From Romboutsia sp. CE17 (lineage in GTDB: Bacteria; Bacillota; Clostridia; Peptostreptococcales; Peptostreptococcaceae), in assembly GCF_012317385.1 (NCBI RefSeq), contig NZ_CP051144.1, positions 1,736,001 through 1,800,000 on the forward strand: a stretch of DNA of 64,000 bases, read 5' to 3'. Position numbers and translations under genes: made by a program. Each line of letters opens with the position of its first letter. Position 1 is the stretch's first letter. The notes beneath the pieces are model-generated. The model was not told the origin of the DNA, ran no database searches, and worked only from the letters and a program-made list of their open reading frames with translations. Positions 1 through 64,000 of this stretch are shown in pieces.

Positions 1-133
1 TAGATTGCATACAAAATTAATATAAAATTTTAATATATACTAATTTATACAATATATCTAACAACTTTATATTAACACATAAGTTGTTAAAAATCAAAAT
101 CTTTTTATAATCAAATAAAAAACTATTAATTAA

Positions 134-161
134 TTGCTATCATGTTTATAATATTTATGAT
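134..161 (+). promoter_or_regulatory. Possible SigA promoter of the BusR-like gene
   Basis: TTGCTA at 134-139 and TATGAT at 156-161 are separated by 16 bases and sit 30 bases before the coding start. The match is ordinary in such AT-rich DNA, so this is tentative. An unexplained 9-bp inverted repeat lies upstream at 59-67/81-89. Confidence 0.4.
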
Positions 162-191
162 ACAATTATTCACTGATAGGGGTGATTTAAT

Positions 192-818
192 TTGGCAAAA
201 AAAATATCTACTCCAGCCTATTTAAAGATATCTATTGATATTGCTTATAGAATAGTGAATGGTGATTTTTTAGAAGGAGAAAAGCTCTCTGGTCGTTCTA
301 CTTTAGTAAGCATATACAATGTTTCACCTGAGACAATTCGTAGATCAATTGCTTTATTGAGGGACATGGATGTTGTTGAGGTAGAAGAAAAAAGTGGTAT
401 TAGAATACGTAGTAGAGCTAATGCTTCAAAGTTTCTAGAAAAATTTAAAACTAAAAATGAATTTACATCTTTAAAAGAAGAAATTTATGGCCTAATTTAT
501 GAAAAGAAAAAACTTGAGAAAAATTTAGAAACTAAAATTGAAAACTTGATTGAGTTTGCAACACAACTTAGAAATGTTGGTATCATTAGGCATCACGAGA
601 GCATAGTTCAGCCTAATAGCTTAATAATCGGTAAGAATTTAGGAGAACTTAATTTTTGGCACAATACTGGTGCTACAATAATTGGCGTAAAAAGGGGCGA
701 TGAGTTATTTGTTTCACCTGGTCCATATTTTAATATAAATGAATATGATATAATAGTTTATGTAGGTGAAAACGACGTTCTAAGCAAAGTTAAAAATTAT
801 ATAACTTCATTAGATTAA
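192..818 (+). CDS. GntR-family regulator with C-terminal RCK_C domain (BusR-like)
   Basis: A cytoplasmic DNA-binding regulator of 208 residues. Residues 1-70 form a GntR-type winged helix (SPETIRRSI recognition helix), residues 75-115 are Lys/Glu-rich and probably coiled coil, and residues 125-208 look like a TrkA-C/RCK_C domain. This is the architecture of BusR, the c-di-AMP-responsive repressor of the busAB osmolyte transporter in lactic bacteria and clostridia. TTG start chosen because AGGGGTG lies at 178-184. No busAB genes are visible next to it, so the target is unknown. c-di-AMP binding is inferred from the domain order only. Confidence 0.75.
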   Translation: MAKKISTPAYLKISIDIAYRIVNGDFLEGEKLSGRSTLVSIYNVSPETIRRSIALLRDMDVVEVEEKSGIRIRSRANASKFLEKFKTKNEFTSLKEEIYGLIYEKKKLEKNLETKIENLIEFATQLRNVGIIRHHESIVQPNSLIIGKNLGELNFWHNTGATIIGVKRGDELFVSPGPYFNINEYDIIVYVGENDVLSKVKNYITSLD

Positions 819-902
819 GACTTTATTAAGTCTATTTGTCTTTATAATGTTAATTTTCATTGCTAACACAATTAACCTTATAAGGTTAATTTTTAAAATT
901 AT

Positions 903-937
903 AAAAACCGTATCATTTTCTTATGATACGGTTTTTC
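903..937. terminator. Bidirectional Rho-independent terminator
   Basis: A 13-bp perfect stem (903-915 with 924-936) with A and T tracts on both sides lies between the convergent BusR-like and ABC-F genes and can end both transcripts. Confidence 0.85.
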
Positions 938-962
938 TTAACTACTTCAATAGATTTTTTAT

Positions 963-2549
963 TTATAATTCAATTATCTTCGTAGCTATTTTCTCGCCAA
1001 AAGAAAAATCATGTTCTACAAATAACATTGTAGGTTTTTTACTAAGAATAAGATCTTCTATTTGCATACGAGAAATTACATCTATAAAATTAAGTGGTTC
1101 GTCCCAAATATATAAATCAGCTTCTTCACATAAACTTTTAGCTATAAGTAACTTTTTCTTTTGTCCTTCACTCCATTTACTTATTTCTTTTTCAAATTGA
1201 ATTTTTTCTAATCCTAGTTTAAGTAAATTACTTTTTACATATATATTATTTAGATTCTCATTTTTTATATAATCATCTAAGCTACCTTTTAAATAAGACG
1301 TTTCTTGAGAAATATACGATACTTTATTAACTTTTTTAATATATCCACTATAATTAATCTCTTCACCTATAATTAACTTTATTATGCTAGACTTACCGCT
1401 TCCATTTTTACCACGAACCCAAACTCTTTCACCTTTTTTAATATCAAAACTTACCTTATCAAATATTTTTTTATTTCCATACTTAATTTGTAAATTATGA
1501 ACTTCAAGTACATTTTCTTTTTTATATTCTCCATTAGACATCTCTTTATTTTCCTTTAAAGATATCTCTAACTTTTCTACTATATCCAAATTTTTAAGTA
1601 AATTTGATTTTTCTTCTATAGCTTTATTTTGACGAGCTTCTATACACTTTGCTCTTTTCATCATTTTAGCTGCTTTATGACCAATAAACCCTCTGTCACA
1701 TGGACCATTTCCTTTTTTAGTAGATTCTATTGCATGAGACCATGTTGATTTTTGCTTAGCAGTCTTTTCAAGCCTTTTAATATCCTTTTGAAGTTTTTCA
1801 TTTTTTCTTATTTCAAAATCATCTTCTCTATCCTTATTAAACTGCCATGTTGAAAAATTACCCTTTTGAACATCTATATTAGCTTTATTTATTGAAAGTA
1901 CATGGTCAATTATAGAATCTAAAAAAGTTCTATCATGAGATACTACTATAAAGCCTTTTTTACTAGATAGATATTTTGCCACAGTTTCTCTACCTTCTAC
2001 ATCTAAATGATTCGTTGGTTCATCAATAAGCAAGAAGTAATTTTTCCTTAAAAATAAACCTACTAAAAGTAATTTAGTTTGCTCTCCAGAACTTAAGTTA
2101 TTAAAATTTTCATTAAGTATACTTGTATCAAGTCCTATTTTATTAACTTCTTTTTCTATTAGTTCATTTATTATATATCCATCATTATTAGTATATTTTT
2201 CTAGAATTTCTCCATATTCATTCATTTTTTCTGGAATCTTTATATACTCTTCCATCTGTTTTTCCCAACTTGTAAAAGGTGCTATTGAATTTCTAACAAC
2301 CTCTAATGCTATATCATTATCAATATAATCTTTCATAGGAAAATACTCAAAATTTACACTGCTAGAAATTTTACCACTATATTCATACTCTCCCATTAGA
2401 AGTTTTAAAAAAGTTGTTTTACCTCTTCCATTACGACCAATTAGACCTAGTTTCCAGTCCGTATCTATACAAAATGATACATTTTTAAAAATATCGTCTC
2501 CATGTGTATCATATTGAAAGCTTAAATTATTTATACTTATTTGCGACAC
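963..2549 (-). CDS. ABC-F ribosomal protection protein (Lsa/CplR-like)
   Basis: Soluble ATPase with two ABC domains and no membrane segments, of the antibiotic-resistance ABC-F type that dislodges lincosamides, pleuromutilins and streptogramin A from the ribosome. Approximate positions: Walker A near 38 (GRNGRGKTT) and 380 (GKNGSGKS), signatures LSSGEQ near 152 and WSEGQ near 459, Walker B DEPTNHLD near 176 and WDEPLN near 482. A basic linker at 245-340 carries the WSHAIE and GHKAAKMMKRAK segments typical of the Lsa/Vga/CplR group. I chose GTG at 2549 because AGGAG (2559-2563) is nine bases upstream; the longer TTG at 2558 abuts it. The gene sits behind a 5' attenuator, as expected for an inducible resistance ABC-F. 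The drug spectrum is inferred. Confidence 0.88.
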   Translation of the reverse strand: MSQISINNLSFQYDTHGDDIFKNVSFCIDTDWKLGLIGRNGRGKTTFLKLLMGEYEYSGKISSSVNFEYFPMKDYIDNDIALEVVRNSIAPFTSWEKQMEEYIKIPEKMNEYGEILEKYTNNDGYIINELIEKEVNKIGLDTSILNENFNNLSSGEQTKLLLVGLFLRKNYFLLIDEPTNHLDVEGRETVAKYLSSKKGFIVVSHDRTFLDSIIDHVLSINKANIDVQKGNFSTWQFNKDREDDFEIRKNEKLQKDIKRLEKTAKQKSTWSHAIESTKKGNGPCDRGFIGHKAAKMMKRAKCIEARQNKAIEEKSNLLKNLDIVEKLEISLKENKEMSNGEYKKENVLEVHNLQIKYGNKKIFDKVSFDIKKGERVWVRGKNGSGKSSIIKLIIGEEINYSGYIKKVNKVSYISQETSYLKGSLDDYIKNENLNNIYVKSNLLKLGLEKIQFEKEISKWSEGQKKKLLIAKSLCEEADLYIWDEPLNFIDVISRMQIEDLILSKKPTMLFVEHDFSFGEKIATKIIEL

Positions 2550-2584
2550 TATCCTCAACTCCTATCTCAAGGAAATTTACACAT

Positions 2585-2633
2585 AAAAAACTTCCTTGAT
2601 TTAAATATTGATACCTACTTTAAATCAAGGAAG
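2585..2633 (-). terminator. Attenuator terminator ahead of the ABC-F gene
   Basis: On the minus strand a 15-bp perfect stem (2619-2633 with 2591-2605) is followed by six U residues (2585-2590), ending 36 bases before the GTG start. Placed between promoter and gene, it should stop transcription unless an alternative fold forms. Confidence 0.88.
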
Positions 2634-2831
2634 ACATAATCGTACTAAGTATTTCAAAAACTTAATAATATTAAGAATTTGCATAAGAAATAAATCTATC
2701 TTTAGATTTTAATTCAGGGTAGTGATTTACTGTACATTAATCTTATTCTTAATTCAAAGTAGTTTAATTCATGACTAATAGAGCATATGTATAATACTCT
2801 TAAAATGCTATTAAACTATTTTAGAATAAGA

Positions 2832-2843
2832 TTATTTTCTCAC
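2832..2843 (-). CDS. Three-codon leader ORF (GTG AGA AAA TAA)
   Basis: A minimal ORF encoding Met-Arg-Lys lies nine bases downstream of a perfect GGAGGTGA Shine-Dalgarno (2853-2860), the strongest ribosome site in the leader, although no long ORF follows it. Its stop codon touches the first arm of the large leader hairpin, so a drug-stalled ribosome here would disrupt that hairpin. Probably a sensor rather than a functional peptide. Confidence 0.65.
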   Translation of the reverse strand: MRK

Positions 2844-2877
2844 TTTACCTGATCACCTCCATTATATTATTAAATTT

Positions 2878-2906
2878 ATTATATGTTTTTATTAAATTCT
2901 AGTCAA
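2878..2906 (-). promoter_or_regulatory. SigA promoter of the ABC-F leader
   Basis: Reading the minus strand, TTGACT (2901-2906) and TATAAT (2878-2883) are separated by 17 bases. Transcription would begin near 2871, about ten bases before the leader Shine-Dalgarno. Confidence 0.75.
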
Positions 2907-3112
2907 CTTATATTAATAAATTTTATCTGTTAAAATTACCATTCTAAGTAATATACACAATGAATATAAGTAAAATGTTCACATCTTAAAGTCAAATATA
3001 TCAAATAATAATTAATGAAAAGCTTAATATTTTACAAAATAGTACCAAAATCTTTTTCAAAATGATATTATGGATATTGTATGTAATACATTAATGCGGT
3101 AAGGAGAAAGTT

Positions 3113-5803
3113 ATGGATAAAACTAAAAGTTATATAATGAAAAATAAGTATCTCATACTTTCATTTATAATTCCGATAATAACAGTATTAATAGGATATA
3201 AAGTAATAGGAATATATCCATTTGGAGATAAATCTATATTAATTTCAGACCTAAATGGTCAATATGTAGATTATTATTCTGCACTGTACGACATACTCAG
3301 AAGTGGTGACTATACAGAGTTATTATATTCTTGGAATATGGGGATGGGGTCTAACTTCATAGGTCTAATTGCGTATTATTTATCTAGTCCATTTACATTT
3401 TTAATATTGTTATTTCCTAAGGAAAATATAATAGATTCATTATTAATAATAACATTAATAAAGATAGGTATGGGTGGTCTTACATTTTCCATATTTATTA
3501 AGTATTTGTATAAAGAGTCAAACATATTTACAGTTATATTCTCAAGTATGTACGCTCTTATGGGGTTCAATCTAGTATACTCATTTGATATTATGTGGCT
3601 CGATGCAACCCTTATGTTGCCTTTAGTTATAATAGGCATAGAAGAAATTGTTAAAAAAGATAATTGGGTAGTGTTTTTTGCAGCGATACTTATAACATTT
3701 ATATCTAATTTTTATATGTCATATATGGTTGGAATTTTCTCATTTATATATTTTATAGGAGTATATTTTTCTAATTATACATTTAAGAAAGATATTCCAT
3801 TATTTATAAAGAAATTTGCCTTATTTATGAAAGCTACTCTTTTAGCTATTGGTAGTTGTGCAATATTACTTATACCAACCTTCTTTGCTCTTAAAAATGG
3901 AGGTATAGATACTGTTAGTACTACAAGTATATTTGACCTAAAAGATATAATATCAAAATCTGTACGACTTATGAGTAAGTTTTTTGTAGGAGCATATGAT
4001 AGCTTAACCACAACTAGAGGAACTGCAAATATATATAGTGGGATAATAATTTTTCTATTAGTTCCAGTATTTTTTGTAAGTAAAGAAATAAGCAAAAAAG
4101 AAAAAATTTCAAATGCATTAATTATTACATTTTTACTTATAAGTTTTGTTGAACCATATACTAATTTAATGTGGCATGCATTTGACAAACCAACTGGATT
4201 CCCATGTAGGTATTCATTCTTACTTTCATTTTTATTATTATCAATTTCATTTAGAAGCTTGATGATTCTAATAAAAAATAAAAATATTAATATTAATAAG
4301 ATAAGTATATTTGCAATTGTATTTATATTGACTCAGTCAATCATAGTTTTATCACTTAGATATTATAAATATCCAAACTGGAGTTATATAAGTGATATAT
4401 CTATAGTTTTAAGTTTAGTGTTTATAGTTATATACTCTCTTTTATTAAATAAATATAGTAGAATTAATATTAATAGAGGTATGTCTATATTAGCTGTATT
4501 TATGGTAATTGAAATGATATGTAGTACATCTATGATTTTAAGTGGTCTAGATAAAGAATTAAAATATAAAAATAAAGACGGATACGAAGCTATTAACAAA
4601 TTTGGTGAAAATATACAATTAATTCACCAACAAGATAAAAGTTTTTATAGAATTGAAAGCGATAATATAAGAACTTTAAATGATTCTTTAAATTTAAATT
4701 ATAATGGAATTAGGCATTTTAGTTCTATGGCAAACAAAGATCTACATAGATTTTTAAATCAATTTGGATTTGCTAATTCCTCTTTTGATCTTGCTATTAG
4801 CTATTATGGCTCAACTCCAATTTCAGACTCATTATTAGGTGTAAAGTATATAGTATCTAATGATGAAAAGCCTCAAAACTATAAGAAAATCTTAAGTGGA
4901 AAAGAAAATGAAAATATTTACTTAAATAAAGAGGCTCTACCTTTATTATATACTGTAAATAAAAATATCTTAAGTTTAGGCAGTGATTATAAAAATCCAT
5001 TTGATATGCAAAATGATATGTTAAATCTTATGGCTGGAAATAATTTAGATAGTTTAGATTATAAGAGATATTTTAAAAAAGTTAATATTGATAATATAGA
5101 ACTTAAGAATTTAAAAAAAATTAAGAAAAAGAATTCTACTCTATATAGAAAAATAAATAAAAAAGATAATGCATATATTGAATTTAACGCTAGAAATATT
5201 GATGGTGAACATATGTATTTATTAATACCGCCAATTAGAAGAACAAGTATGGATATATTATTAGATAATAAATACGTTGATTCTTACGGTGGATATTATA
5301 GTAATACTATTTTAGATCTCAAATTAAATGATAAAGAACAAGTTAACGTTAAGTTACTTCTTAATAGAAATAGTATAGATATAGAAGATATATATATTTA
5401 TAGCTTTGATTATAATACATTTAATAAAAGTATAAATAAGATAAAAAATAATAAAGTAAGTAATTTAGTTGTAAAAAATACAGAAGTAAGTGGAACCATC
5501 TATTCTGAAAAAGACGATATTTTATTTACAAGTATACCTTTTGATCCAGGTTGGAAAGCCTATATTGATGGCAAAGAAGTAGATATCGATCCTATAGATA
5601 ATGCATTTATAAGTATCAAGTTGGATGAAGGTACACACGATGTAAGATTTGAATTTATACCTAAAGGACTTATATTAGGTGTATATATTTCTATATTTAC
5701 TTGGTCATTATTAGTAATTATGTATATACTTTCTAGAAAAAGAAATAAGCACAATACTAATATTGAAGAATTCAATAACTTAACTAAGAAGATGATAAGT
5801 TAG
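3113..5803 (+). CDS. YfhO-family polytopic membrane protein
   Basis: Large membrane protein (896 residues). About a dozen hydrophobic segments fill residues 12-480, an extracytoplasmic region covers 490-845, and one more membrane helix lies near 855-880. The early SDLNGQYVDYY segment and the late PFDPGWKAYIDG segment are characteristic of the YfhO family, which includes proteins glycosylating lipoteichoic acid using undecaprenyl-phosphate sugar. Start has AAGGAG six bases upstream. It is a single-gene unit; a CsbB-like transferase that could supply its lipid-linked sugar is encoded at 39449, far away. Pairing of the two is an inference. Confidence 0.85.
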   Translation: MDKTKSYIMKNKYLILSFIIPIITVLIGYKVIGIYPFGDKSILISDLNGQYVDYYSALYDILRSGDYTELLYSWNMGMGSNFIGLIAYYLSSPFTFLILLFPKENIIDSLLIITLIKIGMGGLTFSIFIKYLYKESNIFTVIFSSMYALMGFNLVYSFDIMWLDATLMLPLVIIGIEEIVKKDNWVVFFAAILITFISNFYMSYMVGIFSFIYFIGVYFSNYTFKKDIPLFIKKFALFMKATLLAIGSCAILLIPTFFALKNGGIDTVSTTSIFDLKDIISKSVRLMSKFFVGAYDSLTTTRGTANIYSGIIIFLLVPVFFVSKEISKKEKISNALIITFLLISFVEPYTNLMWHAFDKPTGFPCRYSFLLSFLLLSISFRSLMILIKNKNININKISIFAIVFILTQSIIVLSLRYYKYPNWSYISDISIVLSLVFIVIYSLLLNKYSRININRGMSILAVFMVIEMICSTSMILSGLDKELKYKNKDGYEAINKFGENIQLIHQQDKSFYRIESDNIRTLNDSLNLNYNGIRHFSSMANKDLHRFLNQFGFANSSFDLAISYYGSTPISDSLLGVKYIVSNDEKPQNYKKILSGKENENIYLNKEALPLLYTVNKNILSLGSDYKNPFDMQNDMLNLMAGNNLDSLDYKRYFKKVNIDNIELKNLKKIKKKNSTLYRKINKKDNAYIEFNARNIDGEHMYLLIPPIRRTSMDILLDNKYVDSYGGYYSNTILDLKLNDKEQVNVKLLLNRNSIDIEDIYIYSFDYNTFNKSINKIKNNKVSNLVVKNTEVSGTIYSEKDDILFTSIPFDPGWKAYIDGKEVDIDPIDNAFISIKLDEGTHDVRFEFIPKGLILGVYISIFTWSLLVIMYILSRKRNKHNTNIEEFNNLTKKMIS

Positions 5804-5818
5804 AGTAATAAAGTATAA

Positions 5819-5858
5819 AAAGGAAGGGTTATATCTTATTTTGATATCCCTTCCTTCT
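5819..5858. terminator. Bidirectional terminator
   Basis: Stem AAGGAAGGG/CCCTTCCTT (5820-5828 with 5848-5856), continued inside by ATATC/GATAT, lies between the convergent yfhO-like and M20 peptidase genes. Confidence 0.8.
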
Positions 5859-5927
5859 TATATTTGCATTTATCCTTAATTCTACTCTATCTAATTTTAT
5901 TTAAATACAAATACTTTAATAAGTATT

Positions 5928-7055
5928 TTATTGTAAATTTACCTTATTAGTTAAGACATCATATCCTGTATATGCTAATGCTAGAGCTGCAACTAATAAT
6001 CTCTCATGACCAAGTGAAGTTACTGTAGCCTCAGCTAACTCTCTACTATGTCCAGCTACATGACAATCTGAAATTCCTATATATGGATGTATCGTTGGTG
6101 TTATATGGCTTACATTTCCTATATCACTTGAACCTGCTGATTCTTTGTCCTTAATTTCTGTTATTCCAAGAGCTCTTAAGTTTTCATTAAATGCTTCTGA
6201 TAAATTTTCATTCGTAACTAAATTATCATAAGGTAACTCATATCTTTCCATACTAAGAGTTGCACCTGTCATTAGAGCCGCACCTTCTGCTATTTTCTTT
6301 ACTTTTTCTAATACATCTTCTAATGTTTCTTTTGTTGCTGCTCTAAAGTAAAATTGAGCAACAGCCTCATCTGGAACTATATTTGCAGCTGCTCCACCAT
6401 TAGTTATTATTCCGTGCATTCTAACATCTGGTGTAACATGTTGACGTAAGGCATCTATTCCATTAAATAATTGAATAACACTATTTAAAGCATTTATTCC
6501 TTCATGAGGGCTAGCTGCTGCATGAGCTGTTTTTCCTTTATATGTAAATTGTAATGGATATAGCGCTATAGTATCTCCACTTCTAATTGTTTCACTTGAT
6601 GGATGTACCATCATAGCACAATCTAATTCATCAAATACTCCATTTTCAGCAAATATAACTTTTGCTCCATCTGTTTCTTCGGCAGGAGTTCCGTATACTA
6701 TGATACGGCCTCCAACTTCATCTAATATTTTACTTAAAATTACACCTGCACCAGCCGACATTGGACCAATCATATTATGACCACATCCATGACCTATTTC
6801 TGGCAATGCATCATATTCGCATAAATATCCTATTGTTGCACCTTCTTTTTTACTATCATAAGTTGCTCTAAATGCTGTTTTTATATTTAAAAATTCTCTT
6901 TCTACAGTAAAATTATGCTCTTCTAAAAATGAAGTTAATGCTTCTACTGCTTTAAACTCTTGATTTCCTAATTCTGGATTGTTATATATATATTCACTTA
7001 TTTCTGATAATCTATCTTTTATTTTTTGTCCTTCATTAAATAATAATTCTTTCAT
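5928..7055 (-). CDS. M20 family peptidase, ACY1L2 type
   Basis: Cytoplasmic zinc amidohydrolase of 375 residues. Metal-binding and catalytic motifs are visible: EYDALP at 80-85, GHGCGHN at 88-94, PAEET at 124-128 and a conserved HPSS at 151, with the lid/dimerisation domain in the middle. The GHGCGHN form is typical of the ACY1L2 branch, whose mammalian member PM20D2 cleaves dipeptides ending in lysine or ornithine. It follows the YfcC transporter by 21 bases in an operon behind a lysine riboswitch, which fits release of lysine from an imported conjugate. Substrate is inferred; AbgB-like activity is an alternative. Confidence 0.82.
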   Translation of the reverse strand: MKELLFNEGQKIKDRLSEISEYIYNNPELGNQEFKAVEALTSFLEEHNFTVEREFLNIKTAFRATYDSKKEGATIGYLCEYDALPEIGHGCGHNMIGPMSAGAGVILSKILDEVGGRIIVYGTPAEETDGAKVIFAENGVFDELDCAMMVHPSSETIRSGDTIALYPLQFTYKGKTAHAAASPHEGINALNSVIQLFNGIDALRQHVTPDVRMHGIITNGGAAANIVPDEAVAQFYFRAATKETLEDVLEKVKKIAEGAALMTGATLSMERYELPYDNLVTNENLSEAFNENLRALGITEIKDKESAGSSDIGNVSHITPTIHPYIGISDCHVAGHSRELAEATVTSLGHERLLVAALALAYTGYDVLTNKVNLQ

Positions 7056-7076
7056 ATAAATCTCCCCTTTACTTAA

Positions 7077-8507
7077 TTAATTCCATCCAATTACTTTAGC
7101 TATTGTTATAAATACGATTCCTAGTACAAATAATATCCCTTGTAAAGGTAATATCCACTTAAACCACTTCGTATAAGGAATTCCTGCAATCCCTAAGCAA
7201 GCTATTAATATTCCTGATGTTGGGAACATTGCATTTGAGAATCCATCCCCAAATTGGAATATTAATACAGTTAACTGACGAGATATTCCTATTAAATCTC
7301 CAAGTGGAGCAAGAATTGGCATAGTTAATGCAGCTTGCCCTGAACCTGAGCTTATAAAGAAGTTTATAAACATTTGTATTGGCAACATTAAATATGCTGC
7401 AAGAATTCCTGGTATACTTCCTAAGATTTGAGATAGATTAAATAAAATAGTATCTATTATACTAGCATTTTCAGCTAATATTACTATACCTCTTGCAAAC
7501 CCTAACATAATTGCAGCACCCATCATATCTTTTGCGCCTAATATGAAAGCATCTGCCATTTCATCTGGACTTAACTTTCCTACTATACCAGCTAAAAAAC
7601 CAGTTGCTAAGAATACTGCTGCTATTTGTGGAATCCAAAACCCTTTAGCTAATACGCCCCAAATAATTATTCCCATACAAGCTGCAATCAAAAATAATAT
7701 TATTTTATGAGATAATAAGAAATTATCATCTTCACTCTCAAAATTAGATAAACTTTGACGTTTTTTCTGATCACTCTCATAAACAGGACTTAGTTTTTGA
7801 TTTTTCTTTATTTTACTAGCATATATCATAACAAATGCTACAGCTATAATTGTTGATACTAACCATACTATAGTTCTATACTCTATACCTGAGTACATTG
7901 GTATCTCTGCTATTGACTGAGCTATACCTACATTAAATGGATTAAGCATTGCTGCTGTAAATCCAATATTACATGCCAAGTAAGTAATAGCTACTGCTAC
8001 TATACTATCGTATCCTAATACTAATGTCAGCGGTACCATCATCGCAATAAACGGTATTGATTCTTCTGACATCCCAAATATTCCTCCACCTAAAGAGAAC
8101 ATAAAGAATATTATTGGTATTATTAAAATTTCCTTTCCTCTAAATACATTAACTATACGAACTATTCCAAAGTCAATTGCCTTTGTTTTTGTAATTATAT
8201 TAAAAGCACCACCTACTATAAATAAAAAGGCTATTATCTCTGCTCCTCCTATAATTCCTTGAATAGGCGCTTGTAATACATCAAATACTCCCTGTGGCTT
8301 ACTAGCAACATATTTAAATGAACCATCTACAACTAATGTCTTTCCATCAGCATTTACTATTTTTTCATAAGCACCACCTGGTACTATATATGTAGCCACT
8401 GCAACAAGTAGTATTATTGCACTTATGATTACTAGGGTATGTGGTACCTTAAACCCTTCACTAAATTTTTTCTTAGATACTCCTTTGTTTGACTGTTCTA
8501 AATTCAT
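7077..8507 (-). CDS. YfcC family transporter, lysine-riboswitch controlled
   Basis: Polytopic inner-membrane transporter (476 residues) with 11-13 hydrophobic segments; the GIFGMSEESIPF segment and the C-terminal SGSGQAALTMP and GDGFSNAMFPTSG motifs are those of the YfcC/DcuC-like group of amino-acid or dicarboxylate carriers. I prefer ATG at 8507, six bases after GGGAGTG; the GTG at 8516 overlaps that ribosome site. It is the first gene after the lysine riboswitch and is followed by an M20 peptidase, so lysine or a lysine-containing dipeptide is the likely cargo (inference). Confidence 0.85.
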   Translation of the reverse strand: MNLEQSNKGVSKKKFSEGFKVPHTLVIISAIILLVAVATYIVPGGAYEKIVNADGKTLVVDGSFKYVASKPQGVFDVLQAPIQGIIGGAEIIAFLFIVGGAFNIITKTKAIDFGIVRIVNVFRGKEILIIPIIFFMFSLGGGIFGMSEESIPFIAMMVPLTLVLGYDSIVAVAITYLACNIGFTAAMLNPFNVGIAQSIAEIPMYSGIEYRTIVWLVSTIIAVAFVMIYASKIKKNQKLSPVYESDQKKRQSLSNFESEDDNFLLSHKIILFLIAACMGIIIWGVLAKGFWIPQIAAVFLATGFLAGIVGKLSPDEMADAFILGAKDMMGAAIMLGFARGIVILAENASIIDTILFNLSQILGSIPGILAAYLMLPIQMFINFFISSGSGQAALTMPILAPLGDLIGISRQLTVLIFQFGDGFSNAMFPTSGILIACLGIAGIPYTKWFKWILPLQGILFVLGIVFITIAKVIGWN

Positions 8508-8538
8508 TACTATCACTCCCTATCTTATAATTGCCTAT

Positions 8539-8574
8539 AAAAAAAGTCTTGAGTGAAGCAAATCATTCAAGACT
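8539..8574 (-). terminator. Riboswitch expression-platform terminator
   Basis: Stem AGTCTTGA/TCAAGACT (8545-8552 with 8567-8574) is followed on the minus strand by a run of U (8539-8544). It lies between the lysine aptamer and the YfcC gene, so lysine would cause premature termination. Confidence 0.85.
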
Positions 8575-8644
8575 ATATTATTTATTAATATATTTATAAA
8601 TCGAGATGTTTTAGTAACTCAAATTTAAAATAATAAATATATCT

Positions 8645-8820
8645 ATCATGATAGCTCCCCATAAATAAATTTATGACAGTGTTATGTATATTCTACATAA
8701 CCCCAACTATATAGTCTTAAAGCTGTTGACTATATGTTTCGGCGGTTTTTCCTTTGGGTTTATTTCATTGCTCGCTTAAGCTCTATAAACTTACTCTTAA
8801 ACACCGCGACCTCTATCTCT
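8645..8820 (-). ncRNA. Lysine riboswitch (L box)
   Basis: Read on the minus strand, the region carries the conserved blocks of the lysine aptamer in order: AGATAGAGGTCGCGGT, AAGAGTAA, AAAGGAAAAACCGCCGAA, GGGGTT, CTGTCA and GGGGAGCTATC, with AGATAG near 8818 and CTATC near 8645 closing helix P1. A terminator follows 70 bases later. Lysine riboswitches usually repress lysine biosynthesis or uptake genes; here the targets are a YfcC transporter and an M20 peptidase. Confidence 0.93.
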
Positions 8821-8845
8821 TTTTATACTATTTTTATTAGAATAT

Positions 8846-8874
8846 ATTATATGGTAAAATTTTCAATTTGTAAA
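8846..8874 (-). promoter_or_regulatory. SigA promoter of the lysine-riboswitch operon
   Basis: On the minus strand TTTACA (8869-8874) and TATAAT (8846-8851) are spaced by 17 bases, about 26 bases before the aptamer. The remaining 270 bases up to the next gene hold nothing else I can recognise. Confidence 0.65.
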
Positions 8875-9142
8875 TATATTTTTTCAATAATAAATAAATT
8901 CAGATTTTTTCTAATTTAAACAAGTATCTAACTTATTATCTAATATATTTTTATTATAAAAACATATGGATTTTTCTTTTATTTTATATTTCTTAATTTA
9001 ATTAAGTTCATATATCATTATTTTCTAGATAATTCTTTCACTCATATATAAAATTTATATAAATTTTAGTTATATAAGTTTAATTTCTTTCATACTCTGA
9101 TACTAGCTAGTACTTTAACTAACTAATAAAGGAGGTAGTACT

Positions 9143-9703
9143 TTGAAAAAAAATATTTACTTTTTAGCAACCTTATTATCTTGTAGTTTAATATTCTCAG
9201 CTTGCTCAAACAAAGACTCTAAGGAAACTTCAGATAAAAATATAAATCAAGATCAATCATCTCAAGTTGAAGTGATTTCACCAGACTACATTACTAGTGA
9301 TGATCAAGAATCTTCTGAAGTAATTGCAACTATTTATGTTTCTGATGTTGAAAGCGATTCAATAGTTGATAAAAAAGTTAAAGTAAAAGAAATAACATCT
9401 GAATGTCTTTTAGATGAACTAAAAAATGAAAATATAATTACATCTGAAACAACTATCAACGAATTTACCACTTATGAAGATAGTGATGAAGAACTAATTG
9501 GTGTACTTAATTTATCAAAAGAGTTTTATGACTTTAATTTAGGATCTGGATTTGAATACATGATGATTAACTCTGTTGCTAAAACTTACATAGAAAATTT
9601 CAATTTAGACAAATTTAAAATTTTAGTAGACGGTGAAGAATATGAAAGTGGACATATATCTATAGATAAAGATGAATACTTTACAAAAGACTCTTTAAAG
9701 TAA
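9143..9703 (+). CDS. Lipoprotein with GerMN-like domain
   Basis: Secreted lipoprotein of 186 residues: hydrophobic signal and lipobox ending at Cys21 (FSAC), an Asp/Ser-rich linker to about residue 60, then a compact domain (62-175) with the pattern ATIYVSD, a LLDEL helix, a LNLS strand and a final KFKILVDGEEY strand that resembles GerMN, found in the spore germination protein GerM. TTG start, seven bases after GGAGG at 9131-9135. Monocistronic. Family assignment is by pattern only; no germination neighbours are present. Confidence 0.6.
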   Translation: MKKNIYFLATLLSCSLIFSACSNKDSKETSDKNINQDQSSQVEVISPDYITSDDQESSEVIATIYVSDVESDSIVDKKVKVKEITSECLLDELKNENIITSETTINEFTTYEDSDEELIGVLNLSKEFYDFNLGSGFEYMMINSVAKTYIENFNLDKFKILVDGEEYESGHISIDKDEYFTKDSLK

Positions 9704-9745
9704 ATAAAAAAGTATTACTGACATTACAGTAATACTTTTTTATTT
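9702..9745. terminator. Bidirectional terminator
   Basis: A 19-bp perfect stem (9702-9720 with 9727-9745) with a six-base loop and A/T-rich base separates the GerMN-like lipoprotein from the convergent gshF gene. Confidence 0.9.
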
Positions 9746-9771
9746 ATTCTAATTTATTGCCTTATATTATA

Positions 9772-12075
9772 TTAAATAAAGTCTAATATTTCTAATATTT
9801 CCTTTGCAACGTCTCTTTCTTTTCCTATATAAGGATATGAGTGAATATGAATTGCAGGATTAAAATTAAGTTCAATTATTGCATATTGCGAACTTTCATT
9901 AGTATAATCATCTATCATCATATCAACACCACAAATATTAGCTCCTATAGCTTTAGATGCCCTAACTGCTATATCTTTAAACTTTTGAGGTATATCATCA
10001 GTATAATCAATACTATCTCCACCTGTGCTAATATTTGAATTTTCTCTTAAATATACAGTTTCATCTTTTTTAGGAATATAGTCAAAATCAAGACCTCTAT
10101 GTTTTAAGAATAATGCAGCACTCTCATCTAAATTAATTTTCTCCAAAGGAGTCTTATATCCTTTTCCCCTTAATGGACTTTGATTTTTGATTTCTACTAA
10201 TTGTCTAATAGACTTTTCTCCATCACCAACTACATTAGCTGGGACTCTGTGAAGTATTCCTACAACCTTATCTCCTATAACTAAAAATCTATATTCTTTA
10301 CCACTTATAAACTCTTCAACTAAAACCGTATTATCATATTTAAATGCAATCTCAAATGCTCTTTTTATATCTTCTTTATTAGCACCTTGAGGGAATATAC
10401 TTATTCCTGTTCCAAAATTAGTTGACTTCGGCTTTATAACTATTGGCTTATTTATAAAGTTATCTATTTCGCTTATTGCATCATCAATATTATCAAATTC
10501 ACTTCCATCTGGAACTTTAATATCATTTATTTGTAATATCTTTTTAGTAACTACCTTATTTTCCATAGCGAGAACAGTTATATAATTATCTTTTGATGTT
10601 TTTGTTGCTTGCTTTACATACTCTATTTTATTATCTTTAGTAAGAGATATAAAATTATCACTTCTATCTATTAACTCAGTTTTAATACCTCTTTTAATTG
10701 CTTCTTTCATTAAAATTTGAGTTGATAATTCTAAATCTTCATATCCCTCTAGTTTAAATCTGTTGTTATATGCTAACTCTTTATACTCTTTAGCAAGGTT
10801 TAAATGAGCATTTATATATCCTTCTTTTTTTATCTTTTCAATCATTTTATAGGTATAAGTTTCTTTATAATCTTTAACTCTCTTTATTATATTATCTATT
10901 ATTTTATCTTGTCCTAATTTAAGTTCATCATTTATAACTTTAATTTTATTTAAAATTTCAAGACCCCATTCTATCTTTGATATAGTCTTTCCATCTTTAA
11001 TTAGATTAACATCTTTTTGACCTTGAGTTGCGATTATATTCTGATTTTTTAGTGCTTCTTGTTGCCAATATTCATAATTACTTTCATCTTCAATTAATAA
11101 AAATAAATTAAATACATTCATAAAATGTAAGTCATTTAAAGCTATTCCACCTTTTTCAAATGGGTTTATATCTATACTCCTATATTCTAAGTAATTTATA
11201 CCATCGTTCATTAAAGAATTTAATAAGGACTTAGGATCTTTTGCTTTTAACCTTATTGGAGCATATAACTCTCTAGGTGTATCTATTAAATCTTCATCTA
11301 TAAACTTATTAATACTACCAACATAATCCTTAACACTATTATAATTTGGGAATAAATCTATTTTATTTTTATATCCACATTCACTATTTCTATAAGATAA
11401 TGCTCCTTCATTTGAAAAACTATCTTTTGATATTTCTTCAAGCTGTTTTACACAATCTTCTTGATAACTTTCATGTACAACACCTGTACATCCTAAAAGG
11501 TATATAAGTAACCATCTATAACGAAGATAATTTCTTGTAACTTTTAAGTATAAATTATCTTTAAAAGTTTTATAGTCCTTTAATTTATCACTATTTTCAT
11601 ATAGCTTTTTTATTATATTTTCATTAAATGAAAAATTATAGTGTATCCCTGATATTAACTGCTTTTTACCGCCATATTTTAAAAATAATTCTTCTCGATA
11701 TTCTCTAGCTACTTTTCCTTCTTCACATCCACAAAACTCTGCTATTGGTATATCTTTATCCTCTGGTATTATAGCTGGCATAGATTGTGGCCATAAATAT
11801 TCATCTTCAAGCTCCATAGCTACTATGTCGTAAAGTGCATTTAAAAATTTATAAGTTTCTTCTGTCGTTGAAAATGCTGGTGTTATTAGTTCTAATTGAC
11901 TTTCTGAAAAGTCTGTTGTTATATACGGGTTACACATCTTATATCCAAAAACTGTTGGGTGTGGTTTTTGTGATAATTTTCCTTTGAAATCAACTCTAAG
12001 ACCTTCTCTTTCAACTCCAAAATTACCTTTTAATAATTCTTGTTTAGTAAATAAATTCTTTATTGTCTTAAGCAT
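9772..12075 (-). CDS. gshF: Bifunctional glutamate-cysteine ligase / glutathione synthetase
   Basis: Cytoplasmic fusion enzyme (767 residues, the usual GshF length) that makes glutathione from Glu, Cys and Gly. The N-terminal half is the GshA-type ligase (FGVEREGLRVD near 19-29; YLEYRSIDINP near 295), and the C-terminal 270 residues are an ATP-grasp synthetase (VIKPKSTNFGTGISIF, VGDGEKSI, NFNPAIHIHSYP). Its start overlaps the end of the upstream MATE gene by eight bases, so the two are translationally coupled. The shared upstream region carries ArsR-type palindromes, suggesting arsenic- or metal-induced glutathione synthesis. Confidence 0.95.
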   Translation of the reverse strand: MLKTIKNLFTKQELLKGNFGVEREGLRVDFKGKLSQKPHPTVFGYKMCNPYITTDFSESQLELITPAFSTTEETYKFLNALYDIVAMELEDEYLWPQSMPAIIPEDKDIPIAEFCGCEEGKVAREYREELFLKYGGKKQLISGIHYNFSFNENIIKKLYENSDKLKDYKTFKDNLYLKVTRNYLRYRWLLIYLLGCTGVVHESYQEDCVKQLEEISKDSFSNEGALSYRNSECGYKNKIDLFPNYNSVKDYVGSINKFIDEDLIDTPRELYAPIRLKAKDPKSLLNSLMNDGINYLEYRSIDINPFEKGGIALNDLHFMNVFNLFLLIEDESNYEYWQQEALKNQNIIATQGQKDVNLIKDGKTISKIEWGLEILNKIKVINDELKLGQDKIIDNIIKRVKDYKETYTYKMIEKIKKEGYINAHLNLAKEYKELAYNNRFKLEGYEDLELSTQILMKEAIKRGIKTELIDRSDNFISLTKDNKIEYVKQATKTSKDNYITVLAMENKVVTKKILQINDIKVPDGSEFDNIDDAISEIDNFINKPIVIKPKSTNFGTGISIFPQGANKEDIKRAFEIAFKYDNTVLVEEFISGKEYRFLVIGDKVVGILHRVPANVVGDGEKSIRQLVEIKNQSPLRGKGYKTPLEKINLDESAALFLKHRGLDFDYIPKKDETVYLRENSNISTGGDSIDYTDDIPQKFKDIAVRASKAIGANICGVDMMIDDYTNESSQYAIIELNFNPAIHIHSYPYIGKERDVAKEILEILDFI

Positions 12076-13387
12076 ATCTTTCGTCCTTTCCTACCTTAAG
12101 TCTATACATTATATATGATGCAATTCCTTTTAAGATACTTGATACTGAGATACTTAACCATACACCATTTACATCGAAATATTTTATAAATACTAATGCC
12201 ATAGGTATTCTAAGCACAGTAAATATAATACTTATAGTAGCTGGAATATTTGGCATACCAAGACCTGTAAACATACCATTTGAAACCATCTCAATGGCAC
12301 TAAATATTTGTGAGTATGCTATTGTTTGTAAATACATACTAGCAATTTTTATAGTAGAATCATCTTTTATGAAAATAGTTACTATATATTCTGGGAATAG
12401 TATAAATACTATTGATGTAATAACTGCATATACTATACCTATGTTTAAAGATGTACGATATCCCTTTATAATTCTGTCGTACTTTTTAGCACCAAAGTTT
12501 TGACCTGTAAAGCTTGCTATAGCTCCATTTAATCCACCGATTACCATAAATGTTATTGACTCTATTTGAAGTCCTATCTTTTGACCTGCTATTGCATCTG
12601 ATCCAAATATAGATATTATTCTAGCTAGTATTATATTAACTAATGTAAATAGTATTCTTTGAAAAGACATTGGAAATCCTAATCTTATTATTTCAATAAC
12701 CTTAGATTTCTCTATTCCTATTTTAAAGTCAAAATTAAATAATCCTTTTGAGTTTATTCTAAACATTATAAACATAACTATATTTGATATTAATGTTGCT
12801 ATGGCTGCCCCTAATACCCCAAATTTAAACATGTATATAAATATTGGATCTAAAATTATATTTAAAACTATACCTACAACACTTATTTTAAGAGCATTTG
12901 AGTTATGTCCATAACTACCAAGAATTCTTATATACATTTGATTAAAGAATGAGAAAAATAGCATTGGGGCACTTACAATTAGATATAAATTAGCACCTTT
13001 TTCAACCACTTCATTTCCTAAATTTAAGAAACCTATAAAATACTTACCTGCAAATATAAGAATTAGCGCATATAAAAGACCAAGAATAAAGTTAACAAAT
13101 ATTCCTGAATTTATATATGCTTTAGCCTTATGTTCTTCATTACTTCCTAGTGCATGTGAAACCTTTATTCCAGCTCCTATTACTACAAGTGTATTTATAG
13201 AATATCCAAGCCCTATAAAAAAGCTTGAGGAACCAACACTTGCAACAGCATCACTTCCAAGTCCTCCAACCCAAAACATATCTACTATGTTGTAGGTGAA
13301 TTGTAAAAGTGAACTACCCATTATTGGTATAGCCAATGCTGCTATTACGGATAGTACCTTTCCTTGTGTCAAATCCACTTTTTTCAT
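12068..13387 (-). CDS. MATE family efflux transporter
   Basis: Inner-membrane antiporter of 439 residues with about twelve membrane segments in two similar halves, as in the NorM/DinF group (GLGSDAVASVGSSSFFIGLG in the first half, SIFGSDAIAGQKIGLQIES in the second). GGAGAAAG precedes the ATG. It is first in a two-gene operon with gshF. MATE proteins export cations and drugs; the coupling to glutathione synthesis suggests export of a glutathione conjugate or an oxidising toxicant, which is an inference. ArsR-like boxes lie 190 and 340 bases upstream. Confidence 0.9.
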   Translation of the reverse strand: MKKVDLTQGKVLSVIAALAIPIMGSSLLQFTYNIVDMFWVGGLGSDAVASVGSSSFFIGLGYSINTLVVIGAGIKVSHALGSNEEHKAKAYINSGIFVNFILGLLYALILIFAGKYFIGFLNLGNEVVEKGANLYLIVSAPMLFFSFFNQMYIRILGSYGHNSNALKISVVGIVLNIILDPIFIYMFKFGVLGAAIATLISNIVMFIMFRINSKGLFNFDFKIGIEKSKVIEIIRLGFPMSFQRILFTLVNIILARIISIFGSDAIAGQKIGLQIESITFMVIGGLNGAIASFTGQNFGAKKYDRIIKGYRTSLNIGIVYAVITSIVFILFPEYIVTIFIKDDSTIKIASMYLQTIAYSQIFSAIEMVSNGMFTGLGMPNIPATISIIFTVLRIPMALVFIKYFDVNGVWLSISVSSILKGIASYIMYRLKVGKDERYA

Positions 13388-13578
13388 TTCTTTCTCCTTT
13401 ATTTATTACTTAATTATATTTTGATATTCTTTTTGTGCTTTGTCTAAATACATTATTAACTAATGCTATAAATATTTTTATAATGTTAATGCATACTATA
13501 TTTTGATATGTATAGTTATTATTAGATTTTGACCATATTTAATTCGAATTATATCAATATAAGGTCACCATAGATAAC

Positions 13579-13594
13579 ATCAACTTTTTTTGAT
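13579..13594. promoter_or_regulatory. ArsR-type operator upstream of MATE-gshF
   Basis: Palindrome ATCAA-N6-TTGAT (spacer CTTTTT), with the same half-sites and spacing as the site upstream of arsR at 17522. It lies about 190 bases before the MATE start. ATCAA/TTGAT half-sites are typical of ArsR/SmtB operators. Confidence 0.6.
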
Positions 13595-13725
13595 ATTTAA
13601 AATATAATCGTATAACTTGCATTTTATATATCAATATATCTTACTAATTATTATTTTTAGCATGTTTATTTTGGTACATTATATATTTTCTGTATTAAAT
13701 ATATTACCATATATCAAAACTTAAA

Positions 13726-13741
13726 ATCAATTTTTTTTGAT
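13726..13741. promoter_or_regulatory. Second ArsR-type operator upstream of MATE-gshF
   Basis: Palindrome ATCAA-TTTTTT-TTGAT, identical in all 16 bases to the site upstream of arsR at 17522-17537. It lies in the gap between the arsA/thioredoxin-remnant end and the MATE-gshF operon. Confidence 0.6.
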
Positions 13742-13809
13742 GTTAATTATAAAAAATATTAAAATACCATTTTTATATTAATAAAAAATTAATAAATTTT
13801 AACTATATA

Positions 13810-13865
13810 AAAGTAGTAAAAATAGGAATATTAAATTACTTTAATTTCCTATTTTTTACTACTTT
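13810..13865. terminator. Hairpin ending the arsA transcript region
   Basis: A stem of about 19 bp (13810-13828 with 13846-13865, one bulge), T-rich on both strands, lies downstream of arsA and the thioredoxin remnant and upstream of the MATE operon. It probably separates the two transcripts. Confidence 0.6.
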
Positions 13866-13901
13866 ATCTTATCTCAATTTAGTGACATTATATCTAATTA
13901 C

Positions 13902-14017
13902 CTAGGTCTTCAAATACTGCTCTAACATTTTACAAGATCCACACCAAGTTTCAAAAAATCTACTACAACTATTCCCTTTTCTATTTCTGTATCAAAATTA
14001 TTATTATCTATTATTTT
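13902..14017 (-). pseudogene. Truncated, frameshifted thioredoxin remnant
   Basis: Directly downstream of arsA on the same strand, behind a good AGGAG (about 14033-14037), the reading KIIDNNNFDTEIEKGIVVVDF is thioredoxin-like. After a T run near 13952-13958 the frame shifts, and the next frame reads ETWCGSCKMLEQYLKT (WCGSC at 13932-13946) before a stop at 13902-13904. The active-site motif, the preceding VVVDF strand and the position are all as in thioredoxin, but the start codon is missing (an in-frame TAA sits at 14018-14020), a base is lost and the last 60 or so residues are absent. Probably a decayed arsenic-operon thioredoxin. Confidence 0.72.
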
Positions 14018-14044
14018 TTATATTTTATTTTTCTCCTTAGTTAA

Positions 14045-15865
14045 TTAAAATATATTGTTACCTATCCTTGTTAACATATCTATACCTTTTATCTCTTTAT
14101 CATACATAGGGACTATAGCTACCTCAGAATTTTTAAAGTCACTCTTTATTTCATCTAGATATTTTTCTTGCATATTTCTTCTATTTCTAAAGAATGGTGT
14201 AGTTGCTTGTTCCACAGGTATTATAAGATTTGCTATAACCATTTGAGTTTCAATTCCAACAGTTTTAAGTTCTTCACTAGCTCTATATGCCTCTATTATA
14301 GGAGTTTTTTCAGGATACATTACAAAACTAAATGTAGTTTTATCCTTATCCTTCATAGTAGCTATAACTCTGTCAAATTTTTCTTTTTGCTTTTTATCTT
14401 CTTCACTTATTTCAGAAGTAACTCCTGCCTTCATTTGAATTTGCTTTGACCAGTCCATTGGAAGTTCTAATAGTCTTAAAGTATGACCAGTTGGAGCTGT
14501 ATCAAATACTATAACGTCATATTCTTCTTCTGAAGCATATGATATAAACTTTTGGAAGGCTGCCATTTCTTCAGTACATGGAGAATTTAATTCTTCTTCC
14601 ATAGTAGCTATTGTTGGATCACTAAATTTAGATTTAGCATCTTTTAAAACTATTTCTTTGTATTCTTCAAAAGCCACTTTAGGATCAATTTTTGCTGCAT
14701 ATAAATTAGCGCATCCATCTATTGGTGCTGGATTATCTTCTATTGGCTTATCTAAAACTTTTCCTATGTGATCTGCTGGGTCTGTTGTAAGTAGTAATGT
14801 TTTATGCCCTTCGTTAGCAGCTTTAACAGCTGTTATACAAGCCATTACTGTTTTTCCAACTCCACCTTTTCCTGAGAAGAATACATTTCTTACAGAGTTT
14901 TCTTTAGGTAATATTAATTTTTTAGCATCTTCATTTTTTTCTATTTTAATATCATCAATATTTTTATATTCTACTTTAGTAGTTTTTTGTGGCTTCTTAC
15001 CTTCAAATAATATAGAAGCACTTACTCTAAATCTATCTATGCCTTTAAGCTCACTATCAAATAACTCCATAGTATCTATAGGTAAATTCCCAAAGATATC
15101 TTTAGCTTTATTTAGATAACTTTGTTGCATTTCATATCTTGATTTAAAGAAGGGTGTCAATGCTTCCTCTTCTGGTATAAACCCATTGATTATAACCTTT
15201 GTAGTTGATATTCCAAGCTCACTTAATTCATGTGATGCTCTTATAGTTTCATCTAATGAAGTTAGTTCAGGTTGCATAACAAATATAAAATCAGTTTGAG
15301 AAGTATCTCTAAGCTTTGCAATAGCTCTATCGAACTTATCTTTACTATCTTGTATCATAGATACTGGACCCATACAAGTTTGACCACTCCCTTGAGCACT
15401 TTCTTCTATATGTTTAGACCAATCTATAGGAAGTTCTAAAAGCCTTATTGTATGCCCTGTTGGAGCTGTATCAAATATTATAACGTTATAATCATCTATT
15501 TCCATAAAGTCAATGAACCTATCAAATGATGCCATCTCTTCTGTACATGGTCCACTTAATTGTTCATCTGCTATTCTTATCATTTCTTCATCAAAGATTT
15601 CTCTCATTGGAGCAAGTAAATTTTCTTTATACTCATTAGTTGCTTCATCTGGATCTATTTCCATAGCATAAAGATTTTCTATATTATTTATTTTAGTTAT
15701 TTTATGACCTATTTCTTGTTCAAAAACATCTGATAAGTTAGCAGCAGGGTCTGTTGTTACTATTAAAGTTTTTAGCCCTTTATCAGCATTATAAACTCCT
15801 GTAGTACAAGCCATTGACGTCTTTCCAACTCCACCTTTTCCTGAGAAAAATAAAAATTGTGTCAT
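14045..15865 (-). CDS. arsA: ArsA, arsenite/antimonite-stimulated ATPase
   Basis: Cytosolic ATPase of the arsenite extrusion system, 606 residues with two homologous halves. P-loops GKGGVGKT at 9-16 and 332-339; DTAPTGHT signal-transduction motifs at 132-139 and 455-462; three candidate metal-site cysteines Cys107, Cys164 and Cys430 match the arrangement of E. coli ArsA (Cys113, 172, 422). It starts one base after arsD ends, so they are co-translated. ArsA normally energises the membrane pump ArsB, but no arsB or acr3 gene lies in this window, leaving its partner unknown. Confidence 0.95.
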   Translation of the reverse strand: MTQFLFFSGKGGVGKTSMACTTGVYNADKGLKTLIVTTDPAANLSDVFEQEIGHKITKINNIENLYAMEIDPDEATNEYKENLLAPMREIFDEEMIRIADEQLSGPCTEEMASFDRFIDFMEIDDYNVIIFDTAPTGHTIRLLELPIDWSKHIEESAQGSGQTCMGPVSMIQDSKDKFDRAIAKLRDTSQTDFIFVMQPELTSLDETIRASHELSELGISTTKVIINGFIPEEEALTPFFKSRYEMQQSYLNKAKDIFGNLPIDTMELFDSELKGIDRFRVSASILFEGKKPQKTTKVEYKNIDDIKIEKNEDAKKLILPKENSVRNVFFSGKGGVGKTVMACITAVKAANEGHKTLLLTTDPADHIGKVLDKPIEDNPAPIDGCANLYAAKIDPKVAFEEYKEIVLKDAKSKFSDPTIATMEEELNSPCTEEMAAFQKFISYASEEEYDVIVFDTAPTGHTLRLLELPMDWSKQIQMKAGVTSEISEEDKKQKEKFDRVIATMKDKDKTTFSFVMYPEKTPIIEAYRASEELKTVGIETQMVIANLIIPVEQATTPFFRNRRNMQEKYLDEIKSDFKNSEVAIVPMYDKEIKGIDMLTRIGNNIF

Positions 15866-15866
15866 G

Positions 15867-16175
15867 CTAATAACCTCTTAAACTTGACTTTAATTCATCT
15901 AATGTTGGATATGCTCCAGTTTTTATTACTTTTCCATTTAAAACTGTTATTGGAAGTATCTTTTGACCATTTTCTCTTACAAGTTTCCCTACTTCCATAT
16001 TAGCCATAAACTTCATTGAATGAGTTTGTGGCTGATATCTTTCTACAAGTAATCCTTTAAATTCATTTTTTAGTATTTCTATATTCTCGCTTATTTTTAC
16101 TAAGTTTTCATCTACGCTAGGACCACAAATCCCTGTAGAACAACACATTGTAGGTTCAAATATTTCTATTTTCAT
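15867..16175 (-). CDS. arsD: ArsD arsenic metallochaperone
   Basis: Small cytosolic protein (102 residues) that hands As(III) to ArsA. The CCSTGIC motif gives Cys11, Cys12 and Cys17, equivalent to the essential Cys12-13-18 of the plasmid-borne ArsD. I prefer ATG at 16175, eight bases after GGAG; GTG 16184 and ATG 16181 are too near that site. Lies between the metallophosphoesterase and arsA. Confidence 0.93.
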   Translation of the reverse strand: MKIEIFEPTMCCSTGICGPSVDENLVKISENIEILKNEFKGLLVERYQPQTHSMKFMANMEVGKLVRENGQKILPITVLNGKVIKTGAYPTLDELKSSLRGY

Positions 16176-16292
16176 TTTCATCACTCCAATTTTTATATTT
16201 AGATTTTTATTTATTTAATAATTTACTTCACAAACCAACTTATCTAATGTTTTAGGTATTTATAGTAAATATCCCCCAATAATTTGTTTTAT

Positions 16293-17036
16293 TTACTTTG
16301 AACTACCTTCTCTTATAAGTCTTGCAAAATCATTTGGCAGTATTTCATTATCCTCAATTTCTTTTGCTATTTGTTCAAAATCATAAGCTACCTCAACTAT
16401 TTCAACTTCAACACTTGAAGAAGTCTTTACTAACTCATCTTCATTTTTTATATCTATAATTACATAGTTTGCATCAGGTCTATTAGTTTTTGGCTTACCA
16501 ACGCTTCCTGCATTTACAAGTAGTTTTTCACCATAATATTTAGTATATGGTATATGAGTATGACCACAAACTAGTATATCTTCAACTAATTCATTCATAA
16601 CTTCATCTGCTTCTTTTGAGTTTTCTTTTAAATACTCATTTATAACTCTTGTACTTCCATGTACAAATCTTATAGTTTTGTTGCTAAAAGTAAATACTGC
16701 TTCTTTAGGTAAATTTCTTAGATAAGCTTTATTTTCTAGTGTTGTTTCTTGACCTGTAAAATTCATTGAAAGACTAGCTTTTTCAGCATCCTTTGGGTCA
16801 GGATAATCGCAGCCACATATTATCTTAAAGTTACCTATTGCTTCATCATAATTCCCCATTATAGTAAGTATCTTTTCTTCTTTAATCCTATGTATAACTT
16901 CATTTGGACGAGTTCCATATCCAACTAAATCTCCTGTACAGACTATCATATCTACATTTCTATTTTTTATATCCTCTATTACCTTATCTAATGCATATAT
17001 ATTGCTGTGTATATCTGATATTACTGCTATTCTCAT
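16293..17036 (-). CDS. Calcineurin-like metallophosphoesterase of the ars operon
   Basis: Cytosolic YfcE/MJ0936-like phosphodiesterase fold, 247 residues. Metal ligands visible in order: DIHSN at 8-12, GDLVGYG near 40, GNYDE near 68, the HG of VHGST near 130 and GHTH near 164. It starts 12 bases after arsR and precedes arsD, so it belongs to the ars transcript. Such phosphoesterases recur in clostridial ars operons but their role in arsenic handling is not known to me. Substrate unknown. Confidence 0.85.
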   Translation of the reverse strand: MRIAVISDIHSNIYALDKVIEDIKNRNVDMIVCTGDLVGYGTRPNEVIHRIKEEKILTIMGNYDEAIGNFKIICGCDYPDPKDAEKASLSMNFTGQETTLENKAYLRNLPKEAVFTFSNKTIRFVHGSTRVINEYLKENSKEADEVMNELVEDILVCGHTHIPYTKYYGEKLLVNAGSVGKPKTNRPDANYVIIDIKNEDELVKTSSSVEVEIVEVAYDFEQIAKEIEDNEILPNDFARLIREGSSK

Positions 17037-17048
17037 TTGTGTATCCTC

Positions 17049-17444
17049 CTATTTAGATGATTTTCTTTCGTTTATTTTGCTTATTATATCTTTAACCTTA
17101 GATACATTTTCACAATTTAATCCAGCTTGCCTATATCCCATTAAAATATCGTAGTCATTTTTTAATTTTTCATCTTCATCTAATTCATTTTCTAAAAGAA
17201 CTTTTATAAAACTATATTTATTTAAAGTTTCTTCATCTAGTTTGTAATAAACGTATTTTGCTTCTTTATAGCAAGTCACTATATTTGCATTCATTAATTT
17301 ACTTAAGTGTCTTGATGCATTAGATTGAGTAATCTCAAGTATCGACTCTATTTCACAAACACACAAAGGCCCATCTCTTAAAATATTTACTATTCTTATT
17401 CTAGTCTCATCTCCTAATGCTTTTAACATCTGTACAGTATTCAT
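17049..17444 (-). CDS. arsR: ArsR family As(III)-responsive repressor
   Basis: Winged-helix repressor of 131 residues. The LCVCE motif at about 28-32 supplies the paired cysteines used by classical ArsR to bind As(III)/Sb(III), and TQSNASRHLSKL is the recognition helix. The C-terminal 35 residues, with one further Cys, extend beyond the minimal family length. First gene of arsR-phosphoesterase-arsD-arsA. A perfect 16-base palindrome lies just upstream of its promoter, so it is probably autoregulated. Confidence 0.92.
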   Translation of the reverse strand: MNTVQMLKALGDETRIRIVNILRDGPLCVCEIESILEITQSNASRHLSKLMNANIVTCYKEAKYVYYKLDEETLNKYSFIKVLLENELDEDEKLKNDYDILMGYRQAGLNCENVSKVKDIISKINERKSSK

Positions 17445-17485
17445 AACGTCTCCTTTCTCATATTAACATATTCACTTTTAATCAT

Positions 17486-17514
17486 ATGATATGTAGAAAA
17501 ATCTTTTTTGTAAA
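17486..17514 (-). promoter_or_regulatory. Promoter of the arsR operon
   Basis: On the minus strand TTTACA (17509-17514) and TATCAT (17486-17491) are 17 bases apart and 42 bases before arsR. The ArsR-type palindrome ends seven bases upstream of the -35. Confidence 0.55.
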
Positions 17515-17521
17515 CTATAAA

Positions 17522-17537
17522 ATCAATTTTTTTTGAT
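17522..17537. promoter_or_regulatory. ArsR operator of the ars operon
   Basis: Perfect palindrome ATCAA-TTTTTT-TTGAT, extended by AAA and TTT outside, next to the arsR promoter. The same 16 bases recur at 13726 upstream of MATE-gshF. Confidence 0.7.
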
Positions 17538-17609
17538 TTTATTATCGACTATTTTATTATTTATAAATGTATTATCTTCATAAAAATATATATTCTTACC
17601 GAATATTTC

Positions 17610-17627
17610 TAAATAAATATTTATTTA
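17610..17627. repeat. 18-base perfect palindrome before the second arsR-like gene
   Basis: TAAATAAATATTTATTTA is self-complementary over 18 bases and lies 25 bases upstream of a TATAAT (17653-17658) ahead of the divergent ArsR gene. It differs from the ATCAA/TTGAT boxes and may be the operator of this second repressor, or a chance product of AT richness. Confidence 0.35.
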
Positions 17628-17684
17628 ATGTAATTAATAATAGAATATTTGTTATAATATGTGTATAATATTGGAGGTATTAAC

Positions 17685-17957
17685 ATGGACAACATAGATT
17701 TGATTTTTAAAGCTTTATCTGATCCTATAAGACTAAACATATTAAAAAAACTATATTCAGCTGAAAGTGTTTGTGTTTGTGAGCTAACAGATATATTTGA
17801 TATATCTCAATCAAAGCTCTCTTATCACTTAAAATTATTACTTTCTGCAAACCTTATAAATAAGACATCTAAAGGAAAATGGAATTTCTACTCTGTTAAT
17901 AAAGATACAATTTCAAGAGTATTAACTTATGAAATCATTCAAAAATTATTTTTATAA
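17685..17957 (+). CDS. Second ArsR family repressor with CVCEL motif
   Basis: Short winged-helix regulator (90 residues, compact ArsR length). VCVCELTDIF near residues 28-37 has the paired cysteines of As(III)-sensing ArsR, and SQSKLSYHLKLLL is the recognition helix. ATG at 17685 follows GGAGGT by six bases; a GTG at 17661 falls in the promoter and is not used. It is divergent from arsR and stands alone. Its helix differs clearly from the first ArsR, so the two may read different sites. Confidence 0.85.
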   Translation: MDNIDLIFKALSDPIRLNILKKLYSAESVCVCELTDIFDISQSKLSYHLKLLLSANLINKTSKGKWNFYSVNKDTISRVLTYEIIQKLFL

Positions 17958-17980
17958 ATTTTCTAACCTATCTTTTTAAA

Positions 17981-17995
17981 ATCAAAAAAATTGAT
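17981..17995. promoter_or_regulatory. ATCAA-N5-TTGAT palindrome, possible ArsR-type site
   Basis: Same half-sites as the three N6 boxes but one base closer. It lies between two convergent genes, so a promoter role is doubtful; it may be a decoy, a relic or chance. Confidence 0.25.
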
Positions 17996-18066
17996 ACTTT
18001 TATTATGTAAATTCTTAATACTTAGGTATTTTTATTTCAAATGATATATCAATTTTTTATATAATA

Positions 18067-18109
18067 AAAAATAAAACCACTATATATTATTTATAGCGGT
18101 TTTATTTTT
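18067..18109. terminator. Bidirectional terminator
   Basis: An 18-position stem with one mismatch (18067-18084 with 18092-18109), flanked by A and T tracts, lies between the second ArsR gene and the convergent zinc-ribbon gene. Confidence 0.8.
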
Positions 18110-18169
18110 CTCTTTACATTAATAGATTCTATACTCTATTTTTGTAATATATTATTTTTTGATTGAAAA

Positions 18170-18430
18170 TTAACATAAATCACAATCACAATGAGAACAC
18201 TTCTTCATAGTATTAGGATGTTGTCCTTTTGGTAGCTTAGCTTTGCAGTTAGGGCATCTCCAAATAATATTCCCAATAACTTTAGCCCCTATATATACTA
18301 TAAGCGAACCTATAAATATGTAATTATTTCTTAGTATAACTCCTAAAATAGCTAAAAATAAAAACATACATCCTACTAATGATACTATAGCCATTTTATT
18401 TATTCTCGATTTAAAACTAATATCCTTCAC
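18170..18430 (-). CDS. Small membrane protein with C-terminal zinc ribbon
   Basis: 86 residues, function unknown. Two hydrophobic segments (about 12-30 and 34-54) are followed by CPNCKAKLP...CSHCDCDLC, a four-plus-cysteine zinc-ribbon-like tail that would face the cytoplasm. GTG start, after AAGGAGAA. Single gene. Confidence 0.7.
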   Translation of the reverse strand: MKDISFKSRINKMAIVSLVGCMFLFLAILGVILRNNYIFIGSLIVYIGAKVIGNIIWRCPNCKAKLPKGQHPNTMKKCSHCDCDLC

Positions 18431-18531
18431 TACTATTCTCCTTCCAAAAACGTTAAATATTATTATTTTAATTATAACATAGTCTATAATTTTACATCTA
18501 TCTACATTTTATATATAAACTATATATTTTA

Positions 18532-18580
18532 AATTAACAAAAAGTCCTCTTTATTAAATAAGAGAACTTTTTGTTAATTT
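18532..18580. terminator. Bidirectional terminator
   Basis: Long stem built on ACAAAAAGTCCTCTT and its near-perfect complement (about 18537-18551 with 18560-18575). It lies just downstream of the minus-strand Sel1-repeat gene. Confidence 0.7.
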
Positions 18581-18620
18581 AAATTTATACTAATCATCTA
18601 AAACTTATATTAAATATAAA

Positions 18621-19445
18621 TCATTTTTCTGGAATTTTATCTAATATATCAAAACTATATATAATATGGTCAATTACCTCTTCATAAATAGGATCTAAAT
18701 ATTTATCAACAATTACTCTTACATCATAAACTCCTCTCATTCCCTTACTTATAAACAAATAGTTGCAAGTTCCATCTAGTCCTTCTCCACAAATTAATTT
18801 ACCATTACAGTTTCCATTGTTAAAACTTACAGATTCTATGCATCCCATATTATTTGCTACCCTGTCTAAATCTACACAAAAAGACATATTCTCAGGTATT
18901 TCAATTAAAAAAACTTGCATTTTTATATTGAAAATAACATCTCCATCTACAACATCAATAGCTATAGTATCAAAACAATGTTTATTTTTAGACTCTAATT
19001 TTACCCAATTTTTTGGCATATCTATTTTATATCCTAAATCACTAATTATGGTTTCATATTCTGTATCAACTATTTTATCAAAATTTTCATTTTCTTCATG
19101 TCTCATTTCTCTCAAAAGAGCACCTGACTTCTTGTATCCATTTTTATATGATTTCATCAAATATTCTTTTGAAATTTCTTTGTTTATTTCTGTACCTATA
19201 CCTTCTTTTAGGAGTCTACCTAACTCATATTGTGCACTTGCATTATTTTTTTCTGCACATTTAATTAAAAGTGGTATTGCATCCTCATAAGCTTCAATTT
19301 CCAAAAGATCCATAGCTCTATCATAATCATTAACCATATTCCCCTGATCCTCTAATGCCCTTCTAATTATTTCTTTTTGCTGCTCTAATTCATTCTTTCT
19401 TTTTTGCTCATTAAACATTTCTCTAAAAATTTTATTTATAGCCAT
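18621..19445 (-). CDS. Sel1-repeat-containing protein of unknown function
   Basis: 274 residues. A charged helical start (1-35) leads into one or two Sel1/TPR-like repeats (AIPLLIKCAEKNNASAQYEL and the GIGTEINKEISKEYLMKSY segment, about 55-110), followed by an unrecognised beta-rich domain (125-274). No signal peptide or membrane segment, so probably cytosolic. Sel1 repeats mediate protein contacts; the partner is unknown. Single gene with GGGGGAG ahead of the ATG. The 220 bases upstream hold only the T-box promoter of the next gene. Confidence 0.65.
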   Translation of the reverse strand: MAINKIFREMFNEQKRKNELEQQKEIIRRALEDQGNMVNDYDRAMDLLEIEAYEDAIPLLIKCAEKNNASAQYELGRLLKEGIGTEINKEISKEYLMKSYKNGYKKSGALLREMRHEENENFDKIVDTEYETIISDLGYKIDMPKNWVKLESKNKHCFDTIAIDVVDGDVIFNIKMQVFLIEIPENMSFCVDLDRVANNMGCIESVSFNNGNCNGKLICGEGLDGTCNYLFISKGMRGVYDVRVIVDKYLDPIYEEVIDHIIYSFDILDKIPEK

Positions 19446-19616
19446 AGCTTCTCCCCCATATTTAAACTATACTGTCATACTATATTTTATTTTTTTATTT
19501 TTTTTATGTTACTAGGTTTTAATTCTTATTATCACCTTTTAATTAAATTTGCTATATCCTTTTATAATTTATATTTTTCAGAAAATTTTAACTATAAAAT
19601 ATTTTTAATATAGTTA

Positions 19617-19645
19617 TTGACTTTCGTTATTGATTACTTTATATT
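19617..19645 (+). promoter_or_regulatory. SigA promoter of the T-box leader
   Basis: TTGACT (19617-19622), 17-base spacer, TATATT (19640-19645). Predicted start near 19652, just before T-box stem I. Confidence 0.65.
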
Positions 19646-19669
19646 TATATCTACAAGTCAATATTTTAA

Positions 19670-19909
19670 ATTCTGTGAAAAAGATAGTAGGTTAAATGAA
19701 TTTTATAGAGAGCTAAGGATGGTGGAAGCTTAGCATTGAAATTTAATTGAAGAGAGCTTTGGAGAATATTATTTGAAATAGTAGTATGATAATAGGTGTT
19801 CTCGCCTTAAGAGATTGAGTGGATAAAATTATATATATTTTTTTATCAACGAGAGTGGTAACGCGGAAATTTCGTCTCTTGGTTTTATAACCAAGGGACT
19901 TTTTTATTT
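19670..19909 (+). ncRNA. T-box leader, specifier AGA (Arg) proposed
   Basis: Contains AGTA (19686-19689), AGAGAG, the distal-loop GGTGGAA, and the antiterminator sequence GAGAGTGGTAACGCGG (19851-19866), followed by a terminator. Stem I can be drawn as GGUUAAAU (19690-19697) with AUUUAAUU (19741-19748). The next bases GAA-G-AGA-G follow the GAA-N-codon-purine layout of the B. subtilis glyQS leader, making AGA (19753-19755) the likely specifier. UGGU in the T-box would pair with the tRNA acceptor end. T-box identity is firm; the Arg assignment is inferred. Confidence 0.9.
19874..19909 (+). terminator. T-box terminator
   Basis: Stem GTCTCTTGGTT/AACCAAGGGAC (19874-19884 with 19889-19899) followed by a T-rich run. 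It competes with the antiterminator that includes the GTGGTAACGCGG element. Confidence 0.9.
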
Positions 19910-19982
19910 TTATTTTGCAAAATAATATAAATCAAAAATTAATTTTTAATATTAACAAACAATTATTTTAAAGGAGGAAATT

Positions 19983-21362
19983 ATGGAAAAGATGATTAAA
20001 TCAAGTATAGATTCTCAAAATAGTAATTTATTTAAATTTTTAATCCCGTCATTATTAGGATTATTTTTATTTGTTATCCCAATTCCTTATGGAGACTTAG
20101 TACCTTTAGAAGGTCTATCACCCTATAACATAGGTATAGGATTTTTAGCTGAACTAATTAAGATAGCTGGCGCTAATTATTTAGAATATATAGCTTTATT
20201 TGTAATAGTTTTATCTGCAGTATTATCTGTTGGTAGCAAATTTATAAATATAAAAAATGAATTCTTAAGGAGTTTATTAAATGTTTCACCTTTTTGGTTA
20301 ATATGTAGAGTTTTAGGTGCAATTTTTATAGTTATGACTTTATTTGACTTTGGTCCTGAATTTATAAAATCAGAAGTTACTGGAGCTACTATGATAGGAC
20401 TTTTACCAAGTCTTCTTGCAATATTCTTAGTATCTGGCTTCCTACTTCCATTAATGGTTGATTTTGGTCTTATGGATTTATTCGGAACTATGGTTTCTAA
20501 ATTCATGTATAAATTATTTAAAGTTCCTGGTCGTTCTGCAATTGATGCTGTTTCTTCTTGGTTAGGAGATGGAACTTTAGGAATAATGATAACTAATACT
20601 CAGTACAAGCAAGGTTTTTATACTGCTAAAGAAGCCGCTATTATTTCAGTTTGTTTCTCACTGGTATCTTTACCTTTCTCAACAGTAATAGCTGACCAAC
20701 TTGGATTTATGCCACTATTTGTTCCTTTCTATGGAACAGTATGCATAGCATCATTAGCTTGTGCTTTAATAATGCCTCGTATATATCCATTGAGAGGATT
20801 TACAAATAAAACTTATAACAATGTACCTCATTTAAAAGAAGATATAGTTCCAAAAGGAGTTAACACTTTTAAATTTGGATTAGAAAAAGCTATAGAAAGA
20901 GCTAAATCAGCTCCAACAGTTAAGAGTATATTAGTTAATGGATGTAAAACTGTTGTAGATATGTATATAGGATTACTTCCTTTAGTAATGGCTTGGGGAA
21001 CACTAGCATTAATAGTTGCTGAGTTTACTCCATTCTTCCACATAATATCTATACCTGTAGTATTTATTCTTAACTTACTTCAAATACCAGATGCTGTAGC
21101 TGCTGCTCCTGCTGTATTAGTTGGATTTGCTGATATGTTCTTACCATCAATAATGGTATCAGGAAATGACATCAGTCAAGTTACTAAATTTATAATAGGC
21201 GTATTATCTATAACTCAGTTAATATACTTAACTGAAACTGGAGCCGTAATATTAAAGTCAGATATACCATTAAAATTAAAAGACTTATTCGTAATATTCT
21301 TAATAAGAACATCAATAGCATTACCTATAATAACAATAATTGCAAAATTAATATTTAAATAA
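19983..21362 (+). CDS. YjiH family (nucleoside-recognition-domain) transporter
   Basis: Polytopic membrane protein, 459 residues, with about 11 hydrophobic segments. The FKVPGRSAIDAVSSWLGDGT region, the MPRIYPLRGF segment and the late VGFADMFLPSIMVSGND motif mark the YjiH/gate-domain family. Strong GGAGG before the ATG. It is the only gene behind a T-box whose specifier reads AGA, so uptake of arginine or an arginine-containing peptide is proposed. A diverged paralogue at 46816 is paired with an aminopeptidase. Direction and substrate are inferred. Confidence 0.82.
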   Translation: MEKMIKSSIDSQNSNLFKFLIPSLLGLFLFVIPIPYGDLVPLEGLSPYNIGIGFLAELIKIAGANYLEYIALFVIVLSAVLSVGSKFINIKNEFLRSLLNVSPFWLICRVLGAIFIVMTLFDFGPEFIKSEVTGATMIGLLPSLLAIFLVSGFLLPLMVDFGLMDLFGTMVSKFMYKLFKVPGRSAIDAVSSWLGDGTLGIMITNTQYKQGFYTAKEAAIISVCFSLVSLPFSTVIADQLGFMPLFVPFYGTVCIASLACALIMPRIYPLRGFTNKTYNNVPHLKEDIVPKGVNTFKFGLEKAIERAKSAPTVKSILVNGCKTVVDMYIGLLPLVMAWGTLALIVAEFTPFFHIISIPVVFILNLLQIPDAVAAAPAVLVGFADMFLPSIMVSGNDISQVTKFIIGVLSITQLIYLTETGAVILKSDIPLKLKDLFVIFLIRTSIALPIITIIAKLIFK

Positions 21363-21367
21363 TAAAT

Positions 21368-21403
21368 AAAAAGACTATTTCTAATTATAGAAATAGTCTT
21401 TTT
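21368..21403 (+). terminator. Terminator of the YjiH gene
   Basis: 15-bp perfect stem (21368-21382 with 21389-21403), six-base loop, ending in a T run. Confidence 0.88.
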
Positions 21404-21511
21404 ACGTATAATAATCTTATATTGTTTTAATTAAACAATCTATTGTATTTACAGCAGTATTTACTGTAGTATAATATATAAGATAAATAAGTTTAATAAT
21501 AGGGGGGTTTT

Positions 21512-22153
21512 ATGAATAATTTAATTAAAGAATTAGAAATATTAAAAAATAACTTAGACAACTTATCAGATTTAAAAATATCTACTATTGAACTTGATAA
21601 AACTGATTTATTTATAGTGGATATGAACAATGGTTTTGCAAGAAGTGGTGCTTTATACTCACCTAGAATTGAAGCTTTAATTAATCCAATATCTGATTTA
21701 TCAAATAAGCTATCATCTAAATTAAATAAAATAGTTGCTCTAACAGACAGTCATCCTAAAGAATGCTTAGAATTTTCAAACTATCCAGTCCACTGCTTAG
21801 AAGGAGATATTGAAAGTGCAGTAATAGATGAATTAAAATATATAGAAAATATTCAAATATTACCTAAAAATTCAACCAATGGATTCTTTGCCTTAGAAAA
21901 TCTTAACTTTGATAATGTTGATAACATTATTATAGTAGGTGATTGTACTGATATTTGTATTTATCAACTTGCTATCACTTTAAAAACATATTTTGTTCAT
22001 AATAATATAAACAAAAATATAATCGTTCCAATGAATTTAGTTGATACATACGATATACCTCAGATACACTGTGGAGATCTATCTAATATCGTTTTCTTTA
22101 ATAGTATGATACAAAATGGTATTAATGTTGTAAAAGATATAATCCTTGATTAA
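21512..22153 (+). CDS. Isochorismatase-like cysteine hydrolase
   Basis: Cytosolic hydrolase of the isochorismatase/nicotinamidase fold, 213 residues. A complete catalytic triad is visible: Asp in VDMNNGF (near 37), Lys in LPKNSTNGF (near 119) and Cys in GDCTDICI (near 150); the TDIC context matches nicotinamidase-type enzymes. Nicotinamide deamidation is possible but the substrate is not fixed by the sequence. It has its own G-rich ribosome site and lies downstream of the YjiH terminator, so it is probably a separate unit. Confidence 0.82.
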   Translation: MNNLIKELEILKNNLDNLSDLKISTIELDKTDLFIVDMNNGFARSGALYSPRIEALINPISDLSNKLSSKLNKIVALTDSHPKECLEFSNYPVHCLEGDIESAVIDELKYIENIQILPKNSTNGFFALENLNFDNVDNIIIVGDCTDICIYQLAITLKTYFVHNNINKNIIVPMNLVDTYDIPQIHCGDLSNIVFFNSMIQNGINVVKDIILD

Positions 22154-22156
22154 TTA

Positions 22157-22201
22157 AAAATAAAAGGACTTATCTAATTTCTTAGGTAAGCCCTTTTATT
22201 T
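22157..22201. terminator. Bidirectional terminator
   Basis: Stem AATAAAAGGACTTA.../...TAAGCCCTTTTATT between the cysteine hydrolase and the convergent DUF3867-like gene; its 3' arm reaches the latter's stop codon. Confidence 0.75.
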
Positions 22202-22791
22202 TAATAATCGTATTCGGTACAACTTTCGCAAAGTACTACTCTTATTTTATTATTAAACATATTCTTATAAGACAGTAAAAATTCATTTAATTCAGCGTCC
22301 ATTAAATTTATTTTCTTGTTACTATAAAGTATGACTTTTTCTTGATCTATTACTATATCAATATCATTGTTATCATTTTTTATACTTGTACTTATGCAAC
22401 TTTTAGGTTGAATCTTCATACCGTATCTTTCATAAAAACCAGCAGTCTTTTTTATATTATTTAACTGCTCTTCACTCATGTTACTTGGATCAATACTTCC
22501 CATATTTAATGTTGATGGGTCTATTCCAAAATTTTTAAGTTGCTTTTCTACTTCATCTGGATCCATTCCATATCGTTCCATAAACTTCTTTTGAATATTC
22601 ATAAACTTTTCTTGAGATATATTATTATCATTCATATAATCAAATATTTTTCTTGAAAACTCTGCCATACTCATTCTTCCATCCATTACAGAAAAATATA
22701 AATTATATATATATTGCTCAAATTTATCTACATCAGTATCTTTAACTTTATTTTTTAATTCATTAAAATCAATTATTCTATCATCAGACAT
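22201..22791 (-). CDS. DUF3867-like cytosolic protein
   Basis: 196 residues without signal or membrane segments. Helical N-terminal half (VKDTDVDKFEQYIYNLYFSV; YGMDPDEVEKQLKNFGID), then a beta-rich domain from about 130 and a short C-terminal CESC pair. I recognise it as resembling the clostridial DUF3867 family, with no known function. Good AGGAGG before the ATG; monocistronic. Confidence 0.65.
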   Translation of the reverse strand: MSDDRIIDFNELKNKVKDTDVDKFEQYIYNLYFSVMDGRMSMAEFSRKIFDYMNDNNISQEKFMNIQKKFMERYGMDPDEVEKQLKNFGIDPSTLNMGSIDPSNMSEEQLNNIKKTAGFYERYGMKIQPKSCISTSIKNDNNDIDIVIDQEKVILYSNKKINLMDAELNEFLLSYKNMFNNKIRVVLCESCTEYDY

Positions 22792-22931
22792 ATCTATTCC
22801 TCCTAGTAAAAATTTTACTTGTATAAAATTATAACATATTTACGACAAATAAATATATATTCATACCTCTTATTCTAAAATTAATTTTCTACATTATTTA
22901 TAATTAAAAAAATTATAGGAGGATATTTATA

Positions 22932-23840
22932 TTATTTTTTCAAACTTATAATTCCTATATCTGCTTTTACTATACACTCTACTCCTAAAGGTACCGTTAC
23001 CATTGGTGCACAATGTCCAGATTTCAAATTATATACAGCTGGTTTTTTATATTTATTAGCAATTTCTCTTAGTAATTCTATTAAATCACAATCACTTTCA
23101 CTACTTTTTCTACAGTCTGCAAAATCTCCAAATATTATTCCTTTACAATCCTTAAATTTATTCGCTAAGTCTAAATGGTTTAATAATCTATCAACTCTAT
23201 ATATATATTCTCCTATTTCTTCTATGAATAATATTTTATCCTTAGTATCAATTTCATATTCAGTTCCCAAGGTAGAAGCAATTATTGACAGATTGCCACC
23301 TATAATATTTCCTCTTGCAGTTCCTCCATATAAAGTATTTATTTCTATATTTTCTGGGTTTTTCACTAGCATTTCCTTTTTAAAATTTAATGCCTTAATA
23401 AGTGAATTATATGAAAACTCATCCCATGTTGTAGATTTATTTGCCATAATTCCATGATAAGTTACTAAATTACATTTTTGATTAAAGGCAATATGGAGAG
23501 CTGTAATATCTGAAAATCCTATAAATATCTTAGGATGAGTTTTAACTATTTCATAATCTATCATATTTAAAATTCTAGTAGAGCCATATCCACCTCTTAA
23601 ACACATTATGGCATCTACTCTATCATCTAAAAACATATTTTCTAAATCACAAGCTCTTATTTCATCATTTCCTGCTAAATATCCTCTATATCTTAAATTA
23701 CAACTTCTTCCTATCTTAACTTTGTATCCATAAGACTCTATAGCTAATTTTATTTCTTCAATTGTAGACCCTCTTAAGTCACCTGCAGGAGCTATTATCC
23801 CTATAGTATCCCCCAAATTTAAAGTTTTAGGTAAAATCAA
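22932..23840 (-). CDS. LD-carboxypeptidase, peptidase family S66
   Basis: Serine peptidase of the LdcA/MccF family, 302 residues, acting on L,D bonds in muropeptide recycling or detoxifying microcin-like compounds. The nucleophile is Ser110 in IGFSD; GGYGST (83-88), FIEEIGE (catalytic Glu region) and KSGHCAP (catalytic His) are all in place. No signal peptide, consistent with a cytosolic recycling role. TTG start with a strong GGAGGAG six bases upstream. Single gene. Confidence 0.9.
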   Translation of the reverse strand: MILPKTLNLGDTIGIIAPAGDLRGSTIEEIKLAIESYGYKVKIGRSCNLRYRGYLAGNDEIRACDLENMFLDDRVDAIMCLRGGYGSTRILNMIDYEIVKTHPKIFIGFSDITALHIAFNQKCNLVTYHGIMANKSTTWDEFSYNSLIKALNFKKEMLVKNPENIEINTLYGGTARGNIIGGNLSIIASTLGTEYEIDTKDKILFIEEIGEYIYRVDRLLNHLDLANKFKDCKGIIFGDFADCRKSSESDCDLIELLREIANKYKKPAVYNLKSGHCAPMVTVPLGVECIVKADIGIISLKK

Positions 23841-24007
23841 ATTAAACTCCTCCCCCTAATTTAGTATCTATTTAGTCATAATTATTCTATACTTAAAATT
23901 AAGATGATATTACTATAAAGTTTTGAGTTCAACTTTGTTTTATATAATTTTACCTTTTTATGGTAAACTAATATATAGTATCATTAGCTTAAGAAGGGGG
24001 TGTTAAA

Positions 24008-24484
24008 ATATCTAATAAAAATAAAATTCCTTTTTGGGAGATAATTTATTTAGCATTATTTATATTTTTATTCTTTGTAATATCATTTGTTCTATTTACT
24101 TTTATCGGTATAGGTTTCTTATCTTTTTTAGGATTTGAATATAGTTCAGTTGGCTCTGTAATATTATTCTTTGCTATATATTTCTTAATAGGAAGTCCTA
24201 TTGATTTTTTATGTACCTCTTTATTAGATGTTTTTAGATATGTTAATAGACTACCTTATACAATCTATAAAATTATAGAATCCTTATTGGATATAACTCT
24301 AACTTTTATTACTATGGCCATAATTGATGTATTTATGAATTCCATAAGTATTCCAATTCATACTGAAATATTATTTGCTATACTATCATACCTATTATCG
24401 CAATGTGTAGATTTCTTTGATAAAGATACTAATTATGAGAACAGAAATTCTAATAACCATGATGAAAATGATATTAACAAATAA
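24008..24484 (+). CDS. YvrL-like membrane protein lacking a canonical start codon
   Basis: An open frame from the TAA at 23990 to the stop at 24484 encodes about 158 residues: a short Lys-rich start (SNKNKIPFWEIIYLAL), three or four hydrophobic segments, and a charged tail. It resembles the YvrL family (Pfam YrvL), whose B. subtilis member restrains sigma factor SigO. AAGGGGG (23994-24000) is well placed, but the codon seven bases later is ATA (24008-24010), and no in-frame ATG, GTG or TTG occurs for over 270 bases. Either AUA initiates or a start was lost by mutation. The small ORF from 24287 is its C-terminal part. Confidence 0.6.
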   Translation: MSNKNKIPFWEIIYLALFIFLFFVISFVLFTFIGIGFLSFLGFEYSSVGSVILFFAIYFLIGSPIDFLCTSLLDVFRYVNRLPYTIYKIIESLLDITLTFITMAIIDVFMNSISIPIHTEILFAILSYLLSQCVDFFDKDTNYENRNSNNHDENDINK

Positions 24485-24540
24485 AAAGGAAGTTTCACAA
24501 AATATCCTTATTTTTAGGAGATTTTGATATACTTCCTTTT
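24484..24540. terminator. Bidirectional terminator
   Basis: Stem AAAAGGAAGT/ACTTCCTTTT (24484-24493 with 24531-24540), with an inner hairpin of CAAAATATCCT and AGGAGATTTTG, between the YvrL-like gene and the convergent oxidoreductase. Confidence 0.75.
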
Positions 24541-24558
24541 ATTAATTACTTAAAATTA

Positions 24559-25830
24559 TTAATAAGCTAATGTATTTTCAATTTCTTTAGTAATATCTAT
24601 TGCACCTTTTAAAAATTCTTCAACATAAACAACTTCTTCACTTACTCTTGAATACTCAGCTGCAAATGCAAGTACATTACTATCAAAAGATTCTTTGACA
24701 TTTTTCTCAAGGTTAATATTTTCTTTTATTGAATTTATAAATTTATTTAAAACATTTAAAGTTCCACTGCTATTGTTTTCTAACTTTAAAATTCTTTCTT
24801 GTTTCTCCAAAAACTTTTTAATTTTTATTTCTCCTTCATTAAAGCTTCCAGCTACTTCACCATTAGTAAACATTAGCCTTATATTTCTATTATGATCTTT
24901 TGTAAATGCTGACAAATTAAAAGTAGCTGTAATGTTATTATCAAATTCCATTATACAAACCATATTATCAACAACATTATTATCACATCTGTATACACAC
25001 CTTCCATAAGGTCCTTCTTTTAATATTGTATCTAGATTTTCTTTAGTCGGTTTAATATGTACTGCATGATTATATATACTTTCATTTTCTAGATATGATT
25101 TTTTACATGAATAAGGACAAAATTCTTCTTCACTACAAAGATAACAATTTTCACTTAAACTAAGTCTAAAACTATTACTATTAAAGTGCTTTAGGTTGCC
25201 AAATGAAGATATTTTCTTGCATTTTTTACCTGTAAGATATAGTAGTATATCCATGTCATGACAGCTCTCACTTAATATTAAAGGACTTGTATCACTGCTA
25301 TTTCGCCAGTTACCTCTTACATATTTATGTATATAATTCGTATAACCTATACTATTGTTATATTCTATATTTACCAAATTTCCTAGTTCTTTGCTTTCTA
25401 TTATCTCTTTTAATTTATTAAAAAAAACTGTGTATCTATAAGAATTACATATCATAAATACCTTATCATCATGTATTTTGGATATTTCTTTTAAATTAAC
25501 TAATCCATCTAAACTATTCGCCATAGGAGTTTCTAATAAAACATTATACCCTTTTTCTAAAGCAAGTTTAGTTAGATTATAATGTCTATCATCATTAGTT
25601 GATATTATTACCGCATCTGATATTTTGTCTTCTTTGAAAAAATCCTCTGCACTTTCAAATATAAGTTCTTCCTTTATATTATATACTTTAGAAAATAAAT
25701 CTCTTCTTCCCTTTTTAGTTTCTGCTACTGCAACTATTTCACATAAGCTCGTATTTTCTAAAATATATGGCGCATATACATGAGTTCCTCTAACTCCAGC
25801 CCCTATTATTGCAATTTTTAATTTCCCCAT
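24559..25830 (-). CDS. Gfo/Idh/MocA family oxidoreductase with Cys cluster
   Basis: Cytosolic NAD(P)-dependent sugar-type dehydrogenase, 423 residues. N-terminal Rossmann fold with GAGVRG at 10-15; the usual EKP motif reads ETP (100-102), so the common catalytic lysine is missing. The middle HDMDILLYL segment belongs to the family's second domain. An inserted cysteine cluster (CYLC, then C and C within 15 residues, then CVYRC) near 225-275 suggests a structural metal site. Substrate unknown; monocistronic. Confidence 0.82.
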   Translation of the reverse strand: MGKLKIAIIGAGVRGTHVYAPYILENTSLCEIVAVAETKKGRRDLFSKVYNIKEELIFESAEDFFKEDKISDAVIISTNDDRHYNLTKLALEKGYNVLLETPMANSLDGLVNLKEISKIHDDKVFMICNSYRYTVFFNKLKEIIESKELGNLVNIEYNNSIGYTNYIHKYVRGNWRNSSDTSPLILSESCHDMDILLYLTGKKCKKISSFGNLKHFNSNSFRLSLSENCYLCSEEEFCPYSCKKSYLENESIYNHAVHIKPTKENLDTILKEGPYGRCVYRCDNNVVDNMVCIMEFDNNITATFNLSAFTKDHNRNIRLMFTNGEVAGSFNEGEIKIKKFLEKQERILKLENNSSGTLNVLNKFINSIKENINLEKNVKESFDSNVLAFAAEYSRVSEEVVYVEEFLKGAIDITKEIENTLAY

Positions 25831-26025
25831 ATTAATTCCCCTTCTCTATAATATAAAATATATTATATTTAATTCTATAAATTAATTATAGTATATTTTT
25901 ATCCATTACTTACAATAAACCCTATATTTTTCTTTTATCACCACCTAGATTATTATAATATTTTGTATTATAATTTTAATTGTAAAAATTTATAATTAAT
26001 AATATATCCTAGGAGGACATTTATT

Positions 26026-26370
26026 ATGGAAATAAAAAGATATGAAGGAAATGGCAGAATGAGTTCTGTTGTAGTACATAACAATACAATATACCTATCA
26101 GGTCAAGTTCATGCTGAAGGTGATGTAAAAGAACAAACTGCCGGTGTATTAAGTAAAATAGAATCTTTATTAGAAAAATATAACTCAGATAAAAACCACA
26201 TATTATCAGCAACTATATATTTAAAAACTATGGATGATTTTGCTGATATGAACTCAGTTTGGGATAACTGGACTGAAAATGGACATGAACCAGCGAGAGC
26301 CTGTGTCGAAGCTAAAATGGCTAGGGAATGTTTATTAGTTGAAATATCAATAGTTGCAGCTACTAAATAA
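26026..26370 (+). CDS. ridA: RidA family enamine/imine deaminase
   Basis: 114-residue cytosolic protein of the YjgF/YER057c/UK114 family, which hydrolyses reactive 2-aminoacrylate-type intermediates. The EPARACVEAKMA segment holds the conserved substrate-binding Arg, and LSGQVHAEG the early family motif. Slightly shorter than the classic 125-130 residues and nearer the RidA-like subgroups, so deaminase activity is probable rather than certain. AGGAGGAC precedes the ATG. Confidence 0.82.
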   Translation: MEIKRYEGNGRMSSVVVHNNTIYLSGQVHAEGDVKEQTAGVLSKIESLLEKYNSDKNHILSATIYLKTMDDFADMNSVWDNWTENGHEPARACVEAKMARECLLVEISIVAATK

Positions 26371-26383
26371 TTTAATAAAAATT

Positions 26384-26430
26384 AAGAGTGACTCAACATA
26401 AATTTTTATTAGTCGAGGCACTCTTTTTTT
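26384..26430. terminator. Bidirectional terminator
   Basis: Imperfect stem AAGAGTGACTCAAC/GTCGAGGCACTCTT followed by T7, between ridA and the convergent glpK. Confidence 0.75.
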
Positions 26431-26443
26431 AATTCATTACATT

Positions 26444-27961
<1,518 letters not shown>

Positions 27962-28246
27962 CTAAAATGAAATTTTCTTTGCGCTTAAAAAATACTTTTT
28001 TATATTTTACCATAAATTTAAAATATATTATACACTACAAACTTTTAACAAGTTCAATCTTATCCCTATTAATAATAGCTATTTCCATTTCCTATATTTT
28101 GTGATAGAATATAAAATATATTTTCATTTGCTTTATTGTAAATTTAAATGTGCAGATTGAACATAATATTAATAGTATAAATTTTTAGTTTCAATCATAA
28201 AAACGTTATTATAATTAAATATTGATTTAAAATTAGGAGGATTAAT

Positions 28247-28702
28247 ATGGGTTTAAAAGACAAGTTTGCTGAATCATTTGCCAGATCTAAGACTATGAGT
28301 GCACCTGAGAAAAAAGCTAATGAGATTATGGGAAAATTACTATTAAAGAAAGCAATTTTACCTATAGTTCTTATGTTTATTGTAATCATAGTTGGTTCTT
28401 TTGCAAATATTAACGGTTGGGTTATCTTTGGTATAAACGTATTAATAGCGATCGGAACTTACTTCTACATAAAGAAAGCTGGAGAAAAATATCAAAACTT
28501 TAAACCTTATGTTGGTAACTTAATTAGTTTAGAGAAAAAAGGTAAAAAAGATTATGTTGCTATAATAAAGCAAGGTAAATTACCTGTAAAATTACAAATT
28601 GCTTACGGTGGAGAAGACTTAGAGCATATCAGAAAAAATCAATTAATCCAAATAAGCTATAATCCAGATCAAAAGATAGCAATATTAGTTAATAAACAAT
28701 AA
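28247..28702 (+). CDS. Unknown membrane protein with cytosolic C-terminal domain
   Basis: 151 residues: an amphipathic, Lys-rich start (1-33), two hydrophobic segments (about 35-55 and 58-78), then a soluble domain (85-151) rich in beta strands (LISLEKKGKKDYVAIIK...LIQISYNPDQKIAIL). I do not recognise the family. AGGAGG before the ATG; single gene ended by a strong terminator. Confidence 0.65.
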   Translation: MGLKDKFAESFARSKTMSAPEKKANEIMGKLLLKKAILPIVLMFIVIIVGSFANINGWVIFGINVLIAIGTYFYIKKAGEKYQNFKPYVGNLISLEKKGKKDYVAIIKQGKLPVKLQIAYGGEDLEHIRKNQLIQISYNPDQKIAILVNKQ

Positions 28703-28712
28703 TATCTTATAT

Positions 28713-28746
28713 AAAAATGGAATGCATCATGCATTCCATTTTTATA
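28713..28746. terminator. Bidirectional terminator
   Basis: 14-bp perfect stem AAAAATGGAATGCA/TGCATTCCATTTTT (28713-28726 with 28730-28743) with a three-base loop. Confidence 0.9.
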
Positions 28747-28751
28747 TGTAT

Positions 28752-29012
28752 TTATTCAGCTTCATAAACGTATTTTTTATATATTTTTAATGCTTTAGCT
28801 AATTGGTCTGGGCATGAAGTTCCTCTATCTTTACATGGTATATTCTCTAGCGCATCAATTATATTGTCTATACTTTTCCCTTCTATAAGATGTTTTAATG
28901 CTATTAGATTTCCTGCACATCCATCTTCAAAAACAACATCCTTTAATATATCTCCTTCTATATTCATCAATATAGATTTTGAACAAACACCTTTTGTATA
29001 ATATCTATACAT
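28752..29012 (-). CDS. TIGR03905-type TSCPD domain protein
   Basis: 86-residue protein with four spaced cysteines: GVCSKS, DGCAGN, IPCKDR and TSCPDQLAKAL. The TSCPD motif also occurs in ribonucleotide reductase-related proteins and in the stand-alone TIGR03905 family of anaerobes, whose function is not established. The cysteines suggest metal binding. GGGGGTG precedes the ATG. Confidence 0.78.
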   Translation of the reverse strand: MYRYYTKGVCSKSILMNIEGDILKDVVFEDGCAGNLIALKHLIEGKSIDNIIDALENIPCKDRGTSCPDQLAKALKIYKKYVYEAE

Positions 29013-29153
29013 AAAAACACCCCCTTATGTAATAAACTATGTCAAGTAAACTTTATTAATGATATTTATTGATATATAATCCTAGTATTTACTTCATTTA
29101 TATGCTTTAATTTACTTATAGATTATAATAAGTTATTGAAAGGATGTGTAATA

Positions 29154-29570
29154 TTGGATAAAGAAAATTTCTACGAAAGCTACTTTAGGTTTTTAACTTT
29201 ATTATTTTGGCCAATAATATGTTATAAGTGGATCTTTATACAAAATTCAATTATAGAGTTAACCTTATTCTATATATACACTATAGTTGTGTCTATCTAT
29301 ATAATTTTAATAATAGTACATTCTATAAGATATAAGGAATTAAAAAATATACAGTTGCATTATAGAATAAGTACATCAACATCTTATATGCTTACTCTAT
29401 CTACATTTTTATTATTCCCTACTAACATAACTCTTTTATACTTAAAATTTATATCTATATTAATTTATTTTTATTTTTCATGTAGAATGGTCTTTAAATT
29501 TAAAAATGAAGAAGGCGTAGTTGGAATTATATCAGCCTTACTATTGACATCTATTGCAATTTGCTACTAA
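29154..29570 (+). CDS. Unknown four-helix membrane protein
   Basis: 138 residues, almost entirely hydrophobic with four likely membrane segments (about 15-30, 36-60, 75-95, 97-138). No recognised family. TTG at 29154 is preferred because AAAGGATG lies 8-12 bases upstream; the TTG at 29136 comes before that ribosome site. Single gene. Confidence 0.55.
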   Translation: MDKENFYESYFRFLTLLFWPIICYKWIFIQNSIIELTLFYIYTIVVSIYIILIIVHSIRYKELKNIQLHYRISTSTSYMLTLSTFLLFPTNITLLYLKFISILIYFYFSCRMVFKFKNEEGVVGIISALLLTSIAICY

Positions 29571-29674
29571 TATATTTGATATACTGGAAATGTTAGACAT
29601 ATATATTTTTTTTTGATATTATTTATATTAAAGGCGAATATTAATAATAAATACATATAAAGGAGTTAATTACC

Positions 29675-30430
29675 ATGGAAAAAAAAGTTTTAGCAACAGT
29701 TGGACAAAAAGAAATAACTAATTTAGACGTTGAAGCAATATTAGGAGGATTAGATCCTTATCAAGCTGCTCACTTCAACTCTGAACAAGGTAAAAAACAA
29801 ATATTAGAAGATTTAGTAAATCAAGAATTATTATACATGGAAGCTAAAGAAAATAACTTAGAGCAAGATGAAGAGTTCCAAAATGAATTAAAGAGAGTTC
29901 AAGAAAATATGTTAAAGCAATACGCTATGAACAAAGTTTTAACTAGTGTTACTTTAACTGAAGAAGAAAAAGAAGCTTTCTTCGAAGCTAATAAAGAGAG
30001 ATTTGTTAAGCCTGATACTGCATCAGCTAAACATATATTAGTTGATACTGAAGAAAAAGCAAATGAATTATTAGGTAAAATAAATTCTGGAGAGGTTACT
30101 TTTGAAGCTGCAGCTACAGAACATTCAACTTGCCCATCTAAAGATGCAGGTGGAGATTTAGGAACATTCGAAAGAGGACAAATGGTTCCTGAGTTTGATG
30201 ATGCTGTATTCACTATGAACAAAGGTGAAGTAGTTGGGCCAGTTAAAACTCAATTTGGATACCACTTAATAAAATTAGAAGATAGAAATAAAGGTGGACA
30301 ATCTGAGTATGCAGAAGTTAAGGCTGAAATAGAAAAAGCTTTAACTTATCAAAAACAAAGTCAAGCTTATACTAACAAGTATAACGAATTAAAGACTAAG
30401 TATAATGATGTAGTTAAATTCAACGACTAA
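29675..30430 (+). CDS. Parvulin-type peptidyl-prolyl isomerase without signal peptide
   Basis: 251-residue SurA/PrsA-like foldase. An N-terminal helical chaperone region (1-108) precedes a rotamase domain (110-205) with ASAKHILVDTEEKA, CPSKDAGGDLG, FERGQMVPEFDDAVF and TQFGYHLIKLED. PrsA proteins are exported lipoproteins, but this one begins MEKKVLATVGQKEI with no signal or lipobox, so it should be cytosolic. Good AAAGGAG before the ATG; regular, lysine-rich codon use suggests strong expression. Confidence 0.9.
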   Translation: MEKKVLATVGQKEITNLDVEAILGGLDPYQAAHFNSEQGKKQILEDLVNQELLYMEAKENNLEQDEEFQNELKRVQENMLKQYAMNKVLTSVTLTEEEKEAFFEANKERFVKPDTASAKHILVDTEEKANELLGKINSGEVTFEAAATEHSTCPSKDAGGDLGTFERGQMVPEFDDAVFTMNKGEVVGPVKTQFGYHLIKLEDRNKGGQSEYAEVKAEIEKALTYQKQSQAYTNKYNELKTKYNDVVKFND

Positions 30431-30448
30431 TATAAAAATAATCAATAA

Positions 30449-30491
30449 AAAAATATAAAGCCTAGTAAATTTTACTAGGCTTTATATTTTT
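30449..30491. terminator. Bidirectional terminator
   Basis: 21-bp perfect stem (30449-30469 with 30471-30491) built on AAAGCCTAGTAAA, between the parvulin gene and the convergent CBS gene. Confidence 0.9.
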
Positions 30492-30495
30492 CTAA

Positions 30496-30924
30496 CTATG
30501 TAGTTATATTATTATTGTCTTCACTATTCATTTTCTTGTAACAATAATCAATAATATCTCTTCTTTTTATTATACCTATAAAAGTTTCATTATCATCTAT
30601 TACTGGTACAAAGTTTTGATTCATTGACTTTGAAATCAAATCTTCTATATTCGCCTCTATTGATACTGGAGCATTGTCTTTTCTTCTCTTTATTGTTGTT
30701 ATAGGAATGTCCTCTACTCCCTTTAGGTCTAATGAAAAATCATTTTTTAATGTCCAAAGTAAATCTCCTTCTGTTAAAGTGCCTACATACTTTCCTTCCC
30801 TGTTTATTATAGGAATAGAAGAATATCTGTGATATTCCATTTTTTCTAAAGTTTGCCTCATTGTGTAGTCTTCATATATATATTCAACTTCACTTTTTGG
30901 TGTTAAAAAAAATAATATGTTCAT
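30496..30924 (-). CDS. Two-CBS-domain protein
   Basis: 142 residues forming a single CBS pair: first domain about 15-65 (SSIPIINREGKYVGTLTEGDLLW), second about 75-132 (FVPVIDDNETFIGIIKRRDII). Stand-alone CBS pairs sense adenine nucleotides; some Firmicutes members (CbpB/DarB) bind c-di-AMP. The window also holds a BusR-like protein, but a link is speculative. TGGAGGTG precedes the ATG. Confidence 0.8.
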   Translation of the reverse strand: MNILFFLTPKSEVEYIYEDYTMRQTLEKMEYHRYSSIPIINREGKYVGTLTEGDLLWTLKNDFSLDLKGVEDIPITTIKRRKDNAPVSIEANIEDLISKSMNQNFVPVIDDNETFIGIIKRRDIIDYCYKKMNSEDNNNITT

Positions 30925-31100
30925 TACACTACACCTCCAAATAATTAATATAAGGATTTATATATATTTGTTCATAAAAACATATATTTTATTTTCTTTT
31001 ACATCTTAATTCTATCATATTTGCTATTTTATTTAAATTTTTATTTCAAATATTTTTTTCTGGGTATATGTATACTATATTCATTTTAGGAGGCTAAAAC

Positions 31101-31877
31101 ATGCAGTATTGTTATGATTATAGTATAGAGTTAGAAAATATGCTAAAAAAAGTATATGAGAATAAAATATACAAAATAGCTAAAGAAAATAATATTGATA
31201 ATATTAATGAAAGTAACCTAAACAGTATTATTAGCATTTTTAAATCTACTCATGTATATATGGGAAGTGATTTAGATGATTTTATAATAAATTTAATGCC
31301 AACTGGAGATGCTGGTTATTTTTATAGAGTAGAAATATCAAAGCATTTTAACTATACTTACCCTAGATTATTTGACCACTTAGGTAATCCTCTAAAAAAT
31401 CCAAGATGTAATAGTTATGCATTAAGATTATGGGAGGCCAATATGGAAGAAATATTTATAGAAGATATTCATAGTAAATTTAATAAAGAAAATTTTGATA
31501 AATTTGTAGAAAATAACTTATTAAATATGTCAAAAGATTTAGTTTCTTACGTAAAAAATGCTAATCAAAATAAGGATTTAATTATTCCTATTAAAGATAA
31601 ATCAGAGCTATTATCTAGTATTAAATCTATGGTTTTAAGCAAAAAATTAGATTCTTCATGGATAGAATTACTAGTTGATATTGATATATTAAGAGAAGAA
31701 ATGGAGAAGTATTCAGCTACATTTGAAATGTATAACGAATTTGATAAATTAGAAGATTCTTTAGAAGAATGTATAGATAACTTTCCTAAATATACATCAG
31801 AAGAACTATACAATATTTTAACTAATCAAAAAGGCTTTAATTTCGTTGAAAATATAGGATTAATTAAAAATATATAA
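31101..31877 (+). CDS. Unknown cytosolic protein
   Basis: 258 residues, acidic and mostly helical, with no signal, membrane segment or motif I recognise. A conserved-looking core around 48-115 (YMGSDLDDFIINLMPTG; YTYPRLFDHLGNPLKNPR) may be its functional part. AGGAGG before the ATG; monocistronic. Confidence 0.6.
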   Translation: MQYCYDYSIELENMLKKVYENKIYKIAKENNIDNINESNLNSIISIFKSTHVYMGSDLDDFIINLMPTGDAGYFYRVEISKHFNYTYPRLFDHLGNPLKNPRCNSYALRLWEANMEEIFIEDIHSKFNKENFDKFVENNLLNMSKDLVSYVKNANQNKDLIIPIKDKSELLSSIKSMVLSKKLDSSWIELLVDIDILREEMEKYSATFEMYNEFDKLEDSLEECIDNFPKYTSEELYNILTNQKGFNFVENIGLIKNI

Positions 31878-31885
31878 ATGCATAA

Positions 31886-31910
31886 AAGCCGCTATTTTAG
31901 CGGCTTCTTG
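31886..31910 (+). terminator. Short terminator hairpin
   Basis: Stem AGCCGCTA/TAGCGGCT (31887-31894 with 31898-31905) just after the unknown gene; GC-rich for this genome but with a weak T tail. Confidence 0.65.
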
Positions 31911-31960
31911 ACATACTACTAGATTTATAGTTAATAAAACTAATATATATGAATTTTTAA

Positions 31961-32161
31961 TTATAATCTAACTACATTAGAAGCTTGAGGACCTTTTGCA
32001 CCTTCAACTACGTCGAATTGAACGCTTTGTCCTTCTTCTAAAGACTTGTATCCTTCACCTTGTATAGCTGAGAAATGTACGAAAACATCTCCTTCACCTT
32101 CTACAGATATAAATCCAAATCCTTTTTCGTTGTTAAACCATTTAACTACACCAGTCTTCAT
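31961..32161 (-). CDS. Cold shock protein
   Basis: 66-residue CspA-type nucleic-acid chaperone with intact RNA-binding motifs KGFGFISV (RNP1) and VFVHFSAI (RNP2). Full family length. Strong AGGAGG before the ATG and a near-ideal promoter 60-90 bases upstream, implying high expression. Confidence 0.96.
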
Positions 32162-32220
32162 TAATAAATCCTCCTAAAAAACACACAATTATTCAGCTAA
32201 GTCTTTTTAGCTTTGTTATA

Positions 32221-32249
32221 ATTTTACCATGTATTTTCATTTTTGTCAA
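32221..32249 (-). promoter_or_regulatory. SigA promoter of the cold shock gene
   Basis: On the minus strand TTGACA (32244-32249) and TAAAAT (32221-32226) are separated by exactly 17 bases, giving a 5' UTR of about 50 bases. Confidence 0.8.
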
Positions 32250-32338
32250 ATAATATTAATTTTATACTATTTTTTTCTAAATGCTAAAATCCAGTATATA
32301 AGCTGTTTTCAGCTTATATTAGACTTTAGGAAAACATT

Positions 32339-33511
32339 TTAATAATTTACTTTTATAAGATGAAATTTTATTGCTTTATTACTCCAACCTAAGTCCCAAG
32401 GAACTAATAGTCTATCGGTATTATGACAAGTTACTAATGGATATCCTTTAGAGTCTAACCCTGTTACAGTAGATATGTGAGTTATTCTTCCACCTTTTTC
32501 ATAAGCTACAAAGTCACCTGGTCTTAAATTATAAGCATCTTTATATACATCTTGATAAGCACCTTTTGCTATATATTGTGCTCTACCACTATATACCATG
32601 TAATTTTTAAATCCTTGTGCATTTACCCAAGCTTTAGTTCCCTCTCCTTTATAGTAGTTCCAAGTATCATTTTTCTTAAATCTTCCACTTTCAAACATAA
32701 TCTGAGAAGCAAAGTTAGCACAGTCTCCACCTTCTGGGTTATAATCTCTGTAATCTTTATTAAACTTCATTCCATATTCTTCATCAGCTGCAGCTCCACA
32801 GTATTGGTGAGCGTAATCCATAGCTTTCTTTTGCTCTTCTGTAAGCTTAATCTCAGGTTTCTCATGACATTGTATATATTCCCTAATTTCATCTGAATTG
32901 ATATTTTCTAAATTTAAGGAATCTTCAAATGGATCTGTATACCATTCTTTTACTATTACATATTGATCATCTCTTACTACTACATTTAGATAATGATATG
33001 TACCAATTCTAAACATATTAGATACTTCTGGATTGTTTTTATAAGAATATTTATACTCTGTAGATACAGTACATATTATTCCATACAATCCTTCTTCTTT
33101 TTCTTTAATTTTTTTCACTATAACTCTAGTCTTTATGTCATTAAAATTAACACCTTGCTTTTCGGACCAATGTTGTATATATTTCATTTTCTTTTCTTCA
33201 TGCTCATATGCCCATAATCCAAATTTCTTACTTGTATCATATAATTCTTTTAATATAGCTGTATCTTGGTCTAAAATAGCCTTATTTCTGTAATCAAATA
33301 AATGTTCTAGTAGTACCTTATATTTTTCATTTTTTTGCTCATTAATAGTATTAGCATCTATTTTACTTGACTCTAGCACCTCTTCTTTTATATTTTTTTC
33401 TTCATTATATACACCTTTACTAATAAACACGCTCATTCCTAATGATAAAGTTAAGAATAAACATACTGTTAATTTTTTGATGTACTCACTTTTATTCTTG
33501 AGTAATTTCAA
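32339..33511 (-). CDS. Secreted amidase-domain protein (Amidase_6)
   Basis: 390 residues. An N-terminal signal or anchor (12-32) is followed by a charged region (35-220), then a putative cysteine amidase domain at the C-terminus: AMDYAHQYCG, GGDCANFASQ (probable catalytic Cys, near 265) and RITHISTVTG (probable His, near 345). Such domains occur in surface proteins of spore formers and may act on peptidoglycan. TTG 33511 lies six bases after GGGAGGTG; the GTG at 33520 overlaps that site. Confidence 0.82.
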   Translation of the reverse strand: MKLLKNKSEYIKKLTVCLFLTLSLGMSVFISKGVYNEEKNIKEEVLESSKIDANTINEQKNEKYKVLLEHLFDYRNKAILDQDTAILKELYDTSKKFGLWAYEHEEKKMKYIQHWSEKQGVNFNDIKTRVIVKKIKEKEEGLYGIICTVSTEYKYSYKNNPEVSNMFRIGTYHYLNVVVRDDQYVIVKEWYTDPFEDSLNLENINSDEIREYIQCHEKPEIKLTEEQKKAMDYAHQYCGAAADEEYGMKFNKDYRDYNPEGGDCANFASQIMFESGRFKKNDTWNYYKGEGTKAWVNAQGFKNYMVYSGRAQYIAKGAYQDVYKDAYNLRPGDFVAYEKGGRITHISTVTGLDSKGYPLVTCHNTDRLLVPWDLGWSNKAIKFHLIKVNY

Positions 33512-33732
33512 ACAAAGCACCTCCCAACAAATAGTACATCCGATTTGTTTATAAAATATGTTTATCTTATTATATCCAATTAACTTATATACAATTAGTT
33601 ATAAAAAAATTTTACAAATTAGTAAATTGTATCAATACATTAAAATTTTTATATTTATTTTTTGCAAATTATATTTTTTTATAAATATTAGTAGTAATAT
33701 ATATTTATAAAATTATTTTTCGGAGGGTTATT

Positions 33733-34551
33733 ATGCTAAAAAGAGTCGCAGCGATTAATGATTTATCTGGTATAGGTAGATGTTCACTAACTGTAGCTAT
33801 ACCAATACTTTCAGCATTAAAGGTTCAATGCTGCCCTTTTCCAACTGCTATACTTTCAAGTCAGACTAATTATCCTGAGTTTACCTTCTTGGATTTTACT
33901 GATGAAATGAATAGTTACAAAACTGTATGGAAAAATTTATCTATTGAATTTGATTGTATATATAGTGGTTTTTTAGGTTCAATTCAACAAATTGAGATAG
34001 TTTTAAACTTTATAAAAGAAAACTCCGCTTCTTTAGTTGTGGTTGACCCTGTTATGGGTGATAATGGAATTTTATATCCAACATTTACAAAAGAAATGTG
34101 TAATGAGATGAAAGAACTAGTAAAACGTTCAAATTTAATTACACCTAACTTAACAGAAGCATGTATATTAACAGAAAAGGAATATCGCCTAGACTATACA
34201 AGAGATGAACTTATATCCATAGCTAAGACCTTATCAAGTTTAGGCCCTGAAAATGTAGTTATTACTGGTATAGTAGAAAATGATAATATAATCAACTTGG
34301 CTTATAATAAAACTACTGACCAACCTTACTTTACATCTGTAAAATACAATAATCGATCTTATAGTGGTACTGGTGATATTTTTACATCTATTGTTTGTGG
34401 TTTATTAGCTAATAACTATGACTTAAACTTTGCAGTTAATACTGCAACAAATTATATATATAAAACAATCAACTACACATCCCAGTTTAAAACTAATAGA
34501 AATGATGGTGTTATGTTTGAAATGTTTTTATCTGATTTAACAAATTTATAG
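33733..34551 (+). CDS. Pyridoxamine kinase
   Basis: Cytosolic ribokinase-fold kinase (272 residues) of the vitamin B6 salvage pathway. INDLSGIGRCSL near 8-19, VVDPVMGDNG near 103-112, TPNLTEACILT near 138-148 and the anion-hole motif SYSGTGDIFTS with its catalytic Asp near 214 match PdxK/PdxY-type enzymes. CGGAGGG before the ATG; single gene. The preceding 200 bases hold no regulatory element I recognise. Confidence 0.88.
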   Translation: MLKRVAAINDLSGIGRCSLTVAIPILSALKVQCCPFPTAILSSQTNYPEFTFLDFTDEMNSYKTVWKNLSIEFDCIYSGFLGSIQQIEIVLNFIKENSASLVVVDPVMGDNGILYPTFTKEMCNEMKELVKRSNLITPNLTEACILTEKEYRLDYTRDELISIAKTLSSLGPENVVITGIVENDNIINLAYNKTTDQPYFTSVKYNNRSYSGTGDIFTSIVCGLLANNYDLNFAVNTATNYIYKTINYTSQFKTNRNDGVMFEMFLSDLTNL

Positions 34552-34620
34552 TCCTATATTGATATAAGTATTTTCCATAGTATATCCATAGTTATTAAAT
34601 TAATATAATTCTTTTAATAT

Positions 34621-34669
34621 AAAAAAGTTATGTATTAAGATATTATTCTTAATACATAACTTTTTATTT
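34621..34669 (+). terminator. Terminator after the pyridoxamine kinase gene
   Basis: Stem AAAAGTTATGTATTAAGA (34623-34640) with TCTTAATACATAACTTTT (34647-34664), T-rich tail. The remaining 190 bases up to the next gene show nothing else clear. Confidence 0.85.
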
Positions 34670-34861
34670 TTCCACGATGTCCATTTTAAATCTTGTCTTA
34701 TTAGTAGCTACATAATATACTATTATCTATTTGTATAATTTGATACAGTTTTTTTATCTTATTAGTAAGTAAAAATCATTTATTACTTAATAGTTCTATA
34801 TCTTCCCTTAGGTTTATAAAATATAATATATAGAAGTATTGAAATATGGGGGGGTTATATA

Positions 34862-35182
34862 ATGGATATTAATCATAAAGCAAAAGAATTTGCAAGCTAT
34901 ATAAAAAATACCGATGAATTTAAATACATGAATAAATGTAAAATTGATATTGAGAAAAATAGATCCTTAAAAAGACAATTTGATTCTTATATTAATACTA
35001 AAAATTCTATTTATTCCAGATATAAAATAGAAGATGCTACTGCAAGAATAAATAAGTTGAATAAAGAATACGATACATTTTTTAATCTACCTCTCGTAGC
35101 TAATTATATGGAGGCTACTAAGAACTTTAATGCTATGATGGAAAGATTGTATAAAACTATAGAAAAAGAACTTGTTAAATAA
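34862..35182 (+). CDS. YlbF family protein
   Basis: 106-residue helical protein of the YlbF/YmcA (Com_YlbF) family; FASYIKNTDEFKYMNKCKID and FFNLPLVANYMEATKNFNAM are the family's two helical motifs. B. subtilis relatives form a complex with RNase Y that affects mRNA processing, competence, biofilm and sporulation. GGGGGG precedes the ATG. Which subfamily it belongs to cannot be fixed by eye. Confidence 0.78.
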   Translation: MDINHKAKEFASYIKNTDEFKYMNKCKIDIEKNRSLKRQFDSYINTKNSIYSRYKIEDATARINKLNKEYDTFFNLPLVANYMEATKNFNAMMERLYKTIEKELVK

Positions 35183-35203
35183 ACTTATAATATATTATTA
35201 TAT

Positions 35204-35243
35204 AAAAATGTCCTTAAATTAATATTAATTTAAGGACATTTTT
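35204..35243. terminator. Bidirectional terminator
   Basis: Stem AAAAATGTCCTTAAATT with its perfect complement across a short AATATT loop, between the YlbF gene and the convergent zinc permease gene. Confidence 0.88.
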
Positions 35244-36067
35244 TAGTTTATAGCTTTTATAGCCTTCCTTTTAGTTTTTAAATTATTAAAAATACTTACA
35301 ATTATTAATTGCAGTATGCTCACAATTACAATTATAGCACCTGGAGCTACATCCATATAAAATGATAATATTACTCCACTTATTATAGATATTTCTCCAA
35401 ATAATATTGCATAAAAAATAGATTGTTTAAAACTCTTTGCTACTTTTAAACTTGTCGCAACTGGTATTGCTATTAATGAAGATACTAATAATACCCCAAC
35501 TATTCTAAGTGTCATAGTTATACTTGCTGCAACTAATATCATAAAAATAGAGTTTATCATTTTTACTGGTATATTTGATAATTTAGCATTTTCTTCATCA
35601 AATGTTATGTATACTAACTCTTTGAAAAATAAATTTATAAATAATATAACTATTATAGCAGTTGCTATTATTATAAAAATATCTTCTTCTGTCACAGTAG
35701 CAATGCTACCATACATAAAAGAAAATAAATCAAAATTTACACTTGATGCACTCATTAATATTCCTGATATGCCAACTCCTAAAGCCATTATTATAGCTAT
35801 AGATAAATCAGCATATTCCTTTAAACTACATCTAAGCCTATCAATTATAAGAGCAGCTAAACTCGATGCTACTAATGATCCTATAATAGGATTACCATTA
35901 AATATTGTAGATGCTGCTATACCTGATAATGCTATATGAGATAAACTATCACCTATTAAAGATAGTTTTCTTAATACTATAAACATCCCCATTAATGGGC
36001 ATATTAATCCAACCACAGATGCTGCTATTAATGCCCTAACCATGAAATCATATTGAAATATTTCCAA
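35243..36067 (-). CDS. Zinc/manganese ABC transporter permease
   Basis: Membrane permease of the ABC-3 (ZnuB/AdcB) family, 274 residues with eight or nine membrane segments; MGMFIVLRKLSLIGDSLSHIALSGIA near 22-47 is the family signature. TTG start eight bases after AGGAGG. Third gene of the znuA-znuC-znuB operon, 16 bases after the ATPase gene. Confidence 0.92.
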   Translation of the reverse strand: MEIFQYDFMVRALIAASVVGLICPLMGMFIVLRKLSLIGDSLSHIALSGIAASTIFNGNPIIGSLVASSLAALIIDRLRCSLKEYADLSIAIIMALGVGISGILMSASSVNFDLFSFMYGSIATVTEEDIFIIIATAIIVILFINLFFKELVYITFDEENAKLSNIPVKMINSIFMILVAASITMTLRIVGVLLVSSLIAIPVATSLKVAKSFKQSIFYAILFGEISIISGVILSFYMDVAPGAIIVIVSILQLIIVSIFNNLKTKRKAIKAIN

Positions 36068-36083
36068 ATATATTGCCTCCTAT

Positions 36084-36806
36084 TTAAATTTCAAAAAGAT
36101 CTAATAGTGTACTCTTTGTCAAATCATTATCTATATTATCTATTACCTTAATATTTTTATTTTTAAGTACTGCTATTTTTTTTACTTCTTCTTTTACTAT
36201 AAATAAATCATGTGAAACTATTACTATGGTAAGATTTAGATTTTCATTTAGCCTCTTTAATATTTCATAAAATTCTTTTTGACCATTTAAATCTATACCT
36301 ACTGTTGGTTCATCTAATATTAATATTTTAGGATTTCTCATAAGAGCTCTACTTATAAAAACCTTTTGTTGCTGGCCTCCTGATAAACTACCTATTAATT
36401 TATCTTTTAATTCATAGATTCCTACTAATTTTAAAACTTTATAAACCTCTTCTAAGTGTTTTTTCTTTATTCTCTTAAATAATCCTATTTTAGGCGCTAA
36501 GTCCATAGCTACAACTTCAGTTACTGTTGCAGGGAAAGAAGTTGAAAATGAATTTGATTTTTGGTTTACATATCCGATCTTTTCCCAATTACTAAAAGTT
36601 GTAGTATCCTTATCTAATATTTTTATCTTGCCTTTAGTTGGATTTAATTCATTAATTATAAGCTTTAATAAGGTTGTTTTTCCACAACCATTTGGACCTA
36701 CAATTCCTATATAGTCCCCTTGATTAATATTAAAATTAACATTTTCTAATATAGATTTATCTTCATATCCAAAACTTACATCTTTAAACTTAATTACATC
36801 TACCAT
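36084..36806 (-). CDS. Zinc ABC transporter ATP-binding protein
   Basis: 240-residue ABC ATPase of the ZnuC/AdcC group: Walker A GPNGCGKTT near 37, signature LSGGQQQKVF near 142, Walker B LILDEPTVGID near 160, switch His in IVSHD near 198. Nine bases separate it from the binding-protein gene. Confidence 0.92.
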   Translation of the reverse strand: MVDVIKFKDVSFGYEDKSILENVNFNINQGDYIGIVGPNGCGKTTLLKLIINELNPTKGKIKILDKDTTTFSNWEKIGYVNQKSNSFSTSFPATVTEVVAMDLAPKIGLFKRIKKKHLEEVYKVLKLVGIYELKDKLIGSLSGGQQQKVFISRALMRNPKILILDEPTVGIDLNGQKEFYEILKRLNENLNLTIVIVSHDLFIVKEEVKKIAVLKNKNIKVIDNIDNDLTKSTLLDLFEI

Positions 36807-36814
36807 TTTTATAC

Positions 36815-37756
36815 CTACTTTAACACAGTTTTAAGAGTTTCTAAATTTTTTTCCATTAATGATACATAATCTTCACTATTATTAAAATCTTCTTTAGTTA
36901 TACCATCAATAGAATATAAAATCATTGTATCTATATTAGCTTCATTTGCTATAGTTTGAGATACTTTAGGATTAACTAATCCATCAAATAATATATACTT
37001 TATATTTTTATCTTTTGCGTAGTCTGTAAGCTCTGCTATTTTGCTCATAGAAGGCTCTTGATTTGGATTTACACCTGTTACTGATATTTGATTAATACCA
37101 TATTCCTTACATAAATATCCATAAGCATCATGAGAGACTAATATAGTTTTATTTTTTATTTCTTTTAAATTTTCTTTATAACTATCTTGTAAATCTTTTA
37201 ATTCTTTTACATAATTATTATAATTTTCTTCATAATATTCTTTATTTTTAGCATCTACTTTCACAAGTGCATTTTTGATATTTTCACACTCTTTTATAGC
37301 ATTGTTTATATTTAACCACACATGTGGATCATACTCACCATGATCATGCTCTTCTTCAGTATGATTCTCATCATGGCTTCCTTCTTCATATGTAATTTTT
37401 TCAATTCCTTCACTTGCTACTACAATGTTCAATTTTTCTGATTCTGATTTTATATTATCAGCAAACCCATCTACTCCTAAACCATTTTTTATAAGTAAAT
37501 CTGCATTTTGTATGTCTTTTATAGTTTTTGCACTTATTTCGTAATCATGTGGCTCAGATGATGGTGGAACAATATAATTTAATTCAATTTTATCTTTCCC
37601 TATATTTTTAGTAAAGTCATATATGGGAAAAATAGTTGCATATACTTTAACTTTTTCATCCGATGTATTACCTTCTTCTTTCTTAACACCATTGGAACAT
37701 GCTACTAGCCCTAAACTCATTATAATAATTAATATAGTTGTATATATTTTCTTCAT
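36815..37756 (-). CDS. Zinc-binding lipoprotein, ZnuA/AdcA type
   Basis: Extracytoplasmic cluster A-I binding protein, 313 residues. Lipobox ends at Cys20 (LVAC). Metal ligands include His in SEPHDYE near 74 and His in DPHVWLN; before the latter a His/Glu-rich loop (SHDENHTEEEHDHGEYDPH, about 128-146) is the mark of zinc rather than manganese transporters. First gene of the operon. No clear Zur or AdcR box was found upstream, only an inverted repeat ATTAACAT-N12-ATGTTAAT (37852-37879). Confidence 0.92.
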   Translation of the reverse strand: MKKIYTTILIIIMSLGLVACSNGVKKEEGNTSDEKVKVYATIFPIYDFTKNIGKDKIELNYIVPPSSEPHDYEISAKTIKDIQNADLLIKNGLGVDGFADNIKSESEKLNIVVASEGIEKITYEEGSHDENHTEEEHDHGEYDPHVWLNINNAIKECENIKNALVKVDAKNKEYYEENYNNYVKELKDLQDSYKENLKEIKNKTILVSHDAYGYLCKEYGINQISVTGVNPNQEPSMSKIAELTDYAKDKNIKYILFDGLVNPKVSQTIANEANIDTMILYSIDGITKEDFNNSEDYVSLMEKNLETLKTVLK

Positions 37757-38040
37757 AATTTAACCTCCTATGAAAATTTTAAATTTATATAAACTCAACT
37801 TACTAACCCCTAAATTATTTCATTATATAATTATCCCCCATAATCTTATATATTAACATATTTAGTTAATCATGTTAATAATTGACTCATATATTGATCT
37901 CATTATCAAAATATAATTAACCATGGGTATTAGATGTAGTTATAATTTTCCTATTAACTAGGTTTAAAAAATACTTCTAATTATGTATAATATAAAATAT
38001 TGATTAAAATATTTTGTGACTTAATATAGGAGGAATAATT

Positions 38041-39447
38041 TTGAAAAAAAATAGCAATACATTAAAATTTAAAAGTAGCATAAATAATGATCCTGAAATA
38101 AACTCTATTGGTAAAACAATTTCCTTTTTCCTTATTTTATTGTTAACATTTGGAATGATGTATATTCTTAATAAGAATACTCATTTTACTTCAGATGATT
38201 TTAGATATCATTTTATGTATGAATCTTTTATGCCTACTGATAATGTTGAAAGAATTTCAAGTTTTAGTGATATAATTAAATCTATGTATAACCACTACTT
38301 TATGTGGGGAGGAAGAATTACTGCACATACTTTAGTTCAATTTTTCTTAATGTTTGATAAGCAGTTTTTCAATATTATTAACTCAATTGCCTTTGTTGGA
38401 CTAGCTACACTTATTTACTTACACTCAAACGTTTCAAAAAAAATAAATATACCATTATTGATAGGTATAATATTATCATTATGGTTCTTCTTACCTCAAT
38501 TTGGACTAACTATACTATGGGTATCAGGTGCAGGTAATTATTTATGGTGTACTTTAATTATATTATTATTCTTACTACCATATAGAAAACATCTTGAAAA
38601 TGAAAATTATTTTAAAGATAGTGTTTTAAATTTCATTATTATGATTATCATAGGTTTCTTAGCTGGTTGGACAAATGAAAATACTGGTGGAGCTATGATA
38701 TTATTAACTATGTTATTTATGGCTTACTATAAGTTTACAAATATAAGAATACCTAAATGGGCATTTTCTGGATTCTTCTCTGGATCTATTAGCTTCGGGC
38801 TTTTAGCTCTTGCACCTGGAAATAATGCTAGAAAAGAATACTTAGTTAATAAAACAGTAGACATATTTAAAAACATAGGAAATGTATTTGGTACTTCATT
38901 TACACTTATGTTTGGACTTACTATATTATTATTAGTAGTTTTAGCTTTCTTCCTAATAACTAATAATAATATACAACTAATAAATAAATCACTTACTATA
39001 TCTTTTATGTATGTATTATCTGCTCTTGCAGGAATAGTAGTTTTAGTTGTTTCTCCTCAGATACCTGCTAGAACTTGGTTTGGACCTATAGTGTTTGTTA
39101 TAATTGCAATTGGAAATATTTATTCAAATATATCTATTGATTTCAAATCATTACACATAATTTTAGCAGTTGCTCTGATAGGATTTACAATTAAATTTGC
39201 TTATAGTTACAATACTGCTTATAAGGATATTGTTAAAACTTACAAAAGTATAAATACTCAAATTTCTACAATAAATACAGAAAAAGAAAATGGAAATTTG
39301 GATATAGAAATTAAAAATATACCTAAAGTTCAAAGTGAATATAATGCATTTAGAGGTAGTAGATATATTAGCGACGATAAAGAGTCTTGGATTAACAAAT
39401 GGATGGCTAAATATTATGACGTAAATTCAATAATTGGAGTTGATTAA
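38041..39447 (+). CDS. DUF6056-like polytopic membrane protein
   Basis: 468 residues with about 11 membrane segments. The motifs SDDFRYHF (near 57), YFMWGGRITAH, ILWVSGAGNYLW, GWTNENTGGA and LAPGNNARK are those of the DUF6056/GtrC-like family, likely lipid-linked-sugar-dependent glycosyltransferases acting outside the membrane. TTG start eight bases after GGAGGAA. Its stop is one base before the ATG of the GtrB-like gene, so the two form an operon. The sugar and acceptor are unknown. Confidence 0.75.
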   Translation: MKKNSNTLKFKSSINNDPEINSIGKTISFFLILLLTFGMMYILNKNTHFTSDDFRYHFMYESFMPTDNVERISSFSDIIKSMYNHYFMWGGRITAHTLVQFFLMFDKQFFNIINSIAFVGLATLIYLHSNVSKKINIPLLIGIILSLWFFLPQFGLTILWVSGAGNYLWCTLIILLFLLPYRKHLENENYFKDSVLNFIIMIIIGFLAGWTNENTGGAMILLTMLFMAYYKFTNIRIPKWAFSGFFSGSISFGLLALAPGNNARKEYLVNKTVDIFKNIGNVFGTSFTLMFGLTILLLVVLAFFLITNNNIQLINKSLTISFMYVLSALAGIVVLVVSPQIPARTWFGPIVFVIIAIGNIYSNISIDFKSLHIILAVALIGFTIKFAYSYNTAYKDIVKTYKSINTQISTINTEKENGNLDIEIKNIPKVQSEYNAFRGSRYISDDKESWINKWMAKYYDVNSIIGVD

Positions 39448-39448
39448 T

Positions 39449-40390
39449 ATGAAAAATAAAATATTATCTATAATAATACCAATGTATAATGAAGAGGAAT
39501 CTCTTCCTCATTTATATAATAGGCTAGTTGCTCTAGGAGAACAAATAAAAGATTATGAGTTAGAATTTCTATTTGTCAATGACGGTAGCAAAGATAGCTC
39601 TTTAGAAATAGTTAAGGCATTACGCAAAGCTGATAAAAGAGTTTGCTATGTTAATTTATCTAGAAACTTTGGCAAAGAAGTTGCTATGGGTGCGGCATTT
39701 GACTATGTTACAGGTGAAGCTGTTGCTATAATAGATGCTGACTTACAAGATCCTCCTGAGTTAATAGTTGATATGGTTAAATACTATGAAGAAGGATATG
39801 ATGACGTTTATGCTAAGAGAAGAAGCAGAGATGGCGAAACTTGGCTTAAGAAGTTTACATCAAAAGCCTTCTACAGAATTTTACAAAAAGTATCTGATGT
39901 ACCTATACAAAAAGATACAGGAGACTTCAGACTTTTAAGCAGAAGAGCTATAGAAGCTTTAAAGTCTTTTCCTGAAAGACAAAGATATACTAAAGGAATG
40001 TTTAGTTTAATAGGCTTTAAGAAAAAAGAAATAGAATTTGATAGAGATTCAAGAATTGCTGGTCAAACTAAATGGAATTACTTTAAGTTAATGGATTTAG
40101 CAATTGAAGGAATAGTATCCTTTACTATACTGCCACTTAGAATCTCTACATTAATGGGTATATTAAGTGGTATTGCTTCTTTCATATATATGATATTTGT
40201 ATTTTCTAAAACTATAATTTTCGGTGTAGATGTACCAGGTTATGCTAGTATGGTTTGCATATTATTGTTCTTAAGTGCTGTTCAGCTAATATCATTAGGT
40301 ATTATAGGTGAATACTTAGGAAGAATTTTCATAGAAGTAAAAGGTAGACCATTATACTTCGTTGAAGAATATTCAGGATCTATAGAATAA
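39449..40390 (+). CDS. GtrB/CsbB-like polyprenyl-phosphate glycosyltransferase
   Basis: Family 2 glycosyltransferase, 313 residues. A GT-A domain (1-220) has PMYNEEESL, NDGSKDSS, DADLQDPPE (metal and donor binding) and QRYTKGMFS; two membrane helices lie near 228-255 and 265-290. This DPM1-like layout transfers a sugar from a nucleotide to undecaprenyl phosphate on the cytoplasmic face. ATG 39449, with GGAG nine bases upstream, is preferred to an upstream in-frame start inside the previous gene. Works with the preceding membrane protein and perhaps GtrA (40430) and YfhO (3113). Confidence 0.9.
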   Translation: MKNKILSIIIPMYNEEESLPHLYNRLVALGEQIKDYELEFLFVNDGSKDSSLEIVKALRKADKRVCYVNLSRNFGKEVAMGAAFDYVTGEAVAIIDADLQDPPELIVDMVKYYEEGYDDVYAKRRSRDGETWLKKFTSKAFYRILQKVSDVPIQKDTGDFRLLSRRAIEALKSFPERQRYTKGMFSLIGFKKKEIEFDRDSRIAGQTKWNYFKLMDLAIEGIVSFTILPLRISTLMGILSGIASFIYMIFVFSKTIIFGVDVPGYASMVCILLFLSAVQLISLGIIGEYLGRIFIEVKGRPLYFVEEYSGSIE

Positions 40391-40393
40391 AAG

Positions 40394-40422
40394 AAGATGT
40401 CCTATATTTGGACATCTTTTTA
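40394..40422. terminator. Bidirectional terminator
   Basis: Stem AAGATGTCC/GGACATCTT (40394-40402 with 40410-40418) followed by T residues, between the convergent gtrB-like and gtrA-like genes. Confidence 0.85.
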
Positions 40423-40429
40423 TGTATAT

Positions 40430-40870
40430 TTAATTATAAGTAAAATCATCTCTCTTATTATTTATACTTATATCCTTTTTTTTAAATATAATTAATTTAC
40501 TAAATATAAAGTTTAAAACAATAACAACTACATTAGTTACTATCTTTACAAATAAATCGTTTATTCCCATTAAAGTTGCCATTACAAATATTATAACTAA
40601 TTCCACTACTCCAGAAAAAATTCTACAACTTACAAAGGCTCTAAATTCTTTTAATATATATTTTAAATCAGTTTCTCTACTTTCAAAAACAAAAAATTTA
40701 TTTGTCACGTAAGCAAATAAAACCGCTACAATCCAAGCAATACAATTTGATACTAAAACATCGGCTTTAACTACTCTAGTAAAAAGTACATATGTAATCA
40801 TATTTACAAGAAAAGTTAAACCACCAAACACTAAATAAAGTATGCTTTCTTTATATTTTTTTAAATCCAC
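40430..40870 (-). CDS. GtrA/GtcA family flippase-like protein
   Basis: 146-residue protein with four membrane helices, of the GtrA family that helps move polyprenyl-phosphate sugars across the membrane in O-antigen and teichoic acid glycosylation. LYLVFGGLTFLVN and NKFFVFES are typical family segments. GTG 40870 has AGGTGGTGA eight bases upstream; the GTG at 40885 overlaps that site. Convergent with the gtrB-like gene, so not in its operon but likely in its pathway. Confidence 0.85.
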   Translation of the reverse strand: MDLKKYKESILYLVFGGLTFLVNMITYVLFTRVVKADVLVSNCIAWIVAVLFAYVTNKFFVFESRETDLKYILKEFRAFVSCRIFSGVVELVIIFVMATLMGINDLFVKIVTNVVVIVLNFIFSKLIIFKKKDISINNKRDDFTYN

Positions 40871-41017
40871 TCTATTAATCACCACCTTTTATATCTTTTC
40901 TAAAATCTATTATTTAATATACCATATAATTATATAATAGTAAATTTTAATATCATTTTAGTTTGTCTATTATTAGTATATTCAATTTATCTTAAAATAC
41001 TTATTACCTAAATATAT

Positions 41018-41048
41018 AAAAAAGAGCCATTTAATAGGCTCTTTTTTT
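41018..41048. terminator. Bidirectional terminator
   Basis: Stem AAAAGAGCC/GGCTCTTTT (41020-41028 with 41037-41045) with T and A tails, just downstream of the minus-strand Cys-rich protein gene. Confidence 0.8.
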
Positions 41049-41062
41049 AGAATTTAAATTTA

Positions 41063-42247
41063 TTACATTTTATCAAATGGCATCATATTTTGCATATACA
41101 TATTTTGCATATGCATGTAATAATTCATCCACATATCGTTCATGTCATTTATATCTTGTATTTGATTCATATATGGCATGTCTAGAGATGGATATTTACT
41201 TGACATATTACCCATACATTGCATTGGTGTCATATCATACATTGGACTTACATAAGTTGAGCATAAATTTCCTGTACAAAGGTCACAGTCTTCTACATAT
41301 ATAGTCTCAGGTTGTTTGCTTTGATTATAAGTCTTCATATTATGCATATTCATGTTATATTGGTTCATATCACATGGATTCATATTACATTGATTTTGTA
41401 CTGGCTGACTTTTGCATCCATAAGATTTTTTCTTAGGAGGATTACAAGAATAATCATATTCTTCATATTTACAAGTACAACTTGGTTTAGATGTTTTGCA
41501 AATTTCTTCTACTTTTACATATTCATAAGTTTTTTCTGTCTTACAAGGATCCATTTTAGAACATTTATCTAATTTAGAGCCACATTTTTCAATCATTTCT
41601 TCACATTTTTTAGATTTACTTTCGTATTCTTTTATTTTTTCTCCTGCACTCTTATAGCATTCTAATGCTTTTTCATCACATTTTAATGCTTGAGAATATA
41701 ACTCTTTAGCTTTTTCATTATAGCATTGCGCTTTTTCATATAAGCATTTTGCACTTTCACAGTTAGTTTCTGCTTCTTGTTGTATTTGTTTCCCCTCTTG
41801 ATATAAACATTTTGCCTTAGCACAAAGTTCTTCCGCTTTTTGCATTAATTGCTGAGCCTTACATTCTGCCGCCTTAGCTTCCCTTTCAGTACAACTTGCA
41901 TTTTGTAATAAATTATTAGCTTTTTGTTCTAATACTTTAGCAGATTTCTCGCATTCTTTAGCTTGATTATAAGCCTCATTAGCCTTACAATCATAATCTA
42001 ATGCTTTTTCAAATAATTCTTCTGCTTTCTTAGCTAGATTTACACATTTATCAACACATGTGATCTCATAATCCTCGCATAAATCATCTATATATTTTTT
42101 TATTGGCTTTTTACAAGCTGTATTACATGAACATACATTAGCTGATTTAGTTTGTTTTGCAGGTTTACAATTCATTTTTTCTTCACATGGATTGCAAGCA
42201 TCATACTGAGGAGTGCATGAACAAGATTGTTTCTTTTTCTTTCTCAT
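41063..42247 (-). CDS. Cysteine-rich coiled-coil protein, probable spore surface protein
   Basis: 394 residues with about 37 cysteines by my count. Three zones: a Lys/Cys start (KKKKQSCSC, 1-60), a long helical middle (60-240) where AxxC and CxxKA steps recur about every 7-11 residues, and a Cys-poor tail rich in Met, Asn and Tyr (NMNPCDMNQYNMNMHNM; MHMQNMYMQNMMPF). No signal peptide. Size and Cys content recall the exosporium protein CdeC of C. difficile, but I cannot claim homology. Disulfide cross-linking on the spore is the likely role. Divergent from a small Cys-motif membrane protein at 42499. Confidence 0.6.
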   Translation of the reverse strand: MRKKKKQSCSCTPQYDACNPCEEKMNCKPAKQTKSANVCSCNTACKKPIKKYIDDLCEDYEITCVDKCVNLAKKAEELFEKALDYDCKANEAYNQAKECEKSAKVLEQKANNLLQNASCTEREAKAAECKAQQLMQKAEELCAKAKCLYQEGKQIQQEAETNCESAKCLYEKAQCYNEKAKELYSQALKCDEKALECYKSAGEKIKEYESKSKKCEEMIEKCGSKLDKCSKMDPCKTEKTYEYVKVEEICKTSKPSCTCKYEEYDYSCNPPKKKSYGCKSQPVQNQCNMNPCDMNQYNMNMHNMKTYNQSKQPETIYVEDCDLCTGNLCSTYVSPMYDMTPMQCMGNMSSKYPSLDMPYMNQIQDINDMNDMWMNYYMHMQNMYMQNMMPFDKM

Positions 42248-42498
42248 AACGTGTCAAAACCCCTTTGCTGTAGATTTAAAATTTCATAAGCATGGCTTAT
42301 GTTGTTTACTATAATTATATGATTCCAACTTAAACTGGTTACTAATTATTTATCTTTTATGGATCATCTACTAAATTTAAGTGTTTTTTATTTTTATATT
42401 TTGCTTTTTAAATTTAACATATTTTATAAATTATAATATTTACTTTATTGCATAACCTATAAATAGAGCTTTTAAATTTATGAAATTGGAGTGATTCT

Positions 42499-42861
42499 AT
42501 GCCTTCTACTAACGAAAATAAAAAAGAATTAGATCAATATTGTGATTATAATTGTAATTGTAATTGTAAATCCAATTTTATTAGTGAATACCCTTTATTA
42601 ACCACTTTAATTACATCTGGTACAATTTTATCTACAACAGCTTTGTTAAGCCAAAAAGGAAGAAAGATTTTAATACCTACCTTTAAATATATAGGAAAAC
42701 AACAGCTAAAGCTTTTTGCTGGAATTGGTATATTATCGATTGCTAATTATATAACAAAAGAAAACTTTTTATCAAAGGATATTCTTGAAAAAAATAATTT
42801 ACAAGATATTAATCCTGATGATGATAATGAAATTATCTTAAACAGTGTTATAAAGTTTTAA
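42499..42861 (+). CDS. Small membrane protein with N-terminal Cys cluster
   Basis: 120 residues of unknown family. YCDYNCNCNCK (14-24) is a tight cysteine cluster; hydrophobic segments follow at about 34-52 and 70-86, and the tail is acidic (NPDDDNE). It is transcribed away from the Cys-rich protein gene across a 250-base gap, suggesting shared developmental control, perhaps in the mother cell (inference). GGAGTGA precedes the ATG. Confidence 0.6.
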   Translation: MPSTNENKKELDQYCDYNCNCNCKSNFISEYPLLTTLITSGTILSTTALLSQKGRKILIPTFKYIGKQQLKLFAGIGILSIANYITKENFLSKDILEKNNLQDINPDDDNEIILNSVIKF

Positions 42862-42886
42862 TATAAGAATATTTTTTACTAAAATA

Positions 42887-42925
42887 TAAAAAGGAATGTA
42901 TTATCAATAAATACATTCCTTTTTA
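42887..42925. terminator. Bidirectional terminator
   Basis: Stem AAGGAATGTATT with AATACATTCCTT, A and T tails on both sides, between convergent genes. Confidence 0.85.
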
Positions 42926-42927
42926 TA

Positions 42928-43431
42928 TTAATCCAATGTAATTAATTCGTTATTATAGTAAACACTTACCTCTTTTATATTAAGGGATTTAGATTTATAA
43001 TTATCTTGTAAAATATTTTTAACTATAAGATTTATAGTATCAAATTTAGCATACTCATTTAAGTAATCAACTTTCCAAGAAATTTCTTTAGAATCATCTT
43101 TAAATTCTTCAAGATTTATTTCTACATAATTATTGTTAACAATACTAGCCTTTATAGGTAATCCATTAAAGCACTCTTTTGAAATAGTAGATAGTATTAA
43201 ATTAACTTTTTCTTTATTAGTACTATTGGCATCGTATTCTATTTCAACAAACTGAGATGCATCCTTTGAATCTATTTGTATAGCTAAAGTCTCACTATTA
43301 CTCGTTTTACTTTCAACTGCAGTAATATTATCTAAATTTTGAATATCTGTTGTACTTTCATTAAAATTTGAACATGCAGTACCAAATAAAATAGTAGTGC
43401 TTAAAAATATAACTGTATTGAATTTATTCAT
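42928..43431 (-). CDS. Small lipoprotein, possibly GerMN-like
   Basis: 167 residues: signal peptide with probable lipidation at Cys20 (GTAC), an Asn/Ser-rich linker, and a domain from about 50 (FVEIEYDANSTNKEKVNLIL ... KEVSVYYNNELITLD). Strand-helix order loosely resembles the GerMN-like lipoprotein at 9143, but I cannot confirm it. ATG 43431 lies six bases after GAGGT; the ATG at 43437 abuts it. Lies downstream of the DUF4097 gene with a 78-base gap. Confidence 0.6.
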   Translation of the reverse strand: MNKFNTVIFLSTTILFGTACSNFNESTTDIQNLDNITAVESKTSNSETLAIQIDSKDASQFVEIEYDANSTNKEKVNLILSTISKECFNGLPIKASIVNNNYVEINLEEFKDDSKEISWKVDYLNEYAKFDTINLIVKNILQDNYKSKSLNIKEVSVYYNNELITLD

Positions 43432-43509
43432 AAGCATACCTCAATATAGAATTTTTTACATTATATCATATATTGAAGAATTTTTCTATTTTTTAACATT
43501 ATATTATAT

Positions 43510-44532
43510 TTATTGTATTTCAAGATGTCTACATTTCACATTTATATTATATTCTTTTTCCATTTTTTCTAAATCTTTATTTATAAGACCTTTAATTTGC
43601 TTAATTTTCTCTGGAACTGTATTTTCATATAATAAGTCATAATTTAATTCTATATAATCTGATGTCTTAGCATCAAAATTAAACTTATAACTTTCTATTG
43701 GTAAATCCAAGTATACATGATTATTTGCAGAATTTATACTTAAATTTTTAGATATTGGAATATTGCTACTTATATGTATAGTACCTTCATATTCATTGCC
43801 ATTATATTGATTAATATTTATATTATCAGGTATATAATCCTCTATATTTTCAATAAAGCTATAACTTTCATTTGAATATATATTTAAGTATTCACACTCT
43901 ATATCTAAACTATTTATTCCCAAAAGTTCAGTAACCTCTAAATAAATATTGCTAGAACTTAATATTTGTAATTTATCTATATTTTTAATTTTCTTAGGTA
44001 AAGATATTGCTCCACTAGATGTTTTAAATAATATACTATTTAAACTTAAGTTATCGTCTATATTTAAATTCCCATAAAGGGTAACTACTTCTAAATCTAC
44101 ATTTTCTGGTATGTAAACTATTAAACCAGAATTGTTTATAGAAACTAAAGATTTTATTCCTAAGTTGAATAACTCTTTAAAATCTAATATTTTAAATTCA
44201 TAATTTTTATTACTTTCAACCTCACTTATGCTTAAATTATTATCATTATTTGAAACATCATATCTTGCATAATCAACGTTTCCAAGCTTATTTACTTTTA
44301 TTTTATTTTCATTATTCTTTTTAACTGTTACATTACTTTCTGTTGTATATATTGTAAGCTTTTTAGTATCTTCAATACTTTCATTATATATAGTTTCTTC
44401 TTTGATAGCTTCTTGCTCTGCTTTTGATATTTCCCTCATAAAATATGGCATTGTATTTATTCCCGACCAAATGGTACCAATTAATCCAACTATTATTAAA
44501 ATTATTGCAAATACGGAAAGTTTTTTATTCAT
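43510..44532 (-). CDS. DUF4097 family beta-strand repeat protein
   Basis: 340 residues: one N-terminal membrane anchor (7-27), then an extracytoplasmic repeated beta-strand region (LTIYTTESNVTVKK; LEVVTLYGNLNIDD; LDIECEYLNIYSN), as in DUF4097 proteins. ATG 44532, nine bases after GGAG, overlaps the stop of the preceding HAAS gene by eight bases. In Firmicutes this protein accompanies PadR and HAAS proteins in envelope-stress operons; molecular function unknown. Confidence 0.78.
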   Translation of the reverse strand: MNKKLSVFAIILIIVGLIGTIWSGINTMPYFMREISKAEQEAIKEETIYNESIEDTKKLTIYTTESNVTVKKNNENKIKVNKLGNVDYARYDVSNNDNNLSISEVESNKNYEFKILDFKELFNLGIKSLVSINNSGLIVYIPENVDLEVVTLYGNLNIDDNLSLNSILFKTSSGAISLPKKIKNIDKLQILSSSNIYLEVTELLGINSLDIECEYLNIYSNESYSFIENIEDYIPDNININQYNGNEYEGTIHISSNIPISKNLSINSANNHVYLDLPIESYKFNFDAKTSDYIELNYDLLYENTVPEKIKQIKGLINKDLEKMEKEYNINVKCRHLEIQ

Positions 44533-45268
44533 AATCATCTTCTCCTTCCCAATTATCATTGTTTTCGTTCTTATCTTTTTTTTCACTTGCATTTATATAT
44601 ATATTTCTTGTTTTTAGCCAATTTATATATTGTTTGTATAATCTTCTAAAGAATCTTATAAAAAATAAATATATCTGCCATATAATAATTTCACATCCTA
44701 TTATAAATATTGATGCAAATACTACTACTGATGTTATTTCAGGTACTGCCCATACAAACTTAATAATAAAAGGCATTGCAACTACAAAACCTATTAAAGA
44801 TGTAGCTAGGGTAATACCTATACATACCATAGTTACTATAAAAGTAAACGCTGGTATTAATAAAAATAAAGATAATAAAAATAGTACTATTTTTATAGCT
44901 CTTGTAGATAATTTCGAATTTTTCTTGTATAAATCAGGAGTAAGCTTTTCACTTATATAGCTCTTTCCCTTACTAAACTTATCCTTAGCCTTAATTTTTA
45001 ACTTTTTATATTCATCACTAAAATGGTTTATAGTCTTGTTATTTTTAAGCTGCTTACTTTCATCTTTTTCTTTTATTTGAGATATTAGCTCTTTTGCTAT
45101 AGCTTTTGGAGATCCTAATGCTGATATTATTTCCATATCACTTTTTCCCTCAATCAATCCATCTACAAAATATTCTTCATAGTCTCTCAATATATCATTA
45201 ACTTCATCATCTGAAAAATCTTTTCTTAGATAGTCTTTTAGTATTTCTAAAAATTCATTTTTATTCAA
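44525..45268 (-). CDS. HAAS/DUF1700 domain membrane protein
   Basis: 247 residues. Residues 1-70 form the HAAS domain (FLEILKDYLRKDFSDDEVND; ISALGSPKAIAKELI), thought to talk to the cognate PadR regulator, followed by three or four membrane segments (about 120-205) and an acidic tail. TTG 45268 lies seven bases after AAGGAGGT; an in-frame ATG at 45292 lies before that site. Middle gene of padR-HAAS-DUF4097. Confidence 0.85.
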   Translation of the reverse strand: MNKNEFLEILKDYLRKDFSDDEVNDILRDYEEYFVDGLIEGKSDMEIISALGSPKAIAKELISQIKEKDESKQLKNNKTINHFSDEYKKLKIKAKDKFSKGKSYISEKLTPDLYKKNSKLSTRAIKIVLFLLSLFLLIPAFTFIVTMVCIGITLATSLIGFVVAMPFIIKFVWAVPEITSVVVFASIFIIGCEIIIWQIYLFFIRFFRRLYKQYINWLKTRNIYINASEKKDKNENNDNWEGEDDYE

Positions 45269-45281
45269 GATTCTTACCTCC

Positions 45282-45593
45282 TTAATATTCATTTAGTATA
45301 ATATTTACCGCACCTACAAACTCTTTCCATTCTTTCATTAATTTATCTAGATTTCCTCTACCTGCAGGTGTTATTTTATAGTATTTTCTAGCTGGACCTT
45401 CGTTAGATTCTAATATATAAGTTTCAAAGTATTCATCCTTTGTAAGTCTTCTTAGTATTGGATATATAGTTCCTTCATTAACATCTATAACTTTAGAAAT
45501 ATTTTGAACAATTTCATATCCGTACATATCCTTCTTAGATATTAAAGCTAGTACACATATTTCTAAAACGCCTTTTCTAAATTGGGTATTCAT
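45282..45593 (-). CDS. PadR family transcriptional regulator
   Basis: 103-residue winged-helix repressor of the short PadR-2 type: MYGYEIVQNISKVIDVNEGTIYP and RKYYKITPAGRGNL are the family's DNA-reading helix and wing. ATG 45593 lies six bases after GGGAGG. First gene of its operon, with two inverted repeats in its promoter region, so probably autoregulated. Confidence 0.92.
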   Translation of the reverse strand: MNTQFRKGVLEICVLALISKKDMYGYEIVQNISKVIDVNEGTIYPILRRLTKDEYFETYILESNEGPARKYYKITPAGRGNLDKLMKEWKEFVGAVNIILNEY

Positions 45594-45614
45594 CAAGTAC
45601 CTCCCTTCTCTTTT

Positions 45615-45628
45615 GCATAGTATTATGC
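45615..45628. promoter_or_regulatory. Proposed PadR operator 1
   Basis: GCATA-GTAT-TATGC, a perfect inverted repeat with a four-base centre, 22 bases before padR. It has the same GTAT centre as the repeat at 45661. Confidence 0.5.
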
Positions 45629-45660
45629 ATTACACAGTAGTATTTTATACACATATACTA

Positions 45661-45674
45661 ACACAGTATTGTGT
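45661..45674. promoter_or_regulatory. Proposed PadR operator 2
   Basis: ACACA-GTAT-TGTGT, a perfect inverted repeat centred 46 bases from operator 1. The region between holds a further half-site-like ACACAGTAGTAT, suggesting multiple PadR contacts. Confidence 0.5.
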
Positions 45675-45691
45675 ATTGCACAATAGTAAAA

Positions 45692-45734
45692 ATAAATATG
45701 ACCTCAAAATATAAAATTTTGAGGTCATATTTAT
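45692..45734. terminator. Terminator of the M42 peptidase transcript
   Basis: 17-bp perfect stem AAATATGACCTCAAAAT (45694-45710) with ATTTTGAGGTCATATTT (45716-45732); it overlaps the end of the M42 gene on the minus strand. Confidence 0.85.
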
Positions 45735-46762
45735 TTACTTATATATTTAATAATTAATCTTATCGTTTCTTCAATAGATTTTATATTAGTTCTCTCATAA
45801 GCATGAGATGCGTATATTCCTGGTCCTATTAAAGCAAACTTAGCATCTAAACCTGCTTTTATTGCAGTAATAGCATCCGATCCATAATTATCATACACAT
45901 CTATCTTATAACTAATGTTATTATCATCACATATATTAATAATATCATTTAAAAGCTCATAGTCATATGGTCCATTAGAATCTTTACTACATATACTAAC
46001 ATCATATTCAGTAGAATTTTGATGTTCTCCAATACACCCAAAGTCAATGGCAATAAAATTTTTTGTGTTATCAGGTATAAATGATGATGCTCCATGGCAT
46101 ACTTCTTCATAATTACTAAATAAAAAATGAATAGTATTTTTTAGATTTATTTCATTTAATTTTATATAATTAATTATATATAAAACTGCTGCTACAGCTA
46201 CTTTATCATCTAAGTACCTTCCTTTAATAAATCCTGAATCAGTTATTTTTATCTTTGTATCAAAGGAAATTATATCTCCAATATTTATACCTAAACTTTT
46301 GACATCTTCTTTAGAAAAAACTTCTTCATCTATTATTATTTCGTAATTTTCTACACTTCTTTCAATTTCTTTTGATTCCTCTCCATATACATGAATAGAA
46401 GGCATTATATTTTGTAAAGTCCCCTCATAAGTTTTATTGCTCCTAGTGTGTATTATACAATTTTCACCCTCTACAGAACTTACTACATAGTCTCCAATTA
46501 AACTAATAGTTAATCTCCCATTATCTTTAATTTCTTTTACTAATGCTCCTAAAGTATCTACATGTGCTGAAAATGTAGTTGCATTTTCATTGTCTTCTCC
46601 GTTTATAGTTACTATGATATTGCCTTTATTGCTAATTTTATATTTTATATTTAGATCTTCTAATACTTCTATTATGTACTTTTCAATTTGGTCAGTATAT
46701 CCAGAAGGACTAGGAATACTTAATAACTCTTTTATATACTTATATAATAATTTTTTATTCAT
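45731..46762 (-). CDS. M42 family metallo-aminopeptidase
   Basis: Cytosolic co-catalytic zinc aminopeptidase of the glutamyl/deblocking type, 343 residues. Motifs in order: SAHVDTLG (metal His and Asp) near 68, DDKVAVA (bridging Asp) near 180, YEEVCHGASS (catalytic Glu) near 213, AIDFGCIGEH near 230 and SHAYERT (metal His) near 315. ATG 46762 follows AGGAGG; an upstream in-frame ATG at 46798 lacks a ribosome site. It follows a YjiH-like membrane protein gene by 53 bases, suggesting import and hydrolysis of a peptide. Confidence 0.88.
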   Translation of the reverse strand: MNKKLLYKYIKELLSIPSPSGYTDQIEKYIIEVLEDLNIKYKISNKGNIIVTINGEDNENATTFSAHVDTLGALVKEIKDNGRLTISLIGDYVVSSVEGENCIIHTRSNKTYEGTLQNIMPSIHVYGEESKEIERSVENYEIIIDEEVFSKEDVKSLGINIGDIISFDTKIKITDSGFIKGRYLDDKVAVAAVLYIINYIKLNEINLKNTIHFLFSNYEEVCHGASSFIPDNTKNFIAIDFGCIGEHQNSTEYDVSICSKDSNGPYDYELLNDIINICDDNNISYKIDVYDNYGSDAITAIKAGLDAKFALIGPGIYASHAYERTNIKSIEETIRLIIKYISK

Positions 46763-46815
46763 AAAGCCTCCTAAAAATATAAGCTCATATAACCACAATG
46801 AATTATATTAACTTT

Positions 46816-48138
46816 TTACATTATATATCCTGTGTAGCAATAATATATCGATGCATATAAAATTAATATAAGAAAAATTCGTTCTAAATATACCAAAATA
46901 AAGTATTTCTTATCTAATTCTAATTTAGAACCAGTTATATAAGCTATATTGCTCGTTAAAGTAGTTCCTTTTAACACAAATAATAATCCAATTAGCAATT
47001 TTATATTGTCAGATATATTCATATTTATAAGCTCTATTGCTATTATCTCATTATAAAAGCTATAAATAATAGATTTACTTATTAGTTCCACGTCTGAAAG
47101 ATTAAGCATATTTATAATTGGATAAAATATTTTACTAAAAATATAAACTATATCTTCATTATAAAAAATAAAATCACTAATAAAAAATATTATTAGTATA
47201 TTTGGTATTAAGGTCATATTTAAATTGATAACTTCTTCTAGATTATCTAATATATACAAGATCATTTTCTTATCTTCTTTATTTTGTAAGTACTTATTTA
47301 TACCTTTTTTAAACTTATATTTCCTGTGTATACTCTCTCTATAATTAGTTTTTATATAATATGATTTTTTTATTTTACTTAAAGGATAAATTCTACATAA
47401 AATCATATTACTAAGTATTAGTATTAACAAAGTAATAAAAATAAAACTTAAATTATTTATACTTAATTCTACATAGGTGTATCTAAACATGGAAAATGAT
47501 ATAATAGAAAAATTTAAAATCAACATGTATAACTCATTTAATCTAAGTTTTCCTTGATTATACAGTTTATTTGCCATATAAAGTCCACAAAAACAATCTG
47601 TAAATACGAATATCAATATATTTAATACTACTTTTCCACTGACTTTAAATAGCTTTTTCATAATTGGGTGGCAGTATGACTCTACTATTTCTAATAATCC
47701 ATAATTTAATATAAATGGCATAAAGATTGCTGAAATTGGAAGTACTATAGATAAATTAAATACTAATTCTTTTATAATTAATACTGTGTTATCATTTTTA
47801 AAAAATATATAATTTTGTCCATAAAATATATTTATTAAAATTAATATACTTAAAATCCTAAAAAATAATATAATCTTACTTTTATCTTTCTTAATAAATG
47901 ATTTTATACTTCCTAAAGATATAAATAAAATTATACATACTTGTATAAATGTTTTATAGTCTGATTGAATTTTATCGGTAATATGGTATAACAAGGTCTG
48001 AGTTTGGTAATTCAAATTTATAGGTATAAAAAATATACATATTCCTATAATTGAATAAATAATCATTTCGAGTATAGTTAAAGATTCGCTTTCATTACCT
48101 TTTGCCTCATAGTTTTTATTCTTATTTATTCCTTCCAT
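46816..48138 (-). CDS. Diverged YjiH-like membrane protein
   Basis: 440 residues, 10-11 membrane segments. It aligns by eye with the YjiH protein at 19983: NYGLLEIVES...KKLFKVSGKVVLN against DFGLMDLFGT...YKLFKVPGRSAID, and LCRIYPL against MPRIYPL. The WLGDGTLG region of the other copy is here VFTDCFCGLY, so the presumed transport motif has changed. AGAGGTG before the ATG; no T-box upstream. Operon with an M42 aminopeptidase. Substrate unknown; sensor or transporter role both possible. Confidence 0.7.
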   Translation of the reverse strand: MEGINKNKNYEAKGNESESLTILEMIIYSIIGICIFFIPINLNYQTQTLLYHITDKIQSDYKTFIQVCIILFISLGSIKSFIKKDKSKIILFFRILSILILINIFYGQNYIFFKNDNTVLIIKELVFNLSIVLPISAIFMPFILNYGLLEIVESYCHPIMKKLFKVSGKVVLNILIFVFTDCFCGLYMANKLYNQGKLRLNELYMLILNFSIISFSMFRYTYVELSINNLSFIFITLLILILSNMILCRIYPLSKIKKSYYIKTNYRESIHRKYKFKKGINKYLQNKEDKKMILYILDNLEEVINLNMTLIPNILIIFFISDFIFYNEDIVYIFSKIFYPIINMLNLSDVELISKSIIYSFYNEIIAIELINMNISDNIKLLIGLLFVLKGTTLTSNIAYITGSKLELDKKYFILVYLERIFLILILYASIYYCYTGYIM

Positions 48139-48283
48139 ATTTTCACCTCTGTATACTTTTTCAACCTTAATTTTATATTTCCTTCTTCATTAATAAAATT
48201 AATACCATTGCTTATACTGAATATCATAATGTATAATACTATAAATATGATAAAATACTATAAATCTTTATAGAGGTGATATA

Positions 48284-49411
48284 TTGAGTTCAGAACAAAA
48301 TAATAAAACAATTTTAATATTAACAGCTCAATTTGGTGCAGGCCATATTAGTGCTGCAAATGCAATTAAAGATTATATATGTGAATATAATGATAATTAC
48401 AATATAGTGATACAAAATTTTATAAATGCAAGTCTGCCTAGAATAAATAAACCTATGGTTAAAATGTACGAAAATAACACAAAGTATATGCCAGAACTTT
48501 ATAATTATTACTACTACTTAAAAAAATCTTTTAGCTCAAAATATGATATTTCTCATATGATATATACTCCAAAGTTATCAGAGTATATAATTGATGTAAA
48601 TCCTGATTTAATTATATCTACATTTCCATTAGCGGCTTCTTGTGTATATAATTTTAATCTAAAACATAAAGATAATCCTATACCTTGTGTAACTGTTATT
48701 ACAGATGTTGTTGATAGTTTAGAGTGGATTTATCCTAACACTGATATGTATTTTGTTCCTAGCCAAGAAATTAGAAATAGATTAGTTCAAAAAGGAATAT
48801 CCCCAGAATCTATAAAGGTTACGGGTGTACCTATAAATAAAAATTTCTATGTCGAAGAAAGAGAATACATACCCGGTAAGTATAGATTATTATTATTAGG
48901 CGGTGGACGTGGTTTATTTGATTTTGACGAAAACTTTATGCATTGGATAGATAAGTTTGTCGGTATATATAAAGATGTTATTGAAGTTACAATTGTTACT
49001 GGCAAAAATAAAAAACTTTATGAACATCTAACAGAAAAAAAACCAGTTAATAATATAAAAGTCCTTGGATTTGTTACTAATATGCATGAATTAATAAAAG
49101 AATACGACCTAATGCTTACTAAACCAGGTGGAGCCACTTTATTTGAAGCTATTCATTCTAAAACACCTATAATTGTAAGACTTCCAAAAGTAGGTCAAGA
49201 AATAGAAAATGCTAAGTTTATAGTAGATAAAGGAATCGGTATAATTTATAGTGATGAAGATGATTTAAAGGAAATTTTTAAATCTATAGTTTCAAGTAAA
49301 TTTAATTCTCTAATTAAATTTATGTTAGAAAATATATCAGACTTTAGAAATACTATTTACCCGGAAAAAATCTATAAATATATTTCTGAATTAATAGAAA
49401 ATAAAAATTAA
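48284..49411 (+). CDS. MGDG synthase/UgtP-like glycosyltransferase
   Basis: 375-residue GT28-type enzyme, membrane-associated, adding sugar from UDP-sugar to diacylglycerol for glycolipids and lipoteichoic acid anchors. The N-terminal LTAQFGAGHISAANAI motif and the later LLLGGGRG, VTGKNKKLYEHL and KPGGATLFEAI motifs define the MGDG-synthase family. TTG start eight bases after AGAGGTG. Product (mono- or polyglycosyl lipid) is not determined. Confidence 0.87.
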   Translation: MSSEQNNKTILILTAQFGAGHISAANAIKDYICEYNDNYNIVIQNFINASLPRINKPMVKMYENNTKYMPELYNYYYYLKKSFSSKYDISHMIYTPKLSEYIIDVNPDLIISTFPLAASCVYNFNLKHKDNPIPCVTVITDVVDSLEWIYPNTDMYFVPSQEIRNRLVQKGISPESIKVTGVPINKNFYVEEREYIPGKYRLLLLGGGRGLFDFDENFMHWIDKFVGIYKDVIEVTIVTGKNKKLYEHLTEKKPVNNIKVLGFVTNMHELIKEYDLMLTKPGGATLFEAIHSKTPIIVRLPKVGQEIENAKFIVDKGIGIIYSDEDDLKEIFKSIVSSKFNSLIKFMLENISDFRNTIYPEKIYKYISELIENKN

Positions 49412-49478
49412 TACTAATTTAATTAATACATACAACCAATAACTTATACTTTGATTAGCTTCATAATTTTAGATAATA

Positions 49479-49518
49479 AAAAGGTGTAAAGTTTAAATAT
49501 AACTTTACACCTTTTATA
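49479..49518. terminator. Bidirectional terminator
   Basis: 15-bp perfect stem AAAAGGTGTAAAGTT/AACTTTACACCTTTT (49479-49493 with 49501-49515). Confidence 0.9.
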
Positions 49519-49532
49519 ATATATTTTATTTA

Positions 49533-50228
49533 TTAGCTCTTTCTATATTGATTTAATTTTATAACTCTTCCTTCTTTTATCTTATTTAAATTATCTTTAT
49601 TAGATAAAGATTTGTCTTCAATTGTTTTTAATATAATTTTATACACATGATAAACCAAAATGCATAAGAATATAAATAAATTTAATACTTCTAGATTGAA
49701 AATTTTTTTATATTCTCTAACACCGTAACTAGTTATAGAAAAGATTCGTATAAGTAAATCTATAATTAAGTACAGCACTATTACGTTTGATAATAAGTTA
49801 AAATTCTTTTCTAATTTTCTTTTTCTAATAAGGCTATTTATTATTACTTTATTACTTAGTTTTGTATTCAAAACATCTATATATATTTGGTTAAATATGT
49901 TTTTATTAAATAAATCTAATATCAGTACAACAGCTGCAGCTATTCCAAATAAATATGTATTAGAAATGTATAAATTAAAATCATTAGATTCATTCCCTGA
50001 AAAATAAATATATACTGTTATTAGTATCATAATTAATATTCCTGATATAGTAATTCTATTTTGACTATACTTTGTATACATTGAGTATATTACTAAGCCT
50101 AAAAGTAAATAAAATACGTTAGAGTTAAAAAATTTGATTCCACCTACCATATAAATTATTATAGGTGATGCAATATAAATTATAAAATCTGTTAATATTT
50201 TGCTTTTTATTTTTACCACTTCCCCCAA
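49533..50228 (-). CDS. Unknown polytopic membrane protein
   Basis: 231 residues with about six membrane segments (between 14 and 195) and a basic C-terminal tail (GRVIKLNQYRKS). No recognised family. The start is uncertain: TTG 50228 has no good ribosome site, and GTG 50219 sits only two bases after GGGGG. Single gene upstream of the glycosyltransferase terminator. Confidence 0.55.
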   Translation of the reverse strand: MGEVVKIKSKILTDFIIYIASPIIIYMVGGIKFFNSNVFYLLLGLVIYSMYTKYSQNRITISGILIMILITVYIYFSGNESNDFNLYISNTYLFGIAAAVVLILDLFNKNIFNQIYIDVLNTKLSNKVIINSLIRKRKLEKNFNLLSNVIVLYLIIDLLIRIFSITSYGVREYKKIFNLEVLNLFIFLCILVYHVYKIILKTIEDKSLSNKDNLNKIKEGRVIKLNQYRKS

Positions 50229-50360
50229 ACATAATTTATTATTCTCTTTAACAATTTGTACCCCTTATATCTTATATAAATATAAAAATTCTACCTATAT
50301 TTTATAAATCCTTTAATGTTATCATTTATATATATTTCTTATCATAATGTAGTTTCATTA

Positions 50361-50416
50361 AGATAAAAAAGATATTAGGTATAAATTATTTATTATACCT
50401 AATATCTTTTTTATCT
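50361..50416. terminator. Terminator after the M23 peptidase gene
   Basis: About 22-bp stem (AGATAAAAAAGATATTAGG with CCTAATATCTTTTTTATCT) overlapping the end of the minus-strand M23 gene. Confidence 0.8.
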
Positions 50417-51253
50417 TATTATCCCCTTTATAGGATTTATATTTTCGTCATTTACGATTATTTCAAAATGGACATGGTTACCTGTAGAATTTCCTGTTGT
50501 CCCAACTTTAGATATAACTTGACCTTGCTTTACTATATCTCCTTTAGATACTACATTTGAGTTGTTATGTGCATAAACTGTGATTTTACCATCAAAATGC
50601 TTTATTTTAACTACATTTCCATAACCATTTTGATAACCAGAAAATATTACAACTCCGCTATCAGTTGCTAATACATCAGTGTCTTGTGGCGCTGGGATAT
50701 CTATACCCTTATGAAAACTCTTAACTTGTGTAATTGGATGTATTCTATATCCAAATCCAGAACTTATATCTTTATAGTCATTTAATGGCCATATCCCTTC
50801 TATAAACTCACTACCTTCTTCTTTTAATTGCATAGAGACTTCTTCTTCTATACTCTTTTCTAATTTAACACCTTCTATAATATTATCTTGCAATTCTTCT
50901 TCTAAAACACTTTTATTTTGCTCTAATGTTATTATCTCTGATGTAATTTTTTCACTTTCATCGTATTCTTCTTCCTTAGGTACAAAGCTTATAGTAATAA
51001 CCTCTATTTTTTCATTTCCTTCATTATCTATGTAATCTTTTACATTATCTAATTCTTTATTTTTACTTTCTAATATATTATCTAGCTCTTTAATTTTTTC
51101 ATTTAAATTTTTTTGTGTTTCTTGATTTTGTATTAAAATATCTACTTTATCTTCTACACTTAACGCATAAGATGTATTATAAGAACTTAATGATATTAAT
51201 AATACTAGTGATATACATAGTTTATATATCACATTCTTAAAATATTCATTCAT
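50411..51253 (-). CDS. Secreted M23 family peptidase
   Basis: 280 residues. Signal peptide to about 30 (ALS), coiled coil 35-148 in two blocks, then an M23/LytM endopeptidase domain (155-280). All zinc ligands are present: His181 and Asp185 (HKGID) and His262 in NHVHFE, with catalytic His229 (YAHNN). An active peptidoglycan hydrolase, or a spore-engulfment-type SpoIIQ-like protein; no partner gene nearby decides this. AAGGAGG before the ATG. Confidence 0.88.
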   Translation of the reverse strand: MNEYFKNVIYKLCISLVLLISLSSYNTSYALSVEDKVDILIQNQETQKNLNEKIKELDNILESKNKELDNVKDYIDNEGNEKIEVITISFVPKEEEYDESEKITSEIITLEQNKSVLEEELQDNIIEGVKLEKSIEEEVSMQLKEEGSEFIEGIWPLNDYKDISSGFGYRIHPITQVKSFHKGIDIPAPQDTDVLATDSGVVIFSGYQNGYGNVVKIKHFDGKITVYAHNNSNVVSKGDIVKQGQVISKVGTTGNSTGNHVHFEIIVNDENINPIKGIIR

Positions 51254-51336
51254 TTTTTATCCTCCTTTTGCAACTATATATTAATATAGACTAAGTTAAT
51301 TTTTTTTATTCAATTCGCTATAATTCCCTAAATCAT

Positions 51337-51382
51337 AAAAAAGCTATCCCAAAACAACATTGTTTTGGAATAGCCTTTTTTA
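51337..51382. terminator. Terminator of glutamine synthetase gene
   Basis: Near-perfect 20-bp stem AAAAAAGCTATCCCAAAACA/TGTTTTGGAATAGCCTTTTT with T tail on both strands. Confidence 0.88.
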
Positions 51383-51387
51383 TTTAA

Positions 51388-53286
51388 TTAATATATATTT
51401 CTCTTATATTTTATATATAATGATCTTATTTCTGTCATATTTTTCTTTAATTCTAATTGAAGATTAGAAACAGTTTCATAATCTTCATTTTCTATAGATT
51501 CTCTTATTTGACTAAATAAAGATTTTCTTGTTAAAGTATCTTTCATTACATTAAATTTAATATCTGAGATTGAATTCCACATAACTTCATCTAAAGCATC
51601 CATATTTTCCTTTGTATGTAGCTTTACATAGTTTCTTATTCTTGCAGAATAAGATTTTATTATTCTATTTTCTAATTCTTTCTTCCATTTATCAATAGAA
51701 CCTACTTTGAATGAGTTTATTATTTTATCTGTAAATACTCCACCTTGCTTTAAAGATTCTAATTTATCTGAGTATAAATCAAAAGCTTTTACATTTTCAT
51801 ACACCGTTGCAGGTGGTGCTGAGAATCTTTGATTTCTTTCTTCTAATGAATAATATTCAAATACATTATTTTCATCTCTATAAGCTCTATTTTTATCTAA
51901 ATAGAAGCTGACTTCACCAACATCCTTAGATAATTCCTTTTCAAGATCTTTAGTTGTAAGTTTGCTCTTAGCTACAGCCTTTATACCATGTAACATAGTT
52001 TGGTAGCAGCCTGCTATTATTAAATAAACATTTGATAAAGGATTTGGTGATCTTAACTCAAATCTTAAAGTTTTTGGGTTTTTAACATCTCTTACTAGTC
52101 CTACAAGAACAGATCTATTTCTTGATGGTGTTTCATAAGTATGACCTAATGAAGTAACTATACAAACTGGGGCTTCAAATCCTGGAACTAATCTATTAAA
52201 TGCATCATTTGTAGATGCTACAAATGGATTTAATACTTCATAATTATTTAATAATCCCATTAATGCTCCGTATCCTATTTCACTTAAATAATCTTTAGAC
52301 ATATCTGCTGGGGCAAATAAATTTTTTAATCTTCCGTCCTTTAATTTTGCACTTACACCAACATGAGTATGCTTTCCGCTACCTGCAACACCATGTATAG
52401 GTTTTGCCTTAAATGTAACCTCTAATCCATTAGTTGTAAATATATCCTCTATAACCTCTCTTACAACTAATTCATTATCAGCAGCTTGTAATGGCGAAGA
52501 GAACTTCCAAGAAACCTCTAATTGTTCCATAGCATGATTTATTTTACCATCTATACTTATAGTACTTTGAATTCCTCCAACCTCTTTATGAGCCATTTCA
52601 GGACATATTCCTTTAGCTTGAAGAGCTATTAAAGTCTTTTCTAGACAAGTTCTTATTAATCCATGAGTTCTTTTCCAGTATTGTTCTTTTAAACTTTGCG
52701 ATACTGATAACTCTTCAAAGTCAGCTTTATCTTCTGGAGTATTTACCCAAAACTCTAATTCAGTTGCAGAAGTTAATAATATACTATCAATCTCACTAAC
52801 ATCATTTATTCCTATATTTTTTATCATATGAGGATACTGTTCAAATATTTCTAATAAAGAGCTTTTAAAATAATTTTCAGCTTTTTGAAGTATTCCTCTA
52901 GAACAAACCTTTTTATTGTCATGTATTAAGAATGCTGGAATTTTTAATGTACCAACTGGTAAATTAGTTTCTTCATCTATATGATCTAAATTATAATCAA
53001 CATACCATCTACTACTTTCATCTGGCATTAAATCAACCTTAGCATTATTTAACGTAGCTATTTCATAAAGCTCAACACTTGAACCATCTGTTTGAACAGC
53101 TGAAGATAAGAAGCTTTCTATATCATCTAAGAATAAATCCATTGGTATTTTCTCATCAGTTGCATTTCCACCTAAGTCCACCCCAAATAGTGAAACGAAT
53201 TTTATATGTTTATGCTCTGATAATAAAGTTTTTAATTCATTTGCATCGTATCTTTCTTTTTCTATAACGTGCAATAAATTTATCAT
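51388..53286 (-). CDS. glnA: Glutamine synthetase, long clostridial form
   Basis: Cytosolic enzyme joining ammonia to glutamate. 632 residues, about 180 longer than standard GlnA; the extra length is a helical C-terminal extension (about 455-632). Catalytic-core motifs: an N-terminal beta-grasp with DGSSVEL, ATELEFW (metal Glu), HKEVGGIQSTISI, GSGKHTHVGV (His of the active site), RNRSVLVGL and RFELRSPNP. A long GlnA of this kind is known in C. difficile. Monocistronic, no glnR beside it; GGGGGAA before the ATG. Confidence 0.88.
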   Translation of the reverse strand: MINLLHVIEKERYDANELKTLLSEHKHIKFVSLFGVDLGGNATDEKIPMDLFLDDIESFLSSAVQTDGSSVELYEIATLNNAKVDLMPDESSRWYVDYNLDHIDEETNLPVGTLKIPAFLIHDNKKVCSRGILQKAENYFKSSLLEIFEQYPHMIKNIGINDVSEIDSILLTSATELEFWVNTPEDKADFEELSVSQSLKEQYWKRTHGLIRTCLEKTLIALQAKGICPEMAHKEVGGIQSTISIDGKINHAMEQLEVSWKFSSPLQAADNELVVREVIEDIFTTNGLEVTFKAKPIHGVAGSGKHTHVGVSAKLKDGRLKNLFAPADMSKDYLSEIGYGALMGLLNNYEVLNPFVASTNDAFNRLVPGFEAPVCIVTSLGHTYETPSRNRSVLVGLVRDVKNPKTLRFELRSPNPLSNVYLIIAGCYQTMLHGIKAVAKSKLTTKDLEKELSKDVGEVSFYLDKNRAYRDENNVFEYYSLEERNQRFSAPPATVYENVKAFDLYSDKLESLKQGGVFTDKIINSFKVGSIDKWKKELENRIIKSYSARIRNYVKLHTKENMDALDEVMWNSISDIKFNVMKDTLTRKSLFSQIRESIENEDYETVSNLQLELKKNMTEIRSLYIKYKRNIY

Positions 53287-53571
53287 ATATATTTCCCCCT
53301 TATGTTGCGATAAATAACATATCTTTATCCTGTCTATTATTTATTCGTTTTAAACTTTATATTATTATATCTTATAGAATAAAGGTTCGCAATATTTAAT
53401 GTTTTATTTATATAATTATTCTGAAAATATATTTTATTTAACTTTTTATATACTAAATTAATGCTATTTTTAATCGTAACATTTCAAATTTTTATTAATA
53501 TAGGGTATACTATTAATTATAATAAGAATTTTTATACCAAGTTATGTCAAGAAATTTTAGGAGAGAAAATT

Positions 53572-54357
53572 ATGGAATATATAATTTTTGATTTAGAGTT
53601 TAATCAGGGATTTGATAAAACTCTTAATAAAACTGTTTCTAATGAAAAGTGCCCTTTTGAAATAATACAAATAGGTGCAATAAAGTTAGATTCAAACTTT
53701 AATATGATAGATACTTTTAATGCATATGTAAAACCTGAGATTTACAAAGATATTCATCCTTTTATAAAAAAAATGACTAATATAACTGAAGATGATGTAA
53801 AAGATGCTGAGAGTTTTCCTCAAGTATTCAAAGACTTTAAGAAGTTTATATCTTCAAAAAAGAATATTTTAGTTGTATGGGGAACAGGAGATTTAAAAGA
53901 ACTTTATAGAAATGTAAATTATTACGATTTACCATCGAAGCTTTTACCTAAATCTTATATTAATATACAAGAGCATGCATCTAAATATTTTAATAACCCA
54001 GCTGGAAAAAGCATTGGACTTCAAAATGCAATTTCTATATTAGGCTTAAATCAAGATAAATCCTATCATAATGCATTAAATGATGCCTATTATACAGCTC
54101 AAATATTTATAAAAATAAATAATCCATCTATTGTTCCAGATGTTTATATTTATACTCCAATTAAGCTATCTCAATCTAAGCGTAAATCAAAAAAAGAAGT
54201 TGATTACGAAAAACTATTCAATGAGTTTGAGAAAATCTTAGAGAGATCATTAACTAAAGAAGAAAAGAAAATAATAGATTTAGCATATAAAATGGGAAGA
54301 ACTAATCAATTTGTAATAGAATCTAAGGATAAAAAAGTAAATTTCAAAAAAAGATAA
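53572..54357 (+). CDS. DEDDh 3'-5' exonuclease (KapD/ERI-1-like)
   Basis: 261-residue cytosolic exonuclease. DEDDh residues visible: Asp and Glu in FDLEFNQ near 6-8, Asp in WGTGDLKEL near 106, His and Asp in SYHNALNDA near 165-171. The C-terminal 80 residues are a Lys-rich helical extension (RSLTKEEKKIIDLAYKMGR). Similar proteins include the sporulation inhibitor KapD. ATG 53572 follows AGGAGAG; an upstream in-frame ATG at 53461 falls in the promoter region. Confidence 0.83.
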   Translation: MEYIIFDLEFNQGFDKTLNKTVSNEKCPFEIIQIGAIKLDSNFNMIDTFNAYVKPEIYKDIHPFIKKMTNITEDDVKDAESFPQVFKDFKKFISSKKNILVVWGTGDLKELYRNVNYYDLPSKLLPKSYINIQEHASKYFNNPAGKSIGLQNAISILGLNQDKSYHNALNDAYYTAQIFIKINNPSIVPDVYIYTPIKLSQSKRKSKKEVDYEKLFNEFEKILERSLTKEEKKIIDLAYKMGRTNQFVIESKDKKVNFKKR

Positions 54358-54390
54358 GCTAAAAGCCATAATGCTTTAGCTTATCTTTTT
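54351..54390 (+). terminator. Terminator of the exonuclease gene
   Basis: 13-bp stem AAGATAAGCTAAA/TTTAGCTTATCTT followed by T residues; begins within the last codons. Confidence 0.85.
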
Positions 54391-54516
54391 ATTATATTAA
54401 TTCTATAACTTCATTTAACACATATAATCCTAAATTAGATATAAGGTAGGCCTTTACTTAAAGTTTATATAGCTAAGATAGCATTAACTGTAGGTCTATT
54501 TCTTTCAAAGTTATTT

Positions 54517-54843
54517 CTATACATTTATAAATAACATTTTTGTTAATTCATACTGTGCGAACTCTACAGATTCTATACTTCTTATATTATCTCTACTTAA
54601 CTCTCCATCACAAATAAAAATCTCTACATCACCTACTAAAGCATATATTTCATTTAATATTTCTAATAGATTATCTACTTTTATAGTTTCTTCATTAGAT
54701 TTTATTAAAACAACACTTTTATCTTCTTGATTTTTATATACTGAATTTATACCAGATATAAGATTATCTTCTTTTATGTATACTACTTCACCTTGTAGTG
54801 CTTTACCTTTTTCTAACTTACTTTTTAACTCTAATAAATTCAT
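54517..54843 (-). CDS. Unknown small cytosolic protein
   Basis: 108 residues, acidic, alternating strands and helices (VVYIKEDNLISGINSVY; VGDVEIFICDGELSRDNIRS). No family recognised. GAGGGGG precedes the ATG. Alone between two terminators. Confidence 0.55.
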   Translation of the reverse strand: MNLLELKSKLEKGKALQGEVVYIKEDNLISGINSVYKNQEDKSVVLIKSNEETIKVDNLLEILNEIYALVGDVEIFICDGELSRDNIRSIESVEFAQYELTKMLFINV

Positions 54844-54978
54844 CTATTTATCCCCCTCGAAAATATAGTTTAAGTGATTATTTTCATAGTTTTATTACTA
54901 TAAATAGTATGAATTGTTAGATTTATTTATTCCATTGATATTAATATTATTTATTTACATATATATTTTTTTACTTAA

Positions 54979-55023
54979 ATAAATAAAGACTCCATTAAAA
55001 AATTTAATGAAATCTTTATTTAA
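54979..55023. terminator. Terminator of the exonuclease III gene
   Basis: Imperfect stem AAATAAAGACTCCATTAAA/TTTAATGAAATCTTTATTT just beyond the minus-strand stop. Confidence 0.75.
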
Positions 55024-55031
55024 TATATTAT

Positions 55032-55784
55032 TTATTTTATGACCAATTCTACCGGACAGTGATCTGAACCTAATACTTCTGTATGTATATCAGCACTTAC
55101 TAATCTATCTTCTAATTTTTTAGAAGCACAGAAATAATCTATTCTCCAGCCTGCATTCTTTTCTCTTGCTTTAAATCTATATGACCACCAAGAATATATA
55201 TCTGTTTTATCTGGATTAAAGAATCTATATGTATCTATAAATCCAGACTCTAAAAATTCTGTAAATTTATTTCTTTCTTCATCTGTAAATCCTGCATTTT
55301 TTCTATTTGTTTTAGGATTTTTTAAATCTATTTCTTTGTGAGCTACATTTAAATCTCCACACATTATTACAGGTTTTTTACTATCTAATTTTAATAAGTA
55401 TTCTCTAAAATCATCTTCCCACTTCATTCTATAGTCTAATCTTTTTAATTCACTTTGTGAATTTGGTGTATAAACTGTTACAAAATGAAAATCTTCAAAT
55501 TCTAAAGTTATTACTCTTCCTTCAGTATCATGCTCTTCAATACCGATTCCATAAGTTACACTTATTGGTTCTACTTTTGTAAATATTGCAGTTCCAGAAT
55601 AACCTTTCTTTTGTGCATAATTCCAATATTGATAATAACCTTCTAAGTCTAAATCGATTTGTCCCTCTTGAAGCTTAGTTTCTTGTAAACAAAAAATATC
55701 TGCATTTACTTCTTTGAAAAAATCTAAAAATCCCTTAGTAACACATGCTCTAAGTCCGTTAACATTCCAAGATATAAATTTCAT
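55032..55784 (-). CDS. Exodeoxyribonuclease III (AP endonuclease)
   Basis: 250-residue base-excision repair enzyme of the ExoA/Xth family. [10 protein letters not shown] (7-Asn), CLQETKL (catalytic Glu near 36), [23 protein letters not shown] (Asp/Asn near 143) and the C-terminal GSDHCPVEL (Asp-His) are all intact. Good GGAGG before the ATG. Confidence 0.95.
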
Positions 55785-55891
55785 TATGTCCTCCTATTTA
55801 TGTAGTTATTGTATAATAAATTTATATAATATACTTTTACGATTATATTATATAAATTACCCTTATTTATAAGTTATAATCAATTCTTTTA

Positions 55892-56848
55892 CTAATCAAA
55901 TCTTAATTTTTTTGCTAATTCATCTGCATTAATTGATGATACATATAAATCTGTAGATAGCTCAAACCCTCCAAAACTATATTTTCTTGGAATTATATGG
56001 ATATGAGTTCTAAAATGTTCTTCATGTTTTTCATCTGTATTTATTGGGTGAGTATGTATACAAATATTAAAAGGATTATACCCATGTACTTCATACATTT
56101 TTTTAAATAATCTTTCTAATATTCTACCTAACTCTTTTAATTCAGCCTCTTTTAATTCTTCAAATCTTTTTTTACTTTTAAAGAAAAGCCTTATCTCACC
56201 ACCATACTTAGCAATTTCAGGTACTACTAATAAATAATCTTTATTATCGTATATAACTCTTTCTTGATATTTCAATTCACTTTCAATAATATATTCATAT
56301 AATGATTTATTATTTTTTTCATAATATCTTTTAGATATATTTATTTCATTTTCTACCTCTGGTGGCACTATTGATAAAGATATTATTTGCGAATGTGGAT
56401 GAATTAAGGATGCTCCTGCTCTTCTTAAAAAATTTTTAAATATACTTATATATTTAACTTGTTCATTTTTAGCCATAAACACATATCTATCTTTATACAT
56501 TTTTAATAAATAAAAAAATTCTTCTTCACTCATATTATAAAAATTACCATTGTGTCTATTCGTATCAATCATTACTTCATGATGTCCAAAAATTTCTTCT
56601 GATAGTGAATCAACTATAGGAAATTTATTATATACAGATCTAACTATCCAACCATCTTCTCCTTTGATTTCAAAAGTACATTTTTCAGTATGCTTTTCAT
56701 TCCCTCTACAAAAAGGGCAATCTTTTCTATATTCTTCTATAACTTCTTTATCATTTTGGTTATTCACCTTATCCATAGGTCTCTTTGATCTATTTTTTGC
56801 AAGTACAACTATATCATTTGTAATAGGATCTCTTCTTAATTCTTTCAT
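55892..56848 (-). CDS. GalT-like nucleotidyltransferase (HIT superfamily)
   Basis: 318 residues, similar to galactose-1-phosphate uridylyltransferase. ELRRDPITNDIVVLAKNRSK at the start, the zinc pair CPFC near 48, and the active site ASLIHPHSQIIS near 162, where HPHSQ replaces the usual HPHGQ or HPHPQ; a second His-rich block HTHPIN...HFRTHIHI lies near 265-290. No galK or galE nearby, so the true substrate may be another sugar phosphate. ATG 56848 follows AGAGGTG; GTG 56857 overlaps it. Confidence 0.8.
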   Translation of the reverse strand: MKELRRDPITNDIVVLAKNRSKRPMDKVNNQNDKEVIEEYRKDCPFCRGNEKHTEKCTFEIKGEDGWIVRSVYNKFPIVDSLSEEIFGHHEVMIDTNRHNGNFYNMSEEEFFYLLKMYKDRYVFMAKNEQVKYISIFKNFLRRAGASLIHPHSQIISLSIVPPEVENEINISKRYYEKNNKSLYEYIIESELKYQERVIYDNKDYLLVVPEIAKYGGEIRLFFKSKKRFEELKEAELKELGRILERLFKKMYEVHGYNPFNICIHTHPINTDEKHEEHFRTHIHIIPRKYSFGGFELSTDLYVSSINADELAKKLRFD

Positions 56849-57106
56849 AACTCGCACCTCTTAGATTAAAATCGCATATTAATTTTATTATAATTGATTT
56901 TTTCAGTAAAATACAAACTCTATTATTACATATACTTTATTTTTCTATAAAATTCAAATATAATTCTATCTTACACATCTATTTTTAATAGTTGTTTAAA
57001 TTATATTTTGTCTAAACAAATATTTTTTTAGTTTATAATGATTTTTAAGATTATATCTGTTAGTATTAATCTTAAGGAAAAATTTAATTAAAGGGGTGAA
57101 ATTTTA

Positions 57107-58315
57107 ATGAAGTATTCACAAAGGGTTAGCTCTATGCAGTCATCTCCAATTAGAAAACTAGCACCTTTTGAGGAAAAAGCAATAAAGAATGGGGTTAAAG
57201 TATATCACTTAAATATTGGGCAACCTGATATTAAAACTCCTAAAGAATTTTTTAATGCGGTTCAAAATTTCGATAAAGATGTTTTAAAGTATTGTCCATC
57301 TAATGGTATGAGTAGTTTAATTGAATCTATTCAAAAGTATTATCGTAATTATAATATTGAGTTTGATAAAGATGAACTATTAGTAACAAATGGGGGAAGT
57401 GAAGGTTTATTATTTGCTCTAATGGCAGTATGTGATCCTGGTGATAATGTAATATCTCCAGAACCATTCTATACAAACTACTTAGGATTTACTCAAAGTA
57501 TAAATGTAAATATTAATCCTATAACGACTACCGCTGAAAATGGGTTCCATCTTCCTAATAAAGAAGATATTATATCTAAAATTGATAAAAAAACTAAAGC
57601 AATCTTATTATCTAATCCTGGAAATCCAACAGGTGCAGTTTTCACATTAGATGAAATAAAGATGTTATCTGAAATAGCAATTGAACATGATTTATGGATT
57701 ATTTCAGATGAAGTTTATAGAGAATTTATTTATGATGATAGAAAATACTTTAGCTTTGGCAATATAAAAGATGTAGAAGATAGAGTAATTATTATTGATA
57801 GTGTTTCTAAGAGATATAGTGCCTGTGGAGCTAGAATAGGTTCTCTTGCTTGTAAGGATAAAACTTTAATTGCCCAAATTTTAAAATTATGTCAAGGTAG
57901 ATTGTGTGTTGCTACACTTGATCAAATAGGTGCATCTAAGTTATATGAAATACCAAGTTCTTATTTTAAAGAAATAAAAGAGGAATATGAAAAAAGAAGA
58001 GATGTATTATATAATGAGCTTATGAAAGTAGAGGGGGTTATTTGTAAAAAACCACCTGGTGCATTTTATATTTTGGCAAAACTTCCAGTTGAGGATTCCG
58101 AAGATTTTGCAATATGGATGCTAAATGAGTTTAGTAGAGATAATGAAACAGTTATGGTTTGCCCTGCTCAAGGATTTTACACTACCCCAGATTTAGGAAA
58201 AGATGAAATAAGATTAGCTTATATCCTAAATGAAAAAGATTTATCAAAAGCTGCAAAACTTTTAAAAGAAGGATTAGAGGAATATGTAAATTCAAAAGTA
58301 AAGGCTGAAATTTAA
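57107..58315 (+). CDS. Class I/II PLP-dependent aminotransferase
   Basis: 402-residue cytosolic aspartate/aromatic-type aminotransferase. LNIGQPDIKTPKEF, TNGGSEGLLFAL (PLP phosphate contact), NPGNPTGAVFT, ISDEVYREFIYD (Asp and Tyr contacts) and DSVSKRYSACGARIG with the Schiff-base Lys near 236 are all present; the conserved C-terminal Arg is in DEIRLAY. Amino acid specificity cannot be set by eye. AGGGGTG before the ATG; single gene. Confidence 0.92.
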   Translation: MKYSQRVSSMQSSPIRKLAPFEEKAIKNGVKVYHLNIGQPDIKTPKEFFNAVQNFDKDVLKYCPSNGMSSLIESIQKYYRNYNIEFDKDELLVTNGGSEGLLFALMAVCDPGDNVISPEPFYTNYLGFTQSINVNINPITTTAENGFHLPNKEDIISKIDKKTKAILLSNPGNPTGAVFTLDEIKMLSEIAIEHDLWIISDEVYREFIYDDRKYFSFGNIKDVEDRVIIIDSVSKRYSACGARIGSLACKDKTLIAQILKLCQGRLCVATLDQIGASKLYEIPSSYFKEIKEEYEKRRDVLYNELMKVEGVICKKPPGAFYILAKLPVEDSEDFAIWMLNEFSRDNETVMVCPAQGFYTTPDLGKDEIRLAYILNEKDLSKAAKLLKEGLEEYVNSKVKAEI

Positions 58316-58362
58316 CTTGAATTTTCATAATTTTCATTCAAATTTTTATGATATATAAAAAG

Positions 58363-58418
58363 TAAAAGAGATCTAATTTAGTAATATTTTATATACTACA
58401 CTTAGATCTCTTTTATTA
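58363..58418. terminator. Bidirectional terminator
   Basis: Stem AAAAGAGATCTA/TAGATCTCTTTT across an AT-rich loop, between the aminotransferase and the convergent marR-like gene. Confidence 0.75.
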
Positions 58419-58441
58419 TATTTTATAAAACTCCCTATCTT

Positions 58442-58894
58442 TTATCCTAAATTTTCTTTATTTAGAATTGTTTGTAATGTTCCTATTGCTTCCATATACT
58501 TACTTTGTTCTTCTTCAGTTAATTTAAAAAGCTTTTCTTCAAGACTATTACTTAATTTCCCCATAAAGTCTAATGCAACATTTTTACCATTTTCAGTTAT
58601 AGTTATTAAGTACTTTCTTCTATCTGAAGCATCTTTCTCCCTTACAACATATCCTTTATCTGTTAAGTCATCTACCATGCTTGTTAAACTCCCCTTCTCA
58701 ATGTTTAACTTTGCACATAAATCAGTCATACTTATTGGACCATTATTGTTTACGAAAACTAATGCTCTAAGCTGAGTTTTATTAACATCATATGAACTTG
58801 AATATTGCTTTAAATAATCTAAATAGAAAGTAGAATATAAAGCTGGAAACGTTTTCGAAATAAATCCTATTGTACTAGCTACTATACCTTTCAT
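58442..58894 (-). CDS. MarR family regulator
   Basis: 150-residue winged-helix dimeric regulator. SMTDLCAKLNIEKGSLTSMV is the DNA-reading helix pair and VREKDASDRRKYLITIT the wing with the conserved D-x-R-x4. It lies downstream of the YjeM permease gene on the same strand with a terminator-like hairpin between, so it may be separately transcribed. Effector unknown. Confidence 0.9.
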   Translation of the reverse strand: MKGIVASTIGFISKTFPALYSTFYLDYLKQYSSSYDVNKTQLRALVFVNNNGPISMTDLCAKLNIEKGSLTSMVDDLTDKGYVVREKDASDRRKYLITITENGKNVALDFMGKLSNSLEEKLFKLTEEEQSKYMEAIGTLQTILNKENLG

Positions 58895-59021
58895 AATATA
58901 TCACCCCAGATGTTTAGTTTATTAACTTTTTAACAATTAATAGTTTACATTAAAATTATACATATTTCAATAGTTTTACAAGAAATAATTTAAAATTTCT
59001 GTATATTTTGCACAATTCAAT

Positions 59022-59075
59022 AAAAGAAAAGAACTTATAAAATTTTACTTAAATAAGTTCTTTATCTATATATTT
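59022..59075. terminator. Terminator after the YjeM permease gene
   Basis: Stem AAAGAACTTAT/ATAAGTTCTTT with a 14-base loop, close to the minus-strand stop at 59078. Confidence 0.6.
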
Positions 59076-59077
59076 TT

Positions 59078-60589
59078 TTACTTTTTCTTATATTTTTTTT
59101 CATAATTGCTATATAGTATAAATGCTATTAAGGAAAATATTAATGGTCCTGCTATCATCATAATAGTATCTAACATTCTTCCATTTAGAGAAGGTTCTAT
59201 TATAGAGAATACATTTGCAAAACTAACTACTATACAAACTATAACTGTAGCAATTAAAGATATTGAATAAGTTTTATAAACCATAAATGGGCTTGAAACC
59301 TCTCCCTTTAGTTGCTTTTTCTTAAATGCTGGAAATGCTGCAGCTAATAGCACATATGGTATTGTCATAGCTACATTGGTCATCGAAACTAATAATGAGA
59401 AAAACTCAGATGCTCCTTTACCACCAAATGATACTAATAAAATTAATACAATAACTATTGTTGCTTGTACTTTCATAGCATTTATAGGCATTCCATTTTC
59501 AATCTTAGCAAAATTACCTGGCCATACTTCCTGTGGAGATCCTTGTATTAAAGTCTTTAAAGGTGAGTATGTCAATGTAAAAAATGCACCACTTAAAGCT
59601 AAGAACATCGATAAACCTGTAAATCTCGCTATCCATAATCCTATAGTTAAAGCGGTATCTGCTCCAACTCCAAAGGCAACTCCTAACTCAAACCCTAGGT
59701 TTTGCATTAAAATATAAGCTACATTCCCCATATGAACACCTTCTACGGATAGTACATTTTGCCAGTTAGTAAATAATCCACAAGCAAATATTCCTATAGA
59801 ATATCCTATTGCTATTACAACAGCAGCTATTGTGACACCTTTTGGGAATGTACTTTCAGCATTTTCAGTTTGATCAACAAGTCCACCTATAACTTCTAAA
59901 CCACCAAATGCAAAAATTGCATATGCCAAAAATGAAAATATACTTATCATAGTTTTATAAGCTGGGTTAGGCGAAACAGTAAAGCTTTTAGAAATATCTA
60001 CTATTGGCTGTGCTAGTTTTCCTTTATTCAAAAATAATACTATTATACCACCTACTAATAAAACTATATTTAGTAAGGCTACTGCAGATCCACCTACTGA
60101 CGTTATTTTTGTTATTTTTTCAATTCCTTTTGTAGATACATATGTAACCACTATAATCCATATTACAGCTAGTATTCCTAATGTTTGAGTAGCATTTAAT
60201 CCTAATATAGACCATTCTGAAGTTTTATCATATCCAAATATTGCATTTGAAAATGGTATCCATAATGAAGATGATGTACTTACCATCCATACTATGTAAG
60301 ATGCATACCACATAAATGTAGATATAAAAGCATATTTTGCACCTACAGAACGCTCCATCCATGAGTATATACCGCCAGTTTCATTCTGATACGCTGCACC
60401 ATACTCTGACATCATAAATGCATATGGTATAAAAAATAGTATAGCACTAAGAATATACCAAGGTATTGCTGCATATCCCATTAAATAGAAGGCTCTAGGC
60501 ATATTAGCAAAACCAAATACTGATGTGAATATCATTAATATTAACGATACTAAGGTTAATTTTTTTACATTATTGTTATTTCCTGACAT
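59078..60589 (-). CDS. APC superfamily amino acid permease, YjeM type
   Basis: Inner-membrane permease, 503 residues with about 12 membrane segments. The N-terminal LILMIFTSVFGFANMPRAFY helix and SEYGAAYQNETGGIYSWMER are those of the glutamate/GABA-like YjeM family. AGGAGGGAG before the ATG. It follows the DUF1904 gene by 75 bases on the same strand and probably shares its transcript. Substrate unknown. Confidence 0.87.
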   Translation of the reverse strand: MSGNNNNVKKLTLVSLILMIFTSVFGFANMPRAFYLMGYAAIPWYILSAILFFIPYAFMMSEYGAAYQNETGGIYSWMERSVGAKYAFISTFMWYASYIVWMVSTSSSLWIPFSNAIFGYDKTSEWSILGLNATQTLGILAVIWIIVVTYVSTKGIEKITKITSVGGSAVALLNIVLLVGGIIVLFLNKGKLAQPIVDISKSFTVSPNPAYKTMISIFSFLAYAIFAFGGLEVIGGLVDQTENAESTFPKGVTIAAVVIAIGYSIGIFACGLFTNWQNVLSVEGVHMGNVAYILMQNLGFELGVAFGVGADTALTIGLWIARFTGLSMFLALSGAFFTLTYSPLKTLIQGSPQEVWPGNFAKIENGMPINAMKVQATIVIVLILLVSFGGKGASEFFSLLVSMTNVAMTIPYVLLAAAFPAFKKKQLKGEVSSPFMVYKTYSISLIATVIVCIVVSFANVFSIIEPSLNGRMLDTIMMIAGPLIFSLIAFILYSNYEKKYKKK

Positions 60590-60664
60590 AAGTCTCCCTC
60601 CTTAGTTTTATAGGATTACTTTTTGCAAGAAATAACATTTTAATTCATAAATTTAATATTTTAT

Positions 60665-60994
60665 TTAGAAATGCTCACCATTTTCATAATACCTTTCTTT
60701 TTCAAATACTGTAAAAGCCAAATCCATACTTTCTACATTTAAATTTTCTCTTATATTATTTGTTATTATATTTGCAACAATATCTTGAACTTCTTGTCCT
60801 CTATCAAACCAAGCAACCTCTACAAAAGGATATACTTCAGATATTTTTCCATTTCTTATTGCTACGGATTTTATGCACTCAATTTCAAAATAATCTCTTG
60901 GGCATTTTACTGCATCTACCAATTCATCTATCATCTTCTCACTTATTTTACAAATATCATTTTCATTTATTCCTCTTATTTTTATTTGTGGCAT
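60665..60994 (-). CDS. DUF1904 (tautomerase-fold) protein
   Basis: 109 residues beginning MPQIKIRG, with a proline directly after the initiator Met as in the tautomerase superfamily, whose catalytic base is Pro1 after Met removal. CPRDYFEIECI and FVEVAWFDRGQEVQD are DUF1904 features. Function unknown; upstream of, and probably co-transcribed with, the YjeM permease. AGGAGG before the ATG. Confidence 0.8.
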   Translation of the reverse strand: MPQIKIRGINENDICKISEKMIDELVDAVKCPRDYFEIECIKSVAIRNGKISEVYPFVEVAWFDRGQEVQDIVANIITNNIRENLNVESMDLAFTVFEKERYYENGEHF

Positions 60995-61101
60995 AAATGT
61001 ACCTCCTAATAAAGTTTATTTTTTTAAATTTCATCTTTATTATTATACTTTTATATCTGTACTATGACAATCTTATACTATATTAGGATAAAAATTCTAC
61101 T

Positions 61102-61863
61102 TTATTTCTCATTCCATTTATTTAGTGCTTTTAACATAAATTCTTTGATATCTATATCATAAACATCTTTTAATTTAAAACCATTTAAAACTTCTTTTGT
61201 TTTACCTTTAGATACAATTACACCTTTATCTAGCATAATAACATTGTCTGCAAAATTATGTACTAAGTTTAAATCATGCAATACTCCAACTACTATCTTA
61301 TTTTTTGACTTAGACCAAATCTTTACATATTCTAATAATTCAATTTGGTATTTATAGTCTAGATGGTTAGTAGGTTCATCAAGAAGTATTATATCTGGAT
61401 CTTGAGAAAATAATTTAGCTAAAAATACTCTTTGTAATTGACCCCCTGATAAATCTGTTATCATCTTATCTTTCTCTTTAGTTAAGCCAACCTTTTCTAT
61501 ATTATCTAAAACTATTTTTATATCTTCTTTAGATAAAGACGAAAAAAAACCTTTAGTATATGGATATCTTCCAAGAGAGACTGTGTCATATACTGTATAA
61601 GGAAAATGTATCTCTGATATTTGACTCATTAATCCCACTCTTTTAGCTAATGTTTTTCTATCAAAGGATGATACTTCTTTATCATCTATTTTTATATTAC
61701 CTCTATAGTCAATAACATTCGCTATAGATTTTAAAAGAGTACTTTTACCACAACCATTTGGTCCTATAATAAATAAATTCTCCCCTTTATTTACGTCTAT
61801 ACTTATATCTTTTATTATATCTAAATCATCATATCCACTATATAGATTTTTTATTTTTAACAT
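61102..61863 (-). CDS. ABC transporter ATPase, iron-siderophore/cobalamin type
   Basis: 253-residue FecE/BtuD-like ATPase: Walker A GPNGCGKST near 36, signature LSGGQLQRVF near 139, Walker B IILLDEPTNHLD near 158, switch His in VLHDLN near 193. ATG 61863 is preferred to GTG 61872, which lies in the AAAGGTGAG ribosome site. Last gene of the three-gene importer operon. Confidence 0.92.
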   Translation of the reverse strand: MLKIKNLYSGYDDLDIIKDISIDVNKGENLFIIGPNGCGKSTLLKSIANVIDYRGNIKIDDKEVSSFDRKTLAKRVGLMSQISEIHFPYTVYDTVSLGRYPYTKGFFSSLSKEDIKIVLDNIEKVGLTKEKDKMITDLSGGQLQRVFLAKLFSQDPDIILLDEPTNHLDYKYQIELLEYVKIWSKSKNKIVVGVLHDLNLVHNFADNVIMLDKGVIVSKGKTKEVLNGFKLKDVYDIDIKEFMLKALNKWNEK

Positions 61864-61874
61864 ATTTCTCACCT

Positions 61875-62885
61875 TTATTTTTTAAAATACACATATGCAA
61901 AGAATGGCGCCCCTATAAGTGCTGTTACTGCACCTACTGGTAATTCAGATGGTACAATTATAGTTCTAGCAATAATATCCGCTATGACCATTAAACATCC
62001 ACCACAAATAAAGGACATTGGTATTACATACTTATGTTTCGAACCAAATATTCTCCTAACGAAATGAGGTGCTATTAAATCTATAAAGCCTATAGTTCCA
62101 CTTAAAGATATTGCTCCTCCTGTAAGCATTGCACTATAAATGAATAATTTACTTTTAACTTTAGATGTTTCCACACCAACAGTTTTAGCATGTTCTTCTC
62201 CAAAAGTTATAATATCCATTTCTCTAATATACCTCATTATACCAAGCATACCTAATACTGCAAATGGTATAATAAGTTTCACATAACTCCAACCTTTCAT
62301 AGAAAAGCTTCCCATTTGCCAAAGAGATATACTTTTTAAGTCTTCAGAAAATAGTGCCGTTAATGTAGTTAGTATAGCATTTACAAATAGAGAAAATACC
62401 ATACCTGATAATATAACTGTATTATTCGACATAGTTTTATCTATTTTAGATGAAAATGCTAAAACTATATATACAGTTCCTAATCCAAATAAAAATCCTA
62501 CTAGAGGTAGGGTAAAACTGCTTACAACAGGTACAGCTACCCCTGTAATTATTACTAATCCTGCTCCTAACGATGCTCCCGATGATACTCCCAATGTATA
62601 AGGAGATGCTAATTGATTTTTTAAGATTGATTGCACCACAGCTCCACTAGTTGCCAAGCATCCTCCAACAAAAAATGCTAATAGCACTCTAGGTAGTCTT
62701 AATTTCCATACTATACCTATATTTTTCGCCTCAATTCCTTCCATCAAAGGTATATTAAACACTTTATTTACTAATATTGATATAGTTTCTAATAAATTAA
62801 TATTGGAACTTCCAATTGAAGTTCCAATACCTATAATGATAAGTGCTAGTAAAATACTTATTATTGCCTTTTTCTTATTTTCCAT
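61875..62885 (-). CDS. FecCD family ABC permease
   Basis: 336-residue permease with nine or ten membrane segments. LPRVLLAFFVGGCLATSGAVVQSILKN near 68 and FIDLIAPHFVRRIFGSKHK near 270 are the FecCD signatures (the latter contacts the ATPase). It overlaps the binding-protein gene by 11 bases. Confidence 0.93.
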   Translation of the reverse strand: MENKKKAIISILLALIIIGIGTSIGSSNINLLETISILVNKVFNIPLMEGIEAKNIGIVWKLRLPRVLLAFFVGGCLATSGAVVQSILKNQLASPYTLGVSSGASLGAGLVIITGVAVPVVSSFTLPLVGFLFGLGTVYIVLAFSSKIDKTMSNNTVILSGMVFSLFVNAILTTLTALFSEDLKSISLWQMGSFSMKGWSYVKLIIPFAVLGMLGIMRYIREMDIITFGEEHAKTVGVETSKVKSKLFIYSAMLTGGAISLSGTIGFIDLIAPHFVRRIFGSKHKYVIPMSFICGGCLMVIADIIARTIIVPSELPVGAVTALIGAPFFAYVYFKK

Positions 62886-63780
62886 AGTACTCTGGATATA
62901 CTGCCTTAGCTATTTCTTCTAAAGCTTTTATTGCATTTTGAGATGGACGTGACGATGCATTTTTATCAACTAAATATACTGCATTATTTTTTATTGCAGT
63001 TATATTTTCCCAAGCATCCCTAGATTTGATCTCTTCTGTTGGATTTTCCATATATGATGCATTTGTTATTATTACATCTGGATTTGCATTTATTACAGAT
63101 TCTGCTGTTGGAGATATCCATCCCTCTTCATCTGAGAATATATTTTTAGCTCCTACAATTTCTATCATTTCATTTAAAAATGTAGCGTTTCCAAAACTGT
63201 AAAGATTAGGAGCAGGTGATATTTCAAAGTATACAGTTTTCTTTTCTTCTATTTTTTCACCTATAGCTTTTATTTCACTTACCTTACTCTTCATTTCATC
63301 TATTATTTCTTGACCTTTTTCTTCTTCATTTACAACTTCTGCTATAAATTCTATATCTTTATATATTCCTTCTATACTGTCACTACTTGGTATGTAAACT
63401 ACTGGTATTCCAGCTTCACTTATTGCCTTGAATGGATCTTCTGCTGATCCTGTCTTATTATGTCCTGATGCTATAACTACATCTGGTTCTAAACCTATTA
63501 TCGTTTCTGCATCTGGGTTTGAAAAGTCTATTTTAGTTATTTCGCTATTAATTCCTTCTATATCTAAAGAATATTTATCTATAGCTACTAATTTTTCTCC
63601 TAATCCTAATTCCATTATTACTTCAGTATTAGATGGAGCTGTTGATATTATTTTATCTATTTTTGTCGGTATATTTACCTCTGTTCCTTCTCTATCGGTA
63701 ACAGTTCTATCTCCTTGAGAACTGCATCCAGAAAATATGAACATTGATAAAATCATAAATATCGATAATATTTTTTTCAT
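62875..63780 (-). CDS. ABC substrate-binding lipoprotein, iron/B12 type
   Basis: 301-residue cluster A-II binding protein. Lipobox at FSGC (Cys19), then TVTDREGTEVNIPTKIDKII, LGLGEKLVAIDKY, EPDVVIASG, and the C-terminal YLVDKNASSRPSQNAIKALE. Features fit both siderophore and cobalamin binding proteins (BtuF-like); the cargo is undecided. First gene of the operon; four 11-bp direct repeats lie 80-125 bases upstream. Confidence 0.88.
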   Translation of the reverse strand: MKKILSIFMILSMFIFSGCSSQGDRTVTDREGTEVNIPTKIDKIISTAPSNTEVIMELGLGEKLVAIDKYSLDIEGINSEITKIDFSNPDAETIIGLEPDVVIASGHNKTGSAEDPFKAISEAGIPVVYIPSSDSIEGIYKDIEFIAEVVNEEEKGQEIIDEMKSKVSEIKAIGEKIEEKKTVYFEISPAPNLYSFGNATFLNEMIEIVGAKNIFSDEEGWISPTAESVINANPDVIITNASYMENPTEEIKSRDAWENITAIKNNAVYLVDKNASSRPSQNAIKALEEIAKAVYPEYYGK

Positions 63781-63860
63781 TTTTTCCTCCTGTTACTTTA
63801 TATATTTTTAAGTAAATATATTTTATAATATAATTATACTTAATACTGGTCAAATAATTG

Positions 63861-63904
63861 TGTCATAATTATGTCATTTTCATGTCATTTTTATGTCATT
63901 TTAT
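63861..63904. repeat. Four 11-bp direct repeats upstream of the ABC importer
   Basis: TGTCATAATTA, TGTCATTTTCA, TGTCATTTTTA and TGTCATTTTAT follow one another without gaps, placing TGTCAT on the same helix face once per turn. A multimeric regulator-binding array is the likely meaning; no known Fur box is seen. Confidence 0.6.
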
Positions 63905-63912
63905 ATTTAAAA

Positions 63913-63949
63913 GTAAAAAAAGCAGTAATAAGAATTTATTATTACTGCC
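63913..63949 (-). terminator. Terminator of a minus-strand gene beyond the window
   Basis: Stem GCAGTAATAA/TTATTACTGC (63922-63931 with 63939-63948) followed on the minus strand by a run of T (63915-63921). It should end a transcript entering from the right edge. No ORF is visible in 63950-64000. Confidence 0.75.
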
Positions 63950-64000
63950 ATTGTTTAAAAGCTTATATTTTATACATGTAAATCTACATTTATTCCTATA

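Follow-up and report, generated by a model that had tools for sequence, protein, structure and literature searches.

An A-tract palindrome connects a MATE-gshF operon with a putative ArsR regulon in Romboutsia sp. CE17

Why would an operon for glutathione synthesis and a MATE-family exporter carry upstream the same palindrome that stands before an arsenic repressor gene? The question arises from a 64-kb stretch of the Romboutsia sp. CE17 genome (64,000 nucleotides, hereafter the window). Our best joint reading, to which we give a probability of roughly two in three, is that one of two ArsR proteins, ArsR2, would hold the palindromes, and that arsenicals would release GshF and MATE, the latter exporting an arsenic-glutathione conjugate. 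The features concerned are as follows.

9772..12075, minus strand: gshF, bifunctional glutamate-cysteine ligase / glutathione synthetase (NF002688, 1010.4 bits, cut-off 425)
12068..13387, minus strand: MATE-family exporter (TIGR00797, 255.9 bits, cut-off 147.4, residues 21-410)
13579..13594, no strand: candidate operator of ArsR2 type, lying 192 bp 5' of the MATE start
13726..13741, no strand: candidate operator of ArsR2 type, lying 339 bp 5' of the MATE start
13897..14008, minus strand: thioredoxin-gene relic, three short pieces, one with WCGSCKML
14045..15865, minus strand: arsA, two-domain pump ATPase (PF02374, 523.9 bits, 2 stretches)
15867..16184, minus strand: arsD, arsenic metallochaperone (NF033727, 112.6 bits, cut-off 90)
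16237..16280, minus strand: acr3 relic between arsD and the metallophosphoesterase gene
16293..17036, minus strand: metallophosphoesterase with C74-x-C76, resembling Car1-type As(V) reductase
17049..17444, minus strand: arsR1, 131-aa ArsR/SmtB repressor, CVC motif and C-terminal Cys
17465..17490, minus strand: further conserved element, covering the arsR1 -10 region, proposed ArsR1 operator
17522..17537, no strand: candidate ArsR2-type operator in the arsR1-arsR2 divergent region, just 5' of the arsR1 -35
17685..17957, plus strand: arsR2, 90-aa ArsR/SmtB repressor, CVC motif, proposed dyad repressor
17981..17995, no strand: N5 dyad (spacer one base shorter), downstream of arsR2

Palindromes in the window and the play of chance

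The sequence-only reading held that the palindrome at 17522 is repeated at 13726 and recurs with the same half-sites and spacing at 13579. An exact search of the window for ATCAA-N6-TTGAT bears this out: it returns 13579-13594, 13726-13741 and 17522-17537 and no fourth copy, the last two being identical (ATCAATTTTTTTTGAT) and the first (ATCAACTTTTTTTGAT) departing from them in the spacer alone. The eight-base overlap that it described between the MATE gene and gshF (12068-12075) likewise follows from the coordinates. The 17522 dyad lies 7 bases from a -35-like TTTACA (17514), itself N17 from TATCAT, and 78 bp from the arsR1 start; an exact N6 dyad occupies the equivalent place in 7 of the 15 arsR1 promoters compared. 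Two sites also stand upstream of MATE in three relatives (G002, G068, G160), the 13726 site having in G068 a counterpart with similar flanks, as judged by eye, and the 13579 site aligns with the lone pre-MATE site of G085 and of a L. salivarius plasmid. In relatives, the position of the N5 dyad is taken by operators and a permease of the ArsP_1 family. A promoter scan gave no excess over shuffles, so promoters were read from alignments and by eye.

How much weight can so short a palindrome bear? The exact pattern is enriched in the window (3 found against a mean of 0.33 in first-order Markov resampling, with 1/400 reaching 3), the more so when an A/T-tract spacer is required (mean 0.005; 0/400 reached 3) or when the two intergenic stretches are resampled alone (mean 0.005; 0/5000). 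With one mismatch allowed, the window shows no enrichment, 9 being found and 10.16 expected, and across the whole genome the bare N6 pattern has 18 sites against 9 for its reversed control. Recurrence at many unrelated loci, which would weaken the sequence-only reading, is thus found for the bare half-sites, with 15 sites outside the window (12 inside ORFs of at least 70 aa, 3 intergenic with mixed spacers), and not for the A-tract dyad: the exact 16-mer ATCAATTTTTTTTGAT has two copies genome-wide, both within the window. We therefore dropped the bare half-site pattern, only about twofold over its control, as evidence; in the light of the chance tests and genome-wide counts, half-sites alone are weak, and the A-tract dyad together with its conservation in relatives is strong. 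That the palindromes mean nothing for regulation, being chance A/T-rich stretches or terminators, as the commonness of the bare pattern in an A+T-rich genome might suggest, is barely credible given how positions and outer bases are kept. The consensus is AnATCAA-A/T tract-TTGATnT. In a set of 55 sites, which includes overlapping relatives and, outside the window, A/T-tract-spacer sites only, position -2 is A 53 times and position +17 is T 54 times, both positions having been left free when the sites were sought. Across 71 family genomes the exact 16-mer occurs 45 times against 2 for the reversed control. A search for terminator-like structures returned none, and we rejected the terminator reading.

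Which ArsR protein fits the dyad

ArsR2 scores above the cut-offs of NF033788 (85.4 bits, cut-off 55) and HTH_5 (53.1 bits, cut-off 22), and a PDB sequence search with it returned distant ArsR-family chains only. Its CVC motif, present in 11/11 aligned ArsR2 rows, we take to be the Cys pair of the metal-site helix for trivalent arsenic, with a role as in E. coli ArsR. Co-occurrence points to ArsR2, rather than ArsR1, as the cognate repressor: of the 21 family genomes that have ArsR2, 20 contain the exact 16-mer, against 6 of the 50 others (Fisher 1.9e-11, a value that overstates independence because the 71 genomes are related). The ArsR2 cut was set after the matches were seen, and five weak matches of 42-49% (G026, G034, G021, G088, G089) were scored negative; scored positive, they give 20/26 against 6/45. 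In one of the six genomes that have the 16-mer and no above-cut ArsR2 match (G022), the site lies about 100 bp from another ArsR-family match. Within the 61 genomes covered by the ArsR1 search, the 16-mer is present in 3/3 genomes with ArsR2 and no ArsR1 orthologue (G001, G023, G008), and in 0/5 with ArsR1 and no ArsR2 (G013, G014, G010, G027, and G028 with a broken copy); at the equivalent place in the arsR1 promoter, G014 has an N5 form and G013 and G010 have mutated forms. G007 has the two genes on separate contigs, and the 16-mer at arsR2 only. In relatives the dyad stands at the promoters of arsR2, of the ArsP_1 permease and of MATE-gshF, running into TATAAT in 6/6 permease promoters compared.

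Could the dyad instead be an ArsR1 operator, so that ArsR1 ties MATE-gshF to the ars operon? The closeness of the 17522 site to arsR1 and the dyads in other arsR1 promoters would fit, as would the absence of a dyad near some arsR2 copies: none was seen within the 1.5 kb examined around a copy of 89% identity in G032 (C1:164612), or around homologues at 53-58% in G031, G072, G073 and G074. A second G032 copy, at 59% and 11 kb away, has several dyads. Yet the five ArsR1-only genomes lacking the 16-mer and the three ArsR2-only genomes bearing it disfavour ArsR1 across genomes, and all 15 arsR1 promoters share, by eye, another element over the -10 (17465..17490 here), which has a single copy in the window and is absent before MATE. 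We thus consider ArsR1 a highly doubtful candidate. The broader proposal of the sequence-only reading, that one of the two ArsR proteins may co-control the ars genes and a thiol-plus-exporter module, gains support from the comparison with relatives set out below.

The module across relatives and the cargo of the exporter

GshF unites ligase and ATP-grasp domains in one full-length protein (NF002688 over residues 2-766). Five of the 71 family genomes have its gene, in each case overlapping this MATE gene, and ars genes or an ArsR-type operator lie close by in all five, with operators only visible in one. gshF adjoins 14 of 16 MATE orthologues (one only half a gshF), the exceptions being G384 and G257. 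The synteny with ars genes that the sequence-only reading had named as a check is found, with ars genes within 5 kb of 10 of the 16 MATE loci; the other six are G354, G257, G123, G230, Ilyobacter and G068, where the contig ends. Within 1.5 kb the count is 8/16 orthologues against 0/25 paralogues (p 1.3e-4), the paralogues lacking gshF there too; two of the reference sequences, one for ArsR and one for ArsC, were taken from target loci, and 8/16 stands because the analysis without them already matched the ArsR genes. Gene order varies, from arsR-MATE-gshF (L003, L117, L086) to arsR-arsC-MATE (L116) and MATE-gshF-arsD-arsA (L113). The A-tract dyad precedes MATE or its operon at 6 of 16 loci (the window, in G000, and G002, G085, pBNS11, G068, G160) and is absent upstream in 10, so any ArsR control there would use other operators. 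Ahead of MATE in G160 stands a gene resembling gamma-glutamyl hydrolase, of which G068 has a broken copy and G002 a remnant. The module is also carried by a plasmid typed as mobilisable from a pig Lactobacillaceae isolate, and further plasmid matches (H3-H7) have 36-44% identity.

The MATE of the window has no cysteine, as is the case in 10/16 orthologues, and its R154 and R244 are invariant in 16/16; in the 25 paralogues position 154 is A (23) or G (2), and position 244 is S (20), N (3) or G (1), with one row not listed. An AlphaFold2 model from 4 sequences reached a mean pLDDT of 50.8 and was set aside, also as a guide to whether the two arginines line the cavity.

The surrounding ars locus is decaying, with acr3, thioredoxin and ArsP_1 permease lost, and may therefore be disappearing rather than acquiring a new use. 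The acr3 relic retains 79.5% identity over 44 nt to L002 acr3 (E 2.6e-6) and an in-frame stop; the thioredoxin relic corresponds to a gene downstream of arsA in relatives. Searches for Acr3 (TIGR00832) and ArsB (PF02040) gave 0 matches in this genome, the acr3 relic aside, and as controls matched Acr3 in 2/4 and ArsB in 4/6 relatives, along with the named controls. The relatives' permease beside arsR2 reaches 225.1 bits with PF03773 in G085 (cut-off 32.3) and falls below cut-off with NCBIfam models, so we label it ArsP_1 family at most. The metallophosphoesterase, by C74 and C76, is a candidate Car1-type arsenate reductase, residues of this type being named in the part of PMC12124457 available.

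We posit the following mechanism. ArsR2 would bind the dyad as its operator and so repress three kinds of target: the operon of arsR1, the As(V) reductase and arsDA; the divergent arsR2 gene itself, joined in relatives by the ArsP_1-family permease; and MATE-gshF. Binding of a trivalent arsenical to the CVC cysteines would release ArsR2; GshF, if so induced, would then build glutathione from Glu, Cys and Gly, which could trap arsenic in its trivalent state and might also supply arsenate reduction. The overlapping MATE gene would encode the exporter of the arsenic-glutathione conjugate, the substrate being the step that we infer above all. Arsenic-type regulation of the module is well supported by these genomic comparisons; that the exporter moves thiol-bound arsenic is probable. 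The pattern suggests that glutathione synthesis in these bacteria is switched on when needed to defend against arsenic. More tentative still, and in our view less likely than not, is the whole reading in which gshF is arsenic-inducible, horizontally mobile and not housekeeping, and an ArsR2-controlled, cysteine-free MATE with its arginine pair exports the conjugate in place of the lost Acr3.

Other cargoes and inducers have to be weighed. Perhaps the module is arsenic-regulated and the cargo of the MATE is a free trivalent arsenical or an organoarsenical, glutathione serving only as redox buffer or as reductant for the arsenate reductase; arsR-arsC-MATE without gshF in G384, the reductase-like gene in the locus, and a thioredoxin gene in ruins beside an intact gshF would all agree. 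We hold this unlikely, as gshF adjoins nearly all MATE orthologues, even without ars genes near (G354, G230, Ilyobacter), and most of these transporters are cysteine-free. The same three loci, and the hydrolase-like gene with its vestiges, could also be read as signs that the MATE exports glutathione itself or a gamma-glutamyl peptide, arsenic control having come late to a thiol-export module of general use; this we find less likely again, since plain glutathione export is hard to square with ars linkage in several arrangements and with different ArsR proteins. Nor does a CVC motif by itself fix the metal, and of the several matching models for ArsR-type sensors only the general one exceeds its cut-off, so the repressors might answer mainly to antimony, bismuth or cadmium within a general soft-metal module. 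The arsenic genes that neighbour the module in relatives (arsD, arsA, acr3, arsenate reductases) make that quite improbable. Conjugate export under ArsR2 remains our preferred reading.

Known systems compared

As 66 of 71 family genomes show no gshF, the link to one MATE and to ars control would, if true, explain why few family members make glutathione, and would predict arsenic-inducible glutathione in these anaerobes, some from animal guts. MATE would be added to the kinds of exporter associated with ars control, and the operator sequence lets the regulon be sought in other genomes. A dedicated conjugate-exporting MATE pump, itself part of the tentative reading with Acr3 replaced, would have no described counterpart in the literature searched.

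Clostridial ars operons of Paraclostridium dentum IIB4 and T. petrolearius IIB7 comprise arsR, a Car1-like reductase, acr3, arsP, arsD and arsA (PMC12124457, seen in part). The window has in common with them arsR, a two-cysteine metallophosphoesterase, arsD, arsA and a thioredoxin-family gene, and differs in its relic acr3 and in a MATE-gshF operon under the same putative operator; the available portion of that paper mentions neither a MATE nor a glutathione-synthesis gene for its operons. Like other bacterial GshF (GshAB) proteins, that of the window is full-length, bifunctional and above the curated cut-off; what sets it apart is its rarity in the family, always beside one MATE, with an arsenic-type operator upstream. 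Transporters in ars operons include ACR3, ArsB, ArsP, MFS, MIP, ABC and minor groups in the sections available of PMC4435449, and share with our MATE an exporter gene under joint control with arsR; the MATE class is absent from Table 1 there, in which 8 entries are 'hypothetical'.

ArsR influence on genes beyond the ars operon is described, in the excerpts to hand, for Agrobacterium (PMC7965956) and E. coli (PMC12821715), the word glutathione having 0 occurrences in the former text. In E. coli GshB rises with As(III), a likeness to our proposal, although the excerpt of PMC12821715 calls this induction largely ArsR-independent and GshA is highest without ArsR. We recognised no description of MATE-gshF under ArsR control in the literature searched, which left subscription papers largely outside. 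In eukaryotes, ABC pumps export As(GS)3, Ycf1 being one of them. Another is MRP2, as cited in the reference list of PMC4435449. These are ABC ATPases and not MATE proteins, and no common ancestry is implied; what the proposed system would share with them is capture by glutathione, followed by export.

Layout of the locus

Within the single-contig, 3.12-Mb genome of Romboutsia sp. CE17, arsenic-resistance genes lie beside a gene for a MATE-family exporter and gshF, which encodes a bifunctional glutamate-cysteine ligase/glutathione synthetase. Each of arsR1, arsR2, the phosphoesterase gene, arsD, arsA, the MATE gene and gshF has an uninterrupted reading frame.

Features of the locus
from 17685, plus strand: arsR2, divergent from arsR1
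17049-17444, minus strand: arsR1
16293-17036, minus strand: metallophosphoesterase gene, after arsR1
downstream of the metallophosphoesterase gene, minus strand: arsD, then arsA
12068-13387 and 9772-12075, minus strand: MATE-gshF pair, separated from arsA by a 0.66-kb gap

The sequence-only reading had described an eight-base overlap between MATE and gshF and three palindromes (ATCAA-N6-TTGAT, here the dyad) at 13579, 13726 and 17522, all of which were confirmed. The best named matches of gshF are from Romboutsia (89 and 88%), on contigs of two genomes, G085 and G002, that a genome search assigned to the same family as CE17.

The dyad and its proposed repressor

A genome-wide motif search, proposed in that reading, gave a divided answer. 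The bare half-sites recur (18 in the genome vs 9 for the reversed pattern, with 12 of the 15 matches outside the window lying within ORFs) and are by themselves not striking, whereas the exact 16-mer with its A/T-tract spacer is confined to two copies, both in the window. The A/T-tract form occurs three times there against 0.005 expected, a count reached in none of 400 Markov resamplings, and across 71 family genomes the exact 16-mer is found 45 times against two for its reversed control. Three further intergenic sites with mixed spacers lie elsewhere in CE17 (C1:1264833, 2409404 and 3003729); by eye, no arsenic genes were recognised in the 2-kb stretches around them.

Which ArsR, then, reads the dyad? 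The 16-mer is present in 20 of the 21 genomes with an ArsR2 homologue (at least 53% identity) vs 6 of 50 others, and in 16 of those 20 the coordinates place it no more than about 1 kb from an arsR2. Three genomes (G001, G023, G008) have ArsR2 and sites and no ArsR1 orthologue (best matches about 2e-11), and the five with ArsR1 and no ArsR2 (G013, G014, G010, G027 and G028, whose arsR1 is broken) all lack the 16-mer; dyad remnants persist at the arsR1 promoters of some of the five, with a spacer one base shorter in G014 and mutated forms in G013 and G010. Where the two genes sit on separate contigs (G007, G085), the 16-mers are at arsR2, and the G085 arsR1 promoter carries a form two bases shorter. 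A second element, recognised by eye around CATATGATTAAAAGTGAATATG, covers the -10 of all 15 arsR1 promoters compared and has a single copy in the window (17465-17490). From these comparisons we conclude that the dyad putatively belongs to ArsR2 and the -10 element to ArsR1. Against this, the 1.5 kb around a second arsR2 of G032 (C1:164612, L141), 89% identical to the copy in the window, contain no dyad, and neither do the stretches analysed around the 53-58% homologues from G031, G072, G073 and G074. The suggestion that one of the two ArsR proteins co-controls the ars genes and MATE-gshF is nonetheless supported, and may be narrowed to ArsR2. In G022 (C3:63530), a more distant member of the ArsR family is encoded some 100 bp from an exact 16-mer, a hint of operator use beyond ArsR2 orthologues.

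The sites recur in relatives. On a Romboutsia weinsteinii contig (L002, from G002), dyads precede an ArsP_1-type permease gene (two), arsR1 and MATE-gshF (two), and occur at a second arsR2 locus; on that of a chicken Romboutsia MAG (L001, from G085), they lie upstream of the permease gene, arsR2 and MATE-gshF; and in G032, G020, G004 and G012 they are at arsR1, at arsR2, or between arsR2 and permease. Each of the six permease promoters compared has a dyad that leads into TATAAT, a placement that fits a repressor site. Conservation extends beyond the half-sites: of 55 sites, a set that includes redundant relatives, 53 have A at -2 and 54 have T at +17.

MATE-gshF across genomes

Five of the 71 family genomes have gshF, and these are also the five with an orthologue of the MATE (69% or more); in each, the two genes are neighbours and overlap. 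Adding 391 genomes sampled across the class, a named-genome scan and a plasmid collection widened the set to 16 orthologues, 14 of them directly followed by gshF (G257 and G384 are without); in G123 (L118 7996-10358) the following gene corresponds to the C-terminal half of GshF alone, the glutathione synthetase part. Synteny with ars genes, another check proposed earlier, extends to 10 of the 16 loci within 5 kb and to 8 within 1.5 kb, a distance at which none of 25 MATE paralogues has either gshF or any ars gene (p 1.3e-4; counts cover the reference genes supplied).

Arrangements at MATE loci
L003, L117, L086: arsR-MATE-gshF
L116: arsR-arsC-MATE
L113: MATE-gshF-arsD-arsA
L001, L110: acr3-site-MATE-gshF
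L112: arsR2-sites-gamma-glutamyl-hydrolase-like gene-MATE-gshF

These differing arrangements argue for a functional tie and not one inherited neighbourhood. No ars genes were found within 5 kb of MATE in G354, G257, G123, G230 and Ilyobacter; in G068 the end of the contig limits the view, and two dyads precede a broken hydrolase-like gene and MATE. This gamma-glutamyl-hydrolase-like gene lies upstream of MATE in G160 (L112 9253-9975), is broken in G068 (L035 424-1128) and is a remnant in R. weinsteinii (L002 about 8416-8634); perhaps it was part of the original operon.

The pair is also found, with its upstream dyad, on the Ligilactobacillus salivarius pig megaplasmid pBNS11 (L110 3776-9924), typed as mobilisable, where recombinase/transposase and aminoglycoside-resistance genes flank it, arsR2 and the phosphoesterase gene are absent, and permease and acr3 are shortened. 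Over 4973 bp this piece matches the contig of the chicken MAG at 98.5% identity, which points to recent transfer of MATE-gshF. The MAG contig could be misbinned; against this, its arsR2 and MATE resemble the copies of Romboutsia relatives.

A putative arsenic route

We posit a route in which arsenate would be reduced, trivalent arsenic would free ArsR2 from DNA, GshF would make glutathione, and an arsenic-glutathione conjugate would leave via MATE. The metallophosphoesterase (16293-17036) looks like a Car1-type arsenate reductase: a C-x-C at 74-76 is present in all 15 copies compared, including that of the window, and cysteines at these positions are named for Car1 in the accessible text of PMC12124457. 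Its gene follows arsR1 in the window and at 14 annotated arsR1 loci, and not in G019. As for MATE, 10 of 16 orthologues have no cysteine, and arginines 154 and 244 are invariant in all 16; in the paralogues, residue 154 is Ala or Gly and residue 244 mostly Ser. This is suggestive of an anionic, thiol-shielded substrate, of which the conjugate is an unproven candidate. An arginine also aligns at 244 in Aq128, a more distant solved MATE, so R244 alone is no signature; R154 aligns next to a PfMATE asparagine that we take to be N157 of its cavity network.

Neither the Acr3 nor the ArsB model has a match in CE17, and both match some relatives and control genomes. A 44-base acr3 relic (16237-16280) lies between arsD and the phosphoesterase gene, a thioredoxin gene relic (13897-14008) lies downstream of arsA, and only a one-base-shorter dyad (17981-17995) marks the relatives' permease position. 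The genome has apparently lost the usual pump of an ars locus; either MATE-GshF may now be the export route, or the locus may be decaying with these genes the last to go. In relatives, arsA is followed by thioredoxin and ferredoxin-like genes (L002 6719-7821, L122 3059-3655), and L002 also has a C-GCAxxG-C-C family gene among those after arsA.

No earlier report of MATE-gshF under ArsR was found in the accessible literature, mostly non-subscription papers. Wide ArsR regulons are described in Agrobacterium, in an article whose accessible text lacks the word glutathione (PMC7965956), and in E. coli, according to the available part of PMC12821715, arsenite induces GshB largely independently of ArsR. 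A survey classifying 717 transporters of 685 ars operons has, in its accessible part, no MATE class (PMC4435449), whereas here a MATE exporter appears tied to ars control; the ars system would thereby gain a variant, with ArsR2-type dyads before MATE-gshF.
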